Source: Dietzia sp. ANT_WB102 (lineage in GTDB: Bacteria; Actinomycetota; Actinomycetes; Mycobacteriales; Mycobacteriaceae). From it: a DNA stretch of 64,000 nucleotides. The stretch covers positions 1,295,630 through 1,359,629 of the forward strand of contig NZ_VOBA01000001.1 of NCBI RefSeq assembly GCF_008369165.1, given 5' to 3'. A model generated the notes under the pieces. That model saw only the letters and a list, made by a program, of their open reading frames with translations, made no database searches and was not told where the DNA came from. Numbering within the stretch: the stretch's first letter is position 1; every line of letters begins with the position of its first letter. The translations under genes and the position numbers were made by a program. Positions 1-64,000 of this stretch are shown here, one piece after another.

Positions 1-205
1 CGAGGAAGCGCTGCACGCCTACCTCGTGGACTCCGGTGCCGAGCCACTGATCACCCGCACCTCGCTCGAACGGAAGACCGCCACGCTCGCCAGGAGACTG
101 CCGGCCCCGATGGCCAGCCGACTGCGCGCAGGGGTGGACACCACGATCGGCGAGCTCGAAGCGATGGGGGCCCTACCCGACCCCATCGAGGAGGAGGCGC
201 CGTGA
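1..205 (+). CDS. C-terminal end of an upstream protein, probably NAD-dependent sugar epimerase (partial)
   Basis: An open frame enters from the left edge and stops with TGA at 203-205. It gives about 67 residues ending in PDPIEEEAP. The fragment is helical and charged and has no diagnostic motif. It overlaps the next gene by 4 nt (GTGA at 202-205), so the two are translationally coupled. The neighbours match M. tuberculosis Rv0502 onward, where the preceding gene (Rv0501) is a galE-like NAD-dependent epimerase. The assignment rests on that gene order only; the visible residues neither confirm nor exclude it. Confidence 0.55.
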   Translation, partial: EEALHAYLVDSGAEPLITRTSLERKTATLARRLPAPMASRLRAGVDTTIGELEAMGALPDPIEEEAP

Positions 206-1335
206 AGGGCCCGGAATTCGACCTGTCCCAGCCCCTCGGTGGACCGCGATGGGGCGAGGGTCGACGCGACGCCCGCAGCGACCGGATGGTCGGGGAGGGC
301 TTCCTCGGCAACACCACCAACAGCGATGCCGCGGCCACCGAGCTCGGTCGGATCGTCGACCGGTTCCTCACCTCGATGCGGATGTCGATCGCACAGGTCG
401 CCGACGCGCTACCCATCGACGCCGAGGTCCTGGCCCCCGTCCGTGACCTGGCCCGCGGCGTCGACACGGCACTCGCGACGGGCGACATCAGCGCGATGAC
501 CGGGCTGGCCGACGCCGTCAGCGCTGCCGGCGAGCTGCTCGCCACCCGCCTCACCGGCGGGTACGAGGTCGACGAGTTCGGGTTCGACGAGCACTTCCAC
601 ACCCACGTGTGGCTTCCCCTGTGGCGGCCGTTGTTCGAGCACTGGTTCCGGGTCGAGGTGATCGGCGCCGAAAACATCCCCGAGGAGGGGGCCGGGCTGA
701 TCGTGTCCAACCACGCCGGCGTCCTGCCACTCGACGGGATGATGACCACCGTCGCCGTCCACGACTACGCCGGACGCGCCCTGCGGCTGCTCGCCGCCGA
801 TCTGGCCATGTCGCTGCCCGTGTCGGCGCCGCTCGCCCGCCGGGCAGGTGCCACCCTCGCGTGCGCCGCCGACGCCGAGCGGCTGCTGGAGGGCGGCAAC
901 GTGGTGGCCGTGTGGCCGGAGGGCTTCAAGGGGCTCGGCAAACCGTTCGCCGACCGCTACCGCCTGCAGCGCTTCGGTCGCGGCGGGTTCGTGGCCACCG
1001 CCCTGGCCGCCGGTGCGCCGATCATCCCGTGCTCGGTGGTCGGCTCCGAGGAGATCTACCCCAAGATCGGCGAGGTGCCCGCACTCGCGCGACTGCTCGG
1101 CCTGCCGTACATGCCCATCACGCCCGCCTTCCCGCTCCTCGGCGCTCTCGGCGGCATTCCACTGCCCACCAAGTGGACGATGGAGTTCGGCGAGCCAATC
1201 GAGACCTCACACCTGGGCCCCGACGCCGCAGAGGACCCAATGGTGGTCTTCGAGATCACCGACCAGGTCCGCGAGACCATCCAGAACACGCTGTTCCGTA
1301 ACCTCGCGCGCCGCGGCAGCGTGTTCTTCGGCTGA
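202..1335 (+). CDS. Lysophospholipid/glycerol acyltransferase family protein (Rv0502-like)
   Basis: 377 aa. The PlsC-type acyltransferase fold is recognisable from the H-x-x-x-x-x-x-D box (SNHAGVLPLDG, His171 and Asp178) and the substrate-binding box VWPEGFKG around Glu240. Members transfer acyl chains to lysophospholipid or related acceptors at the inner membrane face. The first ~120 residues are a family-specific helical extension. The GTG start at 202 overlaps the upstream stop (GTGA), which supports it over internal starts. Gene order (epimerase, this gene, HAD phosphatase, glutaredoxin-like, hemA) matches the Rv0501-Rv0509 region, though the cyclopropane synthase and mmpS/L genes of M. 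tuberculosis are absent here. The exact acyl acceptor is unknown. Confidence 0.85.
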   Translation: MKGPEFDLSQPLGGPRWGEGRRDARSDRMVGEGFLGNTTNSDAAATELGRIVDRFLTSMRMSIAQVADALPIDAEVLAPVRDLARGVDTALATGDISAMTGLADAVSAAGELLATRLTGGYEVDEFGFDEHFHTHVWLPLWRPLFEHWFRVEVIGAENIPEEGAGLIVSNHAGVLPLDGMMTTVAVHDYAGRALRLLAADLAMSLPVSAPLARRAGATLACAADAERLLEGGNVVAVWPEGFKGLGKPFADRYRLQRFGRGGFVATALAAGAPIIPCSVVGSEEIYPKIGEVPALARLLGLPYMPITPAFPLLGALGGIPLPTKWTMEFGEPIETSHLGPDAAEDPMVVFEITDQVRETIQNTLFRNLARRGSVFFG

Positions 1336-1351
1336 GTCTTCTTCAGGAGAA

Positions 1352-2521
1352 TCAGAACAGGCGGCGCAGCGAGCCGATCGTGCGCACCCCATAGGACGAG
1401 CGCGCGGCCGCATGGGCGCCGGCCAAGCCCCCGACGGCGAGAACTCCCGGCATCGCCTTCTTTGCGGCCTTGCGTACCGTGCGGAAGTCCTTGACATCCC
1501 AGCCGTTCTCCGAGGCGTACTTGCGCAGCTTCGAATCCGGGTTGATCGCGACGGGGTTGCCGACGAGCGTGAGCATCGGCATGTCATTGAAACTGTCGGA
1601 GTAGGCGTAGCACTTACTCAGGTCGAAGCCCTCGACCTCGGCGAGCTTGGAGATCGCGTGCGCCTTGCCGGGCCCGTGCAGGATGTCGCCCACGAGCCGG
1701 CCCGTGTAGACGCCGTCGCGCTCCTCCGCGACCGTGCCCAGCGCCCCCGACAGGCCCAGCCGGGTGGCGATCACGCGCGCCAGCATCACGGGCGTCGCCG
1801 TCACCAGCCATACCTGCTGACCGGCGTCCAGGTGCATCTGGACGAGTGAGCGCGTGCCCGGCCAGACGCGGTCGAGCATCGACGTGTCCACGACCTCCTC
1901 ACTGAGCTCGACCAGCTCGGCGACGGTGCGTCCCTCGACAAAGCTCAGCGCCTTGTCGCGGCCGGCGGCGACGTCCTCGGCGTTCTCCTCGCCGGAGAGC
2001 CGGAACTTCGCCTGCGACCACGCCAACCCCACGAGATCCCGGGCGGTGAAGAAGCGGTGCTTGGCGAGTCCTCGCGCCAGCAGGATGATCGACGCGCCCT
2101 GGATGAGGGTGTTGTCCACGTCGAAGAACGCCGCGACCTGCGGGTCCGGCTGGGGCGGCCCGTCGATAGGCGGGCGACTGGGCTCGTCGGCCGACGGGGC
2201 AGCGGTGTCGGCGACCGCCGTGGCACCGGACTTGGCGCCAGGCTCCACACCGGGCTCGAGCTTGACGGCGTGCTCGGCGGAGGCCTCACCGGCACGTCGC
2301 TGGATCCGGGCGTCGCGGCGCCGCCACACCAGCCGACCCAGCGCCGTGACGAAATCGGCGCGCCCGGGAAGTCGCGGGCCCGACCGGGAACGGCGGGCAT
2401 CCTCGGAATCGGCGGTGCCGTCCGCGTTCTCCGCTGGAGAGGTGGGGGCGTGGTCGGCGTTGCTGTTCTCGGGGCCGCCGGCGTCGTTGTCGTCGTCGTC
2501 CATCGGTCGGGAGTCGTTCAC
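1352..2521 (-). CDS. HAD-superfamily hydrolase, SerB1-like phosphatase
   Basis: About 389 aa from GTG at 2521. HAD motif I is FFDVDNTL (nucleophile Asp134, acid/base Asp136), motif II is VTATP, and motif IV is [11 protein letters not shown] near the C-terminus. This arrangement is typical of the SerB/PSPase-like subfamily that hydrolyses small phosphomonoesters. The first ~125 residues are acidic and Pro/Ala-rich and probably disordered. I chose 2521 because AGGAGG lies 9 nt upstream; GTG at 2551 and ATG at 2503 are alternatives. It sits where M. tuberculosis has serB1 (Rv0505c), same orientation, convergent with the acyltransferase. Whether phosphoserine is the substrate cannot be told from sequence. 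Confidence 0.85.
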
Positions 2522-2594
2522 CGGGCGGGACCTCCTGAAGGGCGCGGACACCCCATCCTAGGGCAGCCCCGATGGGGTGGTGCACTATCGAGAC

Positions 2595-2864
2595 ATGGTG
2601 CACACGGTGACCCTGTTGACCCGCGAGGGCTGCGGCAGCTGCGTCCGCGTCCACGGCCAGTTGATCCCACTGTGCGAGGACGCCGGCGCCCGCCTCGAGG
2701 CGGTTGATGTCGACCACGCGGCGGACCCGGAACTCGCGGTGGAGTACGGCGACCGGCTGCCGGTGGTGTTGGTCGACGGCGCCGAGCACTCGTGTTGGGA
2801 GATCGACGACGACGAGCTCATCGCCACCCTCGCCGAGCCCGGCCCGTTCGCGGGGTGGGACTGA
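2595..2864 (+). CDS. Glutaredoxin/thioredoxin-like small protein
   Basis: 89 aa from ATG 2595 (an in-frame ATG at 2577 would add six residues). The N-terminus VTLLTREGCGSC gives a beta strand followed by a C-x-x-C redox site (Cys13, Cys16). A conserved LPVVLVDG segment supplies the cis-proline typical of DUF836/glutaredoxin-like proteins. It is expected to be a cytosolic thiol-disulfide protein. It is divergent from the HAD phosphatase and lies upstream of hemA, as Rv0508 does in M. tuberculosis. Its partner is not known. Confidence 0.8.
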   Translation: MVHTVTLLTREGCGSCVRVHGQLIPLCEDAGARLEAVDVDHAADPELAVEYGDRLPVVLVDGAEHSCWEIDDDELIATLAEPGPFAGWD

Positions 2865-2900
2865 ACCGGCCCCCACGCCACCACTGCGCCCCCCGGGCGG

Positions 2901-3251
2901 TCACTCCTCCGGCTGCGCATCCCGCAGGGCCCGCAGGATGGTCGCGTGCCGGAGCAGGAACGCGCCCTCGTCGAGTTCTTTGCGCCGCAGCCACCCGGTG
3001 ACCTCGCTGTTGTGCTTAGACGCATTGCACGACGCACACGCCGGTACGACGTTCTCCAGGGTGTAGCGGCCGCCACGCGAGATGGGCATGACGCAGTCCT
3101 TCTGGAGTGCCGGCCCGGTCGCGTTGCAGTAGGCGCAGCCTCCCCACGCATCGAGGATCTCGAACCACTGCGGATCGGTGAGGTCGTTGTCGACGCGGGA
3201 CAGGCGCCGCTGACGTCGCTTGGCGTAGCGGGCGCGGGTCGCGGCGGACAT
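2901..3251 (-). CDS. HNH endonuclease domain protein
   Basis: 116 aa. After a basic N-terminus (RARYAKRRQRRLSR) come a C-x-x-C pair (CAYCNATGP), a DCVMPISRGG stretch with the HNH Asp/His-like position, then N-x-V-P-A-C-A-S-C-N-x-x-K. This is the usual zinc-stabilised HNH fold found in free-standing nucleases. The open frame continues upstream, but only the part from ATG 3251 looks like protein; the rest is antisense to hemA. It sits convergent to the glutaredoxin-like gene and divergent from hemA. Such small genes are found in phages and as standalone host genes; its role here is unknown. Confidence 0.8.
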   Translation of the reverse strand: MSAATRARYAKRRQRRLSRVDNDLTDPQWFEILDAWGGCAYCNATGPALQKDCVMPISRGGRYTLENVVPACASCNASKHNSEVTGWLRRKELDEGAFLLRHATILRALRDAQPEE

Positions 3252-3436
3252 CGTGGCGGAGGACCTGCGGCGAGGGGGCACGCCCGACACCGTACGTCGA
3301 CGTCGGACGACTCCTGACGAGGCCCCACAGTGAGCCAGGTCTCGGGCAGGGGTTCGTGCGGCGTTCCTCACGGGAGGGCGAGGTCGGCGTCCGAGCAGTT
3401 CACGGCAGGTGCGGAGGGGCACCCGGATATAGCATC

Positions 3437-3465
3437 CACCCCGGTGACGGTTTTGTCCCGGGGTG
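3437..3465. promoter_or_regulatory. Inverted repeat in hemA leader (CACCCCGG-N13-CCGGGGTG)
   Basis: Perfect 8-bp arms with a 13-nt spacer, about 260 bp upstream of the hemA GTG. It could be an operator or an RNA hairpin in the leader. There is no following T-run, so a simple terminator is less likely. Confidence 0.4.
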
Positions 3466-3556
3466 CCAAGCGGGTTACGGTGGAGCCCGTTACGGGTCGT
3501 ACGCAGGCTTGAGGCCACGGCCGTCCCGGCAGGGCGCTTCCGGCATGGAACTGCCT

Positions 3557-3574
3557 TGTACACAGCCGTGCACA
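3557..3574. promoter_or_regulatory. Operator-like near-palindrome TGTACAC-N4-GTGCACA upstream of hemA
   Basis: The 7-bp arms match at six positions around a 4-nt spacer, about 150 bp before hemA. The TGTnnAC...GTnnACA layout loosely recalls Rex redox-repressor sites, and Rex controls hemA operons in Streptomyces. The match is partial and no rex gene is in the window, so the regulator is open. Confidence 0.35.
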
Positions 3575-3722
3575 CCGACGGGAGACGACCGACTGTGGAC
3601 CAGCGTTCCGCGAGTTCGTCCTGCGGGGTTCCGTCTTCCCGCAGACCGTCTCCTCGCCGAGTTGACGACTTAGCACCCATTCTGGCAGGGGGCCTCGAGG
3701 CCCTGACATCCGGGGGTCGGTT

Positions 3723-5090
3723 GTGAGCATTCTCCTGGTGGGGCTGTCCCATCACAGTGCGCCGGTGTCCCTGCTCGAGGCGGTCGCCGTCTCCGAGTCG
3801 GACCGCGACGCCCTCACCGAGGAACTCATCGCCGGTGAGAACGTCGACGAGGCGATGATCGTCACCACCTGCAACCGCGTAGAGGTCTACTCGGCCGTGG
3901 GCGCGTTCCACCCGGCCCTCGACGACGTCGTGGCCCTGCTCTCCCGCCACTCCGGCCTGGCCGCCGACGAGCTCAGCCGGCACCTGTACGTGCGCTACTC
4001 CGAGTCGGCCGCCGAGCACCTGTTCTCCGTCGCCTCGGGCCTGGACTCCATGGTGGTGGGTGAGCAGCAGATCATCGGCCAGATCCGCACCGCCTACCAG
4101 TCGGCGTCCGAGATCGGCGCGGCCGGCACGACACTGCACCGGCTCGCCCAGCAGGCGCTGCACGTGGGCAAGCGTGTGCATACCGAGACCGGCATCGACT
4201 CGGCCGGCGCCTCGGTGGTGTCGGTGGCACTGGACCGCGCGGCCGAGATCCTCAACGCCGACGCTGCTGGCAGCAGCGCCGCCGCGGCGACTGGCAGCTC
4301 CGATGCCGACGCGGCGGCCTCCCGCCGGCTCGACGGGCGCCGGGCCGTCGTGCTCGGCGCAGGCGCGATGGGTGGCCTGGCCGTCGCCCACCTCGGCCGG
4401 GGCGGGATCGCTCATATCGAGATCACCAACCGCACCCCGGGGCGCGCCGACCGGCTCTCGGAGATCGCCCGCGACGCGGGGACCCCCGCCGAGGCGTTCC
4501 CGCTCGACGGGCTCGCCGACGCCGTCGCCCGCGCCGACATCCTCTTCACCTGCACCGGGGCCGTCGGCACGGTCGTCACCCTCGGCGACGTGCACACCGC
4601 CCTGGCCGGCCGCGACGAGCGTGGCCCGCTGGTCATCTGCGACCTGGGCATGCCGCGCGACGTCGACCCCGCCGTCGCGGGTCTGCCCGGCGTCACCGTG
4701 CTGGGTATCGAGGCGCTCAAGGCCGACCCGGCCACCTCCGCCGCCGCCGCGGACGCCGACGCCGCCCGCACGATCGTCGACGCCGAGCTCACCGCGTACA
4801 CCCAGGCCGAGCGCATGGCCGGCGTCGGGCCGCTGATCAGCCAACTGCGGGGCCGCGGCGGGCAGGTCGTCGCCGCCGAGATGCGGCGACTCGAATCGCG
4901 GCTACCCGACATGGATGACCGGGTCCACGACGAGGTCGCCAACACCGTTCGCCGGGTCGTCGACAAGCTCCTGCATCCGCCCACGGTGCGGTTCAAGGAA
5001 CTCGCCGCCCAACCCGATGGCGAAAACTACGCAGCGGTCGTACGCACACTGTTCGACCTGGACAACACCGTGGACGAGGAGGCGTCATGA
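3723..5090 (+). CDS. hemA: Glutamyl-tRNA reductase
   Basis: 455 aa. It reduces glutamyl-tRNA(Glu) to glutamate-1-semialdehyde with NADPH, the first committed step of C5-pathway tetrapyrrole synthesis. The N-terminal catalytic domain has [13 protein letters not shown] and the nucleophilic Cys50 in TTCNRVEVY; the [13 protein letters not shown] tRNA/substrate signature follows. The NADPH domain has VLGAGAMGG, and the C-terminus is the helical dimerisation domain. An Ala/Ser/Asp-rich insertion of about 20 residues sits before the Rossmann motif. GTG start at 3723. The stop overlaps hemC by 4 nt (ATGA), so this is the first gene of a hemA-hemC-cobA/hemD run. Confidence 0.97.
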
Positions 5091-6085
5091 GCAGGACCCT
5101 GAAAGTGGGCACGCGCGGCAGCACCCTGGCGACCACGCAGGCCGGGCACGTCCGCGACGCCCTCATCGCCGCCGGATACCCGGCCGAACTGGTGATCGTG
5201 CGCACCCGCGGCGACGTGGTGATGGCCCCGGTCGAGCGCATCGGCGTGGGCGTGTTCACGCTCGAACTACGCGCCGCCCTCGAACGCGGGGACTGCGACA
5301 TCGCCGTCCACTCGTACAAGGACCTGCCGACCGCGCCCGATGACCGGTTCGCGCCCATCGCCGTCCCGCCGCGCGTCGACCCCTCGGACGTGCTCATCGC
5401 CCGCGATGGGCTCACCATGGACACGCTGCCGGTCGGCGCACGCGTCGGCACCTCCGCCCCACGTCGGCGCTCCCAGCTCGCGGCCCTGCGCCCAGACCTC
5501 GACCTACATCCCCTGCGCGGCAACATCGACACGCGCATGGGATACGTCACCAGTGGCGACCTCGACGCGGTCGTCCTGGCCGCGGCCGGTCTCGACCGCA
5601 CCGGAGTGGGGGAGCGCGCCACCCACCGGTTCGGCATCGACGAGATGCTCCCCGCCCCCGCGCAGGGCGCCCTCGCCGTCGAATGCCGCGCCGACGACAC
5701 CGAAGCCATCGAGGCCCTCACCGTCGTCGACCACCTTCCGTCGCGGGTCCGGATCACCGCCGAGCGGCGACTCCTCCGCGACCTCGAGGCCGGCTGCACC
5801 GCCCCCGTCGGCGCGCGCGGCGAGCTCGAGGAGGGCGAACTGACGTTGCACGCGGTGGTCGCCGCCCACGATGGCTCCACCGTCCTGCGCACCCAGGGCG
5901 CCACCGCCACCTCAGACCACCCGGACGGGCCCATCGCCGCCGCCGACGAGCTGGGCCGCCGACTCGCGGCCGAACTACTCGAGCGCGGCGCCCGGGACCT
6001 GATGTCCGAGGACTCGACCGAGCAACGCGCCCCACTCGTACCCAAGGTATCCACGACGGCACCACCGACCGTCACCGATCCCTGA
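5087..6085 (+). CDS. hemC: Hydroxymethylbilane synthase (porphobilinogen deaminase)
   Basis: 332 aa. It polymerises four porphobilinogens into hydroxymethylbilane. The N-terminus [13 protein letters not shown], the SYKDLPT box and the Arg-rich [10 protein letters not shown] segment are family hallmarks. Cys237 in [11 protein letters not shown] carries the dipyrromethane cofactor. Length is normal for the family, with a slightly longer C-terminal tail. ATG 5087 overlaps the hemA stop. The next gene follows after 62 bp, probably in the same transcript. Confidence 0.97.
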
Positions 6086-6147
6086 CCCCCGAACTCCCAT
6101 TTCGCGCGCAGCCAGCGCGCGGCACCCACCCCACGGAGAGACGAACA

Positions 6148-7791
6148 ATGACTCGAGCACGCACCACCCGCCCCGGAACCGTCCGCTTCGTCGGCGGCGG
6201 CCCAGGCAACGCGGGGATGCTCACCTGCCGGGCCCGCGAGGTCCTCACCGGCAATTCGCTGGTGTTTGCCGACGCCGACGTCTCGGCCGACGTGTTGGCG
6301 CTGATCGCCACCGAGGTCCCGGTCCCACAGGAACTGCTCGACGCGCGACAGGCCGAGATGGACGCCGCCGTCGCCGCCGAGGACAAGGCGGAGGTCAAGC
6401 GTCTCAAGACCTTGCCCGCACCCACCGCCGCCGACGTCCGCCCCGTGTTGGGTGAGCCCGCCGCCGTGGCCAAGCAACTCGTCGCCGAGGCCAAAAAGGG
6501 CCGGGATGTGGTCCGCCTCGTCACCGGTGACCCCATGACCACCGACGCCACTGTCACCGAGATCGCCGCCGTCGGCCGCACCGTCGTGCCGTTCGAGGTC
6601 GTCCCCGGCGTCGCCGAGGCCACCGCCGTGCCCGCCTTCGCCGGCATCGCGCTCGGCTCCGGCTACGTGTTTGCCGACGGCCGCGGCAAGGTCGACTGGG
6701 CCGCCCTCGTCGGCTCGCCCGGCCCGATCGTCCTGCGCACCACCGGCCGCCACCTCGCTGAGGCCGCCTCCAACCTCGCCGAGCAGGGCCTCGCCGCCGG
6801 CACCCCGGTGACCGTGACGTGCGCCGGCTCGCTCTGCGCCCAGAAGTCCGCCGACGGCACCCTGGCCACCATGGCCGAGGTCGGTCGCGAGATGGAAGGT
6901 GACCTGGTCGTCACCATCGGAAAGTCCGCGGGTGAGCGGCACCGTCATCAGTGGTGGGAGTCGCGCGCCATGTTCGGCTGGAACGTGCTGGTGCCTCGCA
7001 CCAAGGCGCAGTCCGCCGAGATGAGCGAGCGGATCGCCGAGCACGGCGCCGTGCCCGTCGAGGTGCCCACCATCGCCGTCGAGCCGCCCCGCAGCCCCGC
7101 CCAGATGGAGCGTGCGGTCAAGGGCCTAGTCGACGGCCGCTACCAGTGGGTCGTGTTCACCTCCGCCAACGCCGTGCGCGCTGTGTGGGAGAAGTTCGTC
7201 GAATTCGGCCTGGACGCCCGCGCGTTCTCCGGCGTGAAGATTGCCTGCGTCGGCGAGGGCACCGCCGCCCACGTCCGTGAACTGGGGATCCAGCCCGAGC
7301 TGCTGCCCACCGGCGAACAGTCCAGCCTCGGCCTGCTCGATGTGTTCCCGCCGTACGACGACGTACTCGACCCCGTCAACCGGGTCCTCCTGCCGCGCGC
7401 CGACATCGCCACCGAAACCCTCGCCGAGGGCCTCACGGACCGCGGCTGGGAGATCGAGGACGTCACCGCCTACCGCACCGTCCGCGCCGCCCCGCCGGCC
7501 GCCGAGATCCGCGAGATGATCAAGACCGGCGGGTTCGACGCGGTGTGCTTCACCAGCTCCTCGACCGTCCGGAACCTGGTGGGTATCGCCGGAAAGCCGC
7601 ACGCCCGCACGCTCATCGCCTGCATTGGCCCGCGCACCGCCGAGACCGCCGCCGAGTTCGGCCTGCGGGTGGACGTCCAGCCCGAGAACGCCTCCGTGCT
7701 CGAACTGGTCGACGCCCTCGCCGCGCACGCCGACCACCTGCGCGCGGCCGGCGAACTGCCGCCCCCGCGCCGCCGCGCCCGGCGCCGCTGA
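6148..7791 (+). CDS. Bifunctional uroporphyrinogen-III C-methyltransferase / uroporphyrinogen-III synthase
   Basis: 547 aa. The N-terminal ~260 residues are a SAM-dependent tetrapyrrole methylase (VRFVGGGPGNAGMLT, VVRLVTGDPMT, VVPGVAEATAVPAFAGI) expected to make precorrin-2. The C-terminal half is a HemD domain (FTSANAVRAV, ACVGEGTAAHV, FTSSSTVRNLV, CIGPRTAETAAEFGL) that cyclises hydroxymethylbilane. This fusion is standard in Mycobacteriales (Rv0511) and links haem and cobalamin/sirohaem branches. The frame is open further upstream, but ATG 6148 has GGAGAG 8 nt ahead. A strong hairpin follows the stop. Confidence 0.94.
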   Translation: MTRARTTRPGTVRFVGGGPGNAGMLTCRAREVLTGNSLVFADADVSADVLALIATEVPVPQELLDARQAEMDAAVAAEDKAEVKRLKTLPAPTAADVRPVLGEPAAVAKQLVAEAKKGRDVVRLVTGDPMTTDATVTEIAAVGRTVVPFEVVPGVAEATAVPAFAGIALGSGYVFADGRGKVDWAALVGSPGPIVLRTTGRHLAEAASNLAEQGLAAGTPVTVTCAGSLCAQKSADGTLATMAEVGREMEGDLVVTIGKSAGERHRHQWWESRAMFGWNVLVPRTKAQSAEMSERIAEHGAVPVEVPTIAVEPPRSPAQMERAVKGLVDGRYQWVVFTSANAVRAVWEKFVEFGLDARAFSGVKIACVGEGTAAHVRELGIQPELLPTGEQSSLGLLDVFPPYDDVLDPVNRVLLPRADIATETLAEGLTDRGWEIEDVTAYRTVRAAPPAAEIREMIKTGGFDAVCFTSSSTVRNLVGIAGKPHARTLIACIGPRTAETAAEFGLRVDVQPENASVLELVDALAAHADHLRAAGELPPPRRRARRR

Positions 7792-7805
7792 GCCAGCGCA
7801 CCAGC

Positions 7806-7850
7806 ACGCCCTCACCCCGCCCGTCGACCCGCCGGGCGGGGTGAGGGCGT
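7806..7850 (+). terminator. Intrinsic terminator-like hairpin after the cobA/hemD gene
   Basis: Perfect 18-bp inverted repeat (7806-7823 with 7833-7850) around a 9-nt loop, 15 bp after the stop. It lacks a U-tract, as is common in actinobacteria. It probably separates or attenuates transcription before hemB. Confidence 0.75.
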
Positions 7851-7950
7851 CTTCAGACGGCCACGAGCCCGCGCCGGTCCACCAGCGCCGCTCGCACCGA
7901 CGCCATCCGCGCCGCGCCCGACCACCGGCGACTTTCGTACAGTGGGAACC

Positions 7951-8991
7951 GTGACGACAACGCCTGACGAGACAACATCCGTTCCCGCGCCGCTGGTGCG
8001 CCCGCGTCGCCTGCGCTCGACGCCGGCCATGCGCAGGCTCGTCGCCGAGACCACGCTCGCCCCGAGACAGCTGGTGCTGCCCGCATTCGTGGCCGATGGG
8101 ATCGACGCCCCGCGCGACATCTCGTCGCTGCCCGGGGTCGTCCAGCACACCGTCGACTCGCTGCGGCGCGAAGCGGCTGCCGCCGCCGAGGCGGGCCTGG
8201 GCGGCATCATGCTGTTCGGCGTGCCTCTCGACGCCGACAAAGACGCCACCGGCAGCTGCGGCGCCGACCCCGACGGCATCCTCAACCGGGCCCTGACCGC
8301 TGTGCGCGCGGAGGTCGGCGATGACCTCGTGATCATGGCCGACACCTGTCTCGACGAGTTCACTGACCACGGCCACTGCGGCGTGCTCGGCACCGACCCG
8401 CGCGGCGAGCAGATCGTCGACAACGACGCCACCCTCGCCGCCTACAACGACCTCGCCGTGGCACAGGCCGCCGCCGGCGCCCACGTCGTGGGCCCCAGCG
8501 GGATGATGGACGGCCAGATCGTCGCCATCCGCGAGGCCCTGGACCGCGAGGGCTACCAGGACGTCGCGGTGCTCGCGTACAGCGCCAAGTACGCCAGCGC
8601 CTTCTACGGCCCGTTCCGTGAAGCCGTCGGCTCGTCCCTGCGCGGGGACCGCCGCACCTACCAGCAGGATCCGGCCAACATGCGTGAGTCCCTGCGCGAG
8701 GTGCAGCTGGACCTCGAGGAGGGCGCCGACATGGTGATGGTCAAGCCCGCCATGTCCTACCTCGACATCCTGCGCCAGACCGCCGAACTGGCCGACGTCC
8801 CGGTCGCCGCTTACCAGGTCTCGGGCGAATACGCGATGATCTCCGCCGCGGCCGAGCGCGGCTGGATCGATCACGACCCGGCCGTCATGGAGTCGCTCAT
8901 CTCCATCCGCCGGGCCGGCGCGGACATCGTCCTGACCTACTGGGCCCTGCACGCCGCACGCCTCCTCTCCCAGGGGTGGGGCGCCCGGTGA
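7951..8991 (+). CDS. hemB: Delta-aminolevulinic acid dehydratase (porphobilinogen synthase)
   Basis: About 346 aa. It condenses two 5-aminolevulinates to porphobilinogen. The two active-site lysines are visible in AYSAKYASAFYGPFREA and MVMVKPAMSYLDIL. The metal loop reads DTCLDEFTDHGHCG: two of the three zinc-ligand cysteines of animal enzymes are present and the middle one is Asp, as in mycobacterial HemB. GTG 7951 is chosen because GTGGGA precedes it closely; GTG 7942 is an alternative. The stop overlaps the next GTG by 4 nt. Confidence 0.96.
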   Translation: MTTTPDETTSVPAPLVRPRRLRSTPAMRRLVAETTLAPRQLVLPAFVADGIDAPRDISSLPGVVQHTVDSLRREAAAAAEAGLGGIMLFGVPLDADKDATGSCGADPDGILNRALTAVRAEVGDDLVIMADTCLDEFTDHGHCGVLGTDPRGEQIVDNDATLAAYNDLAVAQAAAGAHVVGPSGMMDGQIVAIREALDREGYQDVAVLAYSAKYASAFYGPFREAVGSSLRGDRRTYQQDPANMRESLREVQLDLEEGADMVMVKPAMSYLDILRQTAELADVPVAAYQVSGEYAMISAAAERGWIDHDPAVMESLISIRRAGADIVLTYWALHAARLLSQGWGAR

Positions 8992-9635
8992 CTCGCAGCA
9001 GCGGGCCCTGGCGCCCGCCCGCCCCGCCCGCTCCGGCCAGCCCGGGGCCCGGTGCCCCCGGTGCCCCCGGTGCCCCCGGCCCCGGCGAACCCGGCGACGC
9101 GCCCGACGAGCGACCCGGCCCTCCGCCGGAGGAGATCCACACCGCGTGGGTTCTGTGGCTGGCCGCCTCCGCGTTCGGGCTGATCGGGATGCTGATCAAC
9201 TCCGCGACCGCCAGCTTCGGAGATCTGCCCCCAGCCACCCGGGACGCTTTTCGCGACGCCGTCGCAGGCGCCGCGTCTGCCGACATCACCGTGGAGAGCG
9301 TGTTCTCGATCGCCCGGGCCGTCGGCGCCGTGTTGGCACTCATCGCCGCTGCCGTGACCGTGTGGCTGGCCTTCCAGCTGCGTTCCGGCAGGGGCTGGGC
9401 CCGCACCATGCTCGACATCGTCGCCATCTTCCTCATCGTCGACGCCGTGTCCGTGATCATCGGCGTGTTCGGCGGAGTCGCGACCGCGGGGGAGCGGGGC
9501 GAGGTGGTGAGCTTCGTCATCATCGCCCTCCAGATCCTCGCCGGACTGTGCGCCGCCACCGCAGTGTGGCGCCAGCACAGGGCCGAGGCCATGCGGTACA
9601 CGACCCCGGGGGGCGGCACGCATGCCGGCAAATGA
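8988..9635 (+). CDS. Four-TM membrane protein with Pro/Gly-rich N-terminus (Rv0513-like position)
   Basis: 215 aa from GTG 8988, which overlaps the hemB stop. The first ~45 residues are Pro/Gly/Ala repeats (GAPGAPGAPGPG). Four hydrophobic segments follow, at AWVLWLAASAFGLIGM, AVGAVLALIAAAVTVWL, MLDIVAIFLIVDAVSVII and VSFVIIALQILAGLCAATAV. It occupies the place of the membrane protein Rv0513 after hemB. No enzymatic motif is seen. It may scaffold or be merely co-expressed with the haem genes. Confidence 0.8.
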   Translation: MTRSSGPWRPPAPPAPASPGPGAPGAPGAPGPGEPGDAPDERPGPPPEEIHTAWVLWLAASAFGLIGMLINSATASFGDLPPATRDAFRDAVAGAASADITVESVFSIARAVGAVLALIAAAVTVWLAFQLRSGRGWARTMLDIVAIFLIVDAVSVIIGVFGGVATAGERGEVVSFVIIALQILAGLCAATAVWRQHRAEAMRYTTPGGGTHAGK

Positions 9636-10143
9636 ACCCACCGTTACCCGGCCGGGCATCGAGCCGGAGGGGCCGATTCTGTACGCCGAGGACGGCTGGA
9701 GCTGGGCCTGGATCCTCGCCGCACCCGTGTTCTGCGCCTTCGCCGCGCTCTTCGAGCTGGCCACCGGAGCTCCCGTGCACTGGCTAATGCTCACCGTCTG
9801 TGCGATCGCGACCGCGCTCTGCCACGGCGTGATGATCGCCGCCACCCGCGTCCACGGCCGTATCCGCGTGACCCCCGACGTGTACATCCAGGGCACCGAG
9901 GAACTCGAGCTGGACCGGGTCGAGCGAGTCCTGCCCCTTCCCGCCGCCGGCGAGCCCGAGGCCCAGTGGGAGACCGCCCGGACCCTCGGTGAACTGCGGG
10001 ACGTGCCCCGTCGCCGGTCCACCGTGGGGCTGCGCCTCGACACCGGGGCCGAGGTCCGCGCCTGGGCCCGCAACCGCGCGGCGCTGCACGCCGCCCTCTC
10101 GGGAGCCGTCGGGGCAGTCCGCGGCGAGCCGGACCCCACGTGA
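9622..10143 (+). CDS. Membrane protein of unknown function with two N-terminal TM helices
   Basis: 173 aa. Two closely spaced hydrophobic helices (WILAAPVFCAFAALFEL and WLMLTVCAIATALCHGVMI) are followed by a soluble, probably cytoplasmic beta-rich domain with RIRVTPDVYIQG and a C-terminal GLRLDTGAEVRAWARN segment, reminiscent of small PH-like domains on membrane anchors. It overlaps the preceding gene by 14 nt and the following one by 4 nt (GTGA), so it belongs to the hemB transcript. I do not recognise a named family with certainty. Confidence 0.75.
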   Translation: MPANEPTVTRPGIEPEGPILYAEDGWSWAWILAAPVFCAFAALFELATGAPVHWLMLTVCAIATALCHGVMIAATRVHGRIRVTPDVYIQGTEELELDRVERVLPLPAAGEPEAQWETARTLGELRDVPRRRSTVGLRLDTGAEVRAWARNRAALHAALSGAVGAVRGEPDPT

Positions 10144-10382
10144 GCTCTCGCCGGCTCGCCGTTGCCGCGGTCGTCACCGCCGTGCTCGCGGTCCTGCTGT
10201 GGTGGCTGTCCCGAGACATCATGGTCGTCGCACCGCCGGTCGTCGACCCGCCAGTAGACGGCAGCATCGAACGCGTCCGCACCGATACTCGACTGCTCCT
10301 GGTAGCCACCGTCATGGCCGGGCTGACGATGGTCCTCACGACTCTCGCGGTCCTCCGGCGCACCCCTCGAGGAAGAGGCTGA
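10140..10382 (+). CDS. Small two-TM membrane protein
   Basis: 80 aa with two hydrophobic helices (LAVAAVVTAVLAVLLWWL and LLLVATVMAGLTMVLTTLAVL) separated by an extracytoplasmic-looking loop of ~25 residues. GTG 10140 overlaps the preceding stop. It is in the position of the small membrane protein Rv0514 near hemB in M. tuberculosis, but I cannot confirm homology. Last gene of the hemB cluster; function unknown. Confidence 0.7.
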   Translation: MSSRRLAVAAVVTAVLAVLLWWLSRDIMVVAPPVVDPPVDGSIERVRTDTRLLLVATVMAGLTMVLTTLAVLRRTPRGRG

Positions 10383-10544
10383 CGGATCTACTTCTGCCTG
10401 GGCTTTTCCGGGCCGAACCCGCGCCGCGGTAACGATCAGATGACGGTTCCCTGAGTGTGCTCGGCCCGATGCCGCGTGGCGCGGAACACAGGCTACATTT
10501 GGTGCGGTTCGGACGCATGTGACGCTCGTGAAAATGGGCGGACG

Positions 10545-12467
10545 ATGCGTCCGATTCGTCGGAGTAACACCTACAGCACAGGGAAACGGGGATCGGTGCA
10601 GCCGTCTAGCACTTTCGTTGGCACCACCGCGGTCGTGGGAGCGATCGCCCTTCTGGGATCCGGAGTGGCTTCTGCCGCCCAGGTCGAATGGCAGGACTGT
10701 ACTGAGATGCTCGGCATCGAGGCCGAGTACGTCCCCGCCGGTCTCGAGTGCGGAACCGTCGAGGTTCCCGTCGACTACAACGCTCCCGACTCCGCCAAGA
10801 CCCAGGTCGCGCTCACCCGCATCAAGGCCTCGTCTGGGCAGCCGCGCTCGACCGTATTCGGCAACCCCGGCGGGCCGGGCAACTACGCTCTGAACTTTTG
10901 GAGCCCGGCCCTCGACGGCACCGGCCCGGCCGGTCTGTACGAGAACCACGACCTCGTCGCTGTTCAGCCGCGCGGTCTGTACGGCTCCAACCCCATGGTC
11001 TGCAACGTCGACTACGTGGGGCCGAACGCGGTGAACCCGCTCCACGACGCCTGTTACGGGACCGATCCCGAGTACATGAAATCCATGACCACCGAGAACG
11101 CCGCCCGCGACATGAACGCGGTCCGTGAGGCGCTCGAGCTGGCCGAGGTCGACTACGTGGGCGTGTCCTACGGAACCGCGATCGGCACCGACTTCGCCAC
11201 CCTGTTCCCCGAGCACACCGGCCGCATGGTGCTGGACTCCAACACCCACCCCGACTGGCGGTGGTCCAAGCAGGCCGAGCAGGGAGCGCTGGCCCAGGAG
11301 CAGCGGATCAATGACATCTTCGCGTGGATCGCGGAGCGCGACGACTACTACGGCCTCGGCGACACCCCCCTGAAGGTGTTCCAGTCCTGGAAGTGGGTCA
11401 CTGACCAGGAGGTCGGCGGCCCCGCCAACCTCACTCCGCCGCCGGCCCAGACCGGTGACCTGCCCGTGGAACTCCGCGGCAGTGCGGTCGAACAGCCCGC
11501 GCTCGACGTGATCAACGGGACCGCCCCCACCCGTGCCCGTGTCGAGGGCTTCGCCCGGGCCGCGGCGCTGCAGGGACTGACGAACAACGCCACCACCGGG
11601 TTGTACGACGCCACCGTCGGCGCAACCTACTCCGAACAGGCGTGGCCGATGCTCGCCCACATCCTCAAGTACTACAACGACGGCGGCACCATCGCGCGCG
11701 TCGACTACGAGACCGTGGGACTGATGCTGGCCGCGCAGGAGAACCGCTCGCCGGTGTTCCGCACCGACATCGAGATGAACTCGATCATCACCTGCAATGA
11801 GACCGCCGCACCGGCCGACCAGCTGGGCGTGATGGCGGCCAAGGCCGACAAGGCGACCGGCGGCAACCGTCTCACCACCCGCGCCGCAGTCGAAGCCGCC
11901 GGCGATGATTGCGTCGGCTGGCAGCCCGTCGCCACAACCATCCGCCCCAACGGAGACGCGCTCGACGAGAAGCCGCTGGTGCTGCACTCCGAGAACGACG
12001 CGGTCACCCCCATCGCCGGCGCGCACCGAGTCGCCGAGGCCATGGGCGGTGCACTCGTCACCGTCGGCGGCGGCGACCACGGCACCTTCCGCATGGGCAA
12101 CGAGGCCGTCGACAACCTGGTGATGGATTTCCTCGAGACCGGTGTCGCCACACCGGGCCACGTCGAGGGCAAGCCGTCCCCCGAGCCGCTGCCGAAGTGG
12201 GGCGAGTCCGAGCGCATCGCCGCCGCTCAGCAGGGCATGTCCGCCCCGGTCGCCGGTGCTGACGACTGGTACGGCACACACCGCGACGCCGGTGCCGCTC
12301 CCGCACCGGCACCTGCACCGGTCCTGCCGGCACCGGCACCGCTGCCCACGCCGCAGGAGCTGCACCAGCAGGCGGAGAAGGCGTTCCACGACTTCACCGG
12401 CCAGGTTGACGCAGCCGCCAAGGCGCTGTTCGCGCCCCCCGCACCGCCGGTGTCGCCGCAGGCCTGA
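10545..12467 (+). CDS. Secreted alpha/beta hydrolase, tripeptidyl-aminopeptidase (TAP-like) family
   Basis: About 640 aa. The Sec signal peptide runs through a positively charged start (RPIRRS) and a hydrophobic core to GVASAA, with cleavage near residue 46. Catalytic features are the oxyanion loop FGNPGGPGN, nucleophile Ser208 in GVSYGTAIG, Asp in LHSENDAVTP and His in GGGDHGTF, the order seen in actinobacterial secreted TAP-like peptidases. The last ~90 residues are an Ala/Pro-rich linker plus a short amphipathic helix. ATG 10545 is preferred to GTG 10596 because it supplies the charged n-region. It is a single gene between the hemB cluster and hemL; substrate unknown. Confidence 0.87.
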   Translation: MRPIRRSNTYSTGKRGSVQPSSTFVGTTAVVGAIALLGSGVASAAQVEWQDCTEMLGIEAEYVPAGLECGTVEVPVDYNAPDSAKTQVALTRIKASSGQPRSTVFGNPGGPGNYALNFWSPALDGTGPAGLYENHDLVAVQPRGLYGSNPMVCNVDYVGPNAVNPLHDACYGTDPEYMKSMTTENAARDMNAVREALELAEVDYVGVSYGTAIGTDFATLFPEHTGRMVLDSNTHPDWRWSKQAEQGALAQEQRINDIFAWIAERDDYYGLGDTPLKVFQSWKWVTDQEVGGPANLTPPPAQTGDLPVELRGSAVEQPALDVINGTAPTRARVEGFARAAALQGLTNNATTGLYDATVGATYSEQAWPMLAHILKYYNDGGTIARVDYETVGLMLAAQENRSPVFRTDIEMNSIITCNETAAPADQLGVMAAKADKATGGNRLTTRAAVEAAGDDCVGWQPVATTIRPNGDALDEKPLVLHSENDAVTPIAGAHRVAEAMGGALVTVGGGDHGTFRMGNEAVDNLVMDFLETGVATPGHVEGKPSPEPLPKWGESERIAAAQQGMSAPVAGADDWYGTHRDAGAAPAPAPAPVLPAPAPLPTPQELHQQAEKAFHDFTGQVDAAAKALFAPPAPPVSPQA

Positions 12468-12469
12468 CA

Positions 12470-12489
12470 CCGCGAGGGGGTACTCGCGG
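12470..12489 (+). terminator. Short hairpin after the hydrolase gene
   Basis: CCGCGAG and CTCGCGG form a perfect 7-bp stem around a 6-nt loop, starting 2 bp after the stop and 23 bp before hemL. It is a weak terminator or a processing hairpin. Confidence 0.4.
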
Positions 12490-12512
12490 CCGGACTTTGA
12501 GACACTGGTCGG

Positions 12513-13862
12513 GTGACGACTTCGAGTGATGCCTTCCAGACCCCGTCCGGCATGTCCGGCACCACCCGATCGGCCGAGCTCTTCGCGGAGGCCAGTGAGC
12601 TGATCCCCGGCGGAGTCAACTCCCCGGTCCGTGCATTCAACTCCGTCGGCGGAACCCCGCGTTTCATGCGTGAAGCGCGGGGTTCGCGCATGATCGACGT
12701 CGACGGCAACACGTACATCGACCTCGTGTGCTCCTGGGGCCCCATGATCCACGGGCACGCACACCCCGAGATCGTCGACGCCGTCCGCGAAGCCGCGGGC
12801 CGCGGACTGAGCTTCGGCACCCCCACCGAGGGAGAAGTCGACCTCGCCCGTGAGATCGTCGCCCGCACCTCCGTCGAACAAGTGCGCCTGGTCAACTCCG
12901 GTACCGAGGCCACCATGAGCGCCGTGCGCCTGGCTCGCGGTTTCACCGGCCGCTCCAAGATCATCAAGTTCTCCGGCTGCTACCACGGTCACGTGGACGC
13001 ACTGCTCGCCGACGCGGGTTCGGGCCTGGCCACGTTCTCGCTGCCGGACTCGCCCGGCGTCACCGGTGCAGCCGCCCACGACACCATCGTGCTGCCCTAC
13101 AACGACATCGAAGCAGTCCGCCTGGTCTTCGCCAACCACGGCGACGAGATCGCCTGCGTGATCACCGAGGCCGCCGCCGGCAACATGGGCACCGTCCCGC
13201 CGCTGCCCGGCTTCAACGAGGAACTGCGCACCCTGTGCTCGGACAACGGCGCATTGCTTGTGATGGACGAGGTCATGACCGGGTTCCGCGCCGGCGACCG
13301 CGGCTGGTGGGGGATCGACGGCGTGGCCGGCGACCTGACCACCTTCGGCAAGGTCATGTCCGGCGGACTGCCTGCCGCGGCGTTCGGCGGTCGCGCCGAC
13401 GTCATGGCGGCCCTCGCGCCGGCCGGCCCCGTCTACCAGGCCGGGACCCTGTCCGGGAACCCGGTCGCGGTAGCTGCGGGTCTGGCCTCGCTGCGGCTGG
13501 CCGACCACTCGTGCTACTACACGCTGCAGACTAACGCCGACCGGCTCGAGGCGCTCATCAGCAACGCCCTGCAGGCCGCGGGCGTCGCCCACAACATCCA
13601 GCGGGCGGGCACCATGCTCAGCGTGTTCTTTACCGAGGAGCAGGTCATCGACTACGCCGGGGCCAAGGCGGCCGAGACCTTCCGGTACGCGCCCTTCTTC
13701 AACACCCTCCTCGATCGCGGGGTCTACGCACCGCCCAGTGCGTTCGAGGCCTGGTTCGTGTCCACCGCGCTCACCGACGACGACTTCCAGCACATCGCCG
13801 ACGCCCTGCCGGTGGCCGCCGAGGCTGCCGCCGCGGCGTCCGCCCCGGTGACGGGCCGATGA
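12513..13862 (+). CDS. hemL: Glutamate-1-semialdehyde 2,1-aminomutase
   Basis: 449 aa. A PLP enzyme converting glutamate-1-semialdehyde to 5-aminolevulinate, the step after HemA. The class III aminotransferase fold shows [27 protein letters not shown], the cofactor Asp in [12 protein letters not shown] and Schiff-base Lys280 in [12 protein letters not shown]. Length is as expected for the family, plus an Ala-rich tail. GTG 12513 start. The stop overlaps the following ATG (ATGA), so hemL leads a run continuing into the histidine phosphatase, ResA-like and CcdA genes, as Rv0524-Rv0527 do. Confidence 0.97.
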
Positions 13863-14767
13863 GCCGCACCGGGCGAGGTCTGCGGGGGCGGCTCGCTGTC
13901 CCGTCGACGGGCCCCACCTCATTGCCGATTCCCCTCCGCGGTGACCATCCGGCCCCTGCCGCGGCCCCGCCGTCGCTGCGCGGGCCCGCCGCCACCGCGG
14001 CCCCGGCAGAGGCGCCGGTCGAGACGCAGCCCGAGGGGTCCGCCGCCTACGGGGCCGAGCCGGGGACGATCGCCGTTCCGGGTGAGCCGGTCTCGTCGTC
14101 GCCGACCCCCCGCGATACCTCGTCTCGCGCGAACGAGACCCAGACGATCGTCCACCTGGTCCGCCACGGCGAGGTGTACAACCCCGAGGGCGTCCTCTAC
14201 GGGCGGCTGCCCGGCTTCCGACTGTCCGAGCTGGGGCGCAGTCAAGCCGAGACCGTGGGCCGGGTCCTGGGGCAGGGACACGACATCGTGTCGGTCGTTG
14301 CCTCGCCGCTGCAGCGCGCCCAGGAAACGGCCGCGCCGCTCGCCGAGTTGCTCGGACTGCCGGTGGGGATCGACGACGACATCATCGAAGCGGACAACCG
14401 CTTTGAGGGGCGCAAGGTGGGCGGCCCCGGCGGCGCCCTGCGCGACCCGCAGTACTGGCCGATCCTGCGCAACCCTTTGAGGCCGTCGTGGGGCGAGCCG
14501 TACCTGCAGATTGCGCACCGCATGATCGGCGCCGTCTACTCCACACTCGACACCGCCCGCGGGCATGAGGCAGTCCTGGTGAGCCACCAGCTGCCGGTCT
14601 ACACCACCCGCCGCTTCCTCGAAGGGCGGCGACTGTGGCACGACCCGCGGAAACGACAGTGCTCGCTGGCCTCGATCACTTCGCTGGTGTTCGAGGGCAC
14701 GACGTTGCGGGACATCGTCTACTCGGAACCGGCGGGGGCGTCCGACCCGTCGCAGACTGGAGCCTGA
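13859..14767 (+). CDS. Histidine phosphatase (phosphoglycerate mutase-like) family protein, Rv0525-like
   Basis: 302 aa. The catalytic core starts near residue 95: [13 protein letters not shown] has the phosphorylated His103, and [10 protein letters not shown] and VLVSHQLPV carry the second Arg and His. Members are phosphatases more often than mutases. The preceding ~95 residues are Pro/Ala/Ser-rich low complexity, unusual for the family. Either the true start lies further in, or this is a disordered extension; the ATGA overlap with hemL favours the long form. Its substrate is unknown, but the position between hemL and the cytochrome c genes is conserved. Confidence 0.85.
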
Positions 14768-14770
14768 ACA

Positions 14771-15379
14771 ATGCGCAAGACCAAGGCCGTCCTCGGCGCG
14801 TTGCTGCTGACCGGCGCTCTCACTGCCGGCTGCGCGACCGGCGACGACGCCGTGGTGGTGGGCCCGGAGACGTTCGAGTTCGTCAGCCCCGATGGGCAGA
14901 TCGAGATCCACTACGACCTCCCGTCCGAGCGTAAGCCGGTCGCGTCGATCACCGGGCCCGATCTGCTGGACCCTGACCGGACGCTCACCGTGCAAGACGA
15001 CTTCGCGGGCCAGGTTGTGATCCTCAACCTGTGGGGACAGTGGTGCGGGCCGTGCCGCGCCGAGTCCGACGACCTGCAACGCCTGCAGGAAGAGTTCGGG
15101 CCGCAGGGTGCCACCGTGTTCGGCATTAATCTGCGCGACCCGAACCGGCAGAAGCCCGTGGACTTTGTCGAGGACAACGGCATCACATACCCGTCGATCT
15201 GGGATCCCAGTAACGCGGCGGTCGCCGCACTACGGGGCTTCCCGACCTCCGTGGTGCCGGCGACGATCATCCTCGACAAGCAGCACCGGGTGGCGGCGGT
15301 GTACCTCGCCGAGATCACGGACGAGAAGCTGCGCGATACCGTCAACGAACTTCTCGCCGAGGAGGTCGAGCCGGTGTGA
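14771..15379 (+). CDS. ResA/TlpA-like thioredoxin lipoprotein for cytochrome c maturation
   Basis: 202 aa. The lipoprotein signal peptide ends at LTAGC (Cys21), so the protein is membrane-anchored outside the cell. The AhpC/TSA-TlpA fold has the redox site NLWGQWCGPCRAE (Cys92, Cys95), and a Thr-Ser-Val-Val-Pro stretch holds the cis-proline. It is predicted to reduce the haem-binding CxxCH of apocytochromes, receiving electrons from CcdA encoded immediately downstream (4-nt GTGA overlap). It corresponds to Rv0526. Confidence 0.92.
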   Translation: MRKTKAVLGALLLTGALTAGCATGDDAVVVGPETFEFVSPDGQIEIHYDLPSERKPVASITGPDLLDPDRTLTVQDDFAGQVVILNLWGQWCGPCRAESDDLQRLQEEFGPQGATVFGINLRDPNRQKPVDFVEDNGITYPSIWDPSNAAVAALRGFPTSVVPATIILDKQHRVAAVYLAEITDEKLRDTVNELLAEEVEPV

Positions 15380-16236
15380 ACCCTGAGGTGATCCTGCTCG
15401 CGCAGAGCGTGGGGGAGACGTTCCAGCAGACCGTGGCCAGCGGACCGATTCTGCTGGCCCTGGGCGCGTGCGTCCTGGCGGGGCTTGTGTCGTTCGCTTC
15501 GCCATGCGTGATCCCGCTGGTTCCCGGCTACCTGGCGTACCTCGCCAGCGTCGTGGGCGCCGAGCGCCCCCCGGCTACTGCTGCCGCTGCCGAACGTCAG
15601 CGCGCCGCCACAGCTACTTTGACGGTGGAGGAGCGCCGCACCCGGCGATCCTCGCGGGCCCGGGTGGTGGGCGCTTCTCTGCTGTTCGTGGGCGGCTTCA
15701 CCGTGGTCTTTGTGTTGCTCAGTGCGATGGTGCTGGGCACTGTGCAGTACCTGGCGCCTCAGCAGGAGTTGCTGCAGCGCCTCGGGGGCGTGGTGACGAT
15801 CCTCATGGGCCTCGTCTTTATCGGGCTCGTTCCCACCTTGCAGCGCGACACACGTATGCAGCCCAAAGCACTGTCCACCTGGATCGGTGCCCCGATGCTC
15901 GGCGCAGTGTTCGCCCTGGGCTGGACTCCGTGCCTGGGTCCGACGCTGGCCGCCGCGCTGTCGGTCGCGGCCGGCACCGGGGTCGATGCGATACGCGGGG
16001 TGCTGCTCATCGTGGCTTACTGCCTCGGTCTGGGACTCCCGTTTGTCATCGTGGCCTTTGGTTCCACCCGGGCGATGAGGACCGTCGGCTGGCTGCAGAA
16101 GCACACCCGGACCATTCAGGTGTTCGGCGGCGTCATGCTCATCCTCGTGGGACTGCTGTTGCTCACCGGTGGATGGGCGCTGTTCATCGACTGGCTGCGG
16201 GACTTCGCCATCTCCGACACCACTCTGCCCATCTGA
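15376..16236 (+). CDS. ccdA: Cytochrome c biogenesis protein CcdA (thiol-disulfide transmembrane transporter)
   Basis: 286 aa, six TM helices. The paired redox cysteines lie in SFASPCVIPLVPGYLAYL and LGWTPCLGPTLAA, the CcdA/DsbD-beta signature. It moves electrons from cytoplasmic thioredoxin to ResA across the membrane. A charged cytoplasmic insertion (AERQRAATATLTVEERRTRR) separates helices 1 and 2. In M. tuberculosis resB follows directly; here a long insertion intervenes and the next gene is an unrelated HNH protein on the other strand only 20 bp away. Confidence 0.95.
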   Translation: MNPEVILLAQSVGETFQQTVASGPILLALGACVLAGLVSFASPCVIPLVPGYLAYLASVVGAERPPATAAAAERQRAATATLTVEERRTRRSSRARVVGASLLFVGGFTVVFVLLSAMVLGTVQYLAPQQELLQRLGGVVTILMGLVFIGLVPTLQRDTRMQPKALSTWIGAPMLGAVFALGWTPCLGPTLAAALSVAAGTGVDAIRGVLLIVAYCLGLGLPFVIVAFGSTRAMRTVGWLQKHTRTIQVFGGVMLILVGLLLLTGGWALFIDWLRDFAISDTTLPI

Positions 16237-16256
16237 CCTGCACGGACCGCGCGGCG

Positions 16257-17621
16257 TCACGCAGCCTCCCGGCCGGTATGGAGACGCTGGCCTATGGCAG
16301 CGTCGAGGTCGTGTAGGAGTGCGAAGGGTAGGACCGGCGCTTTGAGTGGTGTCGGTGGTGGTGGCCCGGGTTTGGGTGACGGCGGAGTCGTTGCGCGGGG
16401 CGTTCCGGCGGGTGGGATCCATCTGACTCCTTGAGGTGCGCGCGGGTCGGGAACAGTGGTCCAGCCGGTGTCGTGGATCATGGCGTGGCAGTCGCTGCTG
16501 GCCAGGGCGAGTTCGTCGATGTTCGTGAGGCCGCCGGCGGCCCAGGGTTTTCCTGCGTGGTGGGCTTGGCAGTGCCGGGCGTCTTGGTCGCAGTCGGGGT
16601 GAGTGCATCCTCCGTAAGCAGCGAACAGGGCTAGACGTTGGTAGCGGGAGGCGGTGCGGCGCCCGCGGTAGAGCTTGAGGCCAATTTCCTGGTCGCACAG
16701 GGCCAGGAACCAGTGGTTAGCGCGGGCCATGGCCAAGGCCTGCGGCACGGGCACGCGGATCCCGCCGTCGGTCTCGCCGCAGCCGGCGAGCGTGGCGAGC
16801 TGATCGAGGTCCACGCGGACAACTATCGCCGCCGGTGCGGCGGTCTTGGCTGCATCCGCCGACAGTGCCAACTGCAGAGAATGGACCAGCGCATCGTGCA
16901 TGCGCTGACCGTCGGTGCGGGTGTCCTTGGCCTCCGGGTCGGGCCATAGCCGGCCGGGTTGACCCCAGCGGGCGTGCACCTCGCGCATCAAAGCGGCCAG
17001 TTCCGGGTCCATGGTCATCGATGCCCGCGCCATCAAGTTCAGCCCCTGACCGCTACACGTGACGGATCGGCGGCGGGCGCGCTCTTCTGCGCCGCGCTCG
17101 GCGCGCCCCGGGTCGGCTGCGTCGAGGAGCCGATGCGCGTGTTCGTGCAGCCGGCGGGTCGTGCACTGGTCAGCGGCCAGGGCTATCAGCTGCGCTTCCA
17201 GGTGGGCGCGCCCCTCGTCGTCGTAGTCGTCAGGCAAGGCGGCCAGGGCGACGTTGATGACCCTGAGGTGTCCGGCTGACAGGGTGCCCTCGGCGGTGGC
17301 GCGCATGCGCGCGGTATCGGCGATAGCCGAGTCGTCGAGACGCCCGCGGGCGTCCCCGGGTGCCAGGCCCAAACCCCCGGTGAGCATCTGGCGTTCATTG
17401 ACGAACCCCATCTGCCGGGCCGTGCTGGTGGTGCGCGCGGCGGCGATGACGCGGGCCTGGGTGGCGCGGATGCGACGCTGGGCTTGCTCAAGAGCGACAA
17501 GTTCGGCATGCAGCTCAGCCGCTGACGCCCGAGTCCAGTCCTGCTGTAGGTGCGCATCCAACGCGGACAGCACGGTGGTCGCTTCGCTGCTGGCCGTCGC
17601 CCACATCACGGTGTCGCTCAT
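16257..17621 (-). CDS. DUF222/HNH endonuclease, 13E12 repeat family
   Basis: About 454 aa from ATG 17621. The N-terminal helical DUF222 region carries LVALEQAQRRIRATQARV and AGHLRVINVALAALP. The C-terminal HNH nuclease has CTHPDCDQDARHCQAHH, then NIDELALASSDCHAMIH, giving the Cys pair, HxxxHH and downstream Cys/His ligands. Such genes are multicopy in Mycobacteriales (the 13E12 family) and are linked to mobile-element insertions. Its 3' end abuts ccdA tail to tail, at the left edge of the segment that splits the cytochrome c operon. The frame is open further upstream, but no protein character is seen there. Confidence 0.9.
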   Translation of the reverse strand: MSDTVMWATASSEATTVLSALDAHLQQDWTRASAAELHAELVALEQAQRRIRATQARVIAAARTTSTARQMGFVNERQMLTGGLGLAPGDARGRLDDSAIADTARMRATAEGTLSAGHLRVINVALAALPDDYDDEGRAHLEAQLIALAADQCTTRRLHEHAHRLLDAADPGRAERGAEERARRRSVTCSGQGLNLMARASMTMDPELAALMREVHARWGQPGRLWPDPEAKDTRTDGQRMHDALVHSLQLALSADAAKTAAPAAIVVRVDLDQLATLAGCGETDGGIRVPVPQALAMARANHWFLALCDQEIGLKLYRGRRTASRYQRLALFAAYGGCTHPDCDQDARHCQAHHAGKPWAAGGLTNIDELALASSDCHAMIHDTGWTTVPDPRAPQGVRWIPPAGTPRATTPPSPKPGPPPPTPLKAPVLPFALLHDLDAAIGQRLHTGREAA

Positions 17622-17857
17622 GTGTTCGATTAGGTCATCGGGGTACGACACGGTGCGTTGCCGAAGTTCAGGCGGCTCGCGCGACTCGGGGGACCAGCAT
17701 TCAGAGGGCCGCGAGACTCCGGACCCAGACCCGATATGGGTTGTGCTCGCGACGTCGCGGTACTTCTGAATGGTTCCGCGGGCACGGTGATCGGCCCGCA
17801 ATCGGTGACGTTGGTGGCCCACCCACTGGTGGGCGGTGGCTGGGATGATGTCTGCTC

Positions 17858-18559
17858 GTGAGCGACTACTACACCGAGATCCCCGTTGAGCTGCGACGAT
17901 GCGGCCGGTCGAAGAATGTCGCCGGCCGGGGGAACCGTGTGGTGGGGTGGCCCGTCGTACAGGTTGTGGGGACAAGTAGAGCTTTCGTGGCCGTGCTTGC
18001 GGCCGGTGTGATGCTGTCGGGGTGCGCGTCGGCTGAGGGGGAAGGTGGGATGTCGACGACGACGAGCCCACCTGCCGCCGAGACGCCGGGCAATCCGTGG
18101 GATCTACCGATTGAGCAGAGGCCCGCACTGTTCGACCCGTGCGCCGAGATCCCGGTCGAGGCAATTGAGGAGGGGGTGGGGTCACCGGTACGAGTAGATG
18201 ATGAGTTAAAAATTGACAGGCCGGGAGATCTAATGGCATGCGGATGGAAGAACAAGGAAGTCATCTTCGGTGTGCTTTCGACCTGGAAGTCGCGCGGTGA
18301 GTATCTGATAGACAAGACATTCCAAGCGAGCGAATCGATAATTTTAGATCGTTCGGGCCTCCGCCTGCTCAGCAAGTCAGATATGGGCGCCCACATTTGT
18401 CAACAAACGTTCTTTTCGTCGAGGGGCACTGTTTTCGTGAGCGTGGACCTCATTGACGGGCTGGCCTCGTTCAAGGGCACGAAGTTCTCGGATCCATGTT
18501 CTGTCCTGGAAAAATCAATTTCGCCGGCAATGCCATACTTGCCAAAAGGAGACTTTTGA
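17858..18559 (+). CDS. DUF3558-type lipoprotein
   Basis: 233 aa as annotated; the lipobox MLSGC is about 50 residues in, so the true start may be one of the GTG codons near 17939-17966. After a Ser/Thr/Pro linker, PWDLPIEQRPALFDPCAEIP and DLMACGWKN match the DUF3558 pattern with two conserved Cys. Base composition falls sharply from about 18200: AT-rich codons and an ATA/AAA-rich stretch appear in the C-terminal half. The stop overlaps the start of the next gene (TGATG). Actinobacterial DUF3558 lipoproteins are often beside type VII substrates, so a pairing with the next product is plausible. Confidence 0.75.
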   Translation: MSDYYTEIPVELRRCGRSKNVAGRGNRVVGWPVVQVVGTSRAFVAVLAAGVMLSGCASAEGEGGMSTTTSPPAAETPGNPWDLPIEQRPALFDPCAEIPVEAIEEGVGSPVRVDDELKIDRPGDLMACGWKNKEVIFGVLSTWKSRGEYLIDKTFQASESIILDRSGLRLLSKSDMGAHICQQTFFSSRGTVFVSVDLIDGLASFKGTKFSDPCSVLEKSISPAMPYLPKGDF

Positions 18560-20457
18560 TGCTGGTTCACCTCGATACAGGTGTCGCGGAAGTTTGTATT
18601 GAGTCGTGTGGACGGTTCATAGACCAAGTCTCGACAGCGTCTAGGCTCAACGTCTCGCATATGCAATCTAGCGGAGCTGGTTCTTTTGCTACTGCTCGTC
18701 AGATCGGCACTGTGTATTCGTTGTTTGCTGGCGAGGATTTGCGGACATTGTTGAACGGGTTTGTGGACCAGGCCCGTGCGATGTCGGCTCTGTTTGCTGC
18801 TGCTGGGGGGTTGATTGAGGCGCAGGATGAGGCGTTGGCGGGGGCGTTGGCGAAGGCTGCTGCGGAACCTGCGGGGTTGCAGAGTTTGGGGTTGATTCGT
18901 GCGGGCGAGTCGGAAGTGTTTGCGCTTGATGATCGGTGCGTGATGGGTGCGTACGGCCGGGTGGGGCCGGAGGATGTGTCGGATTCGCCGTTGGAATACA
19001 TCGCTAAGTGTGCTGAGGGGTTGCAGCCTGCCCAGTTCGGTGAGATCGAAGCACGGGCGAGCGCCGTGTCTGAAGCCTTGGAGAGTGCTGCGGCTCAGTT
19101 GCAGGCCGATTTAGGCAACGTTCTGGGGAGTGGTTGGCAGGGCGAGTTCGCGTCGAGTGCGCAGGATTCTGTTCGAGGTCTGGTGACCTCGGCGGTCGCA
19201 CTGTCTGGGGAGTTGGGCAAGGTGGCGGTGAAGGCTCGGCGAGCGCATGACGGGTTTGTCACCACGCGCACGAATATTGCTGAGCAGGCTGTGCAGGCGA
19301 AAATTGCGCGGTCATCGGGACAAATGCAGGGGCCGGTGGCGCCGTCGACGCTGGCGCAGTCGCGGGCGCGGGTGGAGGCGGCGGAGCAGCAGGCTCGGGC
19401 GATTGTAAATACCGAATACAGCCCGGCGGTGATGGACGCCAATCTGGATGACTTGGATTTCACGGCTGCATATCGGGTGGTGTCGACTTCGGCGTTGGGA
19501 GGGCCGGGTGGTGTCGATATGGCGCGCATCTGGAATACCGAAGGCATCCCGCGCCCGGCCGAAGCGGCTGCGCCGAACCAGTCCGCGATCGCTGCGCCGG
19601 CAGGAGGAGCGACCGGCCCCGAGGTGGGCGGGGTAAGTGCTGCCGGGGGCGTGGGCGGGGTGGGTGCCGGGGCGGCGGTGAGTTCGCCGGGCGTGGCTGC
19701 AGATGCAGCCACCGAGCAGGCCCTACTCACGGCGCGTGCGGCATCGCCGGAGGGTGCCGGGGCGGTGGGGGCGTCGCAAGGACCGGGCGCGGCGGGCGCA
19801 GCGGGTACGGGTGCGGGTGGTGGCGTGAATGCGGCGACGACGGCGGCCGGGGCTCCGCTTGCTCCGGTGCCGGGGACGCATGGTCAGCAGGGCCCCGGCA
19901 GGTCAGTCGGGATGGCGGGTCTCCGGGGGATTCGAGGTGCGGCCGCTGGTGATAGCAGCCGCCGGGATCGAGGGTTCGGGTCGACGGCCGGGTTGGTCGG
20001 TGGTGGCGGGGCCGCGGCTGCAGGTGCCGGGGCGTCGCGGATGGGTGGTGCCGGGACGCTGGCCGGTATCGGAGCCGGCCGGGTCGCCACGCCCGGGGTC
20101 GGTGGGCCGGTGGCCGGGGTGCCGGGGGCTGGCTCGGTGGCTGGTGGGCCGAGTGCCGGGGCGGTGTCGTCGTCGACTGGTGCGGCCCAGGCCGGGCGGG
20201 CTGGTGGGATGCCGATGGGCGGGATGATGGGTGGCGCAGGGGCCGGGCAGAACAATGACCGTCGCGGGCACACCCCGGCGAGCTATCTGACCAATGCGAC
20301 CAACACCACCGCGATCATCGGTGACCCCGTCAAAGTTGCGCCCGCGGTGCTGGGCCGCGCACCGACAGAAGACCCGGCAGCCGCCGCGCAGGACCAGCCC
20401 GAACCGTCCAGAGGCCGCGTGCTCGGCCGCAACTACACGGGACGCGGAGCCGGATAA
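18559..20457 (+). CDS. Putative type VII (ESX) secreted protein, WXG/PPE-like with Gly/Ala-rich tail
   Basis: 632 aa from ATG 18559 (AAAGGAGA 6-13 nt upstream). Residues ~1-290 are helical, and GNVLGSGWQGEFASSAQD contains a W-x-G turn like those of WXG100/EspB proteins, followed by a long amphipathic helix. A Gly/Ala/Pro-rich region of ~280 residues comes next, then a conserved-looking end with SYLTNATNTTAIIGDP and KVAPAVLGRAP, seen in PPE-like ESX-associated proteins. There is no Sec signal, and no ESX core genes are in the window, so the machinery must be elsewhere. Overlap with the lipoprotein gene indicates co-translation. Confidence 0.6.
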   Translation: MLVHLDTGVAEVCIESCGRFIDQVSTASRLNVSHMQSSGAGSFATARQIGTVYSLFAGEDLRTLLNGFVDQARAMSALFAAAGGLIEAQDEALAGALAKAAAEPAGLQSLGLIRAGESEVFALDDRCVMGAYGRVGPEDVSDSPLEYIAKCAEGLQPAQFGEIEARASAVSEALESAAAQLQADLGNVLGSGWQGEFASSAQDSVRGLVTSAVALSGELGKVAVKARRAHDGFVTTRTNIAEQAVQAKIARSSGQMQGPVAPSTLAQSRARVEAAEQQARAIVNTEYSPAVMDANLDDLDFTAAYRVVSTSALGGPGGVDMARIWNTEGIPRPAEAAAPNQSAIAAPAGGATGPEVGGVSAAGGVGGVGAGAAVSSPGVAADAATEQALLTARAASPEGAGAVGASQGPGAAGAAGTGAGGGVNAATTAAGAPLAPVPGTHGQQGPGRSVGMAGLRGIRGAAAGDSSRRDRGFGSTAGLVGGGGAAAAGAGASRMGGAGTLAGIGAGRVATPGVGGPVAGVPGAGSVAGGPSAGAVSSSTGAAQAGRAGGMPMGGMMGGAGAGQNNDRRGHTPASYLTNATNTTAIIGDPVKVAPAVLGRAPTEDPAAAAQDQPEPSRGRVLGRNYTGRGAG

Positions 20458-20499
20458 CGTCACCTTTGACGCCGGATGACCGTCACGGCGGAGCCCAGT

Positions 20500-22407
20500 T
20501 CACCGGGCCGCAGCCCGCAACCCGTCCAACTTCAACGCGGCATGAATCTCAAACGCACGCGGTTGCTCGCGCCACCCAGGCCCGAGCAGACGAGTGATGC
20601 GCCCGACGCGCTGCGCCACCGTGTTGGGGTGAACATTCAGGGCCTTCGCGGCGGAAGTGAGTCCTCCGGCGTGGTCGAGAACCGTCAACGCGGTGGACGC
20701 CAGTTCGGTCCCGTGGCGGGCATCCGCGTCGAGCAGCGGCCCGACCTGCACCCGCACGAACATTTCTAAATCCACCGCATCCGGATCGGTGAACAACATC
20801 GAAAACACGCCGAATTGCTCTACGCGCAGGACTTCCCCAGAATATCCGAGAGCTGCCGCCAGACGCGCCGCACGCAAAGCCTGCGAATACTCGGAACTGA
20901 TCCGGGCCAGGTCACGGATGTGCCGCCCCACCACCACGTTCACAGGCAAGCGGCGCCGCATCTCCTCGGCGAGCTCGAGTACCGACGCGTCGTCGCCGGC
21001 CGGCGTCAACACCACCACCGCGTCCTCCAGTTCGGCGGCCAGACCACCGTGACGCACCGTCAGATCCGTGAAGACGCCCTCCGTGGGCTCCCCGCCGGTG
21101 TCGAGCAACAGCACCCGAAGTCCGTCGGTCCCGATACCCGAACGGTGGACCTGACGCCGAAGTTCATGGGTGGGGGACGCGGACGAGACCAATCGCCTCA
21201 CCACCTCCCTCGCCGACCGACGCTCGGCATCCGCCAACGCCTGCGTGGACAGCTGGCACAACGCCGTGGCCTGCGAAGTCCACTCAAGAAGGCGTGCGGC
21301 GGCCTCGTCGTCCAGCCCCCGTGGCCCGGACACCAGATGACCCAGCACCCGGTTGTAGGCCACCACATCAATGACCGACCACCGCCGCCCCCGCACCGAC
21401 ACCGCGCGGACCCCGGGACGCGAAATCTCACCCCGGGTGGCCGCGAGAACGCCCGGGTCGGGCATCCCCGGCACGGCGCCGATCACGTGGCCGCCCGGAC
21501 CGCGTGAAGTGTCCACATACGCGATGTCGATGCCAGCCTCGCCTCGCACGGCGTCCAGAACCTCGGCGACCCCGGCCCCGTCCAGGATGATGGAACTGAG
21601 TCGGGCCTGGAGCCGGGACTGACGCTCCTGCTCGGCACGCTTGGTCTCGGACTGCTCGATCGCCACAGACAACTCCCGCAACGCCCGTTCCCGGCGTTCA
21701 TCCGACTCGGCGTTCTGCAGGGCGATCGCCGCGTGCTGCGCGAGAGCGGTCAACAGGAAGACTTCGTCGTCGGTGAACGCCGACGCGTGCGACCGCGCGG
21801 CGAACAATAGTCCGGTAATCCGCCCCGACACCATCAGCGGAGTGCCGAGCAGGGTCGAGATTCCCTGACGTGCGAGCAAGTCCGTGTAACCGGGGGAGCG
21901 GGCGATCCGGTGGGTGGACCCGTAGTCACTGACCTGGAACGTCTCGCCCGTCTGCAGGACGATCCCGCCCACCCCGACACCCGGTGCCACAGTGACCCCC
22001 AGGAACTCGGGGTCGAGGTCACCGCTCCAAGCGCGGATAGCGAACGAGCCCTCGCCGCTCTCGTCGGGAGTGTTGAGGTAGACGTACTCGCATTCGAGCA
22101 GGCGGCGCGCCCTCGAGGTGATCTCACGGAGCACCGCGTCCACATTGTGGATGGCCACGAGTTCGCCGGTCGACTCGTGGACCTCGCGCATCCGGGAGGC
22201 CCGCAGGTGTTCGGTCATCAACGCACCGCGCGCGGCGTGCGCGGCGGCCCGGACCCGTGCGGCCTCCGCGGCGTCGAGTCCGGCTTCGGCGCGGCGAAGG
22301 TGGGCGTCGAAATCCGCCTCGGAGTCCCGGTCGGCGATGCTGCGCAGGAGACCGGACAGTGAACCGGAAGTATCCGAACCGTCGTCTGCATCATGTGCGA
22401 TGACCAC
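20500..22407 (-). CDS. GAF-domain PucR-type transcriptional regulator
   Basis: About 635 aa. A GAF domain lies near residues 95-260 (VLREITSRARRLLECEYVYL to LLTALAQHAAIALQNAESD). A coiled linker and central domain follow. A C-terminal PucR HTH completes it (LTVLDHAGGLTSAAKALNVH, then NTVAQRVGRITRLLG). This class senses small ligands and controls catabolic genes. It is divergent from the HMG-CoA reductase operon with ~155 bp between, so that operon is the likely target. A paralogue with the same architecture lies at 31572-33305. The start is uncertain: GTG 22407 or TTG 22416. Confidence 0.88.
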   Translation of the reverse strand: MVIAHDADDGSDTSGSLSGLLRSIADRDSEADFDAHLRRAEAGLDAAEAARVRAAAHAARGALMTEHLRASRMREVHESTGELVAIHNVDAVLREITSRARRLLECEYVYLNTPDESGEGSFAIRAWSGDLDPEFLGVTVAPGVGVGGIVLQTGETFQVSDYGSTHRIARSPGYTDLLARQGISTLLGTPLMVSGRITGLLFAARSHASAFTDDEVFLLTALAQHAAIALQNAESDERRERALRELSVAIEQSETKRAEQERQSRLQARLSSIILDGAGVAEVLDAVRGEAGIDIAYVDTSRGPGGHVIGAVPGMPDPGVLAATRGEISRPGVRAVSVRGRRWSVIDVVAYNRVLGHLVSGPRGLDDEAAARLLEWTSQATALCQLSTQALADAERRSAREVVRRLVSSASPTHELRRQVHRSGIGTDGLRVLLLDTGGEPTEGVFTDLTVRHGGLAAELEDAVVVLTPAGDDASVLELAEEMRRRLPVNVVVGRHIRDLARISSEYSQALRAARLAAALGYSGEVLRVEQFGVFSMLFTDPDAVDLEMFVRVQVGPLLDADARHGTELASTALTVLDHAGGLTSAAKALNVHPNTVAQRVGRITRLLGPGWREQPRAFEIHAALKLDGLRAAAR

Positions 22408-22492
22408 AAAAATCAATCTACAGCAGTGACCTCAGCACATTGCCCGACGGAGCGGCCGCACATATGGTCACAGCTAAGTGCAGTGGGTCACA

Positions 22493-22516
22493 CCCTTCGC
22501 CGCTGGTGGTGAAGGG
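22493..22516. promoter_or_regulatory. Inverted repeat CCCTTCGCC-N6-GGTGAAGGG upstream of HMG-CoA reductase gene
   Basis: 9-bp arms with one mismatch, 45 bp before the HMG-CoA reductase ATG, inside the divergent promoter region shared with the GAF-PucR gene. It is a candidate operator for that regulator. Confidence 0.4.
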
Positions 22517-22561
22517 CCAGGGACCCAGCAGAGCCTCTACCTCGAGAAGGTGTGACAACGC

Positions 22562-23836
22562 ATGGTGAACAGTCGTATCCCGGGACTCAAAGACCTGACC
22601 CTGGAGGAGCGTCGCGAAATCGTGGCGGCCAACTCCCCCCTCGAGTCAGCGGACTTCGCGGCGTGGGATCCCGCGACCGCGCTGACGCTCGACCAGGCCG
22701 ACCACATGATCGAGAACGTGGTGGGCGTACTGCCCATCCCCGTCGGGTTCGCGGCCAACTTCACCATCAACGGTCGCGACGTGCTCGTCCCGATGGCCAC
22801 CGAGGAACCGTCGGTCGTCGCCGCAGCGTCCAACGCGGCCCGCATCGCTCGCGCCTCGGGCGGGTTCACCACCAGCTCGTCCGACCCGATCATGCGGGCG
22901 CAGATCCAGTTGGTGGACGTGGCCGACCCCGAGGCTGCCAGGCTCCGCCTGTTCGAGGCGCGGGACGAACTCATCGCCACTGCCAACGAGCAGGATCCGA
23001 TGCTGGTCACCCTCGGTGGAGGTGTTCGGGATATCGAGGTGCAGCTGGTCGAGGCCCGCACTCAGACCTACGTGGTACTGCACCTCATCGTGGATGTCCG
23101 CGACGCCATGGGCGCCAACGCGGTCAACACGATGGCTGAGGCGCTCGCCGAGCGCGTGGGCGAGATCGCCCAGGGGCGAGCGATCCTCCGGATCCTCAGC
23201 AATAAGGCCGACCTGCGGCTGGCGCGGGCGCGAGCGGTGTTCTCCGCCGAGCAGCTCGGTGGAGAGCACATCGTCGACGACATCGTCCACGCCGCCGCAC
23301 TGGCGGAGGCCGACCCGTACCGTGCCGCCACCCACAACAAGGGAGCGACGAACGGCATCATCGCCGTCGTGCTGGCCACCGGCAACGACACTCGCGCGGT
23401 TGAGGCGGGAATCCACTCCCACGCCGTCCGCGATGGTCGGTACTCCTCGCTCACCAAGTTTGAGAAGGACGCCAACGGCGACTTGGTGGCCTCGCTCGAG
23501 GTCCCCATGGCCGTGGGCCTCGTTGGCGGTGCCACGAAGGTGCACCCCGGTGCGCAGGCGGCCGTCAAGATGCTGGGGGTCACCACCGCCTCCGAGCTCG
23601 CAGAGGTGATCGCGGCCGTCGGACTGGCCCAGAACGTCGCCGGCCTGCGTGTGCTGGCCACCGAGGGAGTGCAGCGAGGTCACATGTCGCTGCACGCCCG
23701 CAATGTGGCAGTGTCCGCGGGCGCGACCACACCGGAGGAGATCACTGCCGTGGCCACCCGCATGGTGTCAGAGAAGGCCGTCCGCGCCGAGCGGGCCGCC
23801 GAAATTCTTGAGGAGCTGCGTCGCGATGGCCGATAA
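22562..23836 (+). CDS. Hydroxymethylglutaryl-CoA reductase, class II (degradative type)
   Basis: 424 aa. Class II signature: MIENVVGVLPIPVGFAANFT, then TEEPSVVAAASNAARIAR (catalytic Glu82), the dinucleotide motif DAMGANAVNT, Lys260 in THNKGATNGI, Asp276 in GNDTRAVEAG and mobile-flap His378 in HMSLHARN, the Glu/Lys/Asp/His set of Pseudomonas mevalonii HMGR. In mevalonate users it oxidises mevalonate plus CoA to HMG-CoA; some class II enzymes run in the biosynthetic direction. Its place in an operon with a permease and an AtuA-like gene, without other mevalonate-pathway genes, favours catabolism. The 3' end overlaps the next gene by 11 nt. Confidence 0.93.
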   Translation: MVNSRIPGLKDLTLEERREIVAANSPLESADFAAWDPATALTLDQADHMIENVVGVLPIPVGFAANFTINGRDVLVPMATEEPSVVAAASNAARIARASGGFTTSSSDPIMRAQIQLVDVADPEAARLRLFEARDELIATANEQDPMLVTLGGGVRDIEVQLVEARTQTYVVLHLIVDVRDAMGANAVNTMAEALAERVGEIAQGRAILRILSNKADLRLARARAVFSAEQLGGEHIVDDIVHAAALAEADPYRAATHNKGATNGIIAVVLATGNDTRAVEAGIHSHAVRDGRYSSLTKFEKDANGDLVASLEVPMAVGLVGGATKVHPGAQAAVKMLGVTTASELAEVIAAVGLAQNVAGLRVLATEGVQRGHMSLHARNVAVSAGATTPEEITAVATRMVSEKAVRAERAAEILEELRRDGR

Positions 23837-24332
23837 CCCGGAACGGACGGCCGCACCGGCGGTCGCCCCGGACGCCGAACCCGAACTGGTCAGCGTCTGG
23901 AATGAGACCGTCAAGACCCGCCACTTGGGGCTGTCGCTGCTCATCAGCGTCCCCGCGACGCTGATTGCGCTACTGGTGTCGCAGCAGGTCCTCGGCTCGG
24001 TCATGGACGACCAGGAGATAGCCAGGACCTACTCCCTGCTGATCGGTCTCGCTGTCGTCGTGTCCACGGCCGTCCTCAACGCGCGACTGTTCGCCCCGCA
24101 GCGCATCGTCACCACCGAGGCGCCGGAGGACAGCACCTCGTTCGAGGACACCCTGAGGGAGCTGGCGACCGAGCCCGGTGGGCTCGGTGATACCTCGCGG
24201 GTGCCGGAGCAGATCCGGCAGGAGATGCGTGACCTCGGACTGTACGACGCGTTCGTCGACTCGGAGCGGCGCGCGGCCGGCGACGTCGACGGCGCAGGGG
24301 TCGACCACGCAGGGAAGGCGGGTGACCGGTGA
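23826..24332 (+). CDS. Small two-TM membrane protein, possible TctB-like subunit
   Basis: 168 aa. Two TM helices (LGLSLLISVPATLIALLV and YSLLIGLAVVVSTAVLNARLF) are followed by an acidic cytoplasmic tail. It overlaps the HMG-CoA reductase gene (11 nt) and the TctA-like permease gene (4 nt, GTGA). In tripartite tricarboxylate transporters a small membrane subunit TctB partners the large TctA. This protein sits in that genetic position but has two rather than four helices and no clear family match, so the role is inferred from context. Confidence 0.65.
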   Translation: MADNPERTAAPAVAPDAEPELVSVWNETVKTRHLGLSLLISVPATLIALLVSQQVLGSVMDDQEIARTYSLLIGLAVVVSTAVLNARLFAPQRIVTTEAPEDSTSFEDTLRELATEPGGLGDTSRVPEQIRQEMRDLGLYDAFVDSERRAAGDVDGAGVDHAGKAGDR

Positions 24333-25717
24333 TGTTCGGACAGATCATCGAGCTGCTGCCCGTTGGCCTGCTCTGGGCGCTCATCGGCGCCGTCGTCTTT
24401 GGCGCGCTCGGCCTGGTCTCGGGTACGGACGAGACGGCCACCATCACCCCCATCACCCTGCTCGTGGTGCTGCTGGGCGTGCCTCCGGTCGGGATCTTCG
24501 CGTTCTTCATCGCGGCGGTGGTGTCCAAACACCTCACCCACGCGATCCCCACCACCATGCTGGGGATCCCCGGTGACACCATGGCCATCCCTCTCCTCGA
24601 GGAGGCCAATTACCTGCGCAGACTGGGAATCCCGCACATCGCCCTGCGCAAGGCGATCAGTGGCGGCATCATCGCCGCCCTCGTCTCGGTGCCCGTTTCG
24701 GTGGGTATCGCCGGGCTGCTGAGCCCGTTCGCCGACGCCGTTTCCACTGCGGCCCCGTGGATTTTCCTCGCGGCCACCGTGCTGATCGCGTTCTTCTCGC
24801 CGGCCCGGACCGCGGGCGTACTCGTGATCATCCCGTTCGTCATGCTCATCCTGGGACTGCGCGCGGTCGCCGGGGATTTCGGGGGACAGCCGCTGACAGT
24901 GAGCTTTTTCCTGGGTATCGCCGCGGGGCCCCTGATCCTCGACCTGCTCTTGGTGTCGTCGCCCGCCGGTCGGCGGGAGGCGCGACGGGACGAGGTGGAG
25001 ACGCGGCACATGGCCGTGTCCGGCTCCTCGAACGGGCGGTACTTCCCCAACCCTCTGAAGATTCTTGACCGTCGTCAGGTGGGCCTGACTATTGCGGCGT
25101 CGGCCGTCTCCTCGAGCACGTTCGTGTTCAGCCCGGTCGCGATGACGGTCATGGTGGGCGAGGCGATCCGACGCGTTCCCAAGAACGTCTACCACCGACT
25201 CACCACGCAGATGGCCGTCAAGAACGGCACCACCGAATCAACCTATCTCGGTGAGACCCTCATCCCGCTGGTGGCGTTCGGACTGCCGCTGAGCCCGATG
25301 TCAGTGGGACCGGCCGCGCCACTGTTCAACGCCCCGCCGCGCTTCACCGTGGACACCGAGACGGGGGAGGTCAACAACCTCCACACACTCATGAGCTCGT
25401 GGGAGTTCCTCGTGTTCGGCCTCGTCGGGGTGATCGTCGCCGCTGTGGTGGTGTACCCGCTCGCGATGAAGTTCGCGGCCCCGGCCGCCTCGTTCGTCAT
25501 GCGCAAGGTCAGTCACGAGGCCGTGGTGGCCGCATTCACCGCCCTGATCCTCATGGTGGCGGTGTGGGAGGGCGGCGTCTACGGCGTGCTTGTGGTGGTG
25601 ACGGTCGGTTTGGTCGGCGGACTACTGTCCCGCGCGTTCAAACTCCACGCCGGTGTGCAATTCATGGCGTTCTACGTCGCGCTGCTGACAGTCCCGGCGA
25701 TCCTCGCCCTGTTCTAG
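24329..25717 (+). CDS. TctA-like permease (tripartite tricarboxylate transporter family)
   Basis: 462 aa with ~10-12 TM helices. The N-terminal LLWALIGAVVFGALGLVSGT and the re-entrant-like segment IPTTMLGIPGDTMAIPLLEE resemble the TctA PGxxG and N-I-P-G-T-P regions. A second half repeats helix-rich character (STFVFSPVAMTVMVGEAIRR onward). No periplasmic binding protein (TctC) gene is adjacent. Context suggests import of mevalonate, an isoprenoid acid or a related carboxylate for the enzymes encoded on either side. Family assignment is moderate, substrate inferred. Confidence 0.65.
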   Translation: MMFGQIIELLPVGLLWALIGAVVFGALGLVSGTDETATITPITLLVVLLGVPPVGIFAFFIAAVVSKHLTHAIPTTMLGIPGDTMAIPLLEEANYLRRLGIPHIALRKAISGGIIAALVSVPVSVGIAGLLSPFADAVSTAAPWIFLAATVLIAFFSPARTAGVLVIIPFVMLILGLRAVAGDFGGQPLTVSFFLGIAAGPLILDLLLVSSPAGRREARRDEVETRHMAVSGSSNGRYFPNPLKILDRRQVGLTIAASAVSSSTFVFSPVAMTVMVGEAIRRVPKNVYHRLTTQMAVKNGTTESTYLGETLIPLVAFGLPLSPMSVGPAAPLFNAPPRFTVDTETGEVNNLHTLMSSWEFLVFGLVGVIVAAVVVYPLAMKFAAPAASFVMRKVSHEAVVAAFTALILMVAVWEGGVYGVLVVVTVGLVGGLLSRAFKLHAGVQFMAFYVALLTVPAILALF

Positions 25718-25729
25718 GAAGGTATTTCG

Positions 25730-27502
25730 ATGACCGTGCGTATCGCCAACTGCAGTGGGTTCCTCGGGGACCGGAAGACCGGCCCGCGGGAGATGCTCGA
25801 GGGCGGTCCCGTGGACTACCTGACCGGTGACTGGCTGGCGGAGCTCACCATGAGCATCCTCGCCAAGCAGCGTTCGCGAGACCCGGAGGCCGGGTTCCCA
25901 ACCTCCTTCGTGGACCAGATCTCCGATGTCCTGGGACTGGCCCGGGACAAGGGGGTCAAGATCCTCGCCAACGCCGGCGGCGTCAACCCACACGGGTGCG
26001 CTGCCGCGGTGGCCGAGGCGGCCCGTGAGCGGGGCGTCGAGGTGAGGATCGCCGTGGTGGACGGCGACGACGTGGTGGACCGCGTCGACGAACTCCGGGC
26101 GGACGGCTGGCGGGCCGAGCACCTTGACTCCGGTGAGCCGTTCGCTGACACCGGCCTCACCCCCGCCGTGGTGAACGTCTACCTGGGCGCGTGGGGCATC
26201 GTCGAGGCCCTGCGGGCCGGGGCCGACGTGGTCATCACCGGCCGCGTGTCGGACGCGTCCCCGATCGTCGCCGCCGCCGCCGCGCACTACGGCTGGGAGC
26301 CCGGCGACCTCGACCGGATTGCGGGCGCGGTGGTGGCCGGTCACCTCATCGAGTGCAGTGCGCAGGTCTCCGGCGGCAACTTCTCGTTCTTCACGGAGAT
26401 TCCGCACCCGGAGCACCCGGGTTTTCCGATCGCGGAGATCGAGTCCGACGGCAGCTGCGTGATCACCAAACACCCGGGCACCGGCGGGGTCATCACCACC
26501 GAGACCGTGATCTCCCAGCTGCTGTACGAGATCAACGGTCCGGACTACGCCAACCCGGATGTGCTGTCCCGCTTCGACCGCCTGCAGGTCGAGCAGGTGG
26601 GCCCGGACCGAGTCCGCGTCCACGGTGCGTTTGGTGAGGTCGTGCCGGCCACGCTCAAGGCGGGGATCGTGGCCGACCACGGGTGGTCCGCCGAGATGTC
26701 GGTCCTGGTCACCGGCGGTCAGCGCCGCCTCAAGGCGGACTACTGCCTACGCCAGCTGTGGGCGGAGTTCCCGGAGGGGCGCGGGTCGTTCGACGACGTG
26801 GTGGTGAACCTCATCGGTTCCGAGACCGAGGATCCACAGACGCTCGACGAGGGCACCAGCATCCTCCGGATCGCCGTCGCCGATGCGGACAAGGAGTTGG
26901 TCACCCGCTTCCCGCGGGCGTTGGTGGAGATCCTGCTGGGCGGTTTCCCGGGCATGGCCCTCACCTCACCGCCGAGCCGGGCTCGTCGTCGTCAACTGTT
27001 CTGGCCCACGCTCATCCCCGCCACCGCGGTGCCGGAGCGGGTGACGTTCGAGGGGCGGACGTGGGAGGTGGAGCGTGCGCCCGCGCTTGCCGCCGTGGAT
27101 GAGACCCCGCTGCCTGAGGTGGGGACCGGAAAGTACGAGTACGACGACGAGACCGGCGTCTCCGTCCCGCTCGGCAGCATCGCCGGTAGCCGATCCGGCG
27201 ACAAGGGCGGAAACGCCACGCTGGGCATCTGGGCCTTGTCGGATGAGGCGCACGAGTTCCTCAGCCGGTGGTGGACCGAGGACAACGTCGCCAGTCTGCT
27301 GCCGCCGGAGGAATACTCGGCACTTCGGTTGTGGGCCATCCCCAGCCTCAGGGCTCTCGGCGTGACGGTGACCGGGTACCTCGGCCTGGGCACCGCGACC
27401 AACATCGCGTTGGACACGCAGGCCAAGGGACTCGGTGAGTTCGTCCGCGCCCGCCACCTCACAGTGCCGCGCTCCGTGGTGGAGAGCGTCAGCCGCGGCT
27501 GA
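25730..27502 (+). CDS. AtuA-like protein (acyclic terpene utilisation family, DUF1446) with fused C-terminal domain
   Basis: 590 aa. The N-terminal ~440 residues match the AtuA/DUF1446 family (VRIANCSGFLGDRKTGPREM, ANAGGVNPHGCA, TGRVSDASPIVAAAAAHYGW). The C-terminal ~110 residues (IAGSRSGDKGGNATLGIWAL) correspond to the small AtuA-associated ferredoxin-fold domain, fused here. AtuA is needed for citronellol/geraniol degradation in Pseudomonas, but its reaction is not established. A 12-bp intergenic gap puts it in the HMG-CoA reductase operon, tying it to isoprenoid or mevalonate carbon. A terminator hairpin follows. Confidence 0.88.
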   Translation: MTVRIANCSGFLGDRKTGPREMLEGGPVDYLTGDWLAELTMSILAKQRSRDPEAGFPTSFVDQISDVLGLARDKGVKILANAGGVNPHGCAAAVAEAARERGVEVRIAVVDGDDVVDRVDELRADGWRAEHLDSGEPFADTGLTPAVVNVYLGAWGIVEALRAGADVVITGRVSDASPIVAAAAAHYGWEPGDLDRIAGAVVAGHLIECSAQVSGGNFSFFTEIPHPEHPGFPIAEIESDGSCVITKHPGTGGVITTETVISQLLYEINGPDYANPDVLSRFDRLQVEQVGPDRVRVHGAFGEVVPATLKAGIVADHGWSAEMSVLVTGGQRRLKADYCLRQLWAEFPEGRGSFDDVVVNLIGSETEDPQTLDEGTSILRIAVADADKELVTRFPRALVEILLGGFPGMALTSPPSRARRRQLFWPTLIPATAVPERVTFEGRTWEVERAPALAAVDETPLPEVGTGKYEYDDETGVSVPLGSIAGSRSGDKGGNATLGIWALSDEAHEFLSRWWTEDNVASLLPPEEYSALRLWAIPSLRALGVTVTGYLGLGTATNIALDTQAKGLGEFVRARHLTVPRSVVESVSRG

Positions 27503-27516
27503 GTCCGAACCGCCTG

Positions 27517-27552
27517 GTGAGCCGCCGCTCTGCAGGGGTGGCGGCGGCTCAC
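27517..27552 (+). terminator. Intrinsic terminator-like hairpin after the AtuA-like gene
   Basis: GTGAGCCGCCGC (27517-27528) pairs perfectly with GCGGCGGCTCAC (27541-27552) around a 12-nt loop, 14 bp after the stop. It ends the HMG-CoA reductase operon and marks the right edge of the segment inserted before resB. Confidence 0.75.
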
Positions 27553-27633
27553 CCTGCCAGGATCCGCTCAGGAAGGCCCTACTAGCCTGGGTGCGACCGG
27601 CGCCGAGCCGCCTCGGCGCGCCGCGACCCGCAG

Positions 27634-29304
27634 ATGGACACCATGCCCAGAACCGCTGCCGTTATCGCCTTCTTCCGCAACGCGTGGCGCACCCTCACCG
27701 CCATGCGCACGGCGCTGATCCTGCTGTTCCTCCTGGCCGTCGCCGCCATCCCCGGCGCACTCCTGCCGCAGCGCAGCCTCAACGAGGGCAACGTCAACAA
27801 ATACATCGCCGAGAACGGCTGGCTGGGGGAGGCCTACGACAAGCTGCAACTGTTCGACGTGTTCAGCAGTTGGTGGTTCACCGCCATCTACGTCCTGCTG
27901 TTCATCTCGCTGATCGGCTGTCTCACCCCGCGCTGTGTCGAACTGGTCCGTCAGTTGCGTACGCCGCCGCCGCTCACCCCCCGCAACCTGTCCCGGCTGC
28001 CGCACCACGCGGCGTACCGCACAACGGCGACGCCCGAGCAGGCCGCCGACCAGATCCGGCGCGAGCTCAAGGGCCGGGTCCGGCGCAACGACGGCGACGG
28101 CCGCGTCCCCGGCACCATCGAGTTCTCCTCCGAGCGCGGTTACTCGCGCGAGGTCGGCAACATCGTCTTCCACTTCGGTCTGCTCGCGTTGCTCATCATG
28201 TTCGCGGCCGGCAAGTTCGTCTACTCCGAGGGCATGCGCGTGATCATCGCCAACGAGGACTCGCCCGCGTTCTGCAACACCACCCCCAGCGCGTACGACT
28301 CGTTCCGCGCCGGGCTGCTCATCGACGGCACCGACCTCGAACAGTTCTGCCTCAAGGTCGAGGACTTCCGCGCCGACTACCTGCCCAACGGCCAGGCCAA
28401 GATGTTCACCTCCAACGTCCGCTACAGCGGAGAGGTCACCACCACCGACCCCGACACGTGGGAGCCGTACGAGATGCGGGTCAACCACCCGCTGCGCGTC
28501 GGCTCCACCCGCGTCTACCTGCAGGGACACGGCTTCGCGCCCACCTTCACGGTGACGTTCCCCAACGGGGAGACCCGCACGGACACGCAGCATTGGCAGC
28601 CGACCGATCTGCAGACGTTCCTGTCCTCGGGCATCATGCGCTTCGACCCGCCGGCCGGCCTGTACCCCGACCTGGTCGAGCGGCGTACGCAGCAGATCGC
28701 CATCCAGGGCCTGTTCGCGCCGACCGCGCAGTTCGACGGCAAATTGCTCAGTTCACGCTTCCCGCGGATGGATGACCCGGCGGTGGCGATCGACGTCTAC
28801 CGCGGCGACGCCGGTCTCGACACCGGCCGCCCGCAGTCGATCTTCTCGCTCGAGCCGGACCTCATCGAATCCGGTGCGCTCGAGCGTGAGGCCCGCGTCA
28901 ACCTCAAGCCCGGCGAGAGCACGACCCTCCCTGATGGCACCACGGTCCGCTTCGACGGAGCGGACGAGTTCATCAATATCCAGATCTCGGACGATCCCAC
29001 GCAGATCTGGGTGGGCGTGTCCGCCGCCGTCATGATGGCCGGCCTGGTGCTGAGCCTGATGGTGCGGCGCCGGAGGATCTGGGCGAGGGTGAGTGTTGAC
29101 GACGACGACGTCACCCGCGTCGAACTGGGTGGCCTCGCCAAGACGGACCGATCCGGCTGGGGCAGCGAGTTCGACGAGCTCCGCGACCGGCTGGTCTCCG
29201 GGGCGGCCGTCACACCCGTCTTGCCGGATGAGGCACAACAGGGACACACTTCAACCAGTCGCGGCACCGCCGACGACGACGTGCGGAAGGACGACACCCG
29301 GTGA
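27634..29304 (+). CDS. resB: Cytochrome c biogenesis protein ResB (Ccs1 family)
   Basis: 556 aa. TM helices lie near residues 25-45 (MRTALILLFLLAVAAIPGAL), 75-95 (WFTAIYVLLFISLIGCL) and 180-200, with a large extracytoplasmic domain before the last helix (AVMMAGLVLSLMV). Motifs RTALILLFLLA, QRSLNE and FSSWWF are family-typical. ResB with CcsB forms the System II haem-export and ligation complex. ATG 27634 or 27643 may be the start. A GTGA overlap couples it to ccsB. It corresponds to Rv0528 but is separated from ccdA. Confidence 0.94.
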   Translation: MDTMPRTAAVIAFFRNAWRTLTAMRTALILLFLLAVAAIPGALLPQRSLNEGNVNKYIAENGWLGEAYDKLQLFDVFSSWWFTAIYVLLFISLIGCLTPRCVELVRQLRTPPPLTPRNLSRLPHHAAYRTTATPEQAADQIRRELKGRVRRNDGDGRVPGTIEFSSERGYSREVGNIVFHFGLLALLIMFAAGKFVYSEGMRVIIANEDSPAFCNTTPSAYDSFRAGLLIDGTDLEQFCLKVEDFRADYLPNGQAKMFTSNVRYSGEVTTTDPDTWEPYEMRVNHPLRVGSTRVYLQGHGFAPTFTVTFPNGETRTDTQHWQPTDLQTFLSSGIMRFDPPAGLYPDLVERRTQQIAIQGLFAPTAQFDGKLLSSRFPRMDDPAVAIDVYRGDAGLDTGRPQSIFSLEPDLIESGALEREARVNLKPGESTTLPDGTTVRFDGADEFINIQISDDPTQIWVGVSAAVMMAGLVLSLMVRRRRIWARVSVDDDDVTRVELGGLAKTDRSGWGSEFDELRDRLVSGAAVTPVLPDEAQQGHTSTSRGTADDDVRKDDTR

Positions 29305-30311
29305 TCACTCTGACCCTCGCGCAGGGCATGCCCGTCAACGAAAGCCTGTCCACCTACTCGGACCTGACATTTCGGACGGCGTTTGGAATCTACGTGCTGG
29401 CGTTGCTCGCCTCACTGATCTACTACGCGGGCTTCCGCGTTCCCAAGGTCCAGCACAAGGAACTGGTCGCAGCTGGTGGGCCAGGCACCGGGATCGAGCT
29501 CACCGAGTCCACCTCGATCACCGACACCGGTGACGAGGAGCGGGCCTCGGCCGGCAGTGAGCGCTGGGCGCGGATCGCGCAGTTGTTCATCGTGGTCGCG
29601 TTCGTGCTCCAGGCCGTGTCGCTGTTGCTGCGCGGGCTGGCCACGGGCCGCTACCCGTGGGGCAACATGTACGAGTTCATCCTCGGAACCACGCTGTTGG
29701 CGGTGGCTGCAGGGATGGTGTTCCTGCGCAAGCCCGCGATGAAGGTGGCGTGGCCGTTCGTCCTGCTGCCGGTCCTGGTGTTGCTGTTCTTCGGCGGCAC
29801 GCACCTGTACTCCGAGGCCGCGCCCGTCGTGCCGGCGCTGCAGTCGTACTGGCTGCCGATCCACGTGTCGATCATCTCGCTGGGTGCGGGCATCCTGCTC
29901 ATCCCCGGCGTCGTCTCGATCATGTACCTCATCCGCCTGTGGCAGCCCCGGGGCGCCGAGCACGGGTGGGGCGCGCGGCTTGCCCGGCCGCTGCCGGCCG
30001 CCGAGACCCTCGACCGCCTGGCGTACCGCACCACGGTCATCGGCTTCCCGATCTTTGGTGTGGGCATCCTGCTCGGCGCCGTCTGGGCCGAGGGCGCATG
30101 GGGACGCTTCTGGGGCTGGGACCCCAAGGAGACGGTGTCGTTCATCTCCTGGGTGCTGTACGCCGGCTACCTGCACGCGCGTGCGACCAGCGGGTGGGGC
30201 CCCAAGCGGGCGGCCTGGATCAACATCGCCGGCTTCGCCGTGCTGGTGTTCAACCTGTTCTTCATCAACATCGTGGTCTCCGGCCTGCACTCCTACGCGG
30301 GCCTGAACTAG
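29301..30311 (+). CDS. ccsB: c-type cytochrome biogenesis protein CcsB (CcsA/ResC, haem handling)
   Basis: 336 aa, about eight TM helices. The tryptophan-rich WWD haem-binding motif is WGRFWGWDPKETVSFISWV near residue 270, flanked by conserved His residues (LPIHVSIISLGAG, and YAGYLHARAT, HSYAGLN). It presents haem outside the membrane for covalent attachment to CxxCH, in a complex with ResB. GTG 29301 overlaps the resB stop. It corresponds to Rv0529 and ends the cytochrome maturation operon; a palindromic repeat follows ~70 bp downstream. Confidence 0.95.
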   Translation: MITLTLAQGMPVNESLSTYSDLTFRTAFGIYVLALLASLIYYAGFRVPKVQHKELVAAGGPGTGIELTESTSITDTGDEERASAGSERWARIAQLFIVVAFVLQAVSLLLRGLATGRYPWGNMYEFILGTTLLAVAAGMVFLRKPAMKVAWPFVLLPVLVLLFFGGTHLYSEAAPVVPALQSYWLPIHVSIISLGAGILLIPGVVSIMYLIRLWQPRGAEHGWGARLARPLPAAETLDRLAYRTTVIGFPIFGVGILLGAVWAEGAWGRFWGWDPKETVSFISWVLYAGYLHARATSGWGPKRAAWINIAGFAVLVFNLFFINIVVSGLHSYAGLN

Positions 30312-30384
30312 CTCTCGGCGGCGCCGGCCTTCCGCGCTGCTGGCCTTCGGCGCTGCCGGCCTTCGTCGCAGCCAGCCTTCGTCG

Positions 30385-30452
30385 CAGCCGCGCGCAATTC
30401 CTGCAGCCGCTCACGAAATATCGCGAGCGGCTGCAGGTTTAGCGCGCGGCTG
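30385..30452. repeat. Dispersed palindromic repeat, copy 1
   Basis: Nested hairpin. The outer arms CAGCCGCGCGC / GCGCGCGGCTG are perfect over 11 bp. The inner arms CTGCAGCCGCTC / GAGCGGCTGCAG are perfect over 12 bp around a 12-nt loop. It lies between the 3' ends of ccsB and the convergent methyltransferase gene and may act as a bidirectional terminator. Just upstream is a degenerate tandem repeat of the type GCCGGCCTTCG. The same unit recurs at 37957-38030 and 47237-47309. Confidence 0.85.
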
Positions 30453-30533
30453 TGCTGCAACACGCTCGTGCCGCTTGCCACGGTGCCGCGTAGGTGGGAA
30501 GCGCTGCGAGCCACGGGCCGAGGCGCCCGGCCT

Positions 30534-31493
30534 TCACTGACTGGCCGTTCCTCTGGGGCCCACTCCGGATCCGAAAGGGCCCACAGAGCGAACAGTATCG
30601 GCAATGGGGTATTCGACCGCTGCACCCACCGCCGGTTTGGTCAGTGCGTAATAAGCGTAGTTCGAGTCCAATCGATTCTTGGGCACCAACGTGAGAAGCT
30701 TCGGCTCCAGCCCGCATTCGGCAGAACGCACCCAGAATTCATCAATTCCGAATGTCGTCATGTTGGCGAGATTGCGCCGATAATTGCGTTTGTACCTCGG
30801 AGGGCGCGATTCGGCCGTGTGGTACTTGATCTGAACGAACGCCATCCCGCCAGGAACCAGTAGTCGTTCGGCGATCTGTAGAATCCGTATCGCTTCCTCG
30901 GGCCCTGTAGTCAGCTCGAGGACATAGAGGCACAAGAAAATGTCGCAGCTTTCTTCCAGGCCCGCGGTCGCGCGTTCTGGGTGATCGATTTCAATGTGCA
31001 AGGTGTCTATCGGCGCGCTGCGAACCGTACTGACTTGCCGCACACATTCGACGAGGCTCTCACGCGATACATCTGCGGCGATGAATCTCTCCGAGATGGG
31101 TGCAAACGCGGCGGCGTTTGCACCGCCGCCGCAACCCCACTCGATGACGACGCCAAGATCAGGCGGATTGTCCAGTGCTTTCCTGAGCATTCGGAACATC
31201 GCGAGGTGCTCGGCGCCGACTTCACACCAAGCATCGTCACCTATGCCGCCACGCCAGTGCGAGTTTGCTTCCCATGTGACCCGTTGTTGCGTTCCGGTGC
31301 TGCTTCCCGGTGTGCGTATCGGCAACGAGCCCATTGGTCCACGCGCGGCGGAATTTCCTGCCCAGTAGCTCTTTGCATCGTCGATGAGGCGAGAAGGTCC
31401 TTGCCGCCAGCCCACCCGATCCGTAGCACGGCGAAGACGGCCCAGCCCGTGCGCAGTACGGGCTCTACCTGCGCGGATCAACTCATGGTTCAC
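30534..31493 (-). CDS. Class I SAM-dependent methyltransferase
   Basis: 319 aa. The Rossmann methyltransferase core has motif I VIEWGCGGGANAAAF near residue 118, an acidic beta2 end (FIAADVSRE) and motif IV-like IFLCLYVLELTTGPEEA, followed by LVPGGMAFVQIKYH. GAGGTG lies 5 nt before the ATG, supporting this start. Codon usage and composition are more AT-rich than the flanking cytochrome genes, suggesting later acquisition. No biosynthetic neighbours are present, so the substrate is unknown. Confidence 0.85.
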   Translation of the reverse strand: MNHELIRAGRARTAHGLGRLRRATDRVGWRQGPSRLIDDAKSYWAGNSAARGPMGSLPIRTPGSSTGTQQRVTWEANSHWRGGIGDDAWCEVGAEHLAMFRMLRKALDNPPDLGVVIEWGCGGGANAAAFAPISERFIAADVSRESLVECVRQVSTVRSAPIDTLHIEIDHPERATAGLEESCDIFLCLYVLELTTGPEEAIRILQIAERLLVPGGMAFVQIKYHTAESRPPRYKRNYRRNLANMTTFGIDEFWVRSAECGLEPKLLTLVPKNRLDSNYAYYALTKPAVGAAVEYPIADTVRSVGPFGSGVGPRGTASQ

Positions 31494-31571
31494 CTCGTGA
31501 AGCTACCATGAGATGTTTCTCACTATTTAGTGATTCAAGCAATCCTGGTATGGGCTCGGCGGGCGGGCAGG

Positions 31572-33305
31572 TCAGGCGCCGCGGAGCTCGGCCAGCCGCA
31601 GGGCAAGCCGCAGTTCGAGGGCCCGGTCGCCGCGGCGCCAGCCCGGGCCGAGCACCGAGTCCAGCCGGTCGAGCCGCTGATAGACCGTGTTGACGTGCAC
31701 GAACAGTCGATCGGCGGTTGCGGAGGGGCTGCCGTCGGCGGCGAACCACGCCTGCAGGGTGTCGAGCAGCGCGGTGCCGCGGGTGCGGTCGAAGTCGCGC
31801 ACCGGCCCGAGGTTGCGCTCGATGAGGTGTGTGACGGATTCGCGGTCGACCTCGCTGAACAGCAGCCCGTACAGCCCAAGTTCGTCGGTCGCGGCGCCGT
31901 CGCCAGCCCGGTCCAAAGCTATGAGCAGGCGCGCAGCCCGCCCGGCGCGCTCGACGTGGTCGTTCACCCGGGCCAGTCCGGTGACGCCGGAGATGGGCCC
32001 GGAGGCGCCCACGGTGGCGTGATGCGTGGCCAGGCGGGAGGCGACGTCGCGGGCAGTGTCGCCGGCGTCGGCCCCGGGCAGGAGCATGACCCCGCGGTCG
32101 CCGTAGGTGGTCACCAGGCCGTTGTCGGCGCGGGCGAGGGTGCGGCACTCGGTCTCCAGCGCGCGCGACATCCGGGCATCGGTGGGCACGATCACCAGTG
32201 TGACGAGGTCGGCGTCCACGTCCACCCCGAGCAGGGAGGCCCGTCGGGCGATGCTCTCGAGATCGTGTTCGCCGGGGGCCAGGACCTCCGCGAGTAGCTC
32301 GCCGCGTACGCGGTTGTCGGCCTCGTCACGGGCGCGGTGTCCCAGCAGGATCAGCGCGATCACGGAGCTCACGCGGGCGAGCACGGGTCGGACGGCGGGG
32401 GCAGGTCCATGGCTGGCAAAGACGACGTGGCCGAGGTGGTCGGGTCCGGTGACAACGGGGGCGACGACGACGAGGTGCCCGTCCACCGACCGGGTAACCG
32501 TGCTCGTCGGTGACTCGGGATCCGCGCCGTCCTCGTCGAGGGCCTGCCGCAGCAGGTCGACCGGCGGTCCCTCGGGGGAGCGAGAGGAGCCGATCTCCCG
32601 GTGGGCGAGGTCGAACACGGCGGCGGTGCCGCCCCCGAGGTCCACTACGAGGTCGACGATCTCGGGCACGGTCGTCCCGGCGACGACCAGTCGGGTGAGG
32701 CGTTCGTGGAGGTCGACGGTGGCGGACAGGCGGGCGGTTTCGGCGTGGGCGGCGTCGAGGACGTCGCGGGTGGTGTCGAGTTCCCGCAGTCGCCGGGAGG
32801 CGCGTTCGGCGGCGGTGAGGGCTGCGGAGACCTGGTCGGCGAGGAGGGAGAGCAGAGTGATCTCGTCGTGGTCGAAGTCGCGTTCGGTGCGGTCGGAGGT
32901 GAACAACATCCCGGTGAGCCGGCCGAAGGTGCGCACGGGGACGCCGAGGATCGCCTTGACGCCCTCGTCGATGATGATCGGGTCGATGACGTGGGTGTAT
33001 TGCTCGTCGGCGAGGTAGTTGCGGGTCCAGCGGGGTGCCATGGTCTCGGCGACCTGTCCGCCGAGGCCGAGCCCCATGCCCAGGCGGATGGTGTCGAAGC
33101 GGGGGCTGGTGGCGCCCTCGGCCATGCGCATGTAAGTGTCGCCGCGGTCGGGGTCGAGCAGCATGACGTACGCCAGGTCGGTGCCCACGATCTGGCGGGC
33201 GCGGCGGATGGCGATGTGCAGGACCGCGTCCTCGTCCTCGGCGGTGGCGAGTTCGGCGGCTGCGTCGAGGACGTCGCGCAGGCCGAGGGCGAGGTCGACG
33301 GCCAC
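31572..33305 (-). CDS. GAF-domain PucR-type transcriptional regulator (second paralogue)
   Basis: About 577 aa from GTG 33305. The N-terminal GAF domain (VLHIAIRRARQIVGTDLAYV to LLSLLADQVSAALTAAERA) and the C-terminal PucR HTH (LFVHVNTVYQRLDRLDSVLG) match the regulator at 20500-22407 in order and in the GPGWRR end. The start is 2 bp after the enoyl-CoA hydratase stop, so the two genes form an operon divergent from the acyl-CoA synthetase/symporter operon, its probable target. A ligand such as an acyl-CoA or carboxylate would be sensed by the GAF domain; this is inference. Confidence 0.88.
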   Translation of the reverse strand: MAVDLALGLRDVLDAAAELATAEDEDAVLHIAIRRARQIVGTDLAYVMLLDPDRGDTYMRMAEGATSPRFDTIRLGMGLGLGGQVAETMAPRWTRNYLADEQYTHVIDPIIIDEGVKAILGVPVRTFGRLTGMLFTSDRTERDFDHDEITLLSLLADQVSAALTAAERASRRLRELDTTRDVLDAAHAETARLSATVDLHERLTRLVVAGTTVPEIVDLVVDLGGGTAAVFDLAHREIGSSRSPEGPPVDLLRQALDEDGADPESPTSTVTRSVDGHLVVVAPVVTGPDHLGHVVFASHGPAPAVRPVLARVSSVIALILLGHRARDEADNRVRGELLAEVLAPGEHDLESIARRASLLGVDVDADLVTLVIVPTDARMSRALETECRTLARADNGLVTTYGDRGVMLLPGADAGDTARDVASRLATHHATVGASGPISGVTGLARVNDHVERAGRAARLLIALDRAGDGAATDELGLYGLLFSEVDRESVTHLIERNLGPVRDFDRTRGTALLDTLQAWFAADGSPSATADRLFVHVNTVYQRLDRLDSVLGPGWRRGDRALELRLALRLAELRGA

Positions 33306-33307
33306 GG

Positions 33308-34087
33308 TCAGCGGCCGGTGAACTGTGCCTTGCCGGGACCGGAGTCCATGAACGACTGCATGCCGATCTCGCGGTCCTCGGTGGCGAACAGTCCGGCGAA
33401 GAGGGCGCGTTCGATGGCCAGGCCGGTGTCCAGGTCCACCTCGATGCCGCGGTCCACGGCCTCCTTGACGGCCCGCAGGGCGATGCGCGGTCCGCCGACG
33501 AACTGCCGGGCCCACTCGAGGGAGCGGGCGGTGGCCTGCCCGTCTGGAACGACCTCCTCGACCGCGCGCAGCTCGAGTGCCTCGGCGGAGGTGAGGGTGC
33601 GGCCGGTCAGGCACAGGTCCTTGGCCGCGGCGGGGCCGACGAGGCGGGCCAGTCGCTGGGTGCCGCCGGCGCCGGGGATGATGCCGAGCAGGATCTCGGG
33701 TTGGCCGAGCTTGGCTTTGTCTTCGGCGATCCGGCGGTCGCAACACAGGGCGAGTTCCATGCCGCCGCCGAGGGCCGCGCCGGTGAGCGCGGCGACGGTC
33801 GGCTGGGGGATCGCGGCGACAGCGGTGAACGCGGACTGCAACTCGCGGGCCTCGGTGACCATCTGCGCGTGCGTCATGTGCCGCATCTCCTTGATGTCGG
33901 CGCCGGCGGCGAATACGCGCTCGCTGCCGGTGAACACCACGGCGTCGACGTCGTCGCGGCCCGAGACCTCGGCGGCGACTGCGCGGAGTTCTTCCTGCAT
34001 GGCGCGGGAGAGGGCGTTGACCGGCGGGCGGTTGAGAGTGATGAGGGCAACGCCGTCGGTCACGTCGAGGGATAGGAATTCATACAT
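33308..34087 (-). CDS. Enoyl-CoA hydratase/isomerase (crotonase family)
   Basis: 259 aa. The crotonase fold shows NRPPVNALS, the oxyanion segment AAGADIKEM, and GAALGGGMELALCCDRRIA and QPEILLGIIPGAGGTQRLAR, carrying both catalytic glutamates of canonical hydratases. It hydrates 2-enoyl-CoA to 3-hydroxyacyl-CoA in beta-oxidation-like pathways. It is divergent from the acyl-CoA synthetase gene (67 bp between starts) and co-transcribed with the GAF-PucR regulator, suggesting one substrate-specific degradation module. Confidence 0.93.
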   Translation of the reverse strand: MYEFLSLDVTDGVALITLNRPPVNALSRAMQEELRAVAAEVSGRDDVDAVVFTGSERVFAAGADIKEMRHMTHAQMVTEARELQSAFTAVAAIPQPTVAALTGAALGGGMELALCCDRRIAEDKAKLGQPEILLGIIPGAGGTQRLARLVGPAAAKDLCLTGRTLTSAEALELRAVEEVVPDGQATARSLEWARQFVGGPRIALRAVKEAVDRGIEVDLDTGLAIERALFAGLFATEDREIGMQSFMDSGPGKAQFTGR

Positions 34088-34154
34088 GGCAGGTCTCCAA
34101 ACCTAGGAGGATTCTCCATTGTATGTGGTCCGCGCCACTTCTACCGTCAGGGGC

Positions 34155-35906
34155 ATGTCACGAGACGTGAGCGAGTTCACAATCCAGGCAGCTCCGTGGA
34201 GCCCGCCACTGGATCCCGAGGGTTTCCAGTGGGAGATCCCGGAGCAGTTCAACATCGGCGCCGCCTGCACGGAGGCGCATCCGCCGGAGTCTCCCGCGAT
34301 CGTGGTGGACCGGGGCGGCGATCCGCCGGAGATCACCACGTTCGGCGAACTCGGGGCCCGTGCCCGCCGACTCATCACGTTCCTGCGCGAGCGCGGCGTC
34401 GGCGAGGGGGATCGCGTCGCCGTGATGTGCGCGCAGTCCGCGGAGACCGCCGTCGCCCACGTGGCCTCGTATCTCATGGGCGCGATCGCGGTCCCGCTGT
34501 CGGTGAAGTTCGGGCCCGAGGCGGCGCTGTTCCGGATGGGCGACTCCGGCGCGGTCGCTGCCGTCTTCGACGCCGACTGCTACTCCCGCCTGGCCGGCGA
34601 ACTCGCCGACCTGCCCGAGCTGCGGACCGTGCTCGTCACGGGCGACGCGGTGCCGGAGGGCGGGGGCCGGACGGGCGGCGCGGTGCAGACGGGCGACGCG
34701 GTGCCGGTCACGGGAACGGCGCCGGATGACGCGAGCGCGCTCACCGTGCTGCCGCTGGCGGTGACGGAGGATGCTGACCTCGCCGTCGTCGTTCCCGTGA
34801 CCGGACCCGACGACCCCGCGCTGCTCATCTACACCTCCGGCACCACCGGCCAGCCCAAGGGCGCCCTGCACGGGCACCGCGTCGTGCTCGGGCACATGCC
34901 CGGGGTGGTACGCGCGCTCGACGGGTTCCCCCAGCGCGCCACGACCGGCGAGCCCGGCGACGTGTTCTGGACGCCCGCGGACTGGGCGTGGGCCGGCGGC
35001 CTGCTCGACGTGCTGCTGCCCAGCCTCTACAGCGGCGTACCCGTGGTGGCGTCGAACCGGCGGCCCAGCCCCGAGACCGTCGAGCACATCCTCCGCCGCC
35101 ACAGCGTGACCTGCTCGTTCCTGCCGCCGACCATCCTCAAGATGATGCGCGCCTCCGATGTGGACTATGCGCGCACCGGGCTGCGGGCGGCGTTCTCGGG
35201 CGGCGAATCGCTCGGCGAGGCCGTGGCCGAATGGGCCCGCGACGCGCTACGAGTGCAGGTCAACGAGATCTACGGCCAGACCGAATGCAACCTCATCGTC
35301 GGCACCTGCCACGCCCGATTTCCGTCCCCACCCGGCTCCATGGGCCGCCCCACCCCGGGCTTCGACCTGGTGCTGCTCGACGAGGTCGGCGAGCCGGCCG
35401 CGACGGGGGAGGTCGGTGAGATCTGCGTCCGCCTGCCCAGCCCCAACGCGTTCCTGCGCTACTGGAACGCGCCGGAGAAGACGGCCGAGAAGACCGCCGG
35501 CGGCGTCCTGCACACCGGCGACCTAGCGACGGTCGACGACGACGGGAACTTCTGGTTCTCCGGCCGCAACGACGACCTCATCTCGTCGGCCGGCTACCGG
35601 GTGGGCCCCGGCGAGATCGAAGACCAGATCCTGCGCCACCCCTCCGTCGACGAGGTGGCCGTGATCGGCGTGCCGGACGACCTGCGCGGGGAAGCGATCG
35701 TCGCGTACGTCATCGCTAGCGAGGGCGTCACCGGCTCGGACGAGCTCGCCCACGAGATCCAAGCGTTCGTCAAGGAACGCCTGGCGTTCTACCAGTACCC
35801 GCGCGAGGTCGTCTTCCTCGACGAACTGCCCACCACCAACACCGGCAAGATCCGCCGCGCGCAACTGCGCTCCACGTACTCCTCCTCACGCAAGGACGTG
35901 CAATGA
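34155..35906 (+). CDS. Acyl-CoA synthetase (AMP-forming), medium-chain/acetyl-CoA-synthetase-like
   Basis: 583 aa from ATG 34155 (a TTG at 34119 is in frame but poorly placed). ANL-superfamily motifs are the P-loop-like LIYTSGTTGQPKGALHGH, the A5 motif YGQTECN, the hinge SGRNDDLISSAGYRVGPGEIE and the catalytic Lys in NTGKIRRAQL. It activates a carboxylate to its CoA thioester via acyl-AMP. It heads an operon with a Na+/solute symporter (4-nt overlap), so the imported acid is probably its substrate. The segment near residues 165-205 has Gly/Thr-rich repeats (GDAVP twice), an atypical linker. Confidence 0.93.
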   Translation: MSRDVSEFTIQAAPWSPPLDPEGFQWEIPEQFNIGAACTEAHPPESPAIVVDRGGDPPEITTFGELGARARRLITFLRERGVGEGDRVAVMCAQSAETAVAHVASYLMGAIAVPLSVKFGPEAALFRMGDSGAVAAVFDADCYSRLAGELADLPELRTVLVTGDAVPEGGGRTGGAVQTGDAVPVTGTAPDDASALTVLPLAVTEDADLAVVVPVTGPDDPALLIYTSGTTGQPKGALHGHRVVLGHMPGVVRALDGFPQRATTGEPGDVFWTPADWAWAGGLLDVLLPSLYSGVPVVASNRRPSPETVEHILRRHSVTCSFLPPTILKMMRASDVDYARTGLRAAFSGGESLGEAVAEWARDALRVQVNEIYGQTECNLIVGTCHARFPSPPGSMGRPTPGFDLVLLDEVGEPAATGEVGEICVRLPSPNAFLRYWNAPEKTAEKTAGGVLHTGDLATVDDDGNFWFSGRNDDLISSAGYRVGPGEIEDQILRHPSVDEVAVIGVPDDLRGEAIVAYVIASEGVTGSDELAHEIQAFVKERLAFYQYPREVVFLDELPTTNTGKIRRAQLRSTYSSSRKDVQ

Positions 35907-37450
35907 ACAATCCCGTCGTCATAGGCGTGGTGCTCGCCTACTTCGTGCTGATGTTCGCCATCGGCGCGTGGGCCAACACCAAGATGAAATCGGCCAAGGA
36001 ATTCCTCGTCGCAGGCCAGTCGCTCGGCTTCTTTGTGATGGCCATCGCCAGCTTCTCGTCCATCCAGTCCGGCTGGGGCATGGTGGGCGGCACCGGGCAG
36101 ACGTACGCGTGGGGCCTCCAGGCGCTCATCGCCGTCGGGCTCTTCGCGCCATTCGGGTTCGCCGTCGCCTGGTTCCTCCTCGGCAGCCGCCTGAACTGGA
36201 TCGGCAAGAAGCACAGCGTGTACTCGGTGCCCGACCTCATCCGGATCCGCTTCCAGGACCGCACGTCGCACGCCACCATGTCGGTCGCGGTGTTCATCGC
36301 GGCGATCGCCTACATGACGGCGCAGGTCACCGCGATCGGCGTCATCATCTCGCTCCTGCTCGGCACCTCCGTGGCGACCAGCGCGTGGATCGGCTCGCTG
36401 GTGGTGGCCGCGTACACGATGGCCGGCGGCATGCTCGCCGCCGTGTGGACCGACCTCGTGCAGGGCGTGCTCATGGTGGTCATGTCCGTGGGACTGTTCA
36501 TCTTTGCCGTCCAGGTGGCCGGCGGGTGGAGCCCGATGCTCGAGACCATCACCGCGTCCAGCGCCGAGCTGCTGTCGATCGACGGGGTCAAGTCGCCGAC
36601 GTACATCTTCGCCTTTGGCCTGCTCATCTTTGTGGGTGCGGTCGGGCAGCCGCAGTTGCTCACCAAGTTCCTCATGCTGCGGGACATGACCCAGCTCAAG
36701 TGGGGCGCCGCCGTCGCCGGCATCGCCTACGCCGTGACCACCCTGTTCTCGGTCGGCATCGGCCTGGCGACCCGCTCGATGGTCATCACGGGCGACGCCC
36801 CGGAGCTGGAGAACATCGACGACACCGCCATCTGGTTCCTCAACTCCGTGACGCACCCGATCGTCGGCGGTATCGCGCTGACCGGCCTGCTGGCCGCGAT
36901 CATGTCTTCGGCCTCGAGCTTCATTACCATCGGCGCCTCGTCGATGATGCGAGACCTGCCTGCTGCGTTTGGCGTGAGAGTGGTCCGCGAGGTGCTGTGG
37001 AGCCGAGTGGCCAGTGGCGTGCTGGTGGCGCTGTCCGTGCTGCTCACCCTGTTCCTCTCGCAGGTGGTGTTCCTGCTCGGCGCTCTGGGCTGGGCTGCCT
37101 TCGCCGCGGCGATTGTCGGGCCGGTGGTCATGTCGATCTACTGGGAGCGCGCGACCGCAATGGCGGCCACTGTCACGGTCATCTTTGCGATCGTCGGCAA
37201 CCTGGTCATCAGCTCGCTGGCCGCCCGCGAGGTCATCACCGTGCCGACGTATATGCAGGTCGGCGGCATCTCGCTGCTGGTGTCGATCCTGCTGTTCTAC
37301 GTGGTGTCTCTCATGACGTCCAACCGCCACCCCAATGCGACGCTCGCGTTCCTCTACGGCGGGTCTGCCGCCGTGACCGACGGCCCACTGGCCGGCACTG
37401 CCTCCGCGCCCGCAACCGCCACCACCACCGAAAGGCCCGACCATGTCTGA
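35903..37450 (+). CDS. Sodium:solute symporter (SSS) family transporter
   Basis: 515 aa with ~13 TM helices. Family features include SAKEFLVAGQSLGFFVMA near the N-terminus, IQSGWGMVGGTGQTYAWG (Na+-site helix) and the SSS-like ASSFITIGASSMMRDL in the middle. It imports a small carboxylate or similar solute with Na+. ATGA overlap with the acyl-CoA synthetase gene and an 8-nt overlap with the next small gene indicate a tight transport-activation operon. Confidence 0.92.
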   Translation: MNNPVVIGVVLAYFVLMFAIGAWANTKMKSAKEFLVAGQSLGFFVMAIASFSSIQSGWGMVGGTGQTYAWGLQALIAVGLFAPFGFAVAWFLLGSRLNWIGKKHSVYSVPDLIRIRFQDRTSHATMSVAVFIAAIAYMTAQVTAIGVIISLLLGTSVATSAWIGSLVVAAYTMAGGMLAAVWTDLVQGVLMVVMSVGLFIFAVQVAGGWSPMLETITASSAELLSIDGVKSPTYIFAFGLLIFVGAVGQPQLLTKFLMLRDMTQLKWGAAVAGIAYAVTTLFSVGIGLATRSMVITGDAPELENIDDTAIWFLNSVTHPIVGGIALTGLLAAIMSSASSFITIGASSMMRDLPAAFGVRVVREVLWSRVASGVLVALSVLLTLFLSQVVFLLGALGWAAFAAAIVGPVVMSIYWERATAMAATVTVIFAIVGNLVISSLAAREVITVPTYMQVGGISLLVSILLFYVVSLMTSNRHPNATLAFLYGGSAAVTDGPLAGTASAPATATTTERPDHV

Positions 37451-37880
37451 TCTCGCTGCCCTCGGCCGCGCCGGGGCCCCGATCCCTGAGTACAAGCGCG
37501 CCAACACCCTCATCAACGCTTTTGTGGCAGTCGCGGCCTTCGCGCTGATCGGGATGCTCGCCGACGTCTGGCAGATGGTCTTCCTGGCCGTCCCGCTGTT
37601 CGCCGTGACCATGATGCTCATGGGCTCACTGCGCGCCAACGGCACGTGGGACCGGGCGTCCTCGATGGCGATCGTCGGCTACTGCGGCGGCCTGGCCGTT
37701 CTTGTGGTGTGGTCGATTCTCACCGCGTCCGGCGACGCCACCCTGTGGAGCCTGCCGATGTCGATGGGTGTGATCTTCTACTTCCTCTGGCCATACACGG
37801 CAGTCGGCGCGGGCCTGCTGTATGCGTTCGTCTTTGATCGCACGATCGACGAGAAGCGGCTGGCGGCAGTGTTCGACTGA
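37443..37880 (+). CDS. Small four-TM membrane protein of the symporter operon
   Basis: 145 aa. Hydrophobic segments lie at LINAFVAVAAFALIGMLADV, QMVFLAVPLFAVTMMLMG, SMAIVGYCGGLAVLVVWSIL and MSMGVIFYFLWPYTAVGAG. It overlaps the symporter gene by 8 nt. Small membrane partners occur next to several SSS transporters, but I recognise no family. Function unknown; probably an accessory subunit by context. A palindromic repeat lies ~80 bp after the stop. Confidence 0.75.
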   Translation: MSDLAALGRAGAPIPEYKRANTLINAFVAVAAFALIGMLADVWQMVFLAVPLFAVTMMLMGSLRANGTWDRASSMAIVGYCGGLAVLVVWSILTASGDATLWSLPMSMGVIFYFLWPYTAVGAGLLYAFVFDRTIDEKRLAAVFD

Positions 37881-38199
37881 CCGGGAGCGCCCCGCAGCCC
37901 CCGCAGCCGCCCCTCCCGAGCCGCAGCCCCCGCATCCCCCGCCCCCGCCTCCCGAGCCGCAGCCGCGCGCAATCACTGCAGCCGCTCACGAATTTTCGTG
38001 AGCGGCTGCAGGTTTAGCGCGCGGCTGCGGGGGTGGCGACGAGGCAGAGCTGCCCGAGCCGTCTATTCGGACGGGCCGCGAGTACTCGCTCGAGCGCCTC
38101 GGCCGGGTCGACCTTCCGGGAATCGCGGGCAGTGGCGGGAGCGACAAACGCCGCCGACCAGGAAGTCCCGGAGCGGCGGCGTTCAGTCTTGGCGAGCGA
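37881..38199. other. Convergent intergenic region holding a palindromic repeat
   Basis: 319 bp between the 3' ends of the small membrane protein gene and the DUF4352-like gene. Apart from the palindromic repeat and Pro-codon-like CCCGCAGCC runs preceding it, I see no gene. Confidence 0.6.
37957..38030. repeat. Dispersed palindromic repeat, copy 2 (best preserved)
   Basis: The outer arms CCGCAGCCGCGCGC / GCGCGCGGCTGCGG are perfect over 14 bp. The inner arms CTGCAGCCGCTCACGAA / TTCGTGAGCGGCTGCAG are perfect over 17 bp with a 2-nt loop. The unit sits between convergent genes, and its form suggests a REP-like or terminator element. Confidence 0.9.
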
Positions 38200-39204
38200 T
38201 CATTCGACGGCGACAAACACCTCCCCTCCGAACATGGAGAGCTCAAGTCGGAGCAGTCCCGACTCGACCTCGGGGATCGCCAGGCTGACGTTTCCTGTCG
38301 CTGAAGCGCCTGGGTAGAGCTCACCCTCCAGAGGCTCTGGCGTAACAGCAATATTGTCGAACGAACGGATGACGTTGCCGCCGTCGGTGACAAAGGACAC
38401 GCTGAGGAAGTCGGCATACCCTGACTCGTCGCCAACGTAGGTGGCAGTGAGGTTCACCAGCGCGTACTGGCTTCCCGCGGGCGGGAGATCGTTGAACATG
38501 TTGGCGGCCATGACCTGATCAGTGGCATTGCGGGTGAAGCTGTTCACGACGACCTTCCAGTCGCCCGTCCCGAGCACGTCGCCGATAGCCGCGGGGTTGT
38601 CCCTGGTGCCGACATCATCTCCGCTGTCGCCAGCAACTGCCGCGACCTCACCGCCGGAGTCGCCGGAGCCGCCGGTATCGCCGGAGTCTGAGCGGGACAC
38701 GGCGACGGGGTCATCAAATGCGCTGTCGAAGGCGTCGCCGATCACGGTGACGAAAAACACCATCGCCATGATGGTTCCCAGGATGGACACGATGACCGCA
38801 GCGATCGCGGATCCCTTTGGCTTGCCGCTGGCGAACAGGCCGACCAGTCCCATGATGAACCCGAAGGGGAGGAGGATCCATCCGATGATCGCGGCGCCGG
38901 GTACGACCGACATGATCGCGCCCAGGATGGCTACGACCAGAGCGATGATGCCGAGGGTGTTCCGTTTCTTGGCGGGCTCATCGCCGGGGAAGGGGGCGTT
39001 TCCATAGGCCGGATAGCCGTACTGCGGAGGGGGGCCGCTGTACTGCCCATGGGGGCCGGCGTGTCCGCCGTATGGGGGGTGGGGGCCCGATGCGGTGGCG
39101 AATTCGTACTGGGGCTGAGTGGTGGGTTCAGCACCCGGCCGGTGGTCTGGGTGCGAAGGGGCGTCGTCGGCTCGTCCCGACCAGGGTGTGTTCGGATCTG
39201 ACAT
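38200..39204 (-). CDS. DUF4352-like exported membrane protein with Pro/Gly/Tyr-rich N-terminus
   Basis: 334 aa. The Pro/Gly/Tyr-rich cytoplasmic N-terminus (QYGYPAYGNAPFPG) leads to two TM segments (TLGIIALVVAILGAIMSVV, AIIGWILLPFGFIMGLVGLF) and a third (AIAAVIVSILGTIMAMVFFV), a DUF4190-like arrangement. A Ser/Gly/Asp linker leads to a C-terminal extracytoplasmic immunoglobulin-like domain (WKVVVNSFTRNATDQV, YALVNLTATYVGDES, LYPGASATGNVSLAIP) typical of DUF4352/Telokin-like proteins. Role unknown; such proteins may bind or sense at the cell surface. Single gene. Confidence 0.8.
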   Translation of the reverse strand: MSDPNTPWSGRADDAPSHPDHRPGAEPTTQPQYEFATASGPHPPYGGHAGPHGQYSGPPPQYGYPAYGNAPFPGDEPAKKRNTLGIIALVVAILGAIMSVVPGAAIIGWILLPFGFIMGLVGLFASGKPKGSAIAAVIVSILGTIMAMVFFVTVIGDAFDSAFDDPVAVSRSDSGDTGGSGDSGGEVAAVAGDSGDDVGTRDNPAAIGDVLGTGDWKVVVNSFTRNATDQVMAANMFNDLPPAGSQYALVNLTATYVGDESGYADFLSVSFVTDGGNVIRSFDNIAVTPEPLEGELYPGASATGNVSLAIPEVESGLLRLELSMFGGEVFVAVE

Positions 39205-39284
39205 GTGTATAAGGATTACATAATGGCGAGCTCATCGCATACTTGCTGGTGTAAGTCGCGACTTGGCTTTTGTTGACCGGGCGT

Positions 39285-41021
39285 TCAGGTTGTGGCGACC
39301 CGCGGGCCGCCACCGTCCGACATGCTCGCCTGGGCCAGCTCCCGCACCTCGCCTTTGGCGATCTTCCCGCCCGGCGCGGTGGGCAGGGCCTCCACCACGA
39401 GGAGCTTCTCGGGCAGGTACTCGCGGGTCACCCCGTGAGTACGCAGCCAGTCGGTGAGCTCGGCCAGGGTGATCGCCTCGGCGCCGGGCTCGAGGGTGAC
39501 GACCACGCACAGTCGTTCGCCGAAGATCGGGTCCGGGACGCCGACTGCCGCGACCATCGCGACTGCCGGGTGCTCGCGCACGTGGTCCTCGACCTCCACG
39601 GCGGAAATGTTCTTGCCGCCCCGGATGATGAGGTCGGCCAACCGCCCGACCACCCGGAGGCGGTCCGACTCGTCGATCTCGACCACGTCGCCCAACAGGA
39701 CCCACCCGTCGTCGGTGAACAACTCGGCGTTGGCCTCGGGGTCGTTCCAATAGCCGGGCGAGGTGAGCACACCCCGCACTGCCGGCTGGCCGCGCCGGAG
39801 GCCCGGGCCAGTGACCTCGCGGCCCCCGTCGAAGACGCGCACGCGCATCTCCGGGATGATGCGGCCGCCGGTCGACAGTCGGGTCTCGTCGTCGTCGTGA
39901 ATCGTGGTGGCGCTGGCCGCCCCGGTCTCGTTGGAGCCGTAGAACTGCAGCGATTTGGCGCCGGTGACGTCCTCGAAGCGTTTCGCCTCGGCGAACGGCA
40001 CGGCCTCGCCGCCGGTGAACATCACCCGCAGGTCGTGGACGCTGCCCAGCGGCGGCTGCGAGCAGTGCAGCATCATGCGGAACTGGGTGCTCACGCACGC
40101 GAGGACGGTCGCCCGGTGCTCGCGCATCATGGTGATGGCGGTGGCGGCGTCGAATCGCTCCATCACCAGGGCGGTGCGGCCCAGCAGGGCGGGCAGGAAG
40201 TGGGACGTCCACAGGCCGAATCCGAACGGCGCCGGCACGAACGCGGCCACCGTCTCCTGCCGGGTCAGCTCCGCGTTGCGGCAGGCCAGCGCCGCGAAGG
40301 CGGTCCAGCGGCGTTGCGTCTGGGTGACCAGCTTGGGCCGGCCGGTGGTCCCCGAGGTGCTGTTGAGCATGGACACCTCGTCCACGCCGAACGAGTGCCG
40401 AGGATCGACGGGCACCGGGTGCCCGGGAGCGGTGCTGTCCGGGCCGTCAGCGGTGGCGCCGAGGTCGTCCGCCCCGCCCTGGTCGCCCGCCGCGTCAGCG
40501 GTGGCGCCGACCTCGCTGCCGACCTCTACGATCGTGGTGTCGTCGACCAGCAGGACCCGGTCGATCGCGGTGCCGCGACCCCGCAGGTCGGCGAGCAGGT
40601 TCTCAACGGGCACGCCGCGCACCTGTGGCGCGGTGACCAGGACCCGCGCACCGGCCGAGGCCATGATGTGTGCGACCTCGGCGGGCCCGGAGCGTGCGCC
40701 CATCGCCGCGACCCGGACCCCGGCTCGGTAGGCGCCCACCAGCGCGACGTGGAAGCCGACCGTGTCGGGCAGGTACACCGCCACCGACTCCGGGGGCTGC
40801 TGCCCGCCGGGGCCGGACCGCAGCGCGGCGTACATGCGGTCCGCGGCGAGGTCGTACGCGGCCCACGTGGTCGCGCCGTCGGGGCTGATGTAGGCGGGTT
40901 CGTCGCCGTGGGTGCGGGCCCAGTGGCGGACCAAATCGCTGACGGAGACACCAGTGAACGCGTCGGGGGTCACCGTGAAGTCGTCCAAGGTGTCGGGACC
41001 CGGCCCGGTCAGCTCGGTCAC
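39285..41021 (-). CDS. Acyl-CoA synthetase (AMP-forming), last gene of the ABC importer operon
   Basis: 578 aa. ANL motifs are NSTSGTTGRPKLVTQ, the A5 motif FYGSNETG, the hinge RLADLIIRGGKNISAVEVED and the C-terminal catalytic Lys in PGGKIAKGEV. GTG 41021 overlaps the livF stop by 4 nt. It probably activates the carboxylic acid imported by the LivFGHMK-like transporter encoded upstream. Its sequence is distinct from the synthetase at 34155-35906 (different motif variants), so the two serve different substrates. Confidence 0.92.
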   Translation of the reverse strand: MTELTGPGPDTLDDFTVTPDAFTGVSVSDLVRHWARTHGDEPAYISPDGATTWAAYDLAADRMYAALRSGPGGQQPPESVAVYLPDTVGFHVALVGAYRAGVRVAAMGARSGPAEVAHIMASAGARVLVTAPQVRGVPVENLLADLRGRGTAIDRVLLVDDTTIVEVGSEVGATADAAGDQGGADDLGATADGPDSTAPGHPVPVDPRHSFGVDEVSMLNSTSGTTGRPKLVTQTQRRWTAFAALACRNAELTRQETVAAFVPAPFGFGLWTSHFLPALLGRTALVMERFDAATAITMMREHRATVLACVSTQFRMMLHCSQPPLGSVHDLRVMFTGGEAVPFAEAKRFEDVTGAKSLQFYGSNETGAASATTIHDDDETRLSTGGRIIPEMRVRVFDGGREVTGPGLRRGQPAVRGVLTSPGYWNDPEANAELFTDDGWVLLGDVVEIDESDRLRVVGRLADLIIRGGKNISAVEVEDHVREHPAVAMVAAVGVPDPIFGERLCVVVTLEPGAEAITLAELTDWLRTHGVTREYLPEKLLVVEALPTAPGGKIAKGEVRELAQASMSDGGGPRVATT

Positions 41022-41719
41022 AGTGCCTCCTCCAATACGCCCATGGCGCTACGGTATGCCGCGTCAAGGGCAGTCGAGTCGCCTTCTGGTCCGGTGACGG
41101 TTCCGCGCATCATCACGTACCCGCGGTCGACGATCTTCGCCACCCGGTGCAGGGCGGGTTCGGCCACCACGACAGTCACGCCGGAGTCGGCGAGATCGCG
41201 GACCCGTTCCAGGAGCTCCCCGGTGATCTTGGGTGACAGTCCCGTCGTCATCTCATCAAGCAGCAGCACGCTCGGGGTCACCAGCAGGGCCCGGGCCAGC
41301 ACGAGCATCTGCTGCTCACCCCCCGAGAGAACACCAGCGAGCTGGCGCTGCCGTGTCCGAAGGATCGGGAAGCTCTCGAAAGCAGAGTCCAGGGCCGTGT
41401 TGCGTACGCCCACCAAGCGGGCGCCGATCTCGAGGTTCTCCCGCACGGTGAGCCGCGGGAAGAGTTGACGCCCCTGTGGGACGTACGCCAGCCCCTTTCG
41501 TAGTCGAGTGCCCGCGGGGGCACCGCTAATGTCCTCACCGTCGATCTCCACCCGTCCGGTGGCGGGGACCGAGCCGAACACTGCCGACATCAGGCTCGTC
41601 TTGCCGGCTCCGTTGGGGCCGACGATCGCGGTCACCTGTCCGGATGGCGCAGTGAATGACGCCGCGCGCACGGCATGGGCGTTTCCGTAGCGGACCGTGA
41701 GTTCCTTGATCGTGATCAT
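41018..41719 (-). CDS. livF: Branched-chain-type ABC transporter ATP-binding protein (LivF)
   Basis: 233 aa from ATG 41719. Walker A is GPNGAGKTS, the ABC signature is LSGGEQQML and Walker B is VLLLDEMTTGLSP. It is short with a LivF-like C-terminus. It pairs with the LivG-like ATPase. ATGA and GTGA 4-nt overlaps on both sides show tight coupling. The gene symbol follows the family; the substrate need not be a branched-chain amino acid, because an acyl-CoA synthetase is the next gene. Confidence 0.9.
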   Translation of the reverse strand: MITIKELTVRYGNAHAVRAASFTAPSGQVTAIVGPNGAGKTSLMSAVFGSVPATGRVEIDGEDISGAPAGTRLRKGLAYVPQGRQLFPRLTVRENLEIGARLVGVRNTALDSAFESFPILRTRQRQLAGVLSGGEQQMLVLARALLVTPSVLLLDEMTTGLSPKITGELLERVRDLADSGVTVVVAEPALHRVAKIVDRGYVMMRGTVTGPEGDSTALDAAYRSAMGVLEEAL

Positions 41720-42534
41720 CGTGTTTCCTCCGTGGTCACTGGGGCGCCAAAGTAGACGGCCTGCATCTCCGCGCTGCGCATGCACTCGACCGGATCGCCG
41801 CGGAAAGCCACACGGCCTTCGGCGAGCAGGACCACGGTGTCGGACAGGTCTGCGATGAGGTCGACATTGTGGTCGACGAGCACCACCGAGCGGCCGGAGT
41901 CTCGGACCCGGTGAATGGCGCGTGAGACCGCCGCGATGCCGTCCGGATCAGAGCCGGCGAACGGCTCGTCGAGCAGAAGCACTTTCGGTTGAGCGGCCAT
42001 GGCGCGTGCGATTTCGACTAGCCGCTGGGCGCCAAGACTGAGGTCCCCCGTTGGTACGGCGTCGGTCGTGACCCCGTATTCGGCAGCGAGCTCGGCGGCC
42101 TCCGCCAGGACATCCCGGGGGGTTCCCGAGAGTCCGCGGAGCATCGCGCCGAAGGAGCCGGCGTACGAGCTGATTCCGCGGCCCACCAGCCCGGGAACAA
42201 TGTTCTCCACCGGCGTCAGTTCGAGAGCAAGTTGTGGGTGCTGGAAGGTGCGGGCGAGCCCGGCCTGCGCGCGTCGGGTGGGCCCGGATCCGAGGGGGCG
42301 GCCGTCGAGTTCGACGGTCCCGGCGGTTGCGGCTTGGGTGCCGACGATGCAGTCGACGAGCGTCGTCTTGCCGGCGCCATTCGGTCCGACCAGTCCGAGG
42401 ACGCGGCCAGCAGCCAGGTCGAAGCTGACGTCGTCGACCGCGGTGACCCCGCCGTAGCGTTTGGTCACCCCGGCGACGGACAGCAGGCTGGGGGTGCCGC
42501 CTTCGTAAGGCAGTGATGCGTCGGTCATCGTCAT
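41716..42534 (-). CDS. livG: Branched-chain-type ABC transporter ATP-binding protein (LivG)
   Basis: 272 aa from ATG 42534. Walker A is GPNGAGKTT, the signature region is LSLGAQRLVEIARAM (variant L-S-L-G-A-Q) and Walker B is VLLLDEPFAGSDP. A LivG-type helical insertion lies at LELTPVENIVPGL. Overlaps of 4 nt occur with livM and livF. Together with LivF it powers import through LivH/LivM. Confidence 0.9.
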   Translation of the reverse strand: MTMTDASLPYEGGTPSLLSVAGVTKRYGGVTAVDDVSFDLAAGRVLGLVGPNGAGKTTLVDCIVGTQAATAGTVELDGRPLGSGPTRRAQAGLARTFQHPQLALELTPVENIVPGLVGRGISSYAGSFGAMLRGLSGTPRDVLAEAAELAAEYGVTTDAVPTGDLSLGAQRLVEIARAMAAQPKVLLLDEPFAGSDPDGIAAVSRAIHRVRDSGRSVVLVDHNVDLIADLSDTVVLLAEGRVAFRGDPVECMRSAEMQAVYFGAPVTTEETR

Positions 42535-43544
42535 CCCTTCTTTCCGCGCAGGCGCTCGATGGCCTGTCTCGTCCATCCGATGACGCCGCCCGGCGCCAGT
42601 AGCAGGATCACCAGCACCACCACAGCGAGCAGCAGTTCGCCCGAGCCCTGGTAGCCGGGCATATTAAGCGTGACGGCCACCACGATGAGCGCACCGAGTG
42701 GAGCGCCCCACGCGGAGCCTCGGCCGCCGATGATGGGCATGAAGATCGCCAGGAACACCAGGTCGAGCGCAAATGTCTCGGGGGTCACGGCTTGCACGGA
42801 GGCGGTGAATAGGGCCCCGCCGGTGGAGGCGATGGCGGCGCCTGCTGCCAGGGCAACAACTGTGAGATGGGTGGGGGAGATGCCCGAGGACTGCACCGCG
42901 GGCGTGCTTTCCCGGGCTGCGGAGAGTGACAGTCCCCATGCGGAGCGACGGAGGCGGTCCAGAAGAACTGCCACGAGGCAGACGAACGCAATTGCGGCCA
43001 CGACGAGCGCGTAGCGCGGAAGTTCGAGCCCGAAGAACGTCGGCACCGGGATGGCGGAGATTCCGGAGGAGCCGCCGGTGATGCTGTCGGCATCGCCGAG
43101 CCAGTGTTCGAAGGCCAGCGCAAACAAGAGCGTCACTGCCGCGAGGTAGAAGCCGGAGAGTTTGCGCGTAGCGAGTGCGATGATGACTGCGACGATCGCC
43201 GAGAGCACCATTCCGACCAACCAACCCCACCACGGGGACACGCCCTGCGTAACGGCGAGGTAGGCCACTGCATACGCGCCGATCGCGGCGTAGGCACTGT
43301 AGGCCATCGAGAGGGAGCCGGCGAGGACGAATGGGAGGTACATGCCGAGCGCGACGAGCGCGTAGGTGGCGGTGAGGAAGACCAGGTCCTGGCGGTAGAG
43401 GCTGGGCCCCATCCAGGCTAGGACACCGGCGACGACGACGAGGCAGAGCGCACTCTCGCCGAGGACAGAACGCAGGGGTGAGCGGTGTGGGACCGCGCGA
43501 GCGGGTGGGACCGCAGGTCGGGTGTGCTGTGTTGTGGTGCTCAC
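42531..43544 (-). CDS. livM: Branched-chain-type ABC transporter permease (LivM)
   Basis: 337 aa from GTG 43544, whose first base is shared with the livH stop (TAGTG). About ten TM helices. The family feature LAGSLSMAYSAYAAIGAYAV is near residue 70, and FLAIFMPIIGGRGSAWGAPLG near residue 270 is the permease coupling region. The frame stays open far upstream, antisense-like to livH in another phase, and that extension is not real. It forms a heterodimer with LivH. Confidence 0.9.
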   Translation of the reverse strand: MSTTTQHTRPAVPPARAVPHRSPLRSVLGESALCLVVVAGVLAWMGPSLYRQDLVFLTATYALVALGMYLPFVLAGSLSMAYSAYAAIGAYAVAYLAVTQGVSPWWGWLVGMVLSAIVAVIIALATRKLSGFYLAAVTLLFALAFEHWLGDADSITGGSSGISAIPVPTFFGLELPRYALVVAAIAFVCLVAVLLDRLRRSAWGLSLSAARESTPAVQSSGISPTHLTVVALAAGAAIASTGGALFTASVQAVTPETFALDLVFLAIFMPIIGGRGSAWGAPLGALIVVAVTLNMPGYQGSGELLLAVVVLVILLLAPGGVIGWTRQAIERLRGKKG

Positions 43545-44419
43545 TAGACACGCACCTTTCGCTGGAAGAGACCTTCTGGTCGGAAGGCGAAGAAGACGAG
43601 TGCGATCACAAAGATGGCTATCGAGCTGCCGGTGGCGCCGAAGTAGTAACTTCCGAAGACCTGTACGCAGCCCAGGGCGAGACCTCCGACGAGCGGGGCC
43701 CAGGGTTTGCCGGTGCCGCCGATGACCAGAGCAAGGAACCCGGTGAGGGTCCAGGACAGTCCGCTGGTGAACTGCACGCCGGATTTGGCGGCGAAGACGA
43801 TGCCGGCGATCGCCGCGATGGCGCCGGAGATACCGAACGCCCAGAGCCGCACGCGGTTGACGTTGACGCCGATGGTCTGGGCGGCGGTGTGGTTGTCTCC
43901 GACAGCGCGCAGAAGCTGACCGGTCTGCGTCATCCGCAGCCACAGGACGGTGGCGGTCAGGACGACGGCGGTGACCAGGACGATCGTGATGGTGGTGCCC
44001 TGCACTGAGAGGGAGCCGAGGTGGAAGTCCGAGATCGGGAGCAGGTTCTGCACTGGCAGTGGTGTGCGTCCGAAGAGGGTGCCGGCGAGTTGCTGGATCG
44101 CGAAGAGCGTGGCTGTGACCGCCACAAGCGCGGGGAGTTCCGCACCGCCCGAGCGACGCTGAACGGGTTTGACCACGGTGATCTCGGTGAGGATGGAGAT
44201 CACGATTCCTACCGCGATGCCGAGGAGCGCGCCGAGGAAAACAGGCACGCCCCACATCGTGGCCGCGTATCCGGTGAGCATCGCCGCGGTCATGGCGTAG
44301 GGGCCGGCGGCGAAGTTGAAGAAGTCGGCGCCGACGACGACGAGGTAAATCGATAGCGCGACGAGGGCGAAGAAGCAGCCGATCTCGGCCGCGGCTAGCC
44401 AGAGTTGCAGGTCGTCCAT
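43544..44419 (-). CDS. livH: Branched-chain-type ABC transporter permease (LivH)
   Basis: 291 aa from ATG 44419, overlapping the binding-protein stop (TGATG). About eight TM helices. N-terminal FALVALSIYLVVVGADFFNF and the coupling region GFLALVIGGTGKPWAPLVGG are LivH hallmarks. First permease of the operon and partner of LivM. Confidence 0.9.
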   Translation of the reverse strand: MDDLQLWLAAAEIGCFFALVALSIYLVVVGADFFNFAAGPYAMTAAMLTGYAATMWGVPVFLGALLGIAVGIVISILTEITVVKPVQRRSGGAELPALVAVTATLFAIQQLAGTLFGRTPLPVQNLLPISDFHLGSLSVQGTTITIVLVTAVVLTATVLWLRMTQTGQLLRAVGDNHTAAQTIGVNVNRVRLWAFGISGAIAAIAGIVFAAKSGVQFTSGLSWTLTGFLALVIGGTGKPWAPLVGGLALGCVQVFGSYYFGATGSSIAIFVIALVFFAFRPEGLFQRKVRV

Positions 44420-45633
44420 CAGGCTTCGCCCTCCTCGGGTGTGCATTCGGGCTGGTAGTCGGACCAGGGGCCGACCGGGGTGTTGTCCGGACCAAACTCG
44501 ACCAGCACCAAGCCGCAGACCGAGTCCGGGGCGATGTGCTTGTCCGGGTTAAAGGACAGGGTCAACTGTTCTTGCCCGAAGCTGGCGGGAACATCTTGCA
44601 CCTGTTGCATGGCTTCGTTGAGTTTTTGCGGATCCGTGTGGGTCCCAGCGAGCTCGATCGCGTGTTTGATGAGCATCACGGCGTCGTAGGCCTGAGCGTC
44701 GTAGGCGGTGAGCGAGTAGTCGGGCCCCTTGATGGTGCGCAGCCACTGTTCGAGTTCGGTGGTCCGCTGGTTCTGGGTGCTGAGGCTTCCCATGAAAACC
44801 AGTCCGTCGAGTGAGCCCGGATTGGCGAGGTTCCACGCTTCCGGCTGGTTACCGATGGAGGCGAGTGAGAAGCGTTGCAGCCCGGGGGCGAGGCGGTGCA
44901 GGGTGTTCTGCGCCGTCAGCTCGAAGTTGCCGCCGACGCTGGCGACGAGCACGGCGTCTGGCTTTGAATCGAGGAGTCGGCTGACCCCGGCGGTGAGGTC
45001 GGCTGCGTCGACGGCGGCCTTACGGGTGTCGACGACCTCGATGCACTCCTGCAGTTTGGGGTCGAGGGTGGCGAGGATTCCCGAGATCGCGGGGCTCGCA
45101 TCCGCGAGGATCGCCAGTCGTCCATTGCCTCCGGCCTTGAATGCGCCGCAGTAAACCTCGGCGTACTGGGCCAGTGGGTTGGGCACCATGTAGGCGTACT
45201 CGTTGCCTGGTGGGCCAGCGACGGAGTCGGTCAGTGCGACTGGGGCGATGGTGACGATCTCCGCGGTCTCAGAGACCTGCTTGGCCTGAAGCGCTGCTCC
45301 ACTTCCGGTGGACAGGATCACTGCGGCGGCGCCCTGGTCCTTGAGCTTTCGAATGATGGACGGAGTGTTGGTGGGGCTGCTTTCGTCGTTCTCCACTACG
45401 AGCCGCACCGGTGTTCCGTTGATGCCGCCCTCGGCGTTCAGGCGGTCGATCGTCGCGCGAACGGTGGTGCCGGCGATGGTCGCGTAAGACGCGCCGGGTC
45501 CCGTCGAATCTTCGTCCATCCCGATCACGATGTAGTCGTCCACCGGATCCTCGACCGAGGCACAGGCGGCGGTCGCGATGACGGGGGCGAGTGCCGCAGC
45601 CAGAAGGGTCCTGGTGAATCGTGGTCTCTTCAT
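44419..45633 (-). CDS. ABC transporter substrate-binding lipoprotein, Leu/Ile/Val-binding-protein fold
   Basis: 404 aa from ATG 45633 with GGAGG 5 nt upstream. The signal peptide starts MKRPRFTRTLLAAAL and ends at a TAAC lipobox, anchoring the protein outside. The type I periplasmic-binding fold is visible in the GPGASYATIAGTTVRATIDR, NAEGGINGTPVRLVVENDES and AAVILSTGSGAALQAKQV segments of the Peripla_BP_6 family. It delivers substrate to LivHM and heads the operon livK-H-M-G-F plus acyl-CoA synthetase. Palindromes in its promoter point to TetR control. Confidence 0.9.
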   Translation of the reverse strand: MKRPRFTRTLLAAALAPVIATAACASVEDPVDDYIVIGMDEDSTGPGASYATIAGTTVRATIDRLNAEGGINGTPVRLVVENDESSPTNTPSIIRKLKDQGAAAVILSTGSGAALQAKQVSETAEIVTIAPVALTDSVAGPPGNEYAYMVPNPLAQYAEVYCGAFKAGGNGRLAILADASPAISGILATLDPKLQECIEVVDTRKAAVDAADLTAGVSRLLDSKPDAVLVASVGGNFELTAQNTLHRLAPGLQRFSLASIGNQPEAWNLANPGSLDGLVFMGSLSTQNQRTTELEQWLRTIKGPDYSLTAYDAQAYDAVMLIKHAIELAGTHTDPQKLNEAMQQVQDVPASFGQEQLTLSFNPDKHIAPDSVCGLVLVEFGPDNTPVGPWSDYQPECTPEEGEA

Positions 45634-45648
45634 GAAGCCTCCACAAAT

Positions 45649-45658
45649 CAAACGTTTG
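45649..45658. promoter_or_regulatory. Palindrome CAAACGTTTG in the importer promoter
   Basis: A 10-bp perfect palindrome 16 bp upstream of the binding-protein ATG, between the TetR-type operator and the ribosome-binding site. It may be a second regulatory site or chance. Confidence 0.35.
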
Positions 45659-45667
45659 CTTTGCGTT

Positions 45668-45687
45668 TGCCAAGCATTCGCTTGGCA
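45668..45687. promoter_or_regulatory. TetR-type operator TGCCAAGC-N4-GCTTGGCA upstream of the importer operon
   Basis: Perfect 8-bp arms with ATTC spacer, 35 bp upstream of the binding-protein start and 90 bp beyond the end of the TetR gene. The inner 14 bp recur with one change upstream of the TetR gene itself, as expected for an autoregulated repressor with two target promoters. Confidence 0.75.
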
Positions 45688-45778
45688 GTGTGACCCATGG
45701 CACTATCGGGTGTCAACGTGGGTGGCGTCAGGAGGAGCTACCCGCCGACCTCGACACGGATTCGCGGGGTGGGGCGAG

Positions 45779-46441
45779 TCAGTTCGGCTGGTGGCGGGCG
45801 AGGCGGTCTAACCGAGCCTCGATCTGATCAACTCGATGTTCGAGCGTGCTGGGGCCTCCCGACGAGACCGGCCGGGGGGTGGCGCCATCGAGGAACAGGG
45901 TGAGAAGTGTGTCGGCAACCGTCGAGGCGGTCTCGGCCAACGACTCACGGTGATACCGCACTGACCACCACACGCCCTCGCGCAACATCCGCGCGAATTC
46001 TAGTGGGTCCATTTCCGCACGTAGATCACCCTTCCGACTGGCCTGCTCCGCAGTGTTCGTCCAAAAGTGGTGCGCACGCTCGACGGCATCCGAGATCTCA
46101 GACGGAGCCTGGGGGCCGTGAAACGAGCGTTCGTTCTGATAGATCTCTGTCGCGTACGGATGCGCGGTCGCGACGTCGATTGAAGAGTGGACCAGCGCGC
46201 CGAACTCTTCTCGCATCCCGTTGACGTGCGGGAGAACCGACTCATAGCGGCTGATCAGGTCTGCGAGAAAATCGGAGACGATGGTGAAGGCGATTGCGTC
46301 CTTGGAAGGGAAGTGGTGGTACAAGCTGCCGGAGAGCATGCCGACCCCGTCAGCTATATCGCGCACACTCGTTCCGGCCACGCCGTTCTCGACGAACAGT
46401 TTTGCGGCAACGAACTTGATCTGGGCTTGACGGCTCACCAC
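45779..46441 (-). CDS. TetR-family transcriptional repressor (KstR2/FadR-like)
   Basis: 220 aa. The N-terminal HTH reads TSVRDIADGVGMLSGSLYHHF then SKD, typical of TetR proteins controlling acyl-CoA metabolism such as KstR2. The C-terminal ligand domain (YATEIYQNERSF, LREGVWWSVRYHRESL) is of the same general type. It lies directly upstream of, and on the same strand as, the importer/acyl-CoA synthetase operon. Near-identical palindromes precede both. An acyl-CoA made by the operon's synthetase is a natural candidate inducer (inference). Confidence 0.88.
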   Translation of the reverse strand: MVSRQAQIKFVAAKLFVENGVAGTSVRDIADGVGMLSGSLYHHFPSKDAIAFTIVSDFLADLISRYESVLPHVNGMREEFGALVHSSIDVATAHPYATEIYQNERSFHGPQAPSEISDAVERAHHFWTNTAEQASRKGDLRAEMDPLEFARMLREGVWWSVRYHRESLAETASTVADTLLTLFLDGATPRPVSSGGPSTLEHRVDQIEARLDRLARHQPN

Positions 46442-46511
46442 CTGCTAATACTTACCCAAGTCGCTGCGTTGTGTCGATGTTGCGCCACCGACGCGGAATT
46501 CGGATGTGCAC

Positions 46512-46525
46512 CAAGCAGTCGCTTG
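46512..46525. promoter_or_regulatory. TetR-type operator CAAGC-AGTC-GCTTG upstream of the tetR gene
   Basis: Perfect 5-bp arms and 13 of 14 bases shared with the core of the palindrome at 45671-45684. It is 71 bp upstream of the TetR start codon, supporting autoregulation. Confidence 0.65.
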
Positions 46526-46542
46526 ATTGACAGGGTGGGACG

Positions 46543-47130
46543 TCAGCAGGCGGGCTTGAGGAAGGCTTTGACGTAACCGCCGGTCTCGTGCAGGAGCGCG
46601 TGCTTCCGCGACCGCGACAGTGGCCGGGGCGTGTCGGTGACGTAGACCGGCCCGTCAAAGCACTGCTCGAAGTAGATGCGGACCCGCGACACGTGCCCCC
46701 AGTAGGTCACCACGAGAAGTGACTCGTAGCCGCGGTCGCGGGCGATGCGCGTCGCGGCAGTCGTCTCCCCCTCGGTGGTGCCGATGTCCGGTTCAAAGCA
46801 CTCGACCCGGATGCGCCGCCCGTCGCGTGCGGTGACCGGGCTGGCGGCGCAGTAGGACTCGATCGCGGCCGAGTAGGTGTCGCGGCCTCCGGGGGAGGGC
46901 TGCGAGACCAGGATGTGGTCGGACACCCCTTCTTCGGCGAGGTGGCGCGCGTAGACGTAGCGGTCGTCGTTCGCACCGGCCACGACAACGATCGCGTCGA
47001 CGTGGTCGGGGGAGTCGACACGCGGGAAGAGTACGGCGCGCGCGGCCGTCAACCCCGTCACAGTGCCGGTCAGGAGCACTAGCGCTGTCGCGAGAACTGC
47101 GATTCGGCGGCGTAGGGAGCGGGGTCTCAC
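46543..47130 (-). CDS. DUF218 (YdcF/SanA-like) membrane-anchored protein
   Basis: 195 aa from GTG 47130. A basic start RPRSLRRR and one TM helix (IAVLATALVLLTGTVTGLTA) are followed by a DUF218 domain: HVDAIVVVAGANDDRYVYA, ILVSQPSPGG, EPDIGTTEGETTAAT, LLVVTYWGHVSRVRIYFEQ. The family is linked to cell-envelope integrity in other bacteria. The longer open frame upstream crosses a palindromic repeat and is not credible as protein. The gene lies between ligD and tetR on the same strand. Confidence 0.85.
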   Translation of the reverse strand: MRPRSLRRRIAVLATALVLLTGTVTGLTAARAVLFPRVDSPDHVDAIVVVAGANDDRYVYARHLAEEGVSDHILVSQPSPGGRDTYSAAIESYCAASPVTARDGRRIRVECFEPDIGTTEGETTAATRIARDRGYESLLVVTYWGHVSRVRIYFEQCFDGPVYVTDTPRPLSRSRKHALLHETGGYVKAFLKPAC

Positions 47131-47236
47131 CGGCCCGAGACTACGGCGTGGCCCTGTGGCCGGACTGAGCTGCCTGCGGGGACGGCGGGCCGGAGCATTG
47201 CCCGCTGCGCGGTGGTCACCGTGCACCCCACGCCAC

Positions 47237-47309
47237 GCAGCCGCGCGCAATTCCTGCAGCCGCGCACGAAATTTCCTGCGCGGCTGCAGTACTTGCGCGC
47301 GTGTGTGCG
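47237..47309. repeat. Dispersed palindromic repeat, copy 3
   Basis: The left outer arm GCAGCCGCGCGCAA is retained, and the right outer arm is eroded to TTGCGCGCG. The inner palindrome spans 36 bp with CTGCAGCCGCGC / GCGCGGCTGCAG arms and one central mismatch. Relative to copy 2, CTC has become CGC on the left and GAG has become GCG on the right, so pairing is kept. It lies downstream of ligD. Confidence 0.85.
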
Positions 47310-47370
47310 GGGGTGCCGACAACGCGGAAAGGCCCGGGTGGTCGGGCAATCTGGGATTGGCGATCTGGGA

Positions 47371-50022
47371 TTACAGATCCCCCGGCAGCTTGTCGCGGCG
47401 GATGTCGCGCCAGGAGGCCTGCCGCAGGACGCCGTCGTCGGTGAAGCCTTGGTGGCGGACTTCCACGACCAGCTTGGGCAGGACCCAGTGGGCGTCGCGG
47501 CGGGCGTCGGCGGGCAGCTGCTCGATGAACGGGCTGGTCTTTCGTTGCAGCGGTTCGAGCTCGTCGAGCAGGGCGCGCGCCTGCTTGTCGGTGAAGCCGG
47601 TGCCCACGCGGCCGATGTAGGTCAGCCCCGATTCGGCGGGCAGGCCCAGCAGCAGGGAGCCCACCGCCCCGGCGCGTCCGCCCTTGCCTGGCCGCCAGCC
47701 GCCCACCACGGCGTCGGTGGTGGTGAGCAGCTTCTCCTTGAGCCACGACTGCGACCGCCGGCCGGACTCGTAGCGGGAGTCCCGGCGTTTGGCGACGATG
47801 CCCTCCCAGCCGAACTCCTCCGCCTCGGCCAGGGCGCGGTCGCCGGGGCCGTCCAGTACGGCCGGCACGTGCACCCGGTCGACCTCGGTCAACGCCGGGG
47901 TCAGCAGATCCAGCACTTCGCGGCGACGCTCCCACGGTTGTGACTGCAGGTCCACGCCGTCGACCTCGAGCACGTCAAAGACGAACAGTTCCGCGGCGGG
48001 CAGCGACGAGTCCTGCCCCTCGGCCGCGGCCTGCTTGGCCAGCGCCGCGAAGTCGGGGACGCCGTCGGAGCCCAGCACCACGAGTTCGCCGTCGAGTACC
48101 GCCGGCCGCTCGAGTGCGTCGGCGAGTCCGGGGAAGCCGTCGGCCAGCCAGTCCAGCGAGTTGCCGTTGCGGCTGACCAGGCGCGTCTGCCCGCCGCTGC
48201 CGCTGGTCGCGACGGTCACCCGATAGCCGTCCCACTTGCCCTCGAACGCCCACTTGTCGTTGGGTAGCTCGGTCACGGTGGCCGCGGTGGGGATCATCGG
48301 CGGCGGGGGAGCGTCGGGGTGGTCGGCGTGGTCCGAGCTGCGGGCACTCGCCTCGCCGGCCCCGCCGGACGCGTCAGCACCCGAGTTGCGGCCCCGCTTG
48401 TCGCCCGGGGGATAGGACGATTTCGGGTTGGAGCGGCCACCGTAGAAGGAGTCCGGCGACTGGTCCTTCATGTACTGCACGATCCACTGGTTCTTCTCCG
48501 CGCTCGTGCGCACCAAGACGTACCGGCCAGAGACCTGCTCGCCGTGGAGCCAGATGATGATCTCGTCGTCGCGCCACTTCTCGCACTCGTACCAGCCGTG
48601 ATCCCAGATGCTGACCGTGCCGCCGCCGTATTCACCTTTGGGGATGGTGCCGGCGAAGGTCTCGTAGCCGAGCGGGTGGTCCTCGGTGTGCACGGCCAGC
48701 CGCCGGTCCTTGGGCACGGTCGGCAGGTTTTTGGGCACGGCCCACGAGACCAGGACTCCGTCGCGCTCGAGCCGGAAGTCGTAGTGCAGTCGCCGGGCGT
48801 GGTGCTCCTGGATGACGAAGATCGGCCCGTCGGCGCCGTCGCGATCGGTCTCGACCTCGCCCTCGAACGGCTCGGGGGTGTTGCGGCGGTCCCGCTTGCG
48901 TCGGTACTCCTCGAGACTGGTGACGACGGCGTCATCGCTGGTGGGGCCGTCGCTGGTGGGAGCCTCGTTGCGGGCAGTCTCGTTGCGCGCGGAGTCGGCG
49001 CGGGTGGGGGCGGTGCCGGCGGGCTCGGGGTCCTCGTCATCGGACGACGACGAGCTCTTCTTGCCGCCCCCCGATTTCTTTGCCCGCGATGCTGAACCGG
49101 CCGACGATCCTGACTTCTTCGCTGCGGACTTCTTCTTGGCGGACCCGGTCCCCTCGAGCCCGTCGAGGAGGTCACCGTCCGCGTCGAGCCGTTTCAGGAC
49201 CTCGTCCCAGTGCAGGTGCGTTAGCCCGCCGTCGCCGAGTTCCTCCCACGACCGGGGAGCGGCCACCCACGGCTCGGCCCGACCGCGCAGGGAGTACGGC
49301 GAGACGGTGGTCTTGGCGCCGCTGTTCTGGCTCCAGTCCACGAACACCTTGCCGTCGCGGATGGACCGCGTCATGGTGGAAGTGACCAGGTCGGGGGTCT
49401 GCGTGGCGAGCGACTGCGCGATCTGCTTGGCCACCGCGGAGGCGCTCTTGGCGGTGACGGCCCTGTCCAGCCGGGCGTAGAGGTGAATTCCCTTCGACCC
49501 GCTGGTGACCGGGAACGAATCGAGTCCCGCCTCGTCCAGCAAGTCCTTGACGCGCAGGGCGACCTTCGCCGTCGTATCCAGATCCACGTCCTGTCCCGGA
49601 TCGAGGTCGATGACGATCCGGCGCGTCCGCCCGGGCTCGTCGTCTTCCAGGGTCCACTGGGGCACGTGCAGCTCGAGCGCGGCCTGCTGGGCGAACCACG
49701 CGAGCGTGGCGGGCGAGTCGAGCACGGGGTAGGTGACGTCGCGCTTGGAATGCTCGATCGTCACCCGCGGCACCCAGTCGGGCGCGTGGGAGGGGAGGTT
49801 CTTCTCGAAGAACGACTTGTCGCCGGTGCCGTCGGGCCAGCGTTTGCGCGTCACCGGCCGCCGGCCCGCGTACGTGATGAGCAGGGGCGCCACGGCCAGG
49901 TAGTACTCCAGCACCTGGGACTTGGTCGTGCCGGTGGCCTCGTAGAGCACCTTGTCGGGGTGGGTGAACCGCACGGTCCGCCCGTCGACCTCGACCGACT
50001 CCTTTTTCCCCTTGGTCGCCAT
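47371..50022 (-). CDS. ligD: Multifunctional NHEJ DNA ligase LigD (polymerase, 3'-phosphoesterase, ligase)
   Basis: 883 aa, in the mycobacterial order. The polymerase/primase domain (~1-285) has catalytic Asp139 and Asp141 in IVIDLDPG and SGSKGIHLYARL. After a Lys/Ser-rich linker (~290-395), the phosphoesterase domain (~400-525) has FVIQEHHARRLHYDFRLE and PKGEYGGGTV. The ATP-dependent ligase domain (~580-883) has adenylated Lys596 in FEGKWDGYR, then LVSRNGNSL and VLDGELVVL. It fills, trims and seals double-strand breaks with Ku, encoded 4.2 kb away. The linker between Pol and PE is long for the family. Confidence 0.96.
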   Translation of the reverse strand: MATKGKKESVEVDGRTVRFTHPDKVLYEATGTTKSQVLEYYLAVAPLLITYAGRRPVTRKRWPDGTGDKSFFEKNLPSHAPDWVPRVTIEHSKRDVTYPVLDSPATLAWFAQQAALELHVPQWTLEDDEPGRTRRIVIDLDPGQDVDLDTTAKVALRVKDLLDEAGLDSFPVTSGSKGIHLYARLDRAVTAKSASAVAKQIAQSLATQTPDLVTSTMTRSIRDGKVFVDWSQNSGAKTTVSPYSLRGRAEPWVAAPRSWEELGDGGLTHLHWDEVLKRLDADGDLLDGLEGTGSAKKKSAAKKSGSSAGSASRAKKSGGGKKSSSSSDDEDPEPAGTAPTRADSARNETARNEAPTSDGPTSDDAVVTSLEEYRRKRDRRNTPEPFEGEVETDRDGADGPIFVIQEHHARRLHYDFRLERDGVLVSWAVPKNLPTVPKDRRLAVHTEDHPLGYETFAGTIPKGEYGGGTVSIWDHGWYECEKWRDDEIIIWLHGEQVSGRYVLVRTSAEKNQWIVQYMKDQSPDSFYGGRSNPKSSYPPGDKRGRNSGADASGGAGEASARSSDHADHPDAPPPPMIPTAATVTELPNDKWAFEGKWDGYRVTVATSGSGGQTRLVSRNGNSLDWLADGFPGLADALERPAVLDGELVVLGSDGVPDFAALAKQAAAEGQDSSLPAAELFVFDVLEVDGVDLQSQPWERRREVLDLLTPALTEVDRVHVPAVLDGPGDRALAEAEEFGWEGIVAKRRDSRYESGRRSQSWLKEKLLTTTDAVVGGWRPGKGGRAGAVGSLLLGLPAESGLTYIGRVGTGFTDKQARALLDELEPLQRKTSPFIEQLPADARRDAHWVLPKLVVEVRHQGFTDDGVLRQASWRDIRRDKLPGDL

Positions 50023-50422
50023 GGGTCCACTCTGGCACTTCAGTCCGACACCGGCGACCGCCTCGGCTCAGGCTGCCCGCAGCGCGGCGATATGGAATCT
50101 TGCCTAGACCGTTGATCACCTCGGGGTGGGGCTGAATACTGGGCCGTCTCTGCCAACCGCCACCCTCGGGCGCTGGGGGTGTGCCGATCCCGCCCGCCGC
50201 CCGCAGGCACCAAGCAGACGAACCAGCAATGAACGCCCACACTGAATCAATCGAAGCCGTTCCTGACTATGAGTACGTAACGTACGTCCGTGACACGCCG
50301 GAGCAGGTGTGCGGCCTGGACTGCGCTCGATCCGAGAGGGACTGGCAGGTCCCCGCCAGAGGTCATGACGTAAACGCGCGTTTCCACCGCAAACCCACGA
50401 TTGCAGCGTAAACATATTCGGC
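50023..50422. other. Region between ligD and the lipoprotein gene
   Basis: 400 bp that should contain the divergent promoters of ligD and the lipoprotein gene. Apart from an SRPBCC-like gene remnant (listed separately) I see no gene or clear repeat. Confidence 0.5.
50229..50411 (+). pseudogene. Truncated remnant of an SRPBCC (AHSA1-like) gene
   Basis: ATG 50229 opens a frame whose first ~25 residues include PDYEYVTYVRDTPEQV, which closely resembles the conserved first strand of Activator-of-Hsp90-ATPase-like SRPBCC proteins (Y-V-T-Y-I-R-T-T-P-E-x-V-W). After that the sequence diverges (CGLDCARSERDW) and stops, far short of the usual ~150 residues. I read it as a 5' remnant left by a deletion or rearrangement. 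Confidence 0.5.
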
Positions 50423-50935
50423 ATGGGTGCTAAGTACTGTCTTCTGGTCGTGGTTTTGCTGGGTGCCGGGTTGGTGGGGTGTGGCTCGAGCGAGACCCAG
50501 GCGCCGCAATCAGCCACCGCTTCAACAAGCGAACGGTCGACGAGTAGTGAGCCTTCGACCGCCACCGTTACGACGACGGTCGAGGCACCTGTCAGCGAGC
50601 CTGAGCTTGCCGCGGTCGAGACGCCCTACATAGTCGACTGTCAGATGGGACTCGGGCCGGTAGAGACTTACTGGTCCGACGGAAGCGTGACCGGGTACTC
50701 CGATTACTGCCAAGCGGTTCACGACCGCACTTTGCAAGGTGAGGCTGCGGCCAACTCGCCGAAGTGCGACGGAACGGTGTGCAGGTACCCGTCCGGTGCC
50801 ACTATGCGCGATCCGAATGCCACGCCCGACGATCGGTGCACCAACCAGATCAATTACGCGAACGATCCTCGATCCAATGCGGAGATTAACTCGATCGGCG
50901 CGGTCACTGGCCAGTGCCCGGAACCAATCTCGTAA
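50423..50935 (+). CDS. Small secreted lipoprotein of unknown function
   Basis: 170 aa. The signal peptide MGAKYCLLVVVLLGAGLVGC ends in an LVGC lipobox. A Ser/Thr/Glu-rich linker (~25-60) leads to a C-terminal domain with four Cys (VDCQMG, YCQAV, KCDGTVCRYPSG), probably two disulfides. Composition is slightly more AT-rich than neighbours. No known family recognised. It is convergent with the MFS transporter gene. Confidence 0.75.
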   Translation: MGAKYCLLVVVLLGAGLVGCGSSETQAPQSATASTSERSTSSEPSTATVTTTVEAPVSEPELAAVETPYIVDCQMGLGPVETYWSDGSVTGYSDYCQAVHDRTLQGEAAANSPKCDGTVCRYPSGATMRDPNATPDDRCTNQINYANDPRSNAEINSIGAVTGQCPEPIS

Positions 50936-50953
50936 ACGCGCACCAGCATCGGC

Positions 50954-52621
50954 CTAAACAGAAGTAGCTCCAGTTTCAGCGTTGACGCTTTTATCCTCCT
51001 GCCCAGCCCCACCCCGCCGCGCTGCCGCCAACACGGCGACGGCGGCGAGCAGCCCCAGCACGAGGAACCCCGTGGTGCTGTAGAGGGTCCAGCGGGTGGC
51101 GTCGGCGAAGCCGTCGGCCAGGACGCCCACCAGGGCGTCGGGCGCACCCTGGTCGCGAAGGCCGGAGATGACGCCGCCGGCGGAGCTGCGGGTGGCATCG
51201 GCGAACTGGGCTGCCGGGCCGGTCACGGATGCAAAACTTTGTGCCAGCCCTAGCGAGAGGACGGAGCCGGCGACGGCGGCGCCGATGGCGGCGCCGACCT
51301 GTCGGACGGTGCTCTGGGTGGCCGAGCCCTGCCCGGAGGAGGCGACGGGGATGTCGTGCAAGACGGTGCTGGTCAGTTGTGCGGAGGCCAGCCCCAGGCC
51401 GATGCCGTAGATCACCAGAATCGCACCGATCACAACCGGCGAGGTGCCGGCGTGGATGGTCAGCGCCAGGGTCAGTGCGCCCAGTACCTCGAGGGCCACG
51501 CCCGCGAGCACGGTGCCGGCGGCGCCGATGAGGGCGGCGAGGTGCCGGGCGAGGGCGCCGGCGACAAACGCACCGAGGGCCATGGTCGCCAGCACGTAGC
51601 CGGTGGCCATGGTGCCCAGCCCGACGGCGTTGATGAGGAACAGCGGCAGCACAAAGATGAGCCCGAACTCGCCGATGGCGATCATCATGGCGGCGAGGTT
51701 GCCCAGGCTGAAGGTGGGGATGAAGAACAGGGTGAGGTCGAGCAGCGCGGAGCGGTGGACGCGTTCGCGGTGACGTTCCCAGAACCCGAACAAGACAAGC
51801 GCCACCACGGACACGGCGAGCAGGATCGGCACGATCGAGACGGGCATGTCCTGCGACCAGGTGAGCCCGAACAGGTGGAGGTCGGCGAGCGGTTCCCACC
51901 AGCCGAGCGCCGAGCCCTCGATGATCGCGAACACGAGCAGCCCGAATCCGATCGCGCTGAGCAGCAGGCCGTCGACGTCGTAGCCGCGCCGGCCGGACGG
52001 CGCGGTGGTCTTGGGCACGGCGATGAGTGCGGCCACCACCAGGACTACGCCGATGGGCACGTTGACGAGGAAGATCCACTCCCAGGAAAATGTGCTGGTG
52101 AGCCACCCGCCGAGCAGGGGGCCGAGGGCGGCGGCGCCGGAGATGACGGCGCCCCACACGCCGAACGCGGCGGCGCGGTCGGTGCCGCGGAAGGTGTCGT
52201 TGACGGTGGACAGGGTGGTGGGGAGGATGCAGGCGCCGCCGACTCCCTGCAGGACGCGGGCGCTGATGAGGGCGGTGGCGTCGCCGGCGGTGGCGGCCCA
52301 GATGCTGCCGGCCACGAACAGGGCGATTCCCGCAATAAATAGTCGCCGCCGGCCCAGTCGGTCGCCGAGGCTGCCGGCGGTGAGCAGCAGCGCCGCCAGA
52401 ACCACGGAGTACAAGGAGTTGACCCATTGGGCGTCGGTGAGGTCGAGGTCGAGGTCGGCGATGATGGTGGGCATGGAGACGGCGACGATGGTGCCGTCCA
52501 TGACGATCATCGCCAGGCCCACCGCCATCACCACCAGCGCCCACCATTTGCTGGGGCGCGGGCGGGTGTGCGTCCCGGCGGGGGAGTGATGGTCCGCGGT
52601 GGTGGGCTGCTCACTCGTCAT
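50954..52621 (-). CDS. MFS drug:H+ antiporter, DHA2 (14-TM, EmrB/QacA-like) family
   Basis: 555 aa from ATG 52621. Motifs include VMDGTIVAVSMPTI near TM1, LGDRLGRRRLFIAGI (motif A) and RVLQGVGGACILPTTLS (motif C region). Fourteen hydrophobic segments are discernible. It exports hydrophobic toxic compounds; the specificity is not predictable. It is followed on the same strand by nothing coupled, and the 135-bp gap to the upstream TSUP gene contains degenerate tandem repeats of GATGAGACC type. Confidence 0.9.
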   Translation of the reverse strand: MTSEQPTTADHHSPAGTHTRPRPSKWWALVVMAVGLAMIVMDGTIVAVSMPTIIADLDLDLTDAQWVNSLYSVVLAALLLTAGSLGDRLGRRRLFIAGIALFVAGSIWAATAGDATALISARVLQGVGGACILPTTLSTVNDTFRGTDRAAAFGVWGAVISGAAALGPLLGGWLTSTFSWEWIFLVNVPIGVVLVVAALIAVPKTTAPSGRRGYDVDGLLLSAIGFGLLVFAIIEGSALGWWEPLADLHLFGLTWSQDMPVSIVPILLAVSVVALVLFGFWERHRERVHRSALLDLTLFFIPTFSLGNLAAMMIAIGEFGLIFVLPLFLINAVGLGTMATGYVLATMALGAFVAGALARHLAALIGAAGTVLAGVALEVLGALTLALTIHAGTSPVVIGAILVIYGIGLGLASAQLTSTVLHDIPVASSGQGSATQSTVRQVGAAIGAAVAGSVLSLGLAQSFASVTGPAAQFADATRSSAGGVISGLRDQGAPDALVGVLADGFADATRWTLYSTTGFLVLGLLAAVAVLAAARRGGAGQEDKSVNAETGATSV

Positions 52622-52756
52622 TGGTCCGACCTTAACGGCGCGGTGGCGCGCTGCCATCAGTCGAATGGATGAGACCTGGCGTGGATGAGACCCGGGTGGA
52701 AGAGAGCTGGGTGGAGTGTCCCCGGGTGGGTAAGACGCGGGCCGGGCGTCAGGGTG

Positions 52757-53524
52757 TCAGAGCACCCCGGTGAGGTGCCCAACCCCGCGGCCGAGGGTGG
52801 TGAGGGCTCCGGCGGTGACGACGACGACGGCGAGCCTGCGCCCGGTCTCGGCGCTGACCCGCCGGGAGATCGGCCCGCCGAGCGTGATGCCCACCGGCAC
52901 CATCGCCACGACGAGGGCGATGACGATCAGCGGCGGCAGGTCGGTGATGGGCGCGGCGCCGAGGCCCACCTTGGTGATCACGGAGACGGCGCCCATGGTG
53001 CCGAAGATCGGTTGCAGGGTGGCGGCGAAGGATCGCTGGGTCCAGTTGGTGGCGTGGGCGTAGATGAGCATCGCGGGCGCGGCCACTCCCACGGCGGTGT
53101 TGAGGAATCCTCCGGCGGTGCCGGCGACGGCGGCGGGGATCGGGCCGCTGACCGGTGGCATGCGCACGAGGGCGGTGGTGGCGAGCGTGGCCAGCAGGAG
53201 TGTGCCGATCACCACCTCGAGCCAACTGCGGTCCACGGCACGCACGAGGAGCGCTCCGAGCACGGATCCCACCACGATGAGGGGCGCGAGGCGGCGGTAG
53301 CGGCGCCAGTCGATGTCGCGGCGCAGGGTGATCGCGATGAGTGTGGCGGACACGGTCGTGGTGAGGTTGGTGAGCAGGACGCCGGTGACGGGCCCGAGGA
53401 GCAGCACGAGGGTGGGGGAGACGACGAGCCCGACACCCATCCCGCTGACCCGCTGCAGGACGGTTCCCAGGATGACGGACGCGGCGGCGACGAGGAGCAG
53501 CTGCGGGGCGATTTCGGCGAGCAT
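52757..53524 (-). CDS. TSUP (TauE/SafE) family membrane exporter
   Basis: 255 aa, about eight TM helices. Two family repeats are visible: ILGTVLQRVSGMGVGLVVSP with VLLTNLTTTVSATLIAI, then GGFLNTAVGVAAPAMLIYA near residue 145. The family exports sulfite, sulfoacetate and related organic anions. A single gene, oriented like the MFS gene and divergent from the DUF6328-like gene (110 bp). Confidence 0.9.
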   Translation of the reverse strand: MLAEIAPQLLLVAAASVILGTVLQRVSGMGVGLVVSPTLVLLLGPVTGVLLTNLTTTVSATLIAITLRRDIDWRRYRRLAPLIVVGSVLGALLVRAVDRSWLEVVIGTLLLATLATTALVRMPPVSGPIPAAVAGTAGGFLNTAVGVAAPAMLIYAHATNWTQRSFAATLQPIFGTMGAVSVITKVGLGAAPITDLPPLIVIALVVAMVPVGITLGGPISRRVSAETGRRLAVVVVTAGALTTLGRGVGHLTGVL

Positions 53525-53634
53525 GGTGCTTGTACCTTTTCACGTCCGGTGCCCGTCCGCGGCGGCGGCGATCCCGCGAGTGGGGTGGATGGTGGGCGCC
53601 GGCGGGGCACACTGGGGTGGCGGAAGGGGGCCAC

Positions 53635-54147
53635 ATGCACGCCGACGGGGTACCGGAGCGTAACGAGACGGAACGCAATGAGACCGAGGCGCAGCGCATC
53701 GACCGCAACTGGATCGAGTTGCTGCAGGAGTTGCGCATCGTCCAGACGGGCGGCCAGGTGCTCACCGGGTTTCTGCTGGTGGTGCCGTTCCAGGACCGGT
53801 TCGCCGAGATCGGTGGGGGAGGACGTGCCCTGTATCTGGGTGTGTTGACGCTGGTTCTGGCGGCGACGGTGGTGCTGTTGAGCCCGGTGATGATCCACCG
53901 GGCGGTGTTCCGCTCCCACCGTAAGGATCGGGTGCTGCGCCTGTCGGCGACGCTGGCGCGGGTCGGGTTGGCGCTGCTCGCGGTGGCGATGGTGGGTCTC
54001 GGGGCGCTGATCTTCTCCCTGGTGGTGGGAACCGCGGGCGGTGTCGCGGCGGGGGCGGTGTTGGCGGTGTTTGTGGTGGTGATGCTGTTCGTGGTGCCTG
54101 CGCGGGTGCGGCGGCAGCACGCGTCCACGACGTACGTTGCCAGCTGA
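53635..54147 (+). CDS. DUF6328-like membrane protein
   Basis: 170 aa from ATG 53635 with a GGAAGGGGG ribosome site. An acidic start is followed by NWIELLQELRIVQTGGQVLT and GFLLVVPFQDRF, the signature of actinobacterial DUF6328 proteins. Four TM helices follow (YLGVLTLVLAATVVLLSPV, LARVGLALLAVAMVGLGALI, VGTAGGVAAGAVLAVFVVVM). Function unknown. It lies 82 bp upstream of ku on the same strand and could share its transcript. Confidence 0.8.
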   Translation: MHADGVPERNETERNETEAQRIDRNWIELLQELRIVQTGGQVLTGFLLVVPFQDRFAEIGGGGRALYLGVLTLVLAATVVLLSPVMIHRAVFRSHRKDRVLRLSATLARVGLALLAVAMVGLGALIFSLVVGTAGGVAAGAVLAVFVVVMLFVVPARVRRQHASTTYVAS

Positions 54148-54229
54148 GGTAACTGGCGGGCTGCGGGCGGGGCCGGGGACGCGTGCTCGACCGGCGGCGC
54201 GTCGCGTCCGGTTGTCGCATACTCGTTTC

Positions 54230-55267
54230 ATGCGATCCATCTGGAAGGGCGAGGTTTCCTTTGGTCTGGTGAATGTGCCGGTCAAGGTGTATTCGGCGAC
54301 GGTGGACCACGATCTGCACGCGCATCAGGTCGATAAGTCCGATGGTGTGCGCGTCCGCTACAAGAAGGTGCGGGAGGACAACGGCGAGGAGGTGGAGTTC
54401 TCGGACATCGCCAAGGCGTACGAGTCCGACGACGGCGAGATGGTCATCCTCACCAAGGAGGACTTGGCGACCTTGCCGGTGGAGCAGACCCACGAGATCG
54501 CGGTGACGGAGTTCGTCCCGGCCGACCAGGTGGATCCGGTCGCTTTTGACAGCGCCTACTTCCTGGAGCCGGCGTCGCGCTCGAATCGGGCGTATGTGCT
54601 GATGCGGGAGGCGTTGGAGTCGACGGACCGCTTGGCGATCTGCACGTTTACGCTGCGCAACCGCACGCGTTTGTGTGCGTTGCGGGTGTACGAGGACGTG
54701 CTGATGTTGCAGACGTTGTTGTGGCCGGATGAGATTCGCCCGGCGAGCCTGGAGGGGTTGGATACGGAGGCGAGGGTCCGTCCGCAGGAGGTGAAGATGG
54801 CGGCGTCGCTCATCGAGACGATGGCGGCGGATTTTGAGCCGGAGAAGTACGAGGACGACTACCAGCACCAGCTCAAGGAACTCATCGAGGCCAAGGCTGC
54901 GGGCGGTGAGGCGTTCACGGTCGAGGAGCGTGAGTCCTCGAGCGACGACGACGGGGACGACGAGGTCGCCGACCTGCTGGCCGCCTTGCGGGCGAGCGTG
55001 AAGGACCGCGGCGGCCAGGTCGACGCTGGCGCCGATAGTGACGACGATGACGACGACGACAAGGCCTCCGGCTCGGAGAAGAAGCCCGCGGCCAAGCAGG
55101 GCTCCAAGTCCACGGCCGCCAAGGCTCCGGCGAAAAAGGCGGCAGCGAAGAAGGCGGCGGCGAAGAAGACTCCCGCAAAAAAAACTGCGGCCAAGAAGCA
55201 GCCCGCGAAGAAGCCCGCAGCCAAGAAGTCTGCTGCCAAGAAGGCTCCGGCGAAGAAGTCAGCCTGA
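54230..55267 (+). CDS. ku: Non-homologous end-joining protein Ku
   Basis: 345 aa. The Ku core (~1-260) begins MRSIWKGEVSFGLVNVPVKV and contains YKKVREDNGEEVE, DSAYFLEPASRSNRAYVLM and LMLQTLLWPDEIRPASLEG. It encircles broken DNA ends and recruits LigD. After an acidic linker (DSDDDDDDDKASG), the last ~60 residues are a Lys/Ala/Pro tail of PAKK/AAKK repeats, like histone H1 and Streptomyces/mycobacterial Ku tails that bind DNA. An ~80-bp near-copy of codons ~157-184 occurs at 63041-63121. Confidence 0.96.
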   Translation: MRSIWKGEVSFGLVNVPVKVYSATVDHDLHAHQVDKSDGVRVRYKKVREDNGEEVEFSDIAKAYESDDGEMVILTKEDLATLPVEQTHEIAVTEFVPADQVDPVAFDSAYFLEPASRSNRAYVLMREALESTDRLAICTFTLRNRTRLCALRVYEDVLMLQTLLWPDEIRPASLEGLDTEARVRPQEVKMAASLIETMAADFEPEKYEDDYQHQLKELIEAKAAGGEAFTVEERESSSDDDGDDEVADLLAALRASVKDRGGQVDAGADSDDDDDDDKASGSEKKPAAKQGSKSTAAKAPAKKAAAKKAAAKKTPAKKTAAKKQPAKKPAAKKSAAKKAPAKKSA

Positions 55268-55688
55268 CGACGACGAAGGCCCCGACCAAGCAGCCTGTGA
55301 GTTTCGTTAGGAGCCCATACCAACTTGACAGTTGTGTAGTAGCCATTCTGCGGTTAATGTCGCAGGCAGTCGGTGGCGGAGCCTGATTCCCCCTCTAGGT
55401 GCCGCCGACTCCGCACGATGAGCGGGATGCGCCGACCACCCCCCGGTCGCCGTCCTGCCGCGTGCGTGACAGAGTCGCCGGTGGCCGCGGAACCCCCCTC
55501 CGCGGCCCCGGTGCTCACTCACTCAGGTGCGTTTCGGAAGAACCAGGGCATCACAGACAGCGTCGCGGGCAGCCGCGGGCGGAGTCGTCGTGAACCGGCT
55601 ACCACAATCGAGCGGGTGAACAACATGGCTTGACGACTGTGGTCAAGGCCCTTCTCGACGCCGTCGACTTGGTGTCATTCGGGAGAAT
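55268..55688. other. Intergenic region after ku
   Basis: About 420 bp with no convincing gene. Short frames are present, but none resembles a protein family. The right part probably belongs to the decayed solute-binding-protein gene that becomes recognisable at 55689. Confidence 0.5.
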
Positions 55689-56059
55689 GTGCCTGCATCG
55701 CAGCAATCCGCCAAGCTGTTCAGCGGCGATTTCGAGATCACCATCGGAGGCATGAGCCCCTCGGACGCCGACGCATCGGCGAGTTTCCTGGCCAACGTGG
55801 TGCCGGGCGGATCTACCAAAATCAACGGCGTCGACGATCCTGAGCTCGATGCAGCCAGGGCCCTCAACTCGGTGGAGACGCTGGACGAGCAGATGGCTGC
55901 GTTCCACTGCCTCCAGAAGGAGTTCAACCGGGTTATGCCGTTCGCCGTCTTCGCAAACGCCGAGGAGTACGTGGTGGTGGACGAGACGGTCAAGGGCGTC
56001 AGCCGACGGTGGCCTCCACGATGCTGTTCGACGGCGCCTATATGACTGGCAAGCGGTAG
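55689..56059 (+). pseudogene. Frameshifted C-terminal remnant of a peptide/oligopeptide ABC substrate-binding protein
   Basis: The translated stretch (VPASQQSAKLFSGDFEITIG, ASASFLANVVPGGSTKINGV, DPELDAARAL, DEQMAAFHCLQKEFNRVMPF) reads like the C-terminal lobe of a family 5 solute-binding protein. Near position 56003 the frame jumps: loss of one base replaces TVASTMLFDGAYMTGKR (ending TAG at 56057-56059) with RRWPPRCCSTAPI. The N-terminal ~two thirds of such a protein is missing upstream. It is therefore a truncated, frameshifted relic. Confidence 0.65.
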
Positions 56060-56180
56060 GTATTCCAAGTAGGCGCTATCCAAACCTGAGTCTTAGTTCC
56101 TCGAAGAGTGCTTGCGCTACGGCGAGCTGTTGTAAACATAGGTCAAAGCTGTACGTTCCCTTAGTGTTTAGGAGGCTGTC

Positions 56181-57815
56181 GTGACCCCTCGTACCGGGTA
56201 TCGGCAATTTTCTCGTTCGGCAGCCTCGACTGTCGCCTTTATGGTGGCCACCGGCCTCGCGCTGACGACCCCGCCAACCGTGTTCGCCCAGCAGTCGCCG
56301 CAGACGAGTCAGCCGGTCCGGGTGGCCGAGACAGTTGCGCCTGCGGAGCGATCGGATACGACCTTGCGGGCGGCGCCGATGCCGGCTGATGCGATGCCGC
56401 TGGACGAGCCACCTGCTCGAGCATCTGCGATGGCTCGTCAAGCTCCCGGCACGGCGTTGTCTCAGGAGCAGTGGGATCGCCGCCCTGTCGCCCAGCGTGG
56501 CCAGACCCCCCAACTCGAACAGGAGTGGCGGGCTACCGGCAATCCCAACCGGCAGATCGTGCCGGGTGAGATGCGGTCGGACCGCGACGAGATTCCGGCA
56601 GGCTTCACCAAGGAAGAAGCCGACAAGGCTGAAACAATGGAAGCCGCACTCAACAGCCAAGACGGCGCGAATCAGGCCCTGGCGGCTCCGGGCTGCCAGG
56701 TTTACTGGCCAGCACCTTACGAGGTATGCGGTGCCATCCGGGACAAGTACAACGAGCTCGGCGGACCGAACAGCTTCCTTCTGTTCCCGAAGACCAACGA
56801 GCTGACCAACCCCGACGGCATCGGCAAGCGCACCGAATTCTTGAACGGCCCTATCTACTGGTCCCCCCAGGGCGGCGCCCACCCGGTCGTGAATCACTTC
56901 CTCGCTGCCTGGGCCCGCCACGGCTACGAGAACAGCTACATCGGTTACCCAACCACCGACGAGATCACCAACCCAGACGGTATCGGCCGCCGACAGCACT
57001 TCACCGGCTCCACCATCTACTGGAAGCTCAACGAGGCATACAGCATCGGAGGAGCAATAGCCGACAAGTGGCACGAACTCGGCGCAGAGCAAGGCATGCT
57101 CGGGTATCCCATCAGCGACGAGAGAGTTCTTCCCGATGGCGTTGGGCGCATGAACCGCTTCGAGAATGGTGTGATCTACTGGCACCCCAGTACGGGAGCG
57201 AAATATCTTGGCGGAACTATCCTAGACAGATGGTCAAATTCGGGTTATGAACTCGGGGAATACGGGTACCCGGTTTCAGATCCGACTGGCCAGGATGGAA
57301 TCTGGTACGTTCAGCAGTTCCAATCTGGCCAGCTTAGTGGAACGAGAATGCATGAAGATCCACTCGTTCTCCAGTATAGCGATGGTCAAGTAGTCGCCTG
57401 GAACTATGAGTCGACAGTTCTCCCTTGCCTAGAGTGGGCGTATCCAGCCGAACGGAACATTGCGGCATTTCCGACTCGAGATTCGAAAACGGGAAGCAAT
57501 CTGGTCACTTTGTCTTGTGCGGTTTTTAGGGAGCACATTGTCGACATGCCGGATTTGGAAGACGGACACTTCTACGAATTCCCTGAGGCCCAGGACTGGC
57601 TCGATTTCATGTCATGCGTGTATCACACCCTAAATGCCGAGGATACCCCACTTGGATTTGCCGACTATCCAAACTGGGGACGCCAACGCGGAAACAATTA
57701 CAAGGATGTAGGCAGCGTCGTTATCGTCTCCCCGGACGATACTATCGTTACAGCATGGGCCGGTGGTCCGCCTAAGAGTGGGGACTGGAGCGACTGCCGC
57801 TATAGGCTTGCCTAG
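56181..57815 (+). CDS. Secreted LGFP-repeat protein with AT-rich C-terminal domain (putative toxin)
   Basis: 544 aa from GTG 56181 (GGAGG 5-9 nt upstream). The Sec signal peptide has its core STVAFMVATGLALTTPP and a VFAQQ cleavage site. A Pro/Ala linker runs to ~170. Four LGFP repeats (~180-385) are of the form CGAIRDKYNELGGPNSFLLF and AWARHGYENSYIGYPTTDE; these repeats bind mycolata cell wall. Residues ~395-544 are a separate domain with Cys416, Cys446, Cys479 and Cys539, ending VGSVVIVSPDDTIVTAWAGG. Its DNA is AT-rich, unlike the repeats. A small gene follows after 14 bp. This layout resembles polymorphic toxins; the fold is unassigned. Confidence 0.8.
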   Translation: MTPRTGYRQFSRSAASTVAFMVATGLALTTPPTVFAQQSPQTSQPVRVAETVAPAERSDTTLRAAPMPADAMPLDEPPARASAMARQAPGTALSQEQWDRRPVAQRGQTPQLEQEWRATGNPNRQIVPGEMRSDRDEIPAGFTKEEADKAETMEAALNSQDGANQALAAPGCQVYWPAPYEVCGAIRDKYNELGGPNSFLLFPKTNELTNPDGIGKRTEFLNGPIYWSPQGGAHPVVNHFLAAWARHGYENSYIGYPTTDEITNPDGIGRRQHFTGSTIYWKLNEAYSIGGAIADKWHELGAEQGMLGYPISDERVLPDGVGRMNRFENGVIYWHPSTGAKYLGGTILDRWSNSGYELGEYGYPVSDPTGQDGIWYVQQFQSGQLSGTRMHEDPLVLQYSDGQVVAWNYESTVLPCLEWAYPAERNIAAFPTRDSKTGSNLVTLSCAVFREHIVDMPDLEDGHFYEFPEAQDWLDFMSCVYHTLNAEDTPLGFADYPNWGRQRGNNYKDVGSVVIVSPDDTIVTAWAGGPPKSGDWSDCRYRLA

Positions 57816-57829
57816 CGAAAGAGGAATGA

Positions 57830-58231
57830 GTGAAGCCGTATGTCAAGCTGATGCCAGAATTTGGCCACCCTTCTTCAATATGGACGAATATCACCAATAG
57901 GCCGCCAGGTCAGGGCGGGCCTCCGTGGGTAGAACTTGACGAGTTTCCCGTCTCTGCCGAGCTCGCGGAGGGATTGACTATATGGACTCGCGAATTTCAC
58001 GAGCACTGCTCGGGCGAGTTTAGGGCGGATCTTGGCAGGGTTACTTGGCGGGATGATGGATTCGACGTAGATCAGTGGAATTTGCGAGGGATCGAATTGG
58101 CTCGATCAATATCCGCTGAAATTCCTGAGGCCGAGGTTGTATACTCCGGCGGAAGATATTTAGATAGAAGTGAGCCGTCCAGGGTTAAGAGAATTACGTT
58201 CAAGGGCGGCGTCGAGGTCTTTGCTGATTAA
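57830..58231 (+). CDS. Small hypothetical protein downstream of LGFP protein, candidate immunity protein
   Basis: 133 aa, acidic, without signal or TM segment, so cytoplasmic. GTG 57830 start, 14 bp after the LGFP gene, with an AGAGG-like site upstream. Visible features are Trp-rich (SIWTNITNRPPGQGGPPWVE, VTWRDDGFDVDQWNLRG). Composition is AT-rich like the end of the preceding gene, suggesting both were acquired together. I recognise no family. Position, size, acidity and shared composition are what one expects of an immunity protein to the C-terminal domain of the LGFP protein, but no sequence motif proves it. Confidence 0.6.
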   Translation: MKPYVKLMPEFGHPSSIWTNITNRPPGQGGPPWVELDEFPVSAELAEGLTIWTREFHEHCSGEFRADLGRVTWRDDGFDVDQWNLRGIELARSISAEIPEAEVVYSGGRYLDRSEPSRVKRITFKGGVEVFAD

Positions 58232-58428
58232 AGCGTGAATCGTCCTGTTTGACGGCGCAACTTTGCAAGCTGATGCAAAATAATCGCGCTTCGTGAGTTT
58301 TCCATCGACGCTATCCGGCCCTTTCCTAGGTGTGCTCGGTATTGCAGGCTTCGCCCGGTCTTGATCCGCCACACAGGTTTCCAAGCTGACTTACGAGCTA
58401 CCTAAGGCGAGGTGTTCAGCGCCGATGA

Positions 58429-59094
58429 CTACCAAAGTGACCAAGGGCGACCGACATCGGCGGCGTCGTTAATGCGTCGGTCAATGATGTGCGGTGATTC
58501 GCCTGCGGCGTGGGCGTTCCGGATGGCGGCGGCGATAGCGCGGGAGAGGCCGGCGGGGCCACGGGTGTCGGCCAGGGGGCTGTTTGGGCCGTGTCGCCTG
58601 GCGAGGTATTCGGTGCGGTTGTCGGTGGCGGTGCCCAGGCGTAGGTGGTGGGGGTTGGTGCAGCCGGCGTAGTCGCAGCGGTGGCACAGGATGGAGTCGT
58701 TCAGTGCGCTCCAACCGAGTCGGTCGATAATGCCGTGTTCGAGTTGGTAGGCGTACAGGTGCGCGGGGACGGTGCCGCGGCGGGAGAGTCCGGGCAGGCT
58801 GGCGGCGCGGAAGGAGCCGTGTCCGGTGGAGGAGATCGCTCCGATCCACGGCCAGCATTGATCGGTGCCGCGGCGGTAGCGCTTGGCCTCGAACCGCTGC
58901 TGGGTCGCGGAGTCGGTGAGCCAGACCCGCCACAGCTTGGCTGGGGTGCGCACCGGGCGCGGGTCGCCGAGCAGGGAGAGCTGTTGGGTGTCGGTTCCTT
59001 CGGGTCGTGGGAACAGGGCGGCGGTCATGGTGGCCTCGAGGGGTGTCGGGGAGCTGTTACCGGGTGGGGTGAGGATAGGTGCCGTCTCCGACAT
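58429..59094 (-). CDS. HNH endonuclease, last gene of the integrase cassette
   Basis: 221 aa from ATG 59094, overlapping the zinc-ribbon gene by 4 nt. Residues ~70-175 form an HNH_3-like nuclease: CWPWIGAISSTGHGSF, VPAHLYAYQLEHG, then CHRCDYAGCTNPHHLRLGTA and TDNRTEYLARR. These show the Cys pairs, the NPxHL motif and Asn expected for metal binding and catalysis. The N-terminal ~55 residues look unstructured, and the C-terminus is a short helical region. The coupling suggests a DNA-cleaving role in the element's movement or target choice; this is inference. Confidence 0.8.
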   Translation of the reverse strand: MSETAPILTPPGNSSPTPLEATMTAALFPRPEGTDTQQLSLLGDPRPVRTPAKLWRVWLTDSATQQRFEAKRYRRGTDQCWPWIGAISSTGHGSFRAASLPGLSRRGTVPAHLYAYQLEHGIIDRLGWSALNDSILCHRCDYAGCTNPHHLRLGTATDNRTEYLARRHGPNSPLADTRGPAGLSRAIAAAIRNAHAAGESPHIIDRRINDAADVGRPWSLW

Positions 59095-61373
59095 CAGTTG
59101 CAGTTGTCGAGCCGTGCGGCGAGGTAGACGCCCTGGTCGCGGGCCGCTAGAGCTGTCCAGCGCAGGGCGGCGGTGATAGACAGGCCGAGCAGGTCGGCCA
59201 GGACGGAGGCGGGCAGGTCGGAGGCCAGGGCCAGCAGCGCGCCGCCGCGGGCGGCGCGGGTGTCGAGACCCAGGTCGCGGCCCAGAAGCTGAGCCAGGCG
59301 GCTGGGGTGGAGATGGGCTGCGTTGCGGCCGGGGAAGAGCCAGATCGGGGTGCCTGGTGGGCGGGGATCGTCGATGGGTGCCGGTTGTGCTGCGAGGTCT
59401 CCGATGAGGGTGGCCAGGATGGGTGGCAGTAGGACCGGGTGGTCACGAAGTGTTAGGTAGGTGTCGTCGCCTGCGGTGGTGATGTCCTCGGCGCGTAGTG
59501 CGGCGATTCGGATGAGGTTTTGCCCGAATAGCAGGACCAGTGCGCCGGAGACACGCACGCGCAGGTCGAGGGAGGGGTCGGTGAGGCACCGGCGCAAGAG
59601 TTGCCACCGGGTGTCTTCGTCGAGGACGTACCCGGGAGGGCCCTCGGTGCCTAGCCACGGCACGTGGAGGTCTGTGGTGAGCCCGCGTCCAGCGGTCCAG
59701 GTCAGGAAGTCGCGGACCCGGCGACGGGTGGTGGCACCTTCATCGAGCCAGGAGTCGACGTCGTACTGGGTTGCTTGGGTGAGGTCGGTGCCGCGGTCCT
59801 GGAGCCAGTGCAGGAAGTTGGCGGCGCATCGGATGCGGGTTCGCGCGTATTTGCCTGCGGAGGGGCTGTTACCGCGGGCGCGGCGCAGTCGGTGGGTGAC
59901 GTGCCAGGTGGCGTAGGGCTGGAGTACGACGGCGATCGGTGGAGGTTGGTCGGCCAGCAGTGCGTCGATCCATAGGTTGAGTCCGTCGACGATGTCCTCT
60001 CGTGGGGGCAGAACCTCCAGGGCTATGAGTAGCCGCCGAAGATGGTGGGTGCGGGTGTTCTGAGGCTTGCGGTCCAGGCTCGCGTGGGTCAGGGGTTCAT
60101 CCTCGGCGATGAGGGTGGTGAGCAGGATGAACCAACTGTGCGGGCTCTCGAGCAGTAATGCGGTGCGCCGCGGGGGGTAGGACTTGAGCAGCAGGGCTCG
60201 AATGGAGTCGGTTTGGGCGCGTAGGTGCGGATGTGTGCACTGCAGGGCTTGGTCGACTCGGGCGGAGTTGCGGCAGCCGAGGCAGTCGGTGGCGGTGACC
60301 AGGAGGTCGATGGTTCCGCAGGAGCGGCAGTACCAGTTCCTGTGCTCACCAGAGCACGGGCCGCAGAGCGGGTGGCCGTGCGCGTCGAGGCCGGCCTGGG
60401 GTCGCCGATGACCGCAGGAAGTGCAGTTGATGGGGTTCTCGCGCAGCTGGTGGCAGCAGGGATCGCACACTGGCCCGAGCGGCAGGGTGATGCGCACTGA
60501 TCGGGTGAGACCGCAAATCGTGCAGCGCTCTTTGGTGGCGGGCTTCGATTGCCGATGGGGTCGTTGTTTGGATCGGCATGACGAGCAGATCGGTCGTCCG
60601 GTGGGCACTCCCCTGTCGCAGGGTTTTTCTTGGCCGCAGATGGTGCATTCGGCGATCGGTGGGGTGTAGCAGCGGTAGCAGATCCACGTGCCTGGGAGGT
60701 CGGGGTCGCGGCGGGCGTGAGGCGTAGATCGCGTGCAGTGGTGGCAGGTGCGGGGGCGGCTGCGGTGGTAACAGCGCGGGCAGAGCGGTCCGGTGTCGGT
60801 GATGGCGTGAGCCGGTTGATCGGGGCGTCCGCAGTCGCTGCAGGTGTACAGCTTTTTGGGCCCGCAGGCCTGGCAGAGGGGTTGTCCATCGACGCGGTAG
60901 GCAACCGGGCGGGGCCGGTGGCAGCGTGAGCATGGTGGTCGGCGATCGGGGTCTGCGCGTCGGCATTGAGCGCAGAGCACGCCGTCCTCTTCGCGGGCGG
61001 CGGGTACCGCGAGTATTCCGCATCGCCGGCACGGGGTTCGCCGGGAGGCGTTGTAGCAGGATAGGCACCAGCGTCCCCCGCTCGGTGCGCGATAGCGCAG
61101 GCGACGTTCTTTGCCGCAGCCGGAGCACTGTGGCGGGGTGATTACTTCGGTCGGAAGCGCCGTGACCTGGTCGAGTAGCCGGTGCAGTCCTGGCGGTGCG
61201 TCATCTGGGCGGGTGCGCACTGTTGCGAGATTTCGACGTACGTAATGGAGCACGTGATGAAGTTCGTCCGGTAACAGTTCCGCGGCGGTGATTGCAGTGC
61301 GATGTGCCGCCTTGCTGTGGTCGGAGTAGAGGAGGGCGAGCACCGCCGCCAGGCCAGTCGTGGGGTCGGTCAT
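59094..61373 (-). CDS. Tandem nine-zinc-ribbon protein with degenerate tyrosine-recombinase-like C-terminus
   Basis: 759 aa from ATG 61373. After a helical N-terminus (~1-80), nine tandem C-x2-C...C-x2-C ribbons span ~83-367 (examples CSGCGKERR, CRRCGILAV, CTICGLTRS, CTSCGHRRP). Residues ~500-575 resemble a core-binding SAM-like domain and ~580-745 a recombinase catalytic fold: GALVLLFGQNLIRIAALRAED and LADLLGLSITAALRWTAL align with integrase motifs. The box-II His is Arg (RAARGG), the second His is Leu731 and the nucleophilic Tyr is Trp739, so it should not cleave DNA. It overlaps both neighbours by 4 nt. Probably a DNA-binding accessory to the active integrase. Confidence 0.75.
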   Translation of the reverse strand: MTDPTTGLAAVLALLYSDHSKAAHRTAITAAELLPDELHHVLHYVRRNLATVRTRPDDAPPGLHRLLDQVTALPTEVITPPQCSGCGKERRLRYRAPSGGRWCLSCYNASRRTPCRRCGILAVPAAREEDGVLCAQCRRADPDRRPPCSRCHRPRPVAYRVDGQPLCQACGPKKLYTCSDCGRPDQPAHAITDTGPLCPRCYHRSRPRTCHHCTRSTPHARRDPDLPGTWICYRCYTPPIAECTICGQEKPCDRGVPTGRPICSSCRSKQRPHRQSKPATKERCTICGLTRSVRITLPLGPVCDPCCHQLRENPINCTSCGHRRPQAGLDAHGHPLCGPCSGEHRNWYCRSCGTIDLLVTATDCLGCRNSARVDQALQCTHPHLRAQTDSIRALLLKSYPPRRTALLLESPHSWFILLTTLIAEDEPLTHASLDRKPQNTRTHHLRRLLIALEVLPPREDIVDGLNLWIDALLADQPPPIAVVLQPYATWHVTHRLRRARGNSPSAGKYARTRIRCAANFLHWLQDRGTDLTQATQYDVDSWLDEGATTRRRVRDFLTWTAGRGLTTDLHVPWLGTEGPPGYVLDEDTRWQLLRRCLTDPSLDLRVRVSGALVLLFGQNLIRIAALRAEDITTAGDDTYLTLRDHPVLLPPILATLIGDLAAQPAPIDDPRPPGTPIWLFPGRNAAHLHPSRLAQLLGRDLGLDTRAARGGALLALASDLPASVLADLLGLSITAALRWTALAARDQGVYLAARLDNCN

Positions 61374-61696
61374 GAGCCTGTGGGTCGGCGGATCGTGGTG
61401 CGTCGCACGGGTGGCGGGTGGCCGGCTTCGGCGGTGCCGGTGGGTTTGGTGACCGAGACGTTGGCGGTGGTGATTTCGATGAGGTCGGAGGTGTCGACGT
61501 CGAGGATGTCGCACAGTGCGGCCAACACGTCCAAGCTGAGGCGTTGCGGGGTGGTGGTGACCAGGCGGTAGACCTGTTCGCGGGACAGGTGGACGCCGCG
61601 TTCGGCTAGTAGCGGGACGAGGTCGCTGGTGGCGAAGTGTCCGCGTTCGGCCATCAGGGTGCGCAGGTGCCAGGTGTAGCTCATCTTCTTGTTCAC
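61370..61696 (-). CDS. XRE/Cro-type helix-turn-helix protein
   Basis: 108 aa from GTG 61696 (overlaps the integrase stop, GTGA). The Cro/C1 HTH covers about residues 5-75: WHLRTLMAERGHFATSDLVP, LLAERGVHLSREQVYRLV and LDVLAALCDILDVDTSDLIE. The last ~35 residues are a Pro/Thr-rich tail. It likely regulates the cassette; the inverted repeat over the integrase start is a natural binding site. Second gene of the four-gene run. Confidence 0.85.
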   Translation of the reverse strand: MNKKMSYTWHLRTLMAERGHFATSDLVPLLAERGVHLSREQVYRLVTTTPQRLSLDVLAALCDILDVDTSDLIEITTANVSVTKPTGTAEAGHPPPVRRTTIRRPTGS

Positions 61697-62817
61697 GGGC
61701 TCTCCCAGAGGTCGGGGTGGCGGCTCAAGGATCGGCGCAGCAAGCGGTTGCGGTACTCGTCGGACACGCCGGTGTAGATGGCGGTGGTCGCGGCGTAGGA
61801 GTGCCCGACCTGAGTGGAGACAAACCGTTCGGGGTAGTCGAACTCCACCAAGTGGGTGACATAGGAGTGGCGCAGGCAGTGCAGGTCCAGCACCGGGTCC
61901 AGGCCGGCCGCGTCGCGGGCGGTGGTGAACGCGTCATTGATGCGGCGCATGGAGATGCGGTCTGAGCGTTCGGTGACCCACAAGGCTGGATGGGATCGGC
62001 ATCCCAGCAGTGGCCGGATTTCGTTTCGCCAGTTCTCCAGGACCGGCACGATCCAGTCCATTTCCGGGACGGTCAGCACGGTGCGACGTTTAGCCGCCCC
62101 TCCCCTGCTGGCTTTGCCGAACCGGACGAACACAGCACCACAGTTGCGGTAGCCCGGCGTCGTGGGGTTGTGCCGCAGGTCGGCTATATCCAGGCCCCAC
62201 GCTTCCTGGCGACGGAGTCCGAACGCGTAGATCGTTTTCAAAAGCGCCGCGTCGCGTTGCGCAGTCAGCGCGCCCTTGCGTCCGGTTCCCGGGATCGCTT
62301 CGGCGCGTCCGTCGGCGGCATCGAACAGTGCCTGCACTTCGTCGTAGGTCAGTGGTCGGCGGCCGGGGGCGCCTTCGTAGTCCGTGGTGTGGACGATGGT
62401 GTTCCACTCATGCAGGATCTGCTGCGGCACCGCGTCGAAGAGTTGTTGGCACGTCGAGGCCCAGCCGTAGCGGGGATCGGTGATGTAGGTCAGGAACATT
62501 CGGATGGTGATCTCGTACATCCGCGCGGTCGACATCGCGATCGGGTGCTCTGCTTGCCGGTGGTCGGAGATGAACGCTTCGACGTCTGCGCATGTCCACG
62601 ACCACGGGTAGTCGTTGCTGAAAATGGCGAAGCGTCGAATCAAACCAAGGCGCACCTCGATCGTCTTGGCTTTGAGGAATCGGGCACGTTGTTGCATCGC
62701 CCAGCCGTCGAGCATTGCCTCGAACACGGCGGGTTCGGCGTCGAGGAACGTCACGCCGTCCGGTAGGGCCTGGCGTGCGGAACCGGGGAGTTCACCCCTC
62801 ACAACCATGTTGCACAC
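61693..62817 (-). CDS. Tyrosine-type site-specific integrase
   Basis: 374 aa from GTG 62817 (ATG 62808 is an equally good start). The N-terminal SAM-like core-binding domain (~30-140) is followed by a catalytic domain with the full set: Arg202 in FGLRRQEAWGLD, Lys235 in RFGKASRGG, His313 and Arg316 in HCLRHSYVTH, His339 in QVGHSYAATT and nucleophile Tyr348. It should catalyse strand exchange for the cassette. No ribosome-binding site is evident, so translation may be leaderless or controlled at the inverted repeat covering the start. First gene of the cassette. Confidence 0.92.
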   Translation of the reverse strand: MCNMVVRGELPGSARQALPDGVTFLDAEPAVFEAMLDGWAMQQRARFLKAKTIEVRLGLIRRFAIFSNDYPWSWTCADVEAFISDHRQAEHPIAMSTARMYEITIRMFLTYITDPRYGWASTCQQLFDAVPQQILHEWNTIVHTTDYEGAPGRRPLTYDEVQALFDAADGRAEAIPGTGRKGALTAQRDAALLKTIYAFGLRRQEAWGLDIADLRHNPTTPGYRNCGAVFVRFGKASRGGAAKRRTVLTVPEMDWIVPVLENWRNEIRPLLGCRSHPALWVTERSDRISMRRINDAFTTARDAAGLDPVLDLHCLRHSYVTHLVEFDYPERFVSTQVGHSYAATTAIYTGVSDEYRNRLLRRSLSRHPDLWESP

Positions 62818-62827
62818 GATGCAACAT
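62807..62827. promoter_or_regulatory. Inverted repeat ATGTTGCA-N5-TGCAACAT over the integrase start codon
   Basis: Perfect 8-bp arms with spacer CACGA. The two candidate start codons (GTG 62817, ATG 62808) fall inside it. It is a candidate operator for the HTH protein or an integrase core site. A shorter palindrome CCAGCG-A-CGCTGG lies at 62861-62873. Confidence 0.6.
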
Positions 62828-62978
62828 CGAGTCGTTTAATGCAATGGCTAAAGTGGAGGTCCAGCGACGCTGGTGTGATTGGAAAGCGCGTTCCGATTGT
62901 CGTCCAGCGGGTTCACGATGAGGTCGAATAGTCGACCAGATGCAACTTCGCTCGGTTCGAGCCGTAAGCCGTATGTCT

Positions 62979-63017
62979 CGAGCCGGGCCAGCCCAAACAA
63001 TGGGTGGGCCCGGCTCG
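62979..63017. repeat. Long inverted repeat CGAGCCGGGCC-N17-GGCCCGGCTCG
   Basis: Perfect 11-bp outer arms; inside them CCCA and TGGG can extend the stem around an AACAA loop after a short mismatch. No T-run follows, and no gene ends just upstream on the plus strand. It could be a recombination site, an old terminator or a remnant. Confidence 0.5.
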
Positions 63018-63040
63018 ATTGCGGCAGCGATGTCGCGATA

Positions 63041-63121
63041 GTGCTGATGCTGCCGACGTTGTTGTGGCTGGATGAGATCCGCCCGGCGAGCCTGGAGGGG
63101 TTGGATACGGGGGCAGGTCCG
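63041..63121 (+). pseudogene. Fragment of a ku gene
   Basis: 81 bp aligning with 54698-54780 of the intact ku gene. Five scattered substitutions and a net 2-nt deletion near the end are seen. In frame it still reads LLWLDEIRPASLEGLDTG versus LLWPDEIRPASLEGLDTE. Sequence on either side does not match ku. It is a relic of a second ku copy or of a duplication/recombination event around the integrase cassette. Confidence 0.75.
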
Positions 63122-63755
63122 GCTCTGGTCGATCTCGATATCGATGAAGCCCACCCCCGGCTGTGGGCGGAGCGCTTTTACTCACTGGTTACGTTCTTGG
63201 CTGCGCCAAAAGCGGGTGTGGCCTTCGAGATTTCGACCTGTAACCGACTGCGGTGCGCTCGGTAGCGCGGGTACAGAACATGCGAAGAGCGCTTGGTGGT
63301 CGGCCAGTTACGCGTGGCGGACGCATGGCGAGGATGCGGTCCGCCGCCGCTCGTTAAGCAAGGTTTCAGGTATCGTCAGATCGGCTGCGGCTAGGCCTGC
63401 TACCACCACGATTGTGATCGTATGGACTACTGGGCGCACCCTAAATTGAGCAACAAGACTGCCAGCCAGGAGGAGTTTCGACCCCGCTAACTGCAAACAT
63501 GGTGTCGCAACAACAATTGCTGGGTAGCGCTGGCGCTGCCTGCGTCTCTCCAGGGACGAAGTTGGGGGGTGCGACTCGAGGGAAAGTTGCGGCGGTGGTG
63601 ATCGTGAGAACTGTGCGCATCCGTTAATCCATGTTCATTGTGTGAACGACGGGTGTTGAGGAATGCCTCAGCAAAGTAGTGTCATCGTTCGGCCCGGTTC
63701 GCATCTGCGGAACCGGGTCACTTCTGTGCGACTGCCTCGAGGAAAGGACCCTGGA

Positions 63756-64000
63756 GTGGATCTGCGGGATCTGTTGTCCGTACTCCGTGCCCGCTGGATC
63801 GCCATTGTGGCTGCGACCCTTCTCGGAGGGCTCCTGGCGCTGGGAATGAGTCTTCTTACTACGCCGACCTACCAAGCGAAGCTGCAGTTCTACGTCACGG
63901 TCGCCGGGGGAGACTCCGCCGCGGCGGCCTACCAGGGTTCGCTGGGTGCCCAGCAGAGGGTGCAGTCGTACGCAGCGCTGGTCAAGAGCACGGATATTGC
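63756..64000 (+). CDS. Wzz-type polysaccharide co-polymerase / chain-length determinant protein (partial, N-terminus)
   Basis: About 81 residues before the window ends. The start VDLRDLLSVLRARWIAIVAA and then a TM helix rich in Leu/Gly, followed by TPTYQAKLQFYVTV and GAQQRVQSYAALVKS, match the Wzz domain of capsular/exopolysaccharide chain-length regulators, in actinobacteria often fused to a C-terminal tyrosine kinase. GTG 63756 is preceded by GAGGAAAGG. It probably opens a polysaccharide locus beyond the window. Confidence 0.85.
   Translation, partial: MDLRDLLSVLRARWIAIVAATLLGGLLALGMSLLTTPTYQAKLQFYVTVAGGDSAAAAYQGSLGAQQRVQSYAALVKSTDI

Follow-up and report, generated by a model that had tools for sequence, protein, structure and literature searches.

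Results

Gene Content and Limits of the Element

The window, that is, the whole stretch of DNA analysed, comprises 64,000 nt of the Dietzia sp. ANT_WB102 contig NZ_VOBA01000001.1 (positions 1,295,630–1,359,629, forward strand), and all coordinates given here are window positions. The four consecutive minus-strand open reading frames described in the initial annotation, here named Int, HTH, ZnR and HNH, are all real (Table 1). Int matches Phage_integrase (3.6e-17) and, as judged from the conserved residues, has the complete catalytic set of an active-looking tyrosine integrase, as had been proposed: R202, K235 and H313 are kept in 18 of 18 aligned proteins and R316, H339 and Y348 in 17 of 18 (the window protein included in both counts). 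The HTH protein matches HTH_26 (8.7e-14). The expected HNH nuclease was recovered through matches to PHROG endonuclease/HNH families (2.6e-13 and 1.2e-11), and its gene probably starts at the in-frame ATG at 59028. The likely start of ZnR is the ATG at 61373, which overlaps the HTH stop and gives a protein of 759 amino acids, and not the GTG at 61514.

Table 1. Features of the element and of its flanks, in window coordinates.
Feature	Position	Strand	Remarks
Whole element as delimited	56044..62957	-	6,914 bp; ends from relatives
Distal terminus, GAATA-GAATA-GCCAGTC type	56044..56081	-	Likeness to G034 element end and 37-bp pattern
Cargo: secreted LGFP-repeat protein, 544 aa, distinct C-terminal domain	56181..57815	+	Pfam LGFP 2.8e-63
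Cargo: small gene adjoining LGFP gene, possible immunity partner	57830..58231	+	Homologue placement in other genomes
HNH nuclease-like gene, clade-specific passenger	58429..59094	-	Probable start 59028
ZnR: zinc-ribbon protein (18 CxxC), degenerate recombinase-like C-terminus	59094..61373	-	759 aa
HTH: XRE/HTH_26 DNA-binding protein	61370..61696	-	108 aa
Int: tyrosine recombinase, complete catalytic set	61693..62817	-	
Int-side terminus, AACCGAGCGAAGTTGCATCTGG	62936..62957	-	
Target left part: C-terminal relic of SBP gene	55639..56043	+	83% identical to G156 (L034) up to junction
Target right part: CGAGCCGTAAG, completing ...ASTMLFDGAYIEP*	62958..62970	+	

The span of 58429..62827 originally assigned to the cluster is too short when compared with the limits given by relatives, and a unit ending at 58429 was rejected because the distal terminus was found further on. 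This terminus was placed by its likeness to the end of the element in genome G034 (5 mismatches in 27), and the Int-side end by the G034 and G153 junctions together with the rejoined end of the interrupted gene. From its translation, we take the relic at the left flank to be an ABC-transporter solute-binding-protein (SBP) gene. The element is inserted at the 3′ end of this relic, and the rejoined flanks give a gene end like that of locus L034, the only one of 13 compared loci whose alignment passes the junction, which it does by 12 nt; in six others the alignment ends just before it. The C-terminal domain of the LGFP protein was also found in 5 other family genomes, in all 5 of which a homologue of the small gene adjoins it. 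No relaxase or conjugation gene was found among the protein families of the window element; elsewhere, the scan covered part of the cargo ORFs of the delimited elements.

Conservation of a Three-Gene Core

Scanning species genomes for Int, with the best 80 of 244 matches kept, gave 79 Int loci, and HTH and ZnR both follow in order downstream of Int in 75 of them. Int, HTH and ZnR are a conserved three-gene operon. The initial annotation had proposed a four-gene system, to be doubted if its members were rarely found together. This rarity does not hold for the three-gene core and does hold for HNH, which follows the core in 5 of the 79 loci (again from the best 80 matches of 244). Among the four loci without ZnR, L120 and L143 meet a contig end, HTH is followed by about 700 nt in L097, and L104 has a truncated int followed by 1.4 kb without HTH. 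In about ten further loci ZnR is split over more than one frame. Minimal elements of 3.8–4.0 kb hold just the three genes (L118, L122, L144/L147 and L145), and pNOCA01 carries a far relative that retains Int, HTH and a 658-aa frame containing 8 CxxC motifs.

Overlaps of 4 nt join Int to HTH in 67 of 76 trios and HTH to ZnR in 55 of 76, counts that are biased upwards because starts were picked nearest to such an overlap. The same overlap joins ZnR to HNH in the window and in G034, and gaps of 95 and 90 nt take its place in USK10 and D310-1. The strict coupling claimed for all four genes therefore fails as a whole: the Int/HTH and HTH/ZnR overlaps are frequent and the ZnR/HNH overlap is not conserved. 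A strict four-gene unit was rejected on the HNH count and on this variable gap. All five HNH-bearing loci have an Int at least 67% identical to that of the window, and several other loci at that identity stop at contig ends. HNH is a clade-specific passenger. It shares PHROG families with the HNH proteins whose genes serve as targets (see below), and its distant relationship to the HNH gene that relatives use as their target suggests that it may be a target-gene-like passenger.

The ZnR Protein

The nine zinc ribbons noticed at the outset agree with the 18 CxxC motifs counted in ZnR, a number kept in 36 of 49 aligned ZnR proteins (the window protein among the 49). ZnR has matches in 38 of the 151 family genomes, among them that of the window. 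In tblastn searches it matched 239 plasmid records, 22 of them over at least 80% of its length, and no phage record. A phage origin was rejected on the absence of phage matches to ZnR and on a scan of IMG/VR in which two peptide patterns for Int matched one contig.

The window ZnR matches no Pfam family, none of the 49 proteins in the A5 alignment matches Phage_integrase, and hhalign of ZnR against Int found nothing. Weak Phage_integrase matches were seen in 5 of 19 members of A1 (best 3.2e-5; those inspected, 4 of 7, fall below the Pfam cut-off), and the ZnR member of pREL1 matches Phage_int_SAM_1 at 2.3e-4. From these two kinds of weak match we infer a putative link between ZnR and the recombinases. 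The His of the HxxR motif is replaced by Arg in 39 of the 49 aligned proteins, and the position of the catalytic Tyr, in a register set by eye, is occupied by Trp in 47. The RHRY set of the TnpA/TnpB type is not complete in these 49 proteins. ZnR thus appears to be catalytically inactive, and the loss of activity is left unproved by a near-invariant residue 11 positions past this Trp, Y750, which is Tyr in 44 of 49 and Phe in 5. R709 and R622 are also largely kept (47 and 35 of 49), which, with Y750, makes even the loss of the Tyr alone uncertain. As for the dead recombinase-like domain proposed earlier, the degenerate C-terminus was found and is apparently inactive.

Ends, Targets and Mobility

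The distal terminus is a 37-bp sequence with the pattern GAATA..GAATA..GCCAGT. The pattern was written after inspection of about ten ends, a tighter earlier version having missed the window. It was found in 28 of 76 trios, 8 of which had informed it. The 455,564 nt of downstream sequence contain 29 matches to the motif on the int strand and none on the other strand; upstream, there are 3 matches in 1,181,668 nt. The Int-side motif, a dyad, was found in 49 of 76 regions lying 100–230 nt upstream of int, as compared with 26 on the reverse strand and 0 in shuffled copies. Dyads of the type TTGCATCnGATGCAA lie both at the Int-side end and close to the start of int.

Genome G034 has an HNH gene interrupted by an element of about 11.4 kb, the halves of the gene lying on two contigs that were taken as joined because ZnR runs across them. 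Five intact alleles of this HNH target were found (in G157, G152 and G072, and two in G150), so alleles without the element do exist, a point on which the proposed mobility had been made to depend. Insertion into the HNH gene is exact and without target duplication. Where the target is an integrase gene, joining the flanks restores the reading frame, always at the same codon, in 7 of 7 cases (among the 18 loci with both ends scored). Other copies lie at the 3′ end of nrdJ (11 loci). The target directly follows GCCAGTC in both G034 and the window, which have two different targets. No 6–7 bp brought in at the distal end, of the kind associated with the Tn554 family and SEs, were recognised, but the pattern requires CCAGT and would partly hide such bases. 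At the Int-side end, the last 6 nt vary between elements that share the nrdJ target and are equal within near-identical groups.

The elements of M. iranicum and Mycobacterium sp. AT1 are 99.88% identical over 11,321 bp, and their upstream flanks have no blastn match. Upstream flanks without a match also border the near-identical elements of L113/L117 (98.8%), L113/L114 (97.3%) and L004/L112 (95.7%), whereas L007 and L122 have an 86% flank in common. For L095/L096 and L113/L117 the identity reaches the end of the available sequence and the comparison is one of upstream flanks. One contig of S. oceani, 3,944 bp long, corresponds exactly to a single element and is 100% identical to a chromosomal copy. 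The mapped ends, the intact target alleles and the near-identical copies with unrelated upstream flanks support the suggestion of a mobile element with an accessory DNA binder. The other suggestion, a domesticated or defence module, is not supported for the window locus, though relatives carry TIR and CHAT proteins among their cargo.

Discussion

From its gene content, ends and junctions, the cluster very probably belongs to a cargo-carrying site-specific transposon, of a kind that occurs across actinobacteria, whose engine would be the three-gene operon of Int, HTH and ZnR. Int would cut and rejoin DNA through its catalytic tyrosine. The element would leave, probably as a circle in which the GCCAGTC end meets the AACCGA-GCGGAGTTGC end. 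This circle would recombine with a short target, usually coding sequence, without duplication, as is seen at the junctions. The most likely role of ZnR is to bind DNA by means of its zinc ribbons and its degenerate recombinase-like domain, and it may keep the two dissimilar ends, or the target, within a synaptic complex. HTH is most likely a regulator or a directionality factor, perhaps acting on the TTGCATCnGATGCAA dyads. HNH and the LGFP pair are cargo.

The element, of which no description was found in the open-access literature searched, works like the Tn554, SE and GInt transposons but without their gene sets. It has the broad features of a tyrosine-recombinase transposon: an active-looking recombinase, defined ends, empty sites and copies in different places. 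Like the Tn554 family (TnpA, TnpB and TnpC; Tn552-II included), it has several genes presumed necessary, a specific target and varied cargo. Tn554 inserts without target duplication, according to a 1984 title cited in PMC10214605, as does the element described here, and Tn552-II carries a homologue of its own target gene (accessible text of PMC12486829 and PMC10214605). Unlike Tn554, there is here one clearly active recombinase, partnered by a zinc-ribbon protein that lacks the RHRY set, and the small protein is of the XRE type (HTH_26). The strand-biased circularizing integrative elements (SEs) resemble it in combining an active recombinase, a small protein and Tfp, which is recombinase-like and has no RHRY set, with cargo after the core operon. 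Their set of IntA, Tfp, IntB and Srap includes two RHRY recombinases, whereas the core here has one active recombinase gene; SEs leave a footprint of 6 bp and, in the study cited, were seen only in Gammaproteobacteria (accessible text of PMC10214605). GInts (ginABCD) likewise have an operon at one end, variable cargo, a short far end and a coding-gene target, but they encode three integrase-like proteins plus GinD and have attL/attR direct imperfect repeats of 10–11 nt (accessible text of PMC5385486), while the core here is Int, HTH and ZnR only. RIT elements share the arrangement of three overlapping genes, all of which encode catalytic recombinases (PMC10214605, as far as its accessible text goes); here HTH is no recombinase and ZnR has no full catalytic set.

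Several other explanations were weighed. The HNH nuclease could be part of the machinery, for instance cutting the HNH-gene target in the manner of a homing endonuclease to promote insertion. The HNH carriers with a motif-resolved target do sit in HNH genes (L091, L095, L096, L098, G034 and USK10), HNH is absent from all 18 loci that have downstream sequence and an integrase or nrdJ target (L120 and L136 end too early), and the two HNH proteins have PHROG families in common. These pairings are not independent events because they come from one clade only, the window element has HNH yet an SBP-gene target, most elements have no HNH, and the gene stands alone in two Dietzia genomes. We consider this role unlikely, and the nuclease as a machinery part, as first annotated, was not borne out. 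That Int alone moves an integrative element (an ordinary IME or prophage remnant), with HTH as its regulator and ZnR as an unrelated passenger kept by linkage, is quite improbable. Many integrases need just a small directionality factor, but here the minimal elements hold the three genes only, the 4-nt overlaps are frequently kept, ZnR is absent in just 4 of 79 loci (best 80 of 244 matches), and ZnR matches no phage record, Int being matched by one IMG/VR contig. The least probable alternative, with very little in our view to recommend it, is a chromosomally domesticated module that no longer moves. Several Streptomyces strains have the nrdJ site in common with conserved flanks, the window genome has a single copy and some copies have broken frames; against this, one nrdJ position is occupied by different element types, elements 96–99.9% identical have unrelated upstream flanks elsewhere, and there are copies on plasmids.

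Actinobacterial Tn554-like transposons were the subject of a 2012 study by Van Houdt. Membership of the present element among them (one long and one short tyrosine recombinase, PMC3414803) is about as improbable as movement by Int alone. The hosts are shared, the lengths are similar (a partner of 611–828 aa and a recombinase of about 350 aa) and the general layout of a short and a long protein is alike. However, both of their proteins are reported with catalytic motifs in the accessible text of PMC3414803, and their long partners are of the Famint27/41/53 type. We compared the pairs of FB24, JS614, pREL1 and pRHL3, picked by size, with the pRHL2 pair left out. None of these four long proteins matches the ZnR profile; by eye, H..R..H..Y can be read in three, with R, H and Y retained in the fourth. 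Int-profile scores were 13.6–26.2 bits. Furthermore, distant members of the Int-HTH-ZnR family are present separately, elsewhere on pREL1 and pNOCA01, and pRHL2 has broken ZnR pieces.

Returning to the transposon driven by Int, HTH and ZnR, a broader reading is possible, though we hold it as rather doubtful: the elements, widespread among actinobacteria, may make up a sixth prokaryotic group of tyrosine-recombinase transposons. Their single active recombinase would be paired with a nine-zinc-ribbon dead recombinase, and the latter would recognise conserved coding DNA (in HNH, integrase and nrdJ genes) and thereby set the target, as a protein-based, swappable target selector.

The analysis supplies an engine and mappable ends for a class of genomic islands labelled in the plasmid records examined only as integrase, XRE/HTH regulator and hypothetical protein. 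Among the cargo of the delimited copies are genes for arsenic resistance, TIR and CHAT proteins, a subtilase, transporters and what may be an effector-immunity pair. Between them, the clades target HNH, integrase and nrdJ genes, and they provide natural swaps for studying how target choice is set by a recombinase-like partner, which is an issue for Tn554, SEs and GInts as well.

Results

ORF calling on the window recovered the four genes that the initial annotation had described as a cassette, possibly mobile, of integrase, HTH, zinc-ribbon pseudo-recombinase and HNH genes (Table). The tyrosine recombinase, Int, has 374 amino acids, and its residues R202, K235 and H313 are kept in all 18 aligned proteins, while R316, H339 and Y348 are kept in 17. 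These six residues have catalytic roles, and together they give Int the tyrosine-recombinase catalytic set. A domain search identified the second product as an HTH_26 protein, and the HNH product resembles phage endonuclease/HNH families in profile searches.

The species-genome collection was scanned with an alignment of Int and the best 80 of 244 relatives were kept, which represent 79 distinct loci, all actinobacterial. Among these best 80 relatives, int is followed in order by the HTH and zinc-ribbon (ZnR) genes at 75 of the 79 loci. The exceptions are L120 and L143, where the locus reaches the contig end, L097, with about 700 nt of sequence beyond the HTH gene, and L104, with a truncated int and no HTH within the next 1.4 kb. 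ZnR is spread over more than one frame in about ten loci. HNH follows the trio at only 5 of the same 79 loci, plus genome G034 and the plasmid copies USK10 and D310-1, in which ZnR and HNH are separated by 95 and 90 nt, respectively. Minimal elements of 3.8-4.0 kb (L118, L122, L144/L147 and L145) contain only the three genes, and a far relative in pNOCA01 still has both Int, at 99.6 bits, and HTH, at 41.8 bits, besides a frame of 658 aa that contains 8 CxxC motifs and matches ZnR weakly. The sequences compared indicate that the conserved core is Int-HTH-ZnR; the joint conservation anticipated for the neighbours holds for HTH and ZnR but not for HNH, and with the rarity of HNH and the 90-95-nt gaps the four-gene unit was abandoned. 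Interruptions break the int frame in USK10 and the ZnR frame in D310-1, which probably leaves both plasmid copies inactive.

The window ZnR matched no family in Pfam, NCBIfam, PHROGs or PADLOC. It has 18 CxxC motifs, a count seen in 36 of 49 aligned ZnR proteins. Five of the 19 proteins in a first alignment matched Phage_integrase at E <= 0.1 (best 3.2e-5); scanned singly, four of seven matched it in their C-terminal third, each scoring under the Pfam threshold, and the distant member in pREL1 matched Phage_int_SAM_1 at 2.3e-4 as well as a double zinc ribbon. When residues were assigned to recombinase motifs by eye in the 49 proteins, R709 was kept in 47 and R622 in 35; 39 had Arg for the His that precedes R709, and 47 had Trp at the Tyr position. 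ZnR is likely to be a dead recombinase, as the initial annotation had proposed. The weak matches and the Trp favor this reading; nonetheless, Y750, 11 residues past the Trp, is Tyr in 44 of the 49 and Phe in the other five, none of the 49 matched Phage_integrase, and profile comparison of ZnR with Int gave no match. Therefore, the by-eye register or the loss of catalysis may be mistaken.

The Int-side end falls within an HNH gene in both G034 and G153, at the GAISDGYGR codons, and five intact alleles read through this junction (G157, G152, G072 and two in G150). The second half of the G034 gene resumes exactly at the break of the first. It follows a GCCAGTC end and lies about 11.4 kb from the first half, a distance that spans two contigs taken to join. 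The far end of the window element, at 56044, shows 5 mismatches in 27 positions with that of G034. The window flanks, once joined, encode ASTMLFDGAYIEP and a stop, which resembles the intact gene end ASTMLFDGAYIEE and stop in G156; among the 13 loci compared, this is the only one whose alignment passes the junction, by 12 nt, and in six it ends shortly before. The far-end match and the rejoined flanks set the limits of the element (Table). Ends and intact sites could be mapped as had been suggested, and the element extends, with further cargo, beyond the 58429..62827 initially assigned.

Table. Features of the window element and cargo of related loci
Feature	Location	Strand	Basis or content
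Window element	56044-62957	minus	far end like that of G034 and rejoined flanks; holds LGFP gene, small gene and HNH
LGFP secreted protein gene with separate C-terminal domain, and small downstream gene	56181-58231		
Four ORFs (Int, HTH, ZnR, HNH)	58429-62817	minus	ORF calling on the window
Cargo	L130		TIR protein
Cargo	L132		CHAT/TPR protein
Cargo	L119		subtilase
Cargo	L158		MFS pump
Cargo	L115 and L151		methyltransferases
Cargo	L135		cutinase-like

Of 87 int sites evaluated, 67 have the Int-side motif, GCGGAGTTGCATCTGATG with up to five mismatches, in the 700 nt upstream; some of these matches (L005, L140, L150, L152) are a similar dyad close to the start of int. At 100-230 nt upstream it was present in 49 of 76, and on the reverse strand in 26, the motif being a dyad; shuffled copies of these stretches yielded none. 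A 37-bp far-end pattern, written after inspecting 8 of the 28 positives plus the window and G034, lies downstream of 28 of 76 trios (29 matches in 455,564 nt, none on the reverse strand); both strands upstream gave three matches in 1,181,668 nt. Elements with both ends scored (18 loci) measure 3.8-9.2 kb. By the Int-side sequence, the targets are integrase-like genes in nine loci and HNH genes in six; in all seven integrase-like targets with both ends scored, joining the flanks restores the frame at one shared codon, MRxxE then V, I or L. In 11 loci the target is the 3' end of a gene that we take to be the class II ribonucleotide reductase gene nrdJ, the encoded protein having CxxCxSTSGCS at its terminus, and this nrdJ position holds different element types. 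At loci with both junctions known, no duplication of the target was observed.

Six nucleotides separate the target from GCGGAG. Their sequence differs among loci (AACCGA, TACCGG, TTTTGG and others), also among elements that share a target, and they could be a spacer brought from a previous site; in a second G153 contig the outermost two differ from the window's. A further TTGCATCnGATACAA dyad, some 30-45 nt upstream of where the int match begins (e.g., L005, L150, L152), is a candidate operator. Tandem or nested insertions are suggested by L100, where far-end motifs follow one another at 31 and 1,377 nt past ZnR, and by L130, which has a looser motif in addition to its scored end.

Between M. 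iranicum and Mycobacterium sp. AT1 a stretch of 11,321 bp is 99.88% identical and continues as far as the stored sequence goes, and their upstream flanks, the side compared, have no blastn match. The same lack of upstream match accompanies L113/L117 (98.8%), L113/L114 (97.3%) and L004/L112 (95.7%). L007 and L122 have an 86% flank in common and are not independent. A 3,944-bp S. oceani contig is exactly one element and must therefore be either a circle or a second copy. Plasmid records matched by ZnR number 239, and in 22 the match covers at least 80% of the protein. A single copy is present in the window genome, where the two other Int matches are recombinases 35-36% identical.

By Pfam, the cargo of G034 includes an MFS protein and a pump of the SBF family; it also has frames that, named from their translations, are presumably ArsC-, ArsR- and FAD-enzyme-like. 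The C-terminal domain of the window LGFP protein occurs in 6 of the 151 genomes searched, its own included, and a homologue of the small gene adjoins it in all five others; from this arrangement, the pair looks like a secreted effector with its immunity protein. The carried and target HNH proteins share 28% identity over 94 residues (E 4e-4) and have PHROG families in common. Window aside, all six HNH carriers with a motif-resolved target (L091, L095, L096, L098, G034, USK10) lie in HNH genes, and HNH is absent from all 18 loci that target integrase or nrdJ genes and have sequence downstream. The carried HNH is possibly a rescue copy of the target gene, but the six carriers form one clade. Tn552-II, of the Tn554 family, likewise carries a target-gene-like gene (PMC12486829).

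Two Dietzia genomes have the HNH gene alone, lacking the trio or recognizable ends (L077, 9349-10002; L078, 3-440), and their similarity to the window ends at 59093, the ZnR/HNH boundary. To the right of the element, a 74-bp piece (63041-63114) matches the ku gene of the same genome (54698-54771) at 93% identity; with additional ku pieces near the locus in L080, L082 and L084, this indicates an old partial duplication.

Discussion

PMC10214605 lists the groups ICE/IME, SE, GInt, RIT and Tn554. The window element would work like Tn554, SE and GInt, by an active recombinase that has one recombinase-like and one small partner, with specific targets and with cargo behind the operon; its family lacks their gene sets. 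The actinobacterial Tn554-like pairs of 2012 (PMC3414803) are different at the sequence level in the four plasmids tested. Distant family members in pREL1 and pNOCA01 share the plasmid with such published pairs, at different places. No description of the Int-HTH-ZnR trio was found in the open-access papers searched, and there is a fair chance that the trio element is a separate sixth group beside those of PMC10214605. Judged from its sequence, we rate it as an element that would work as the known tyrosine-recombinase transposons do, with a gene set that differs from theirs.
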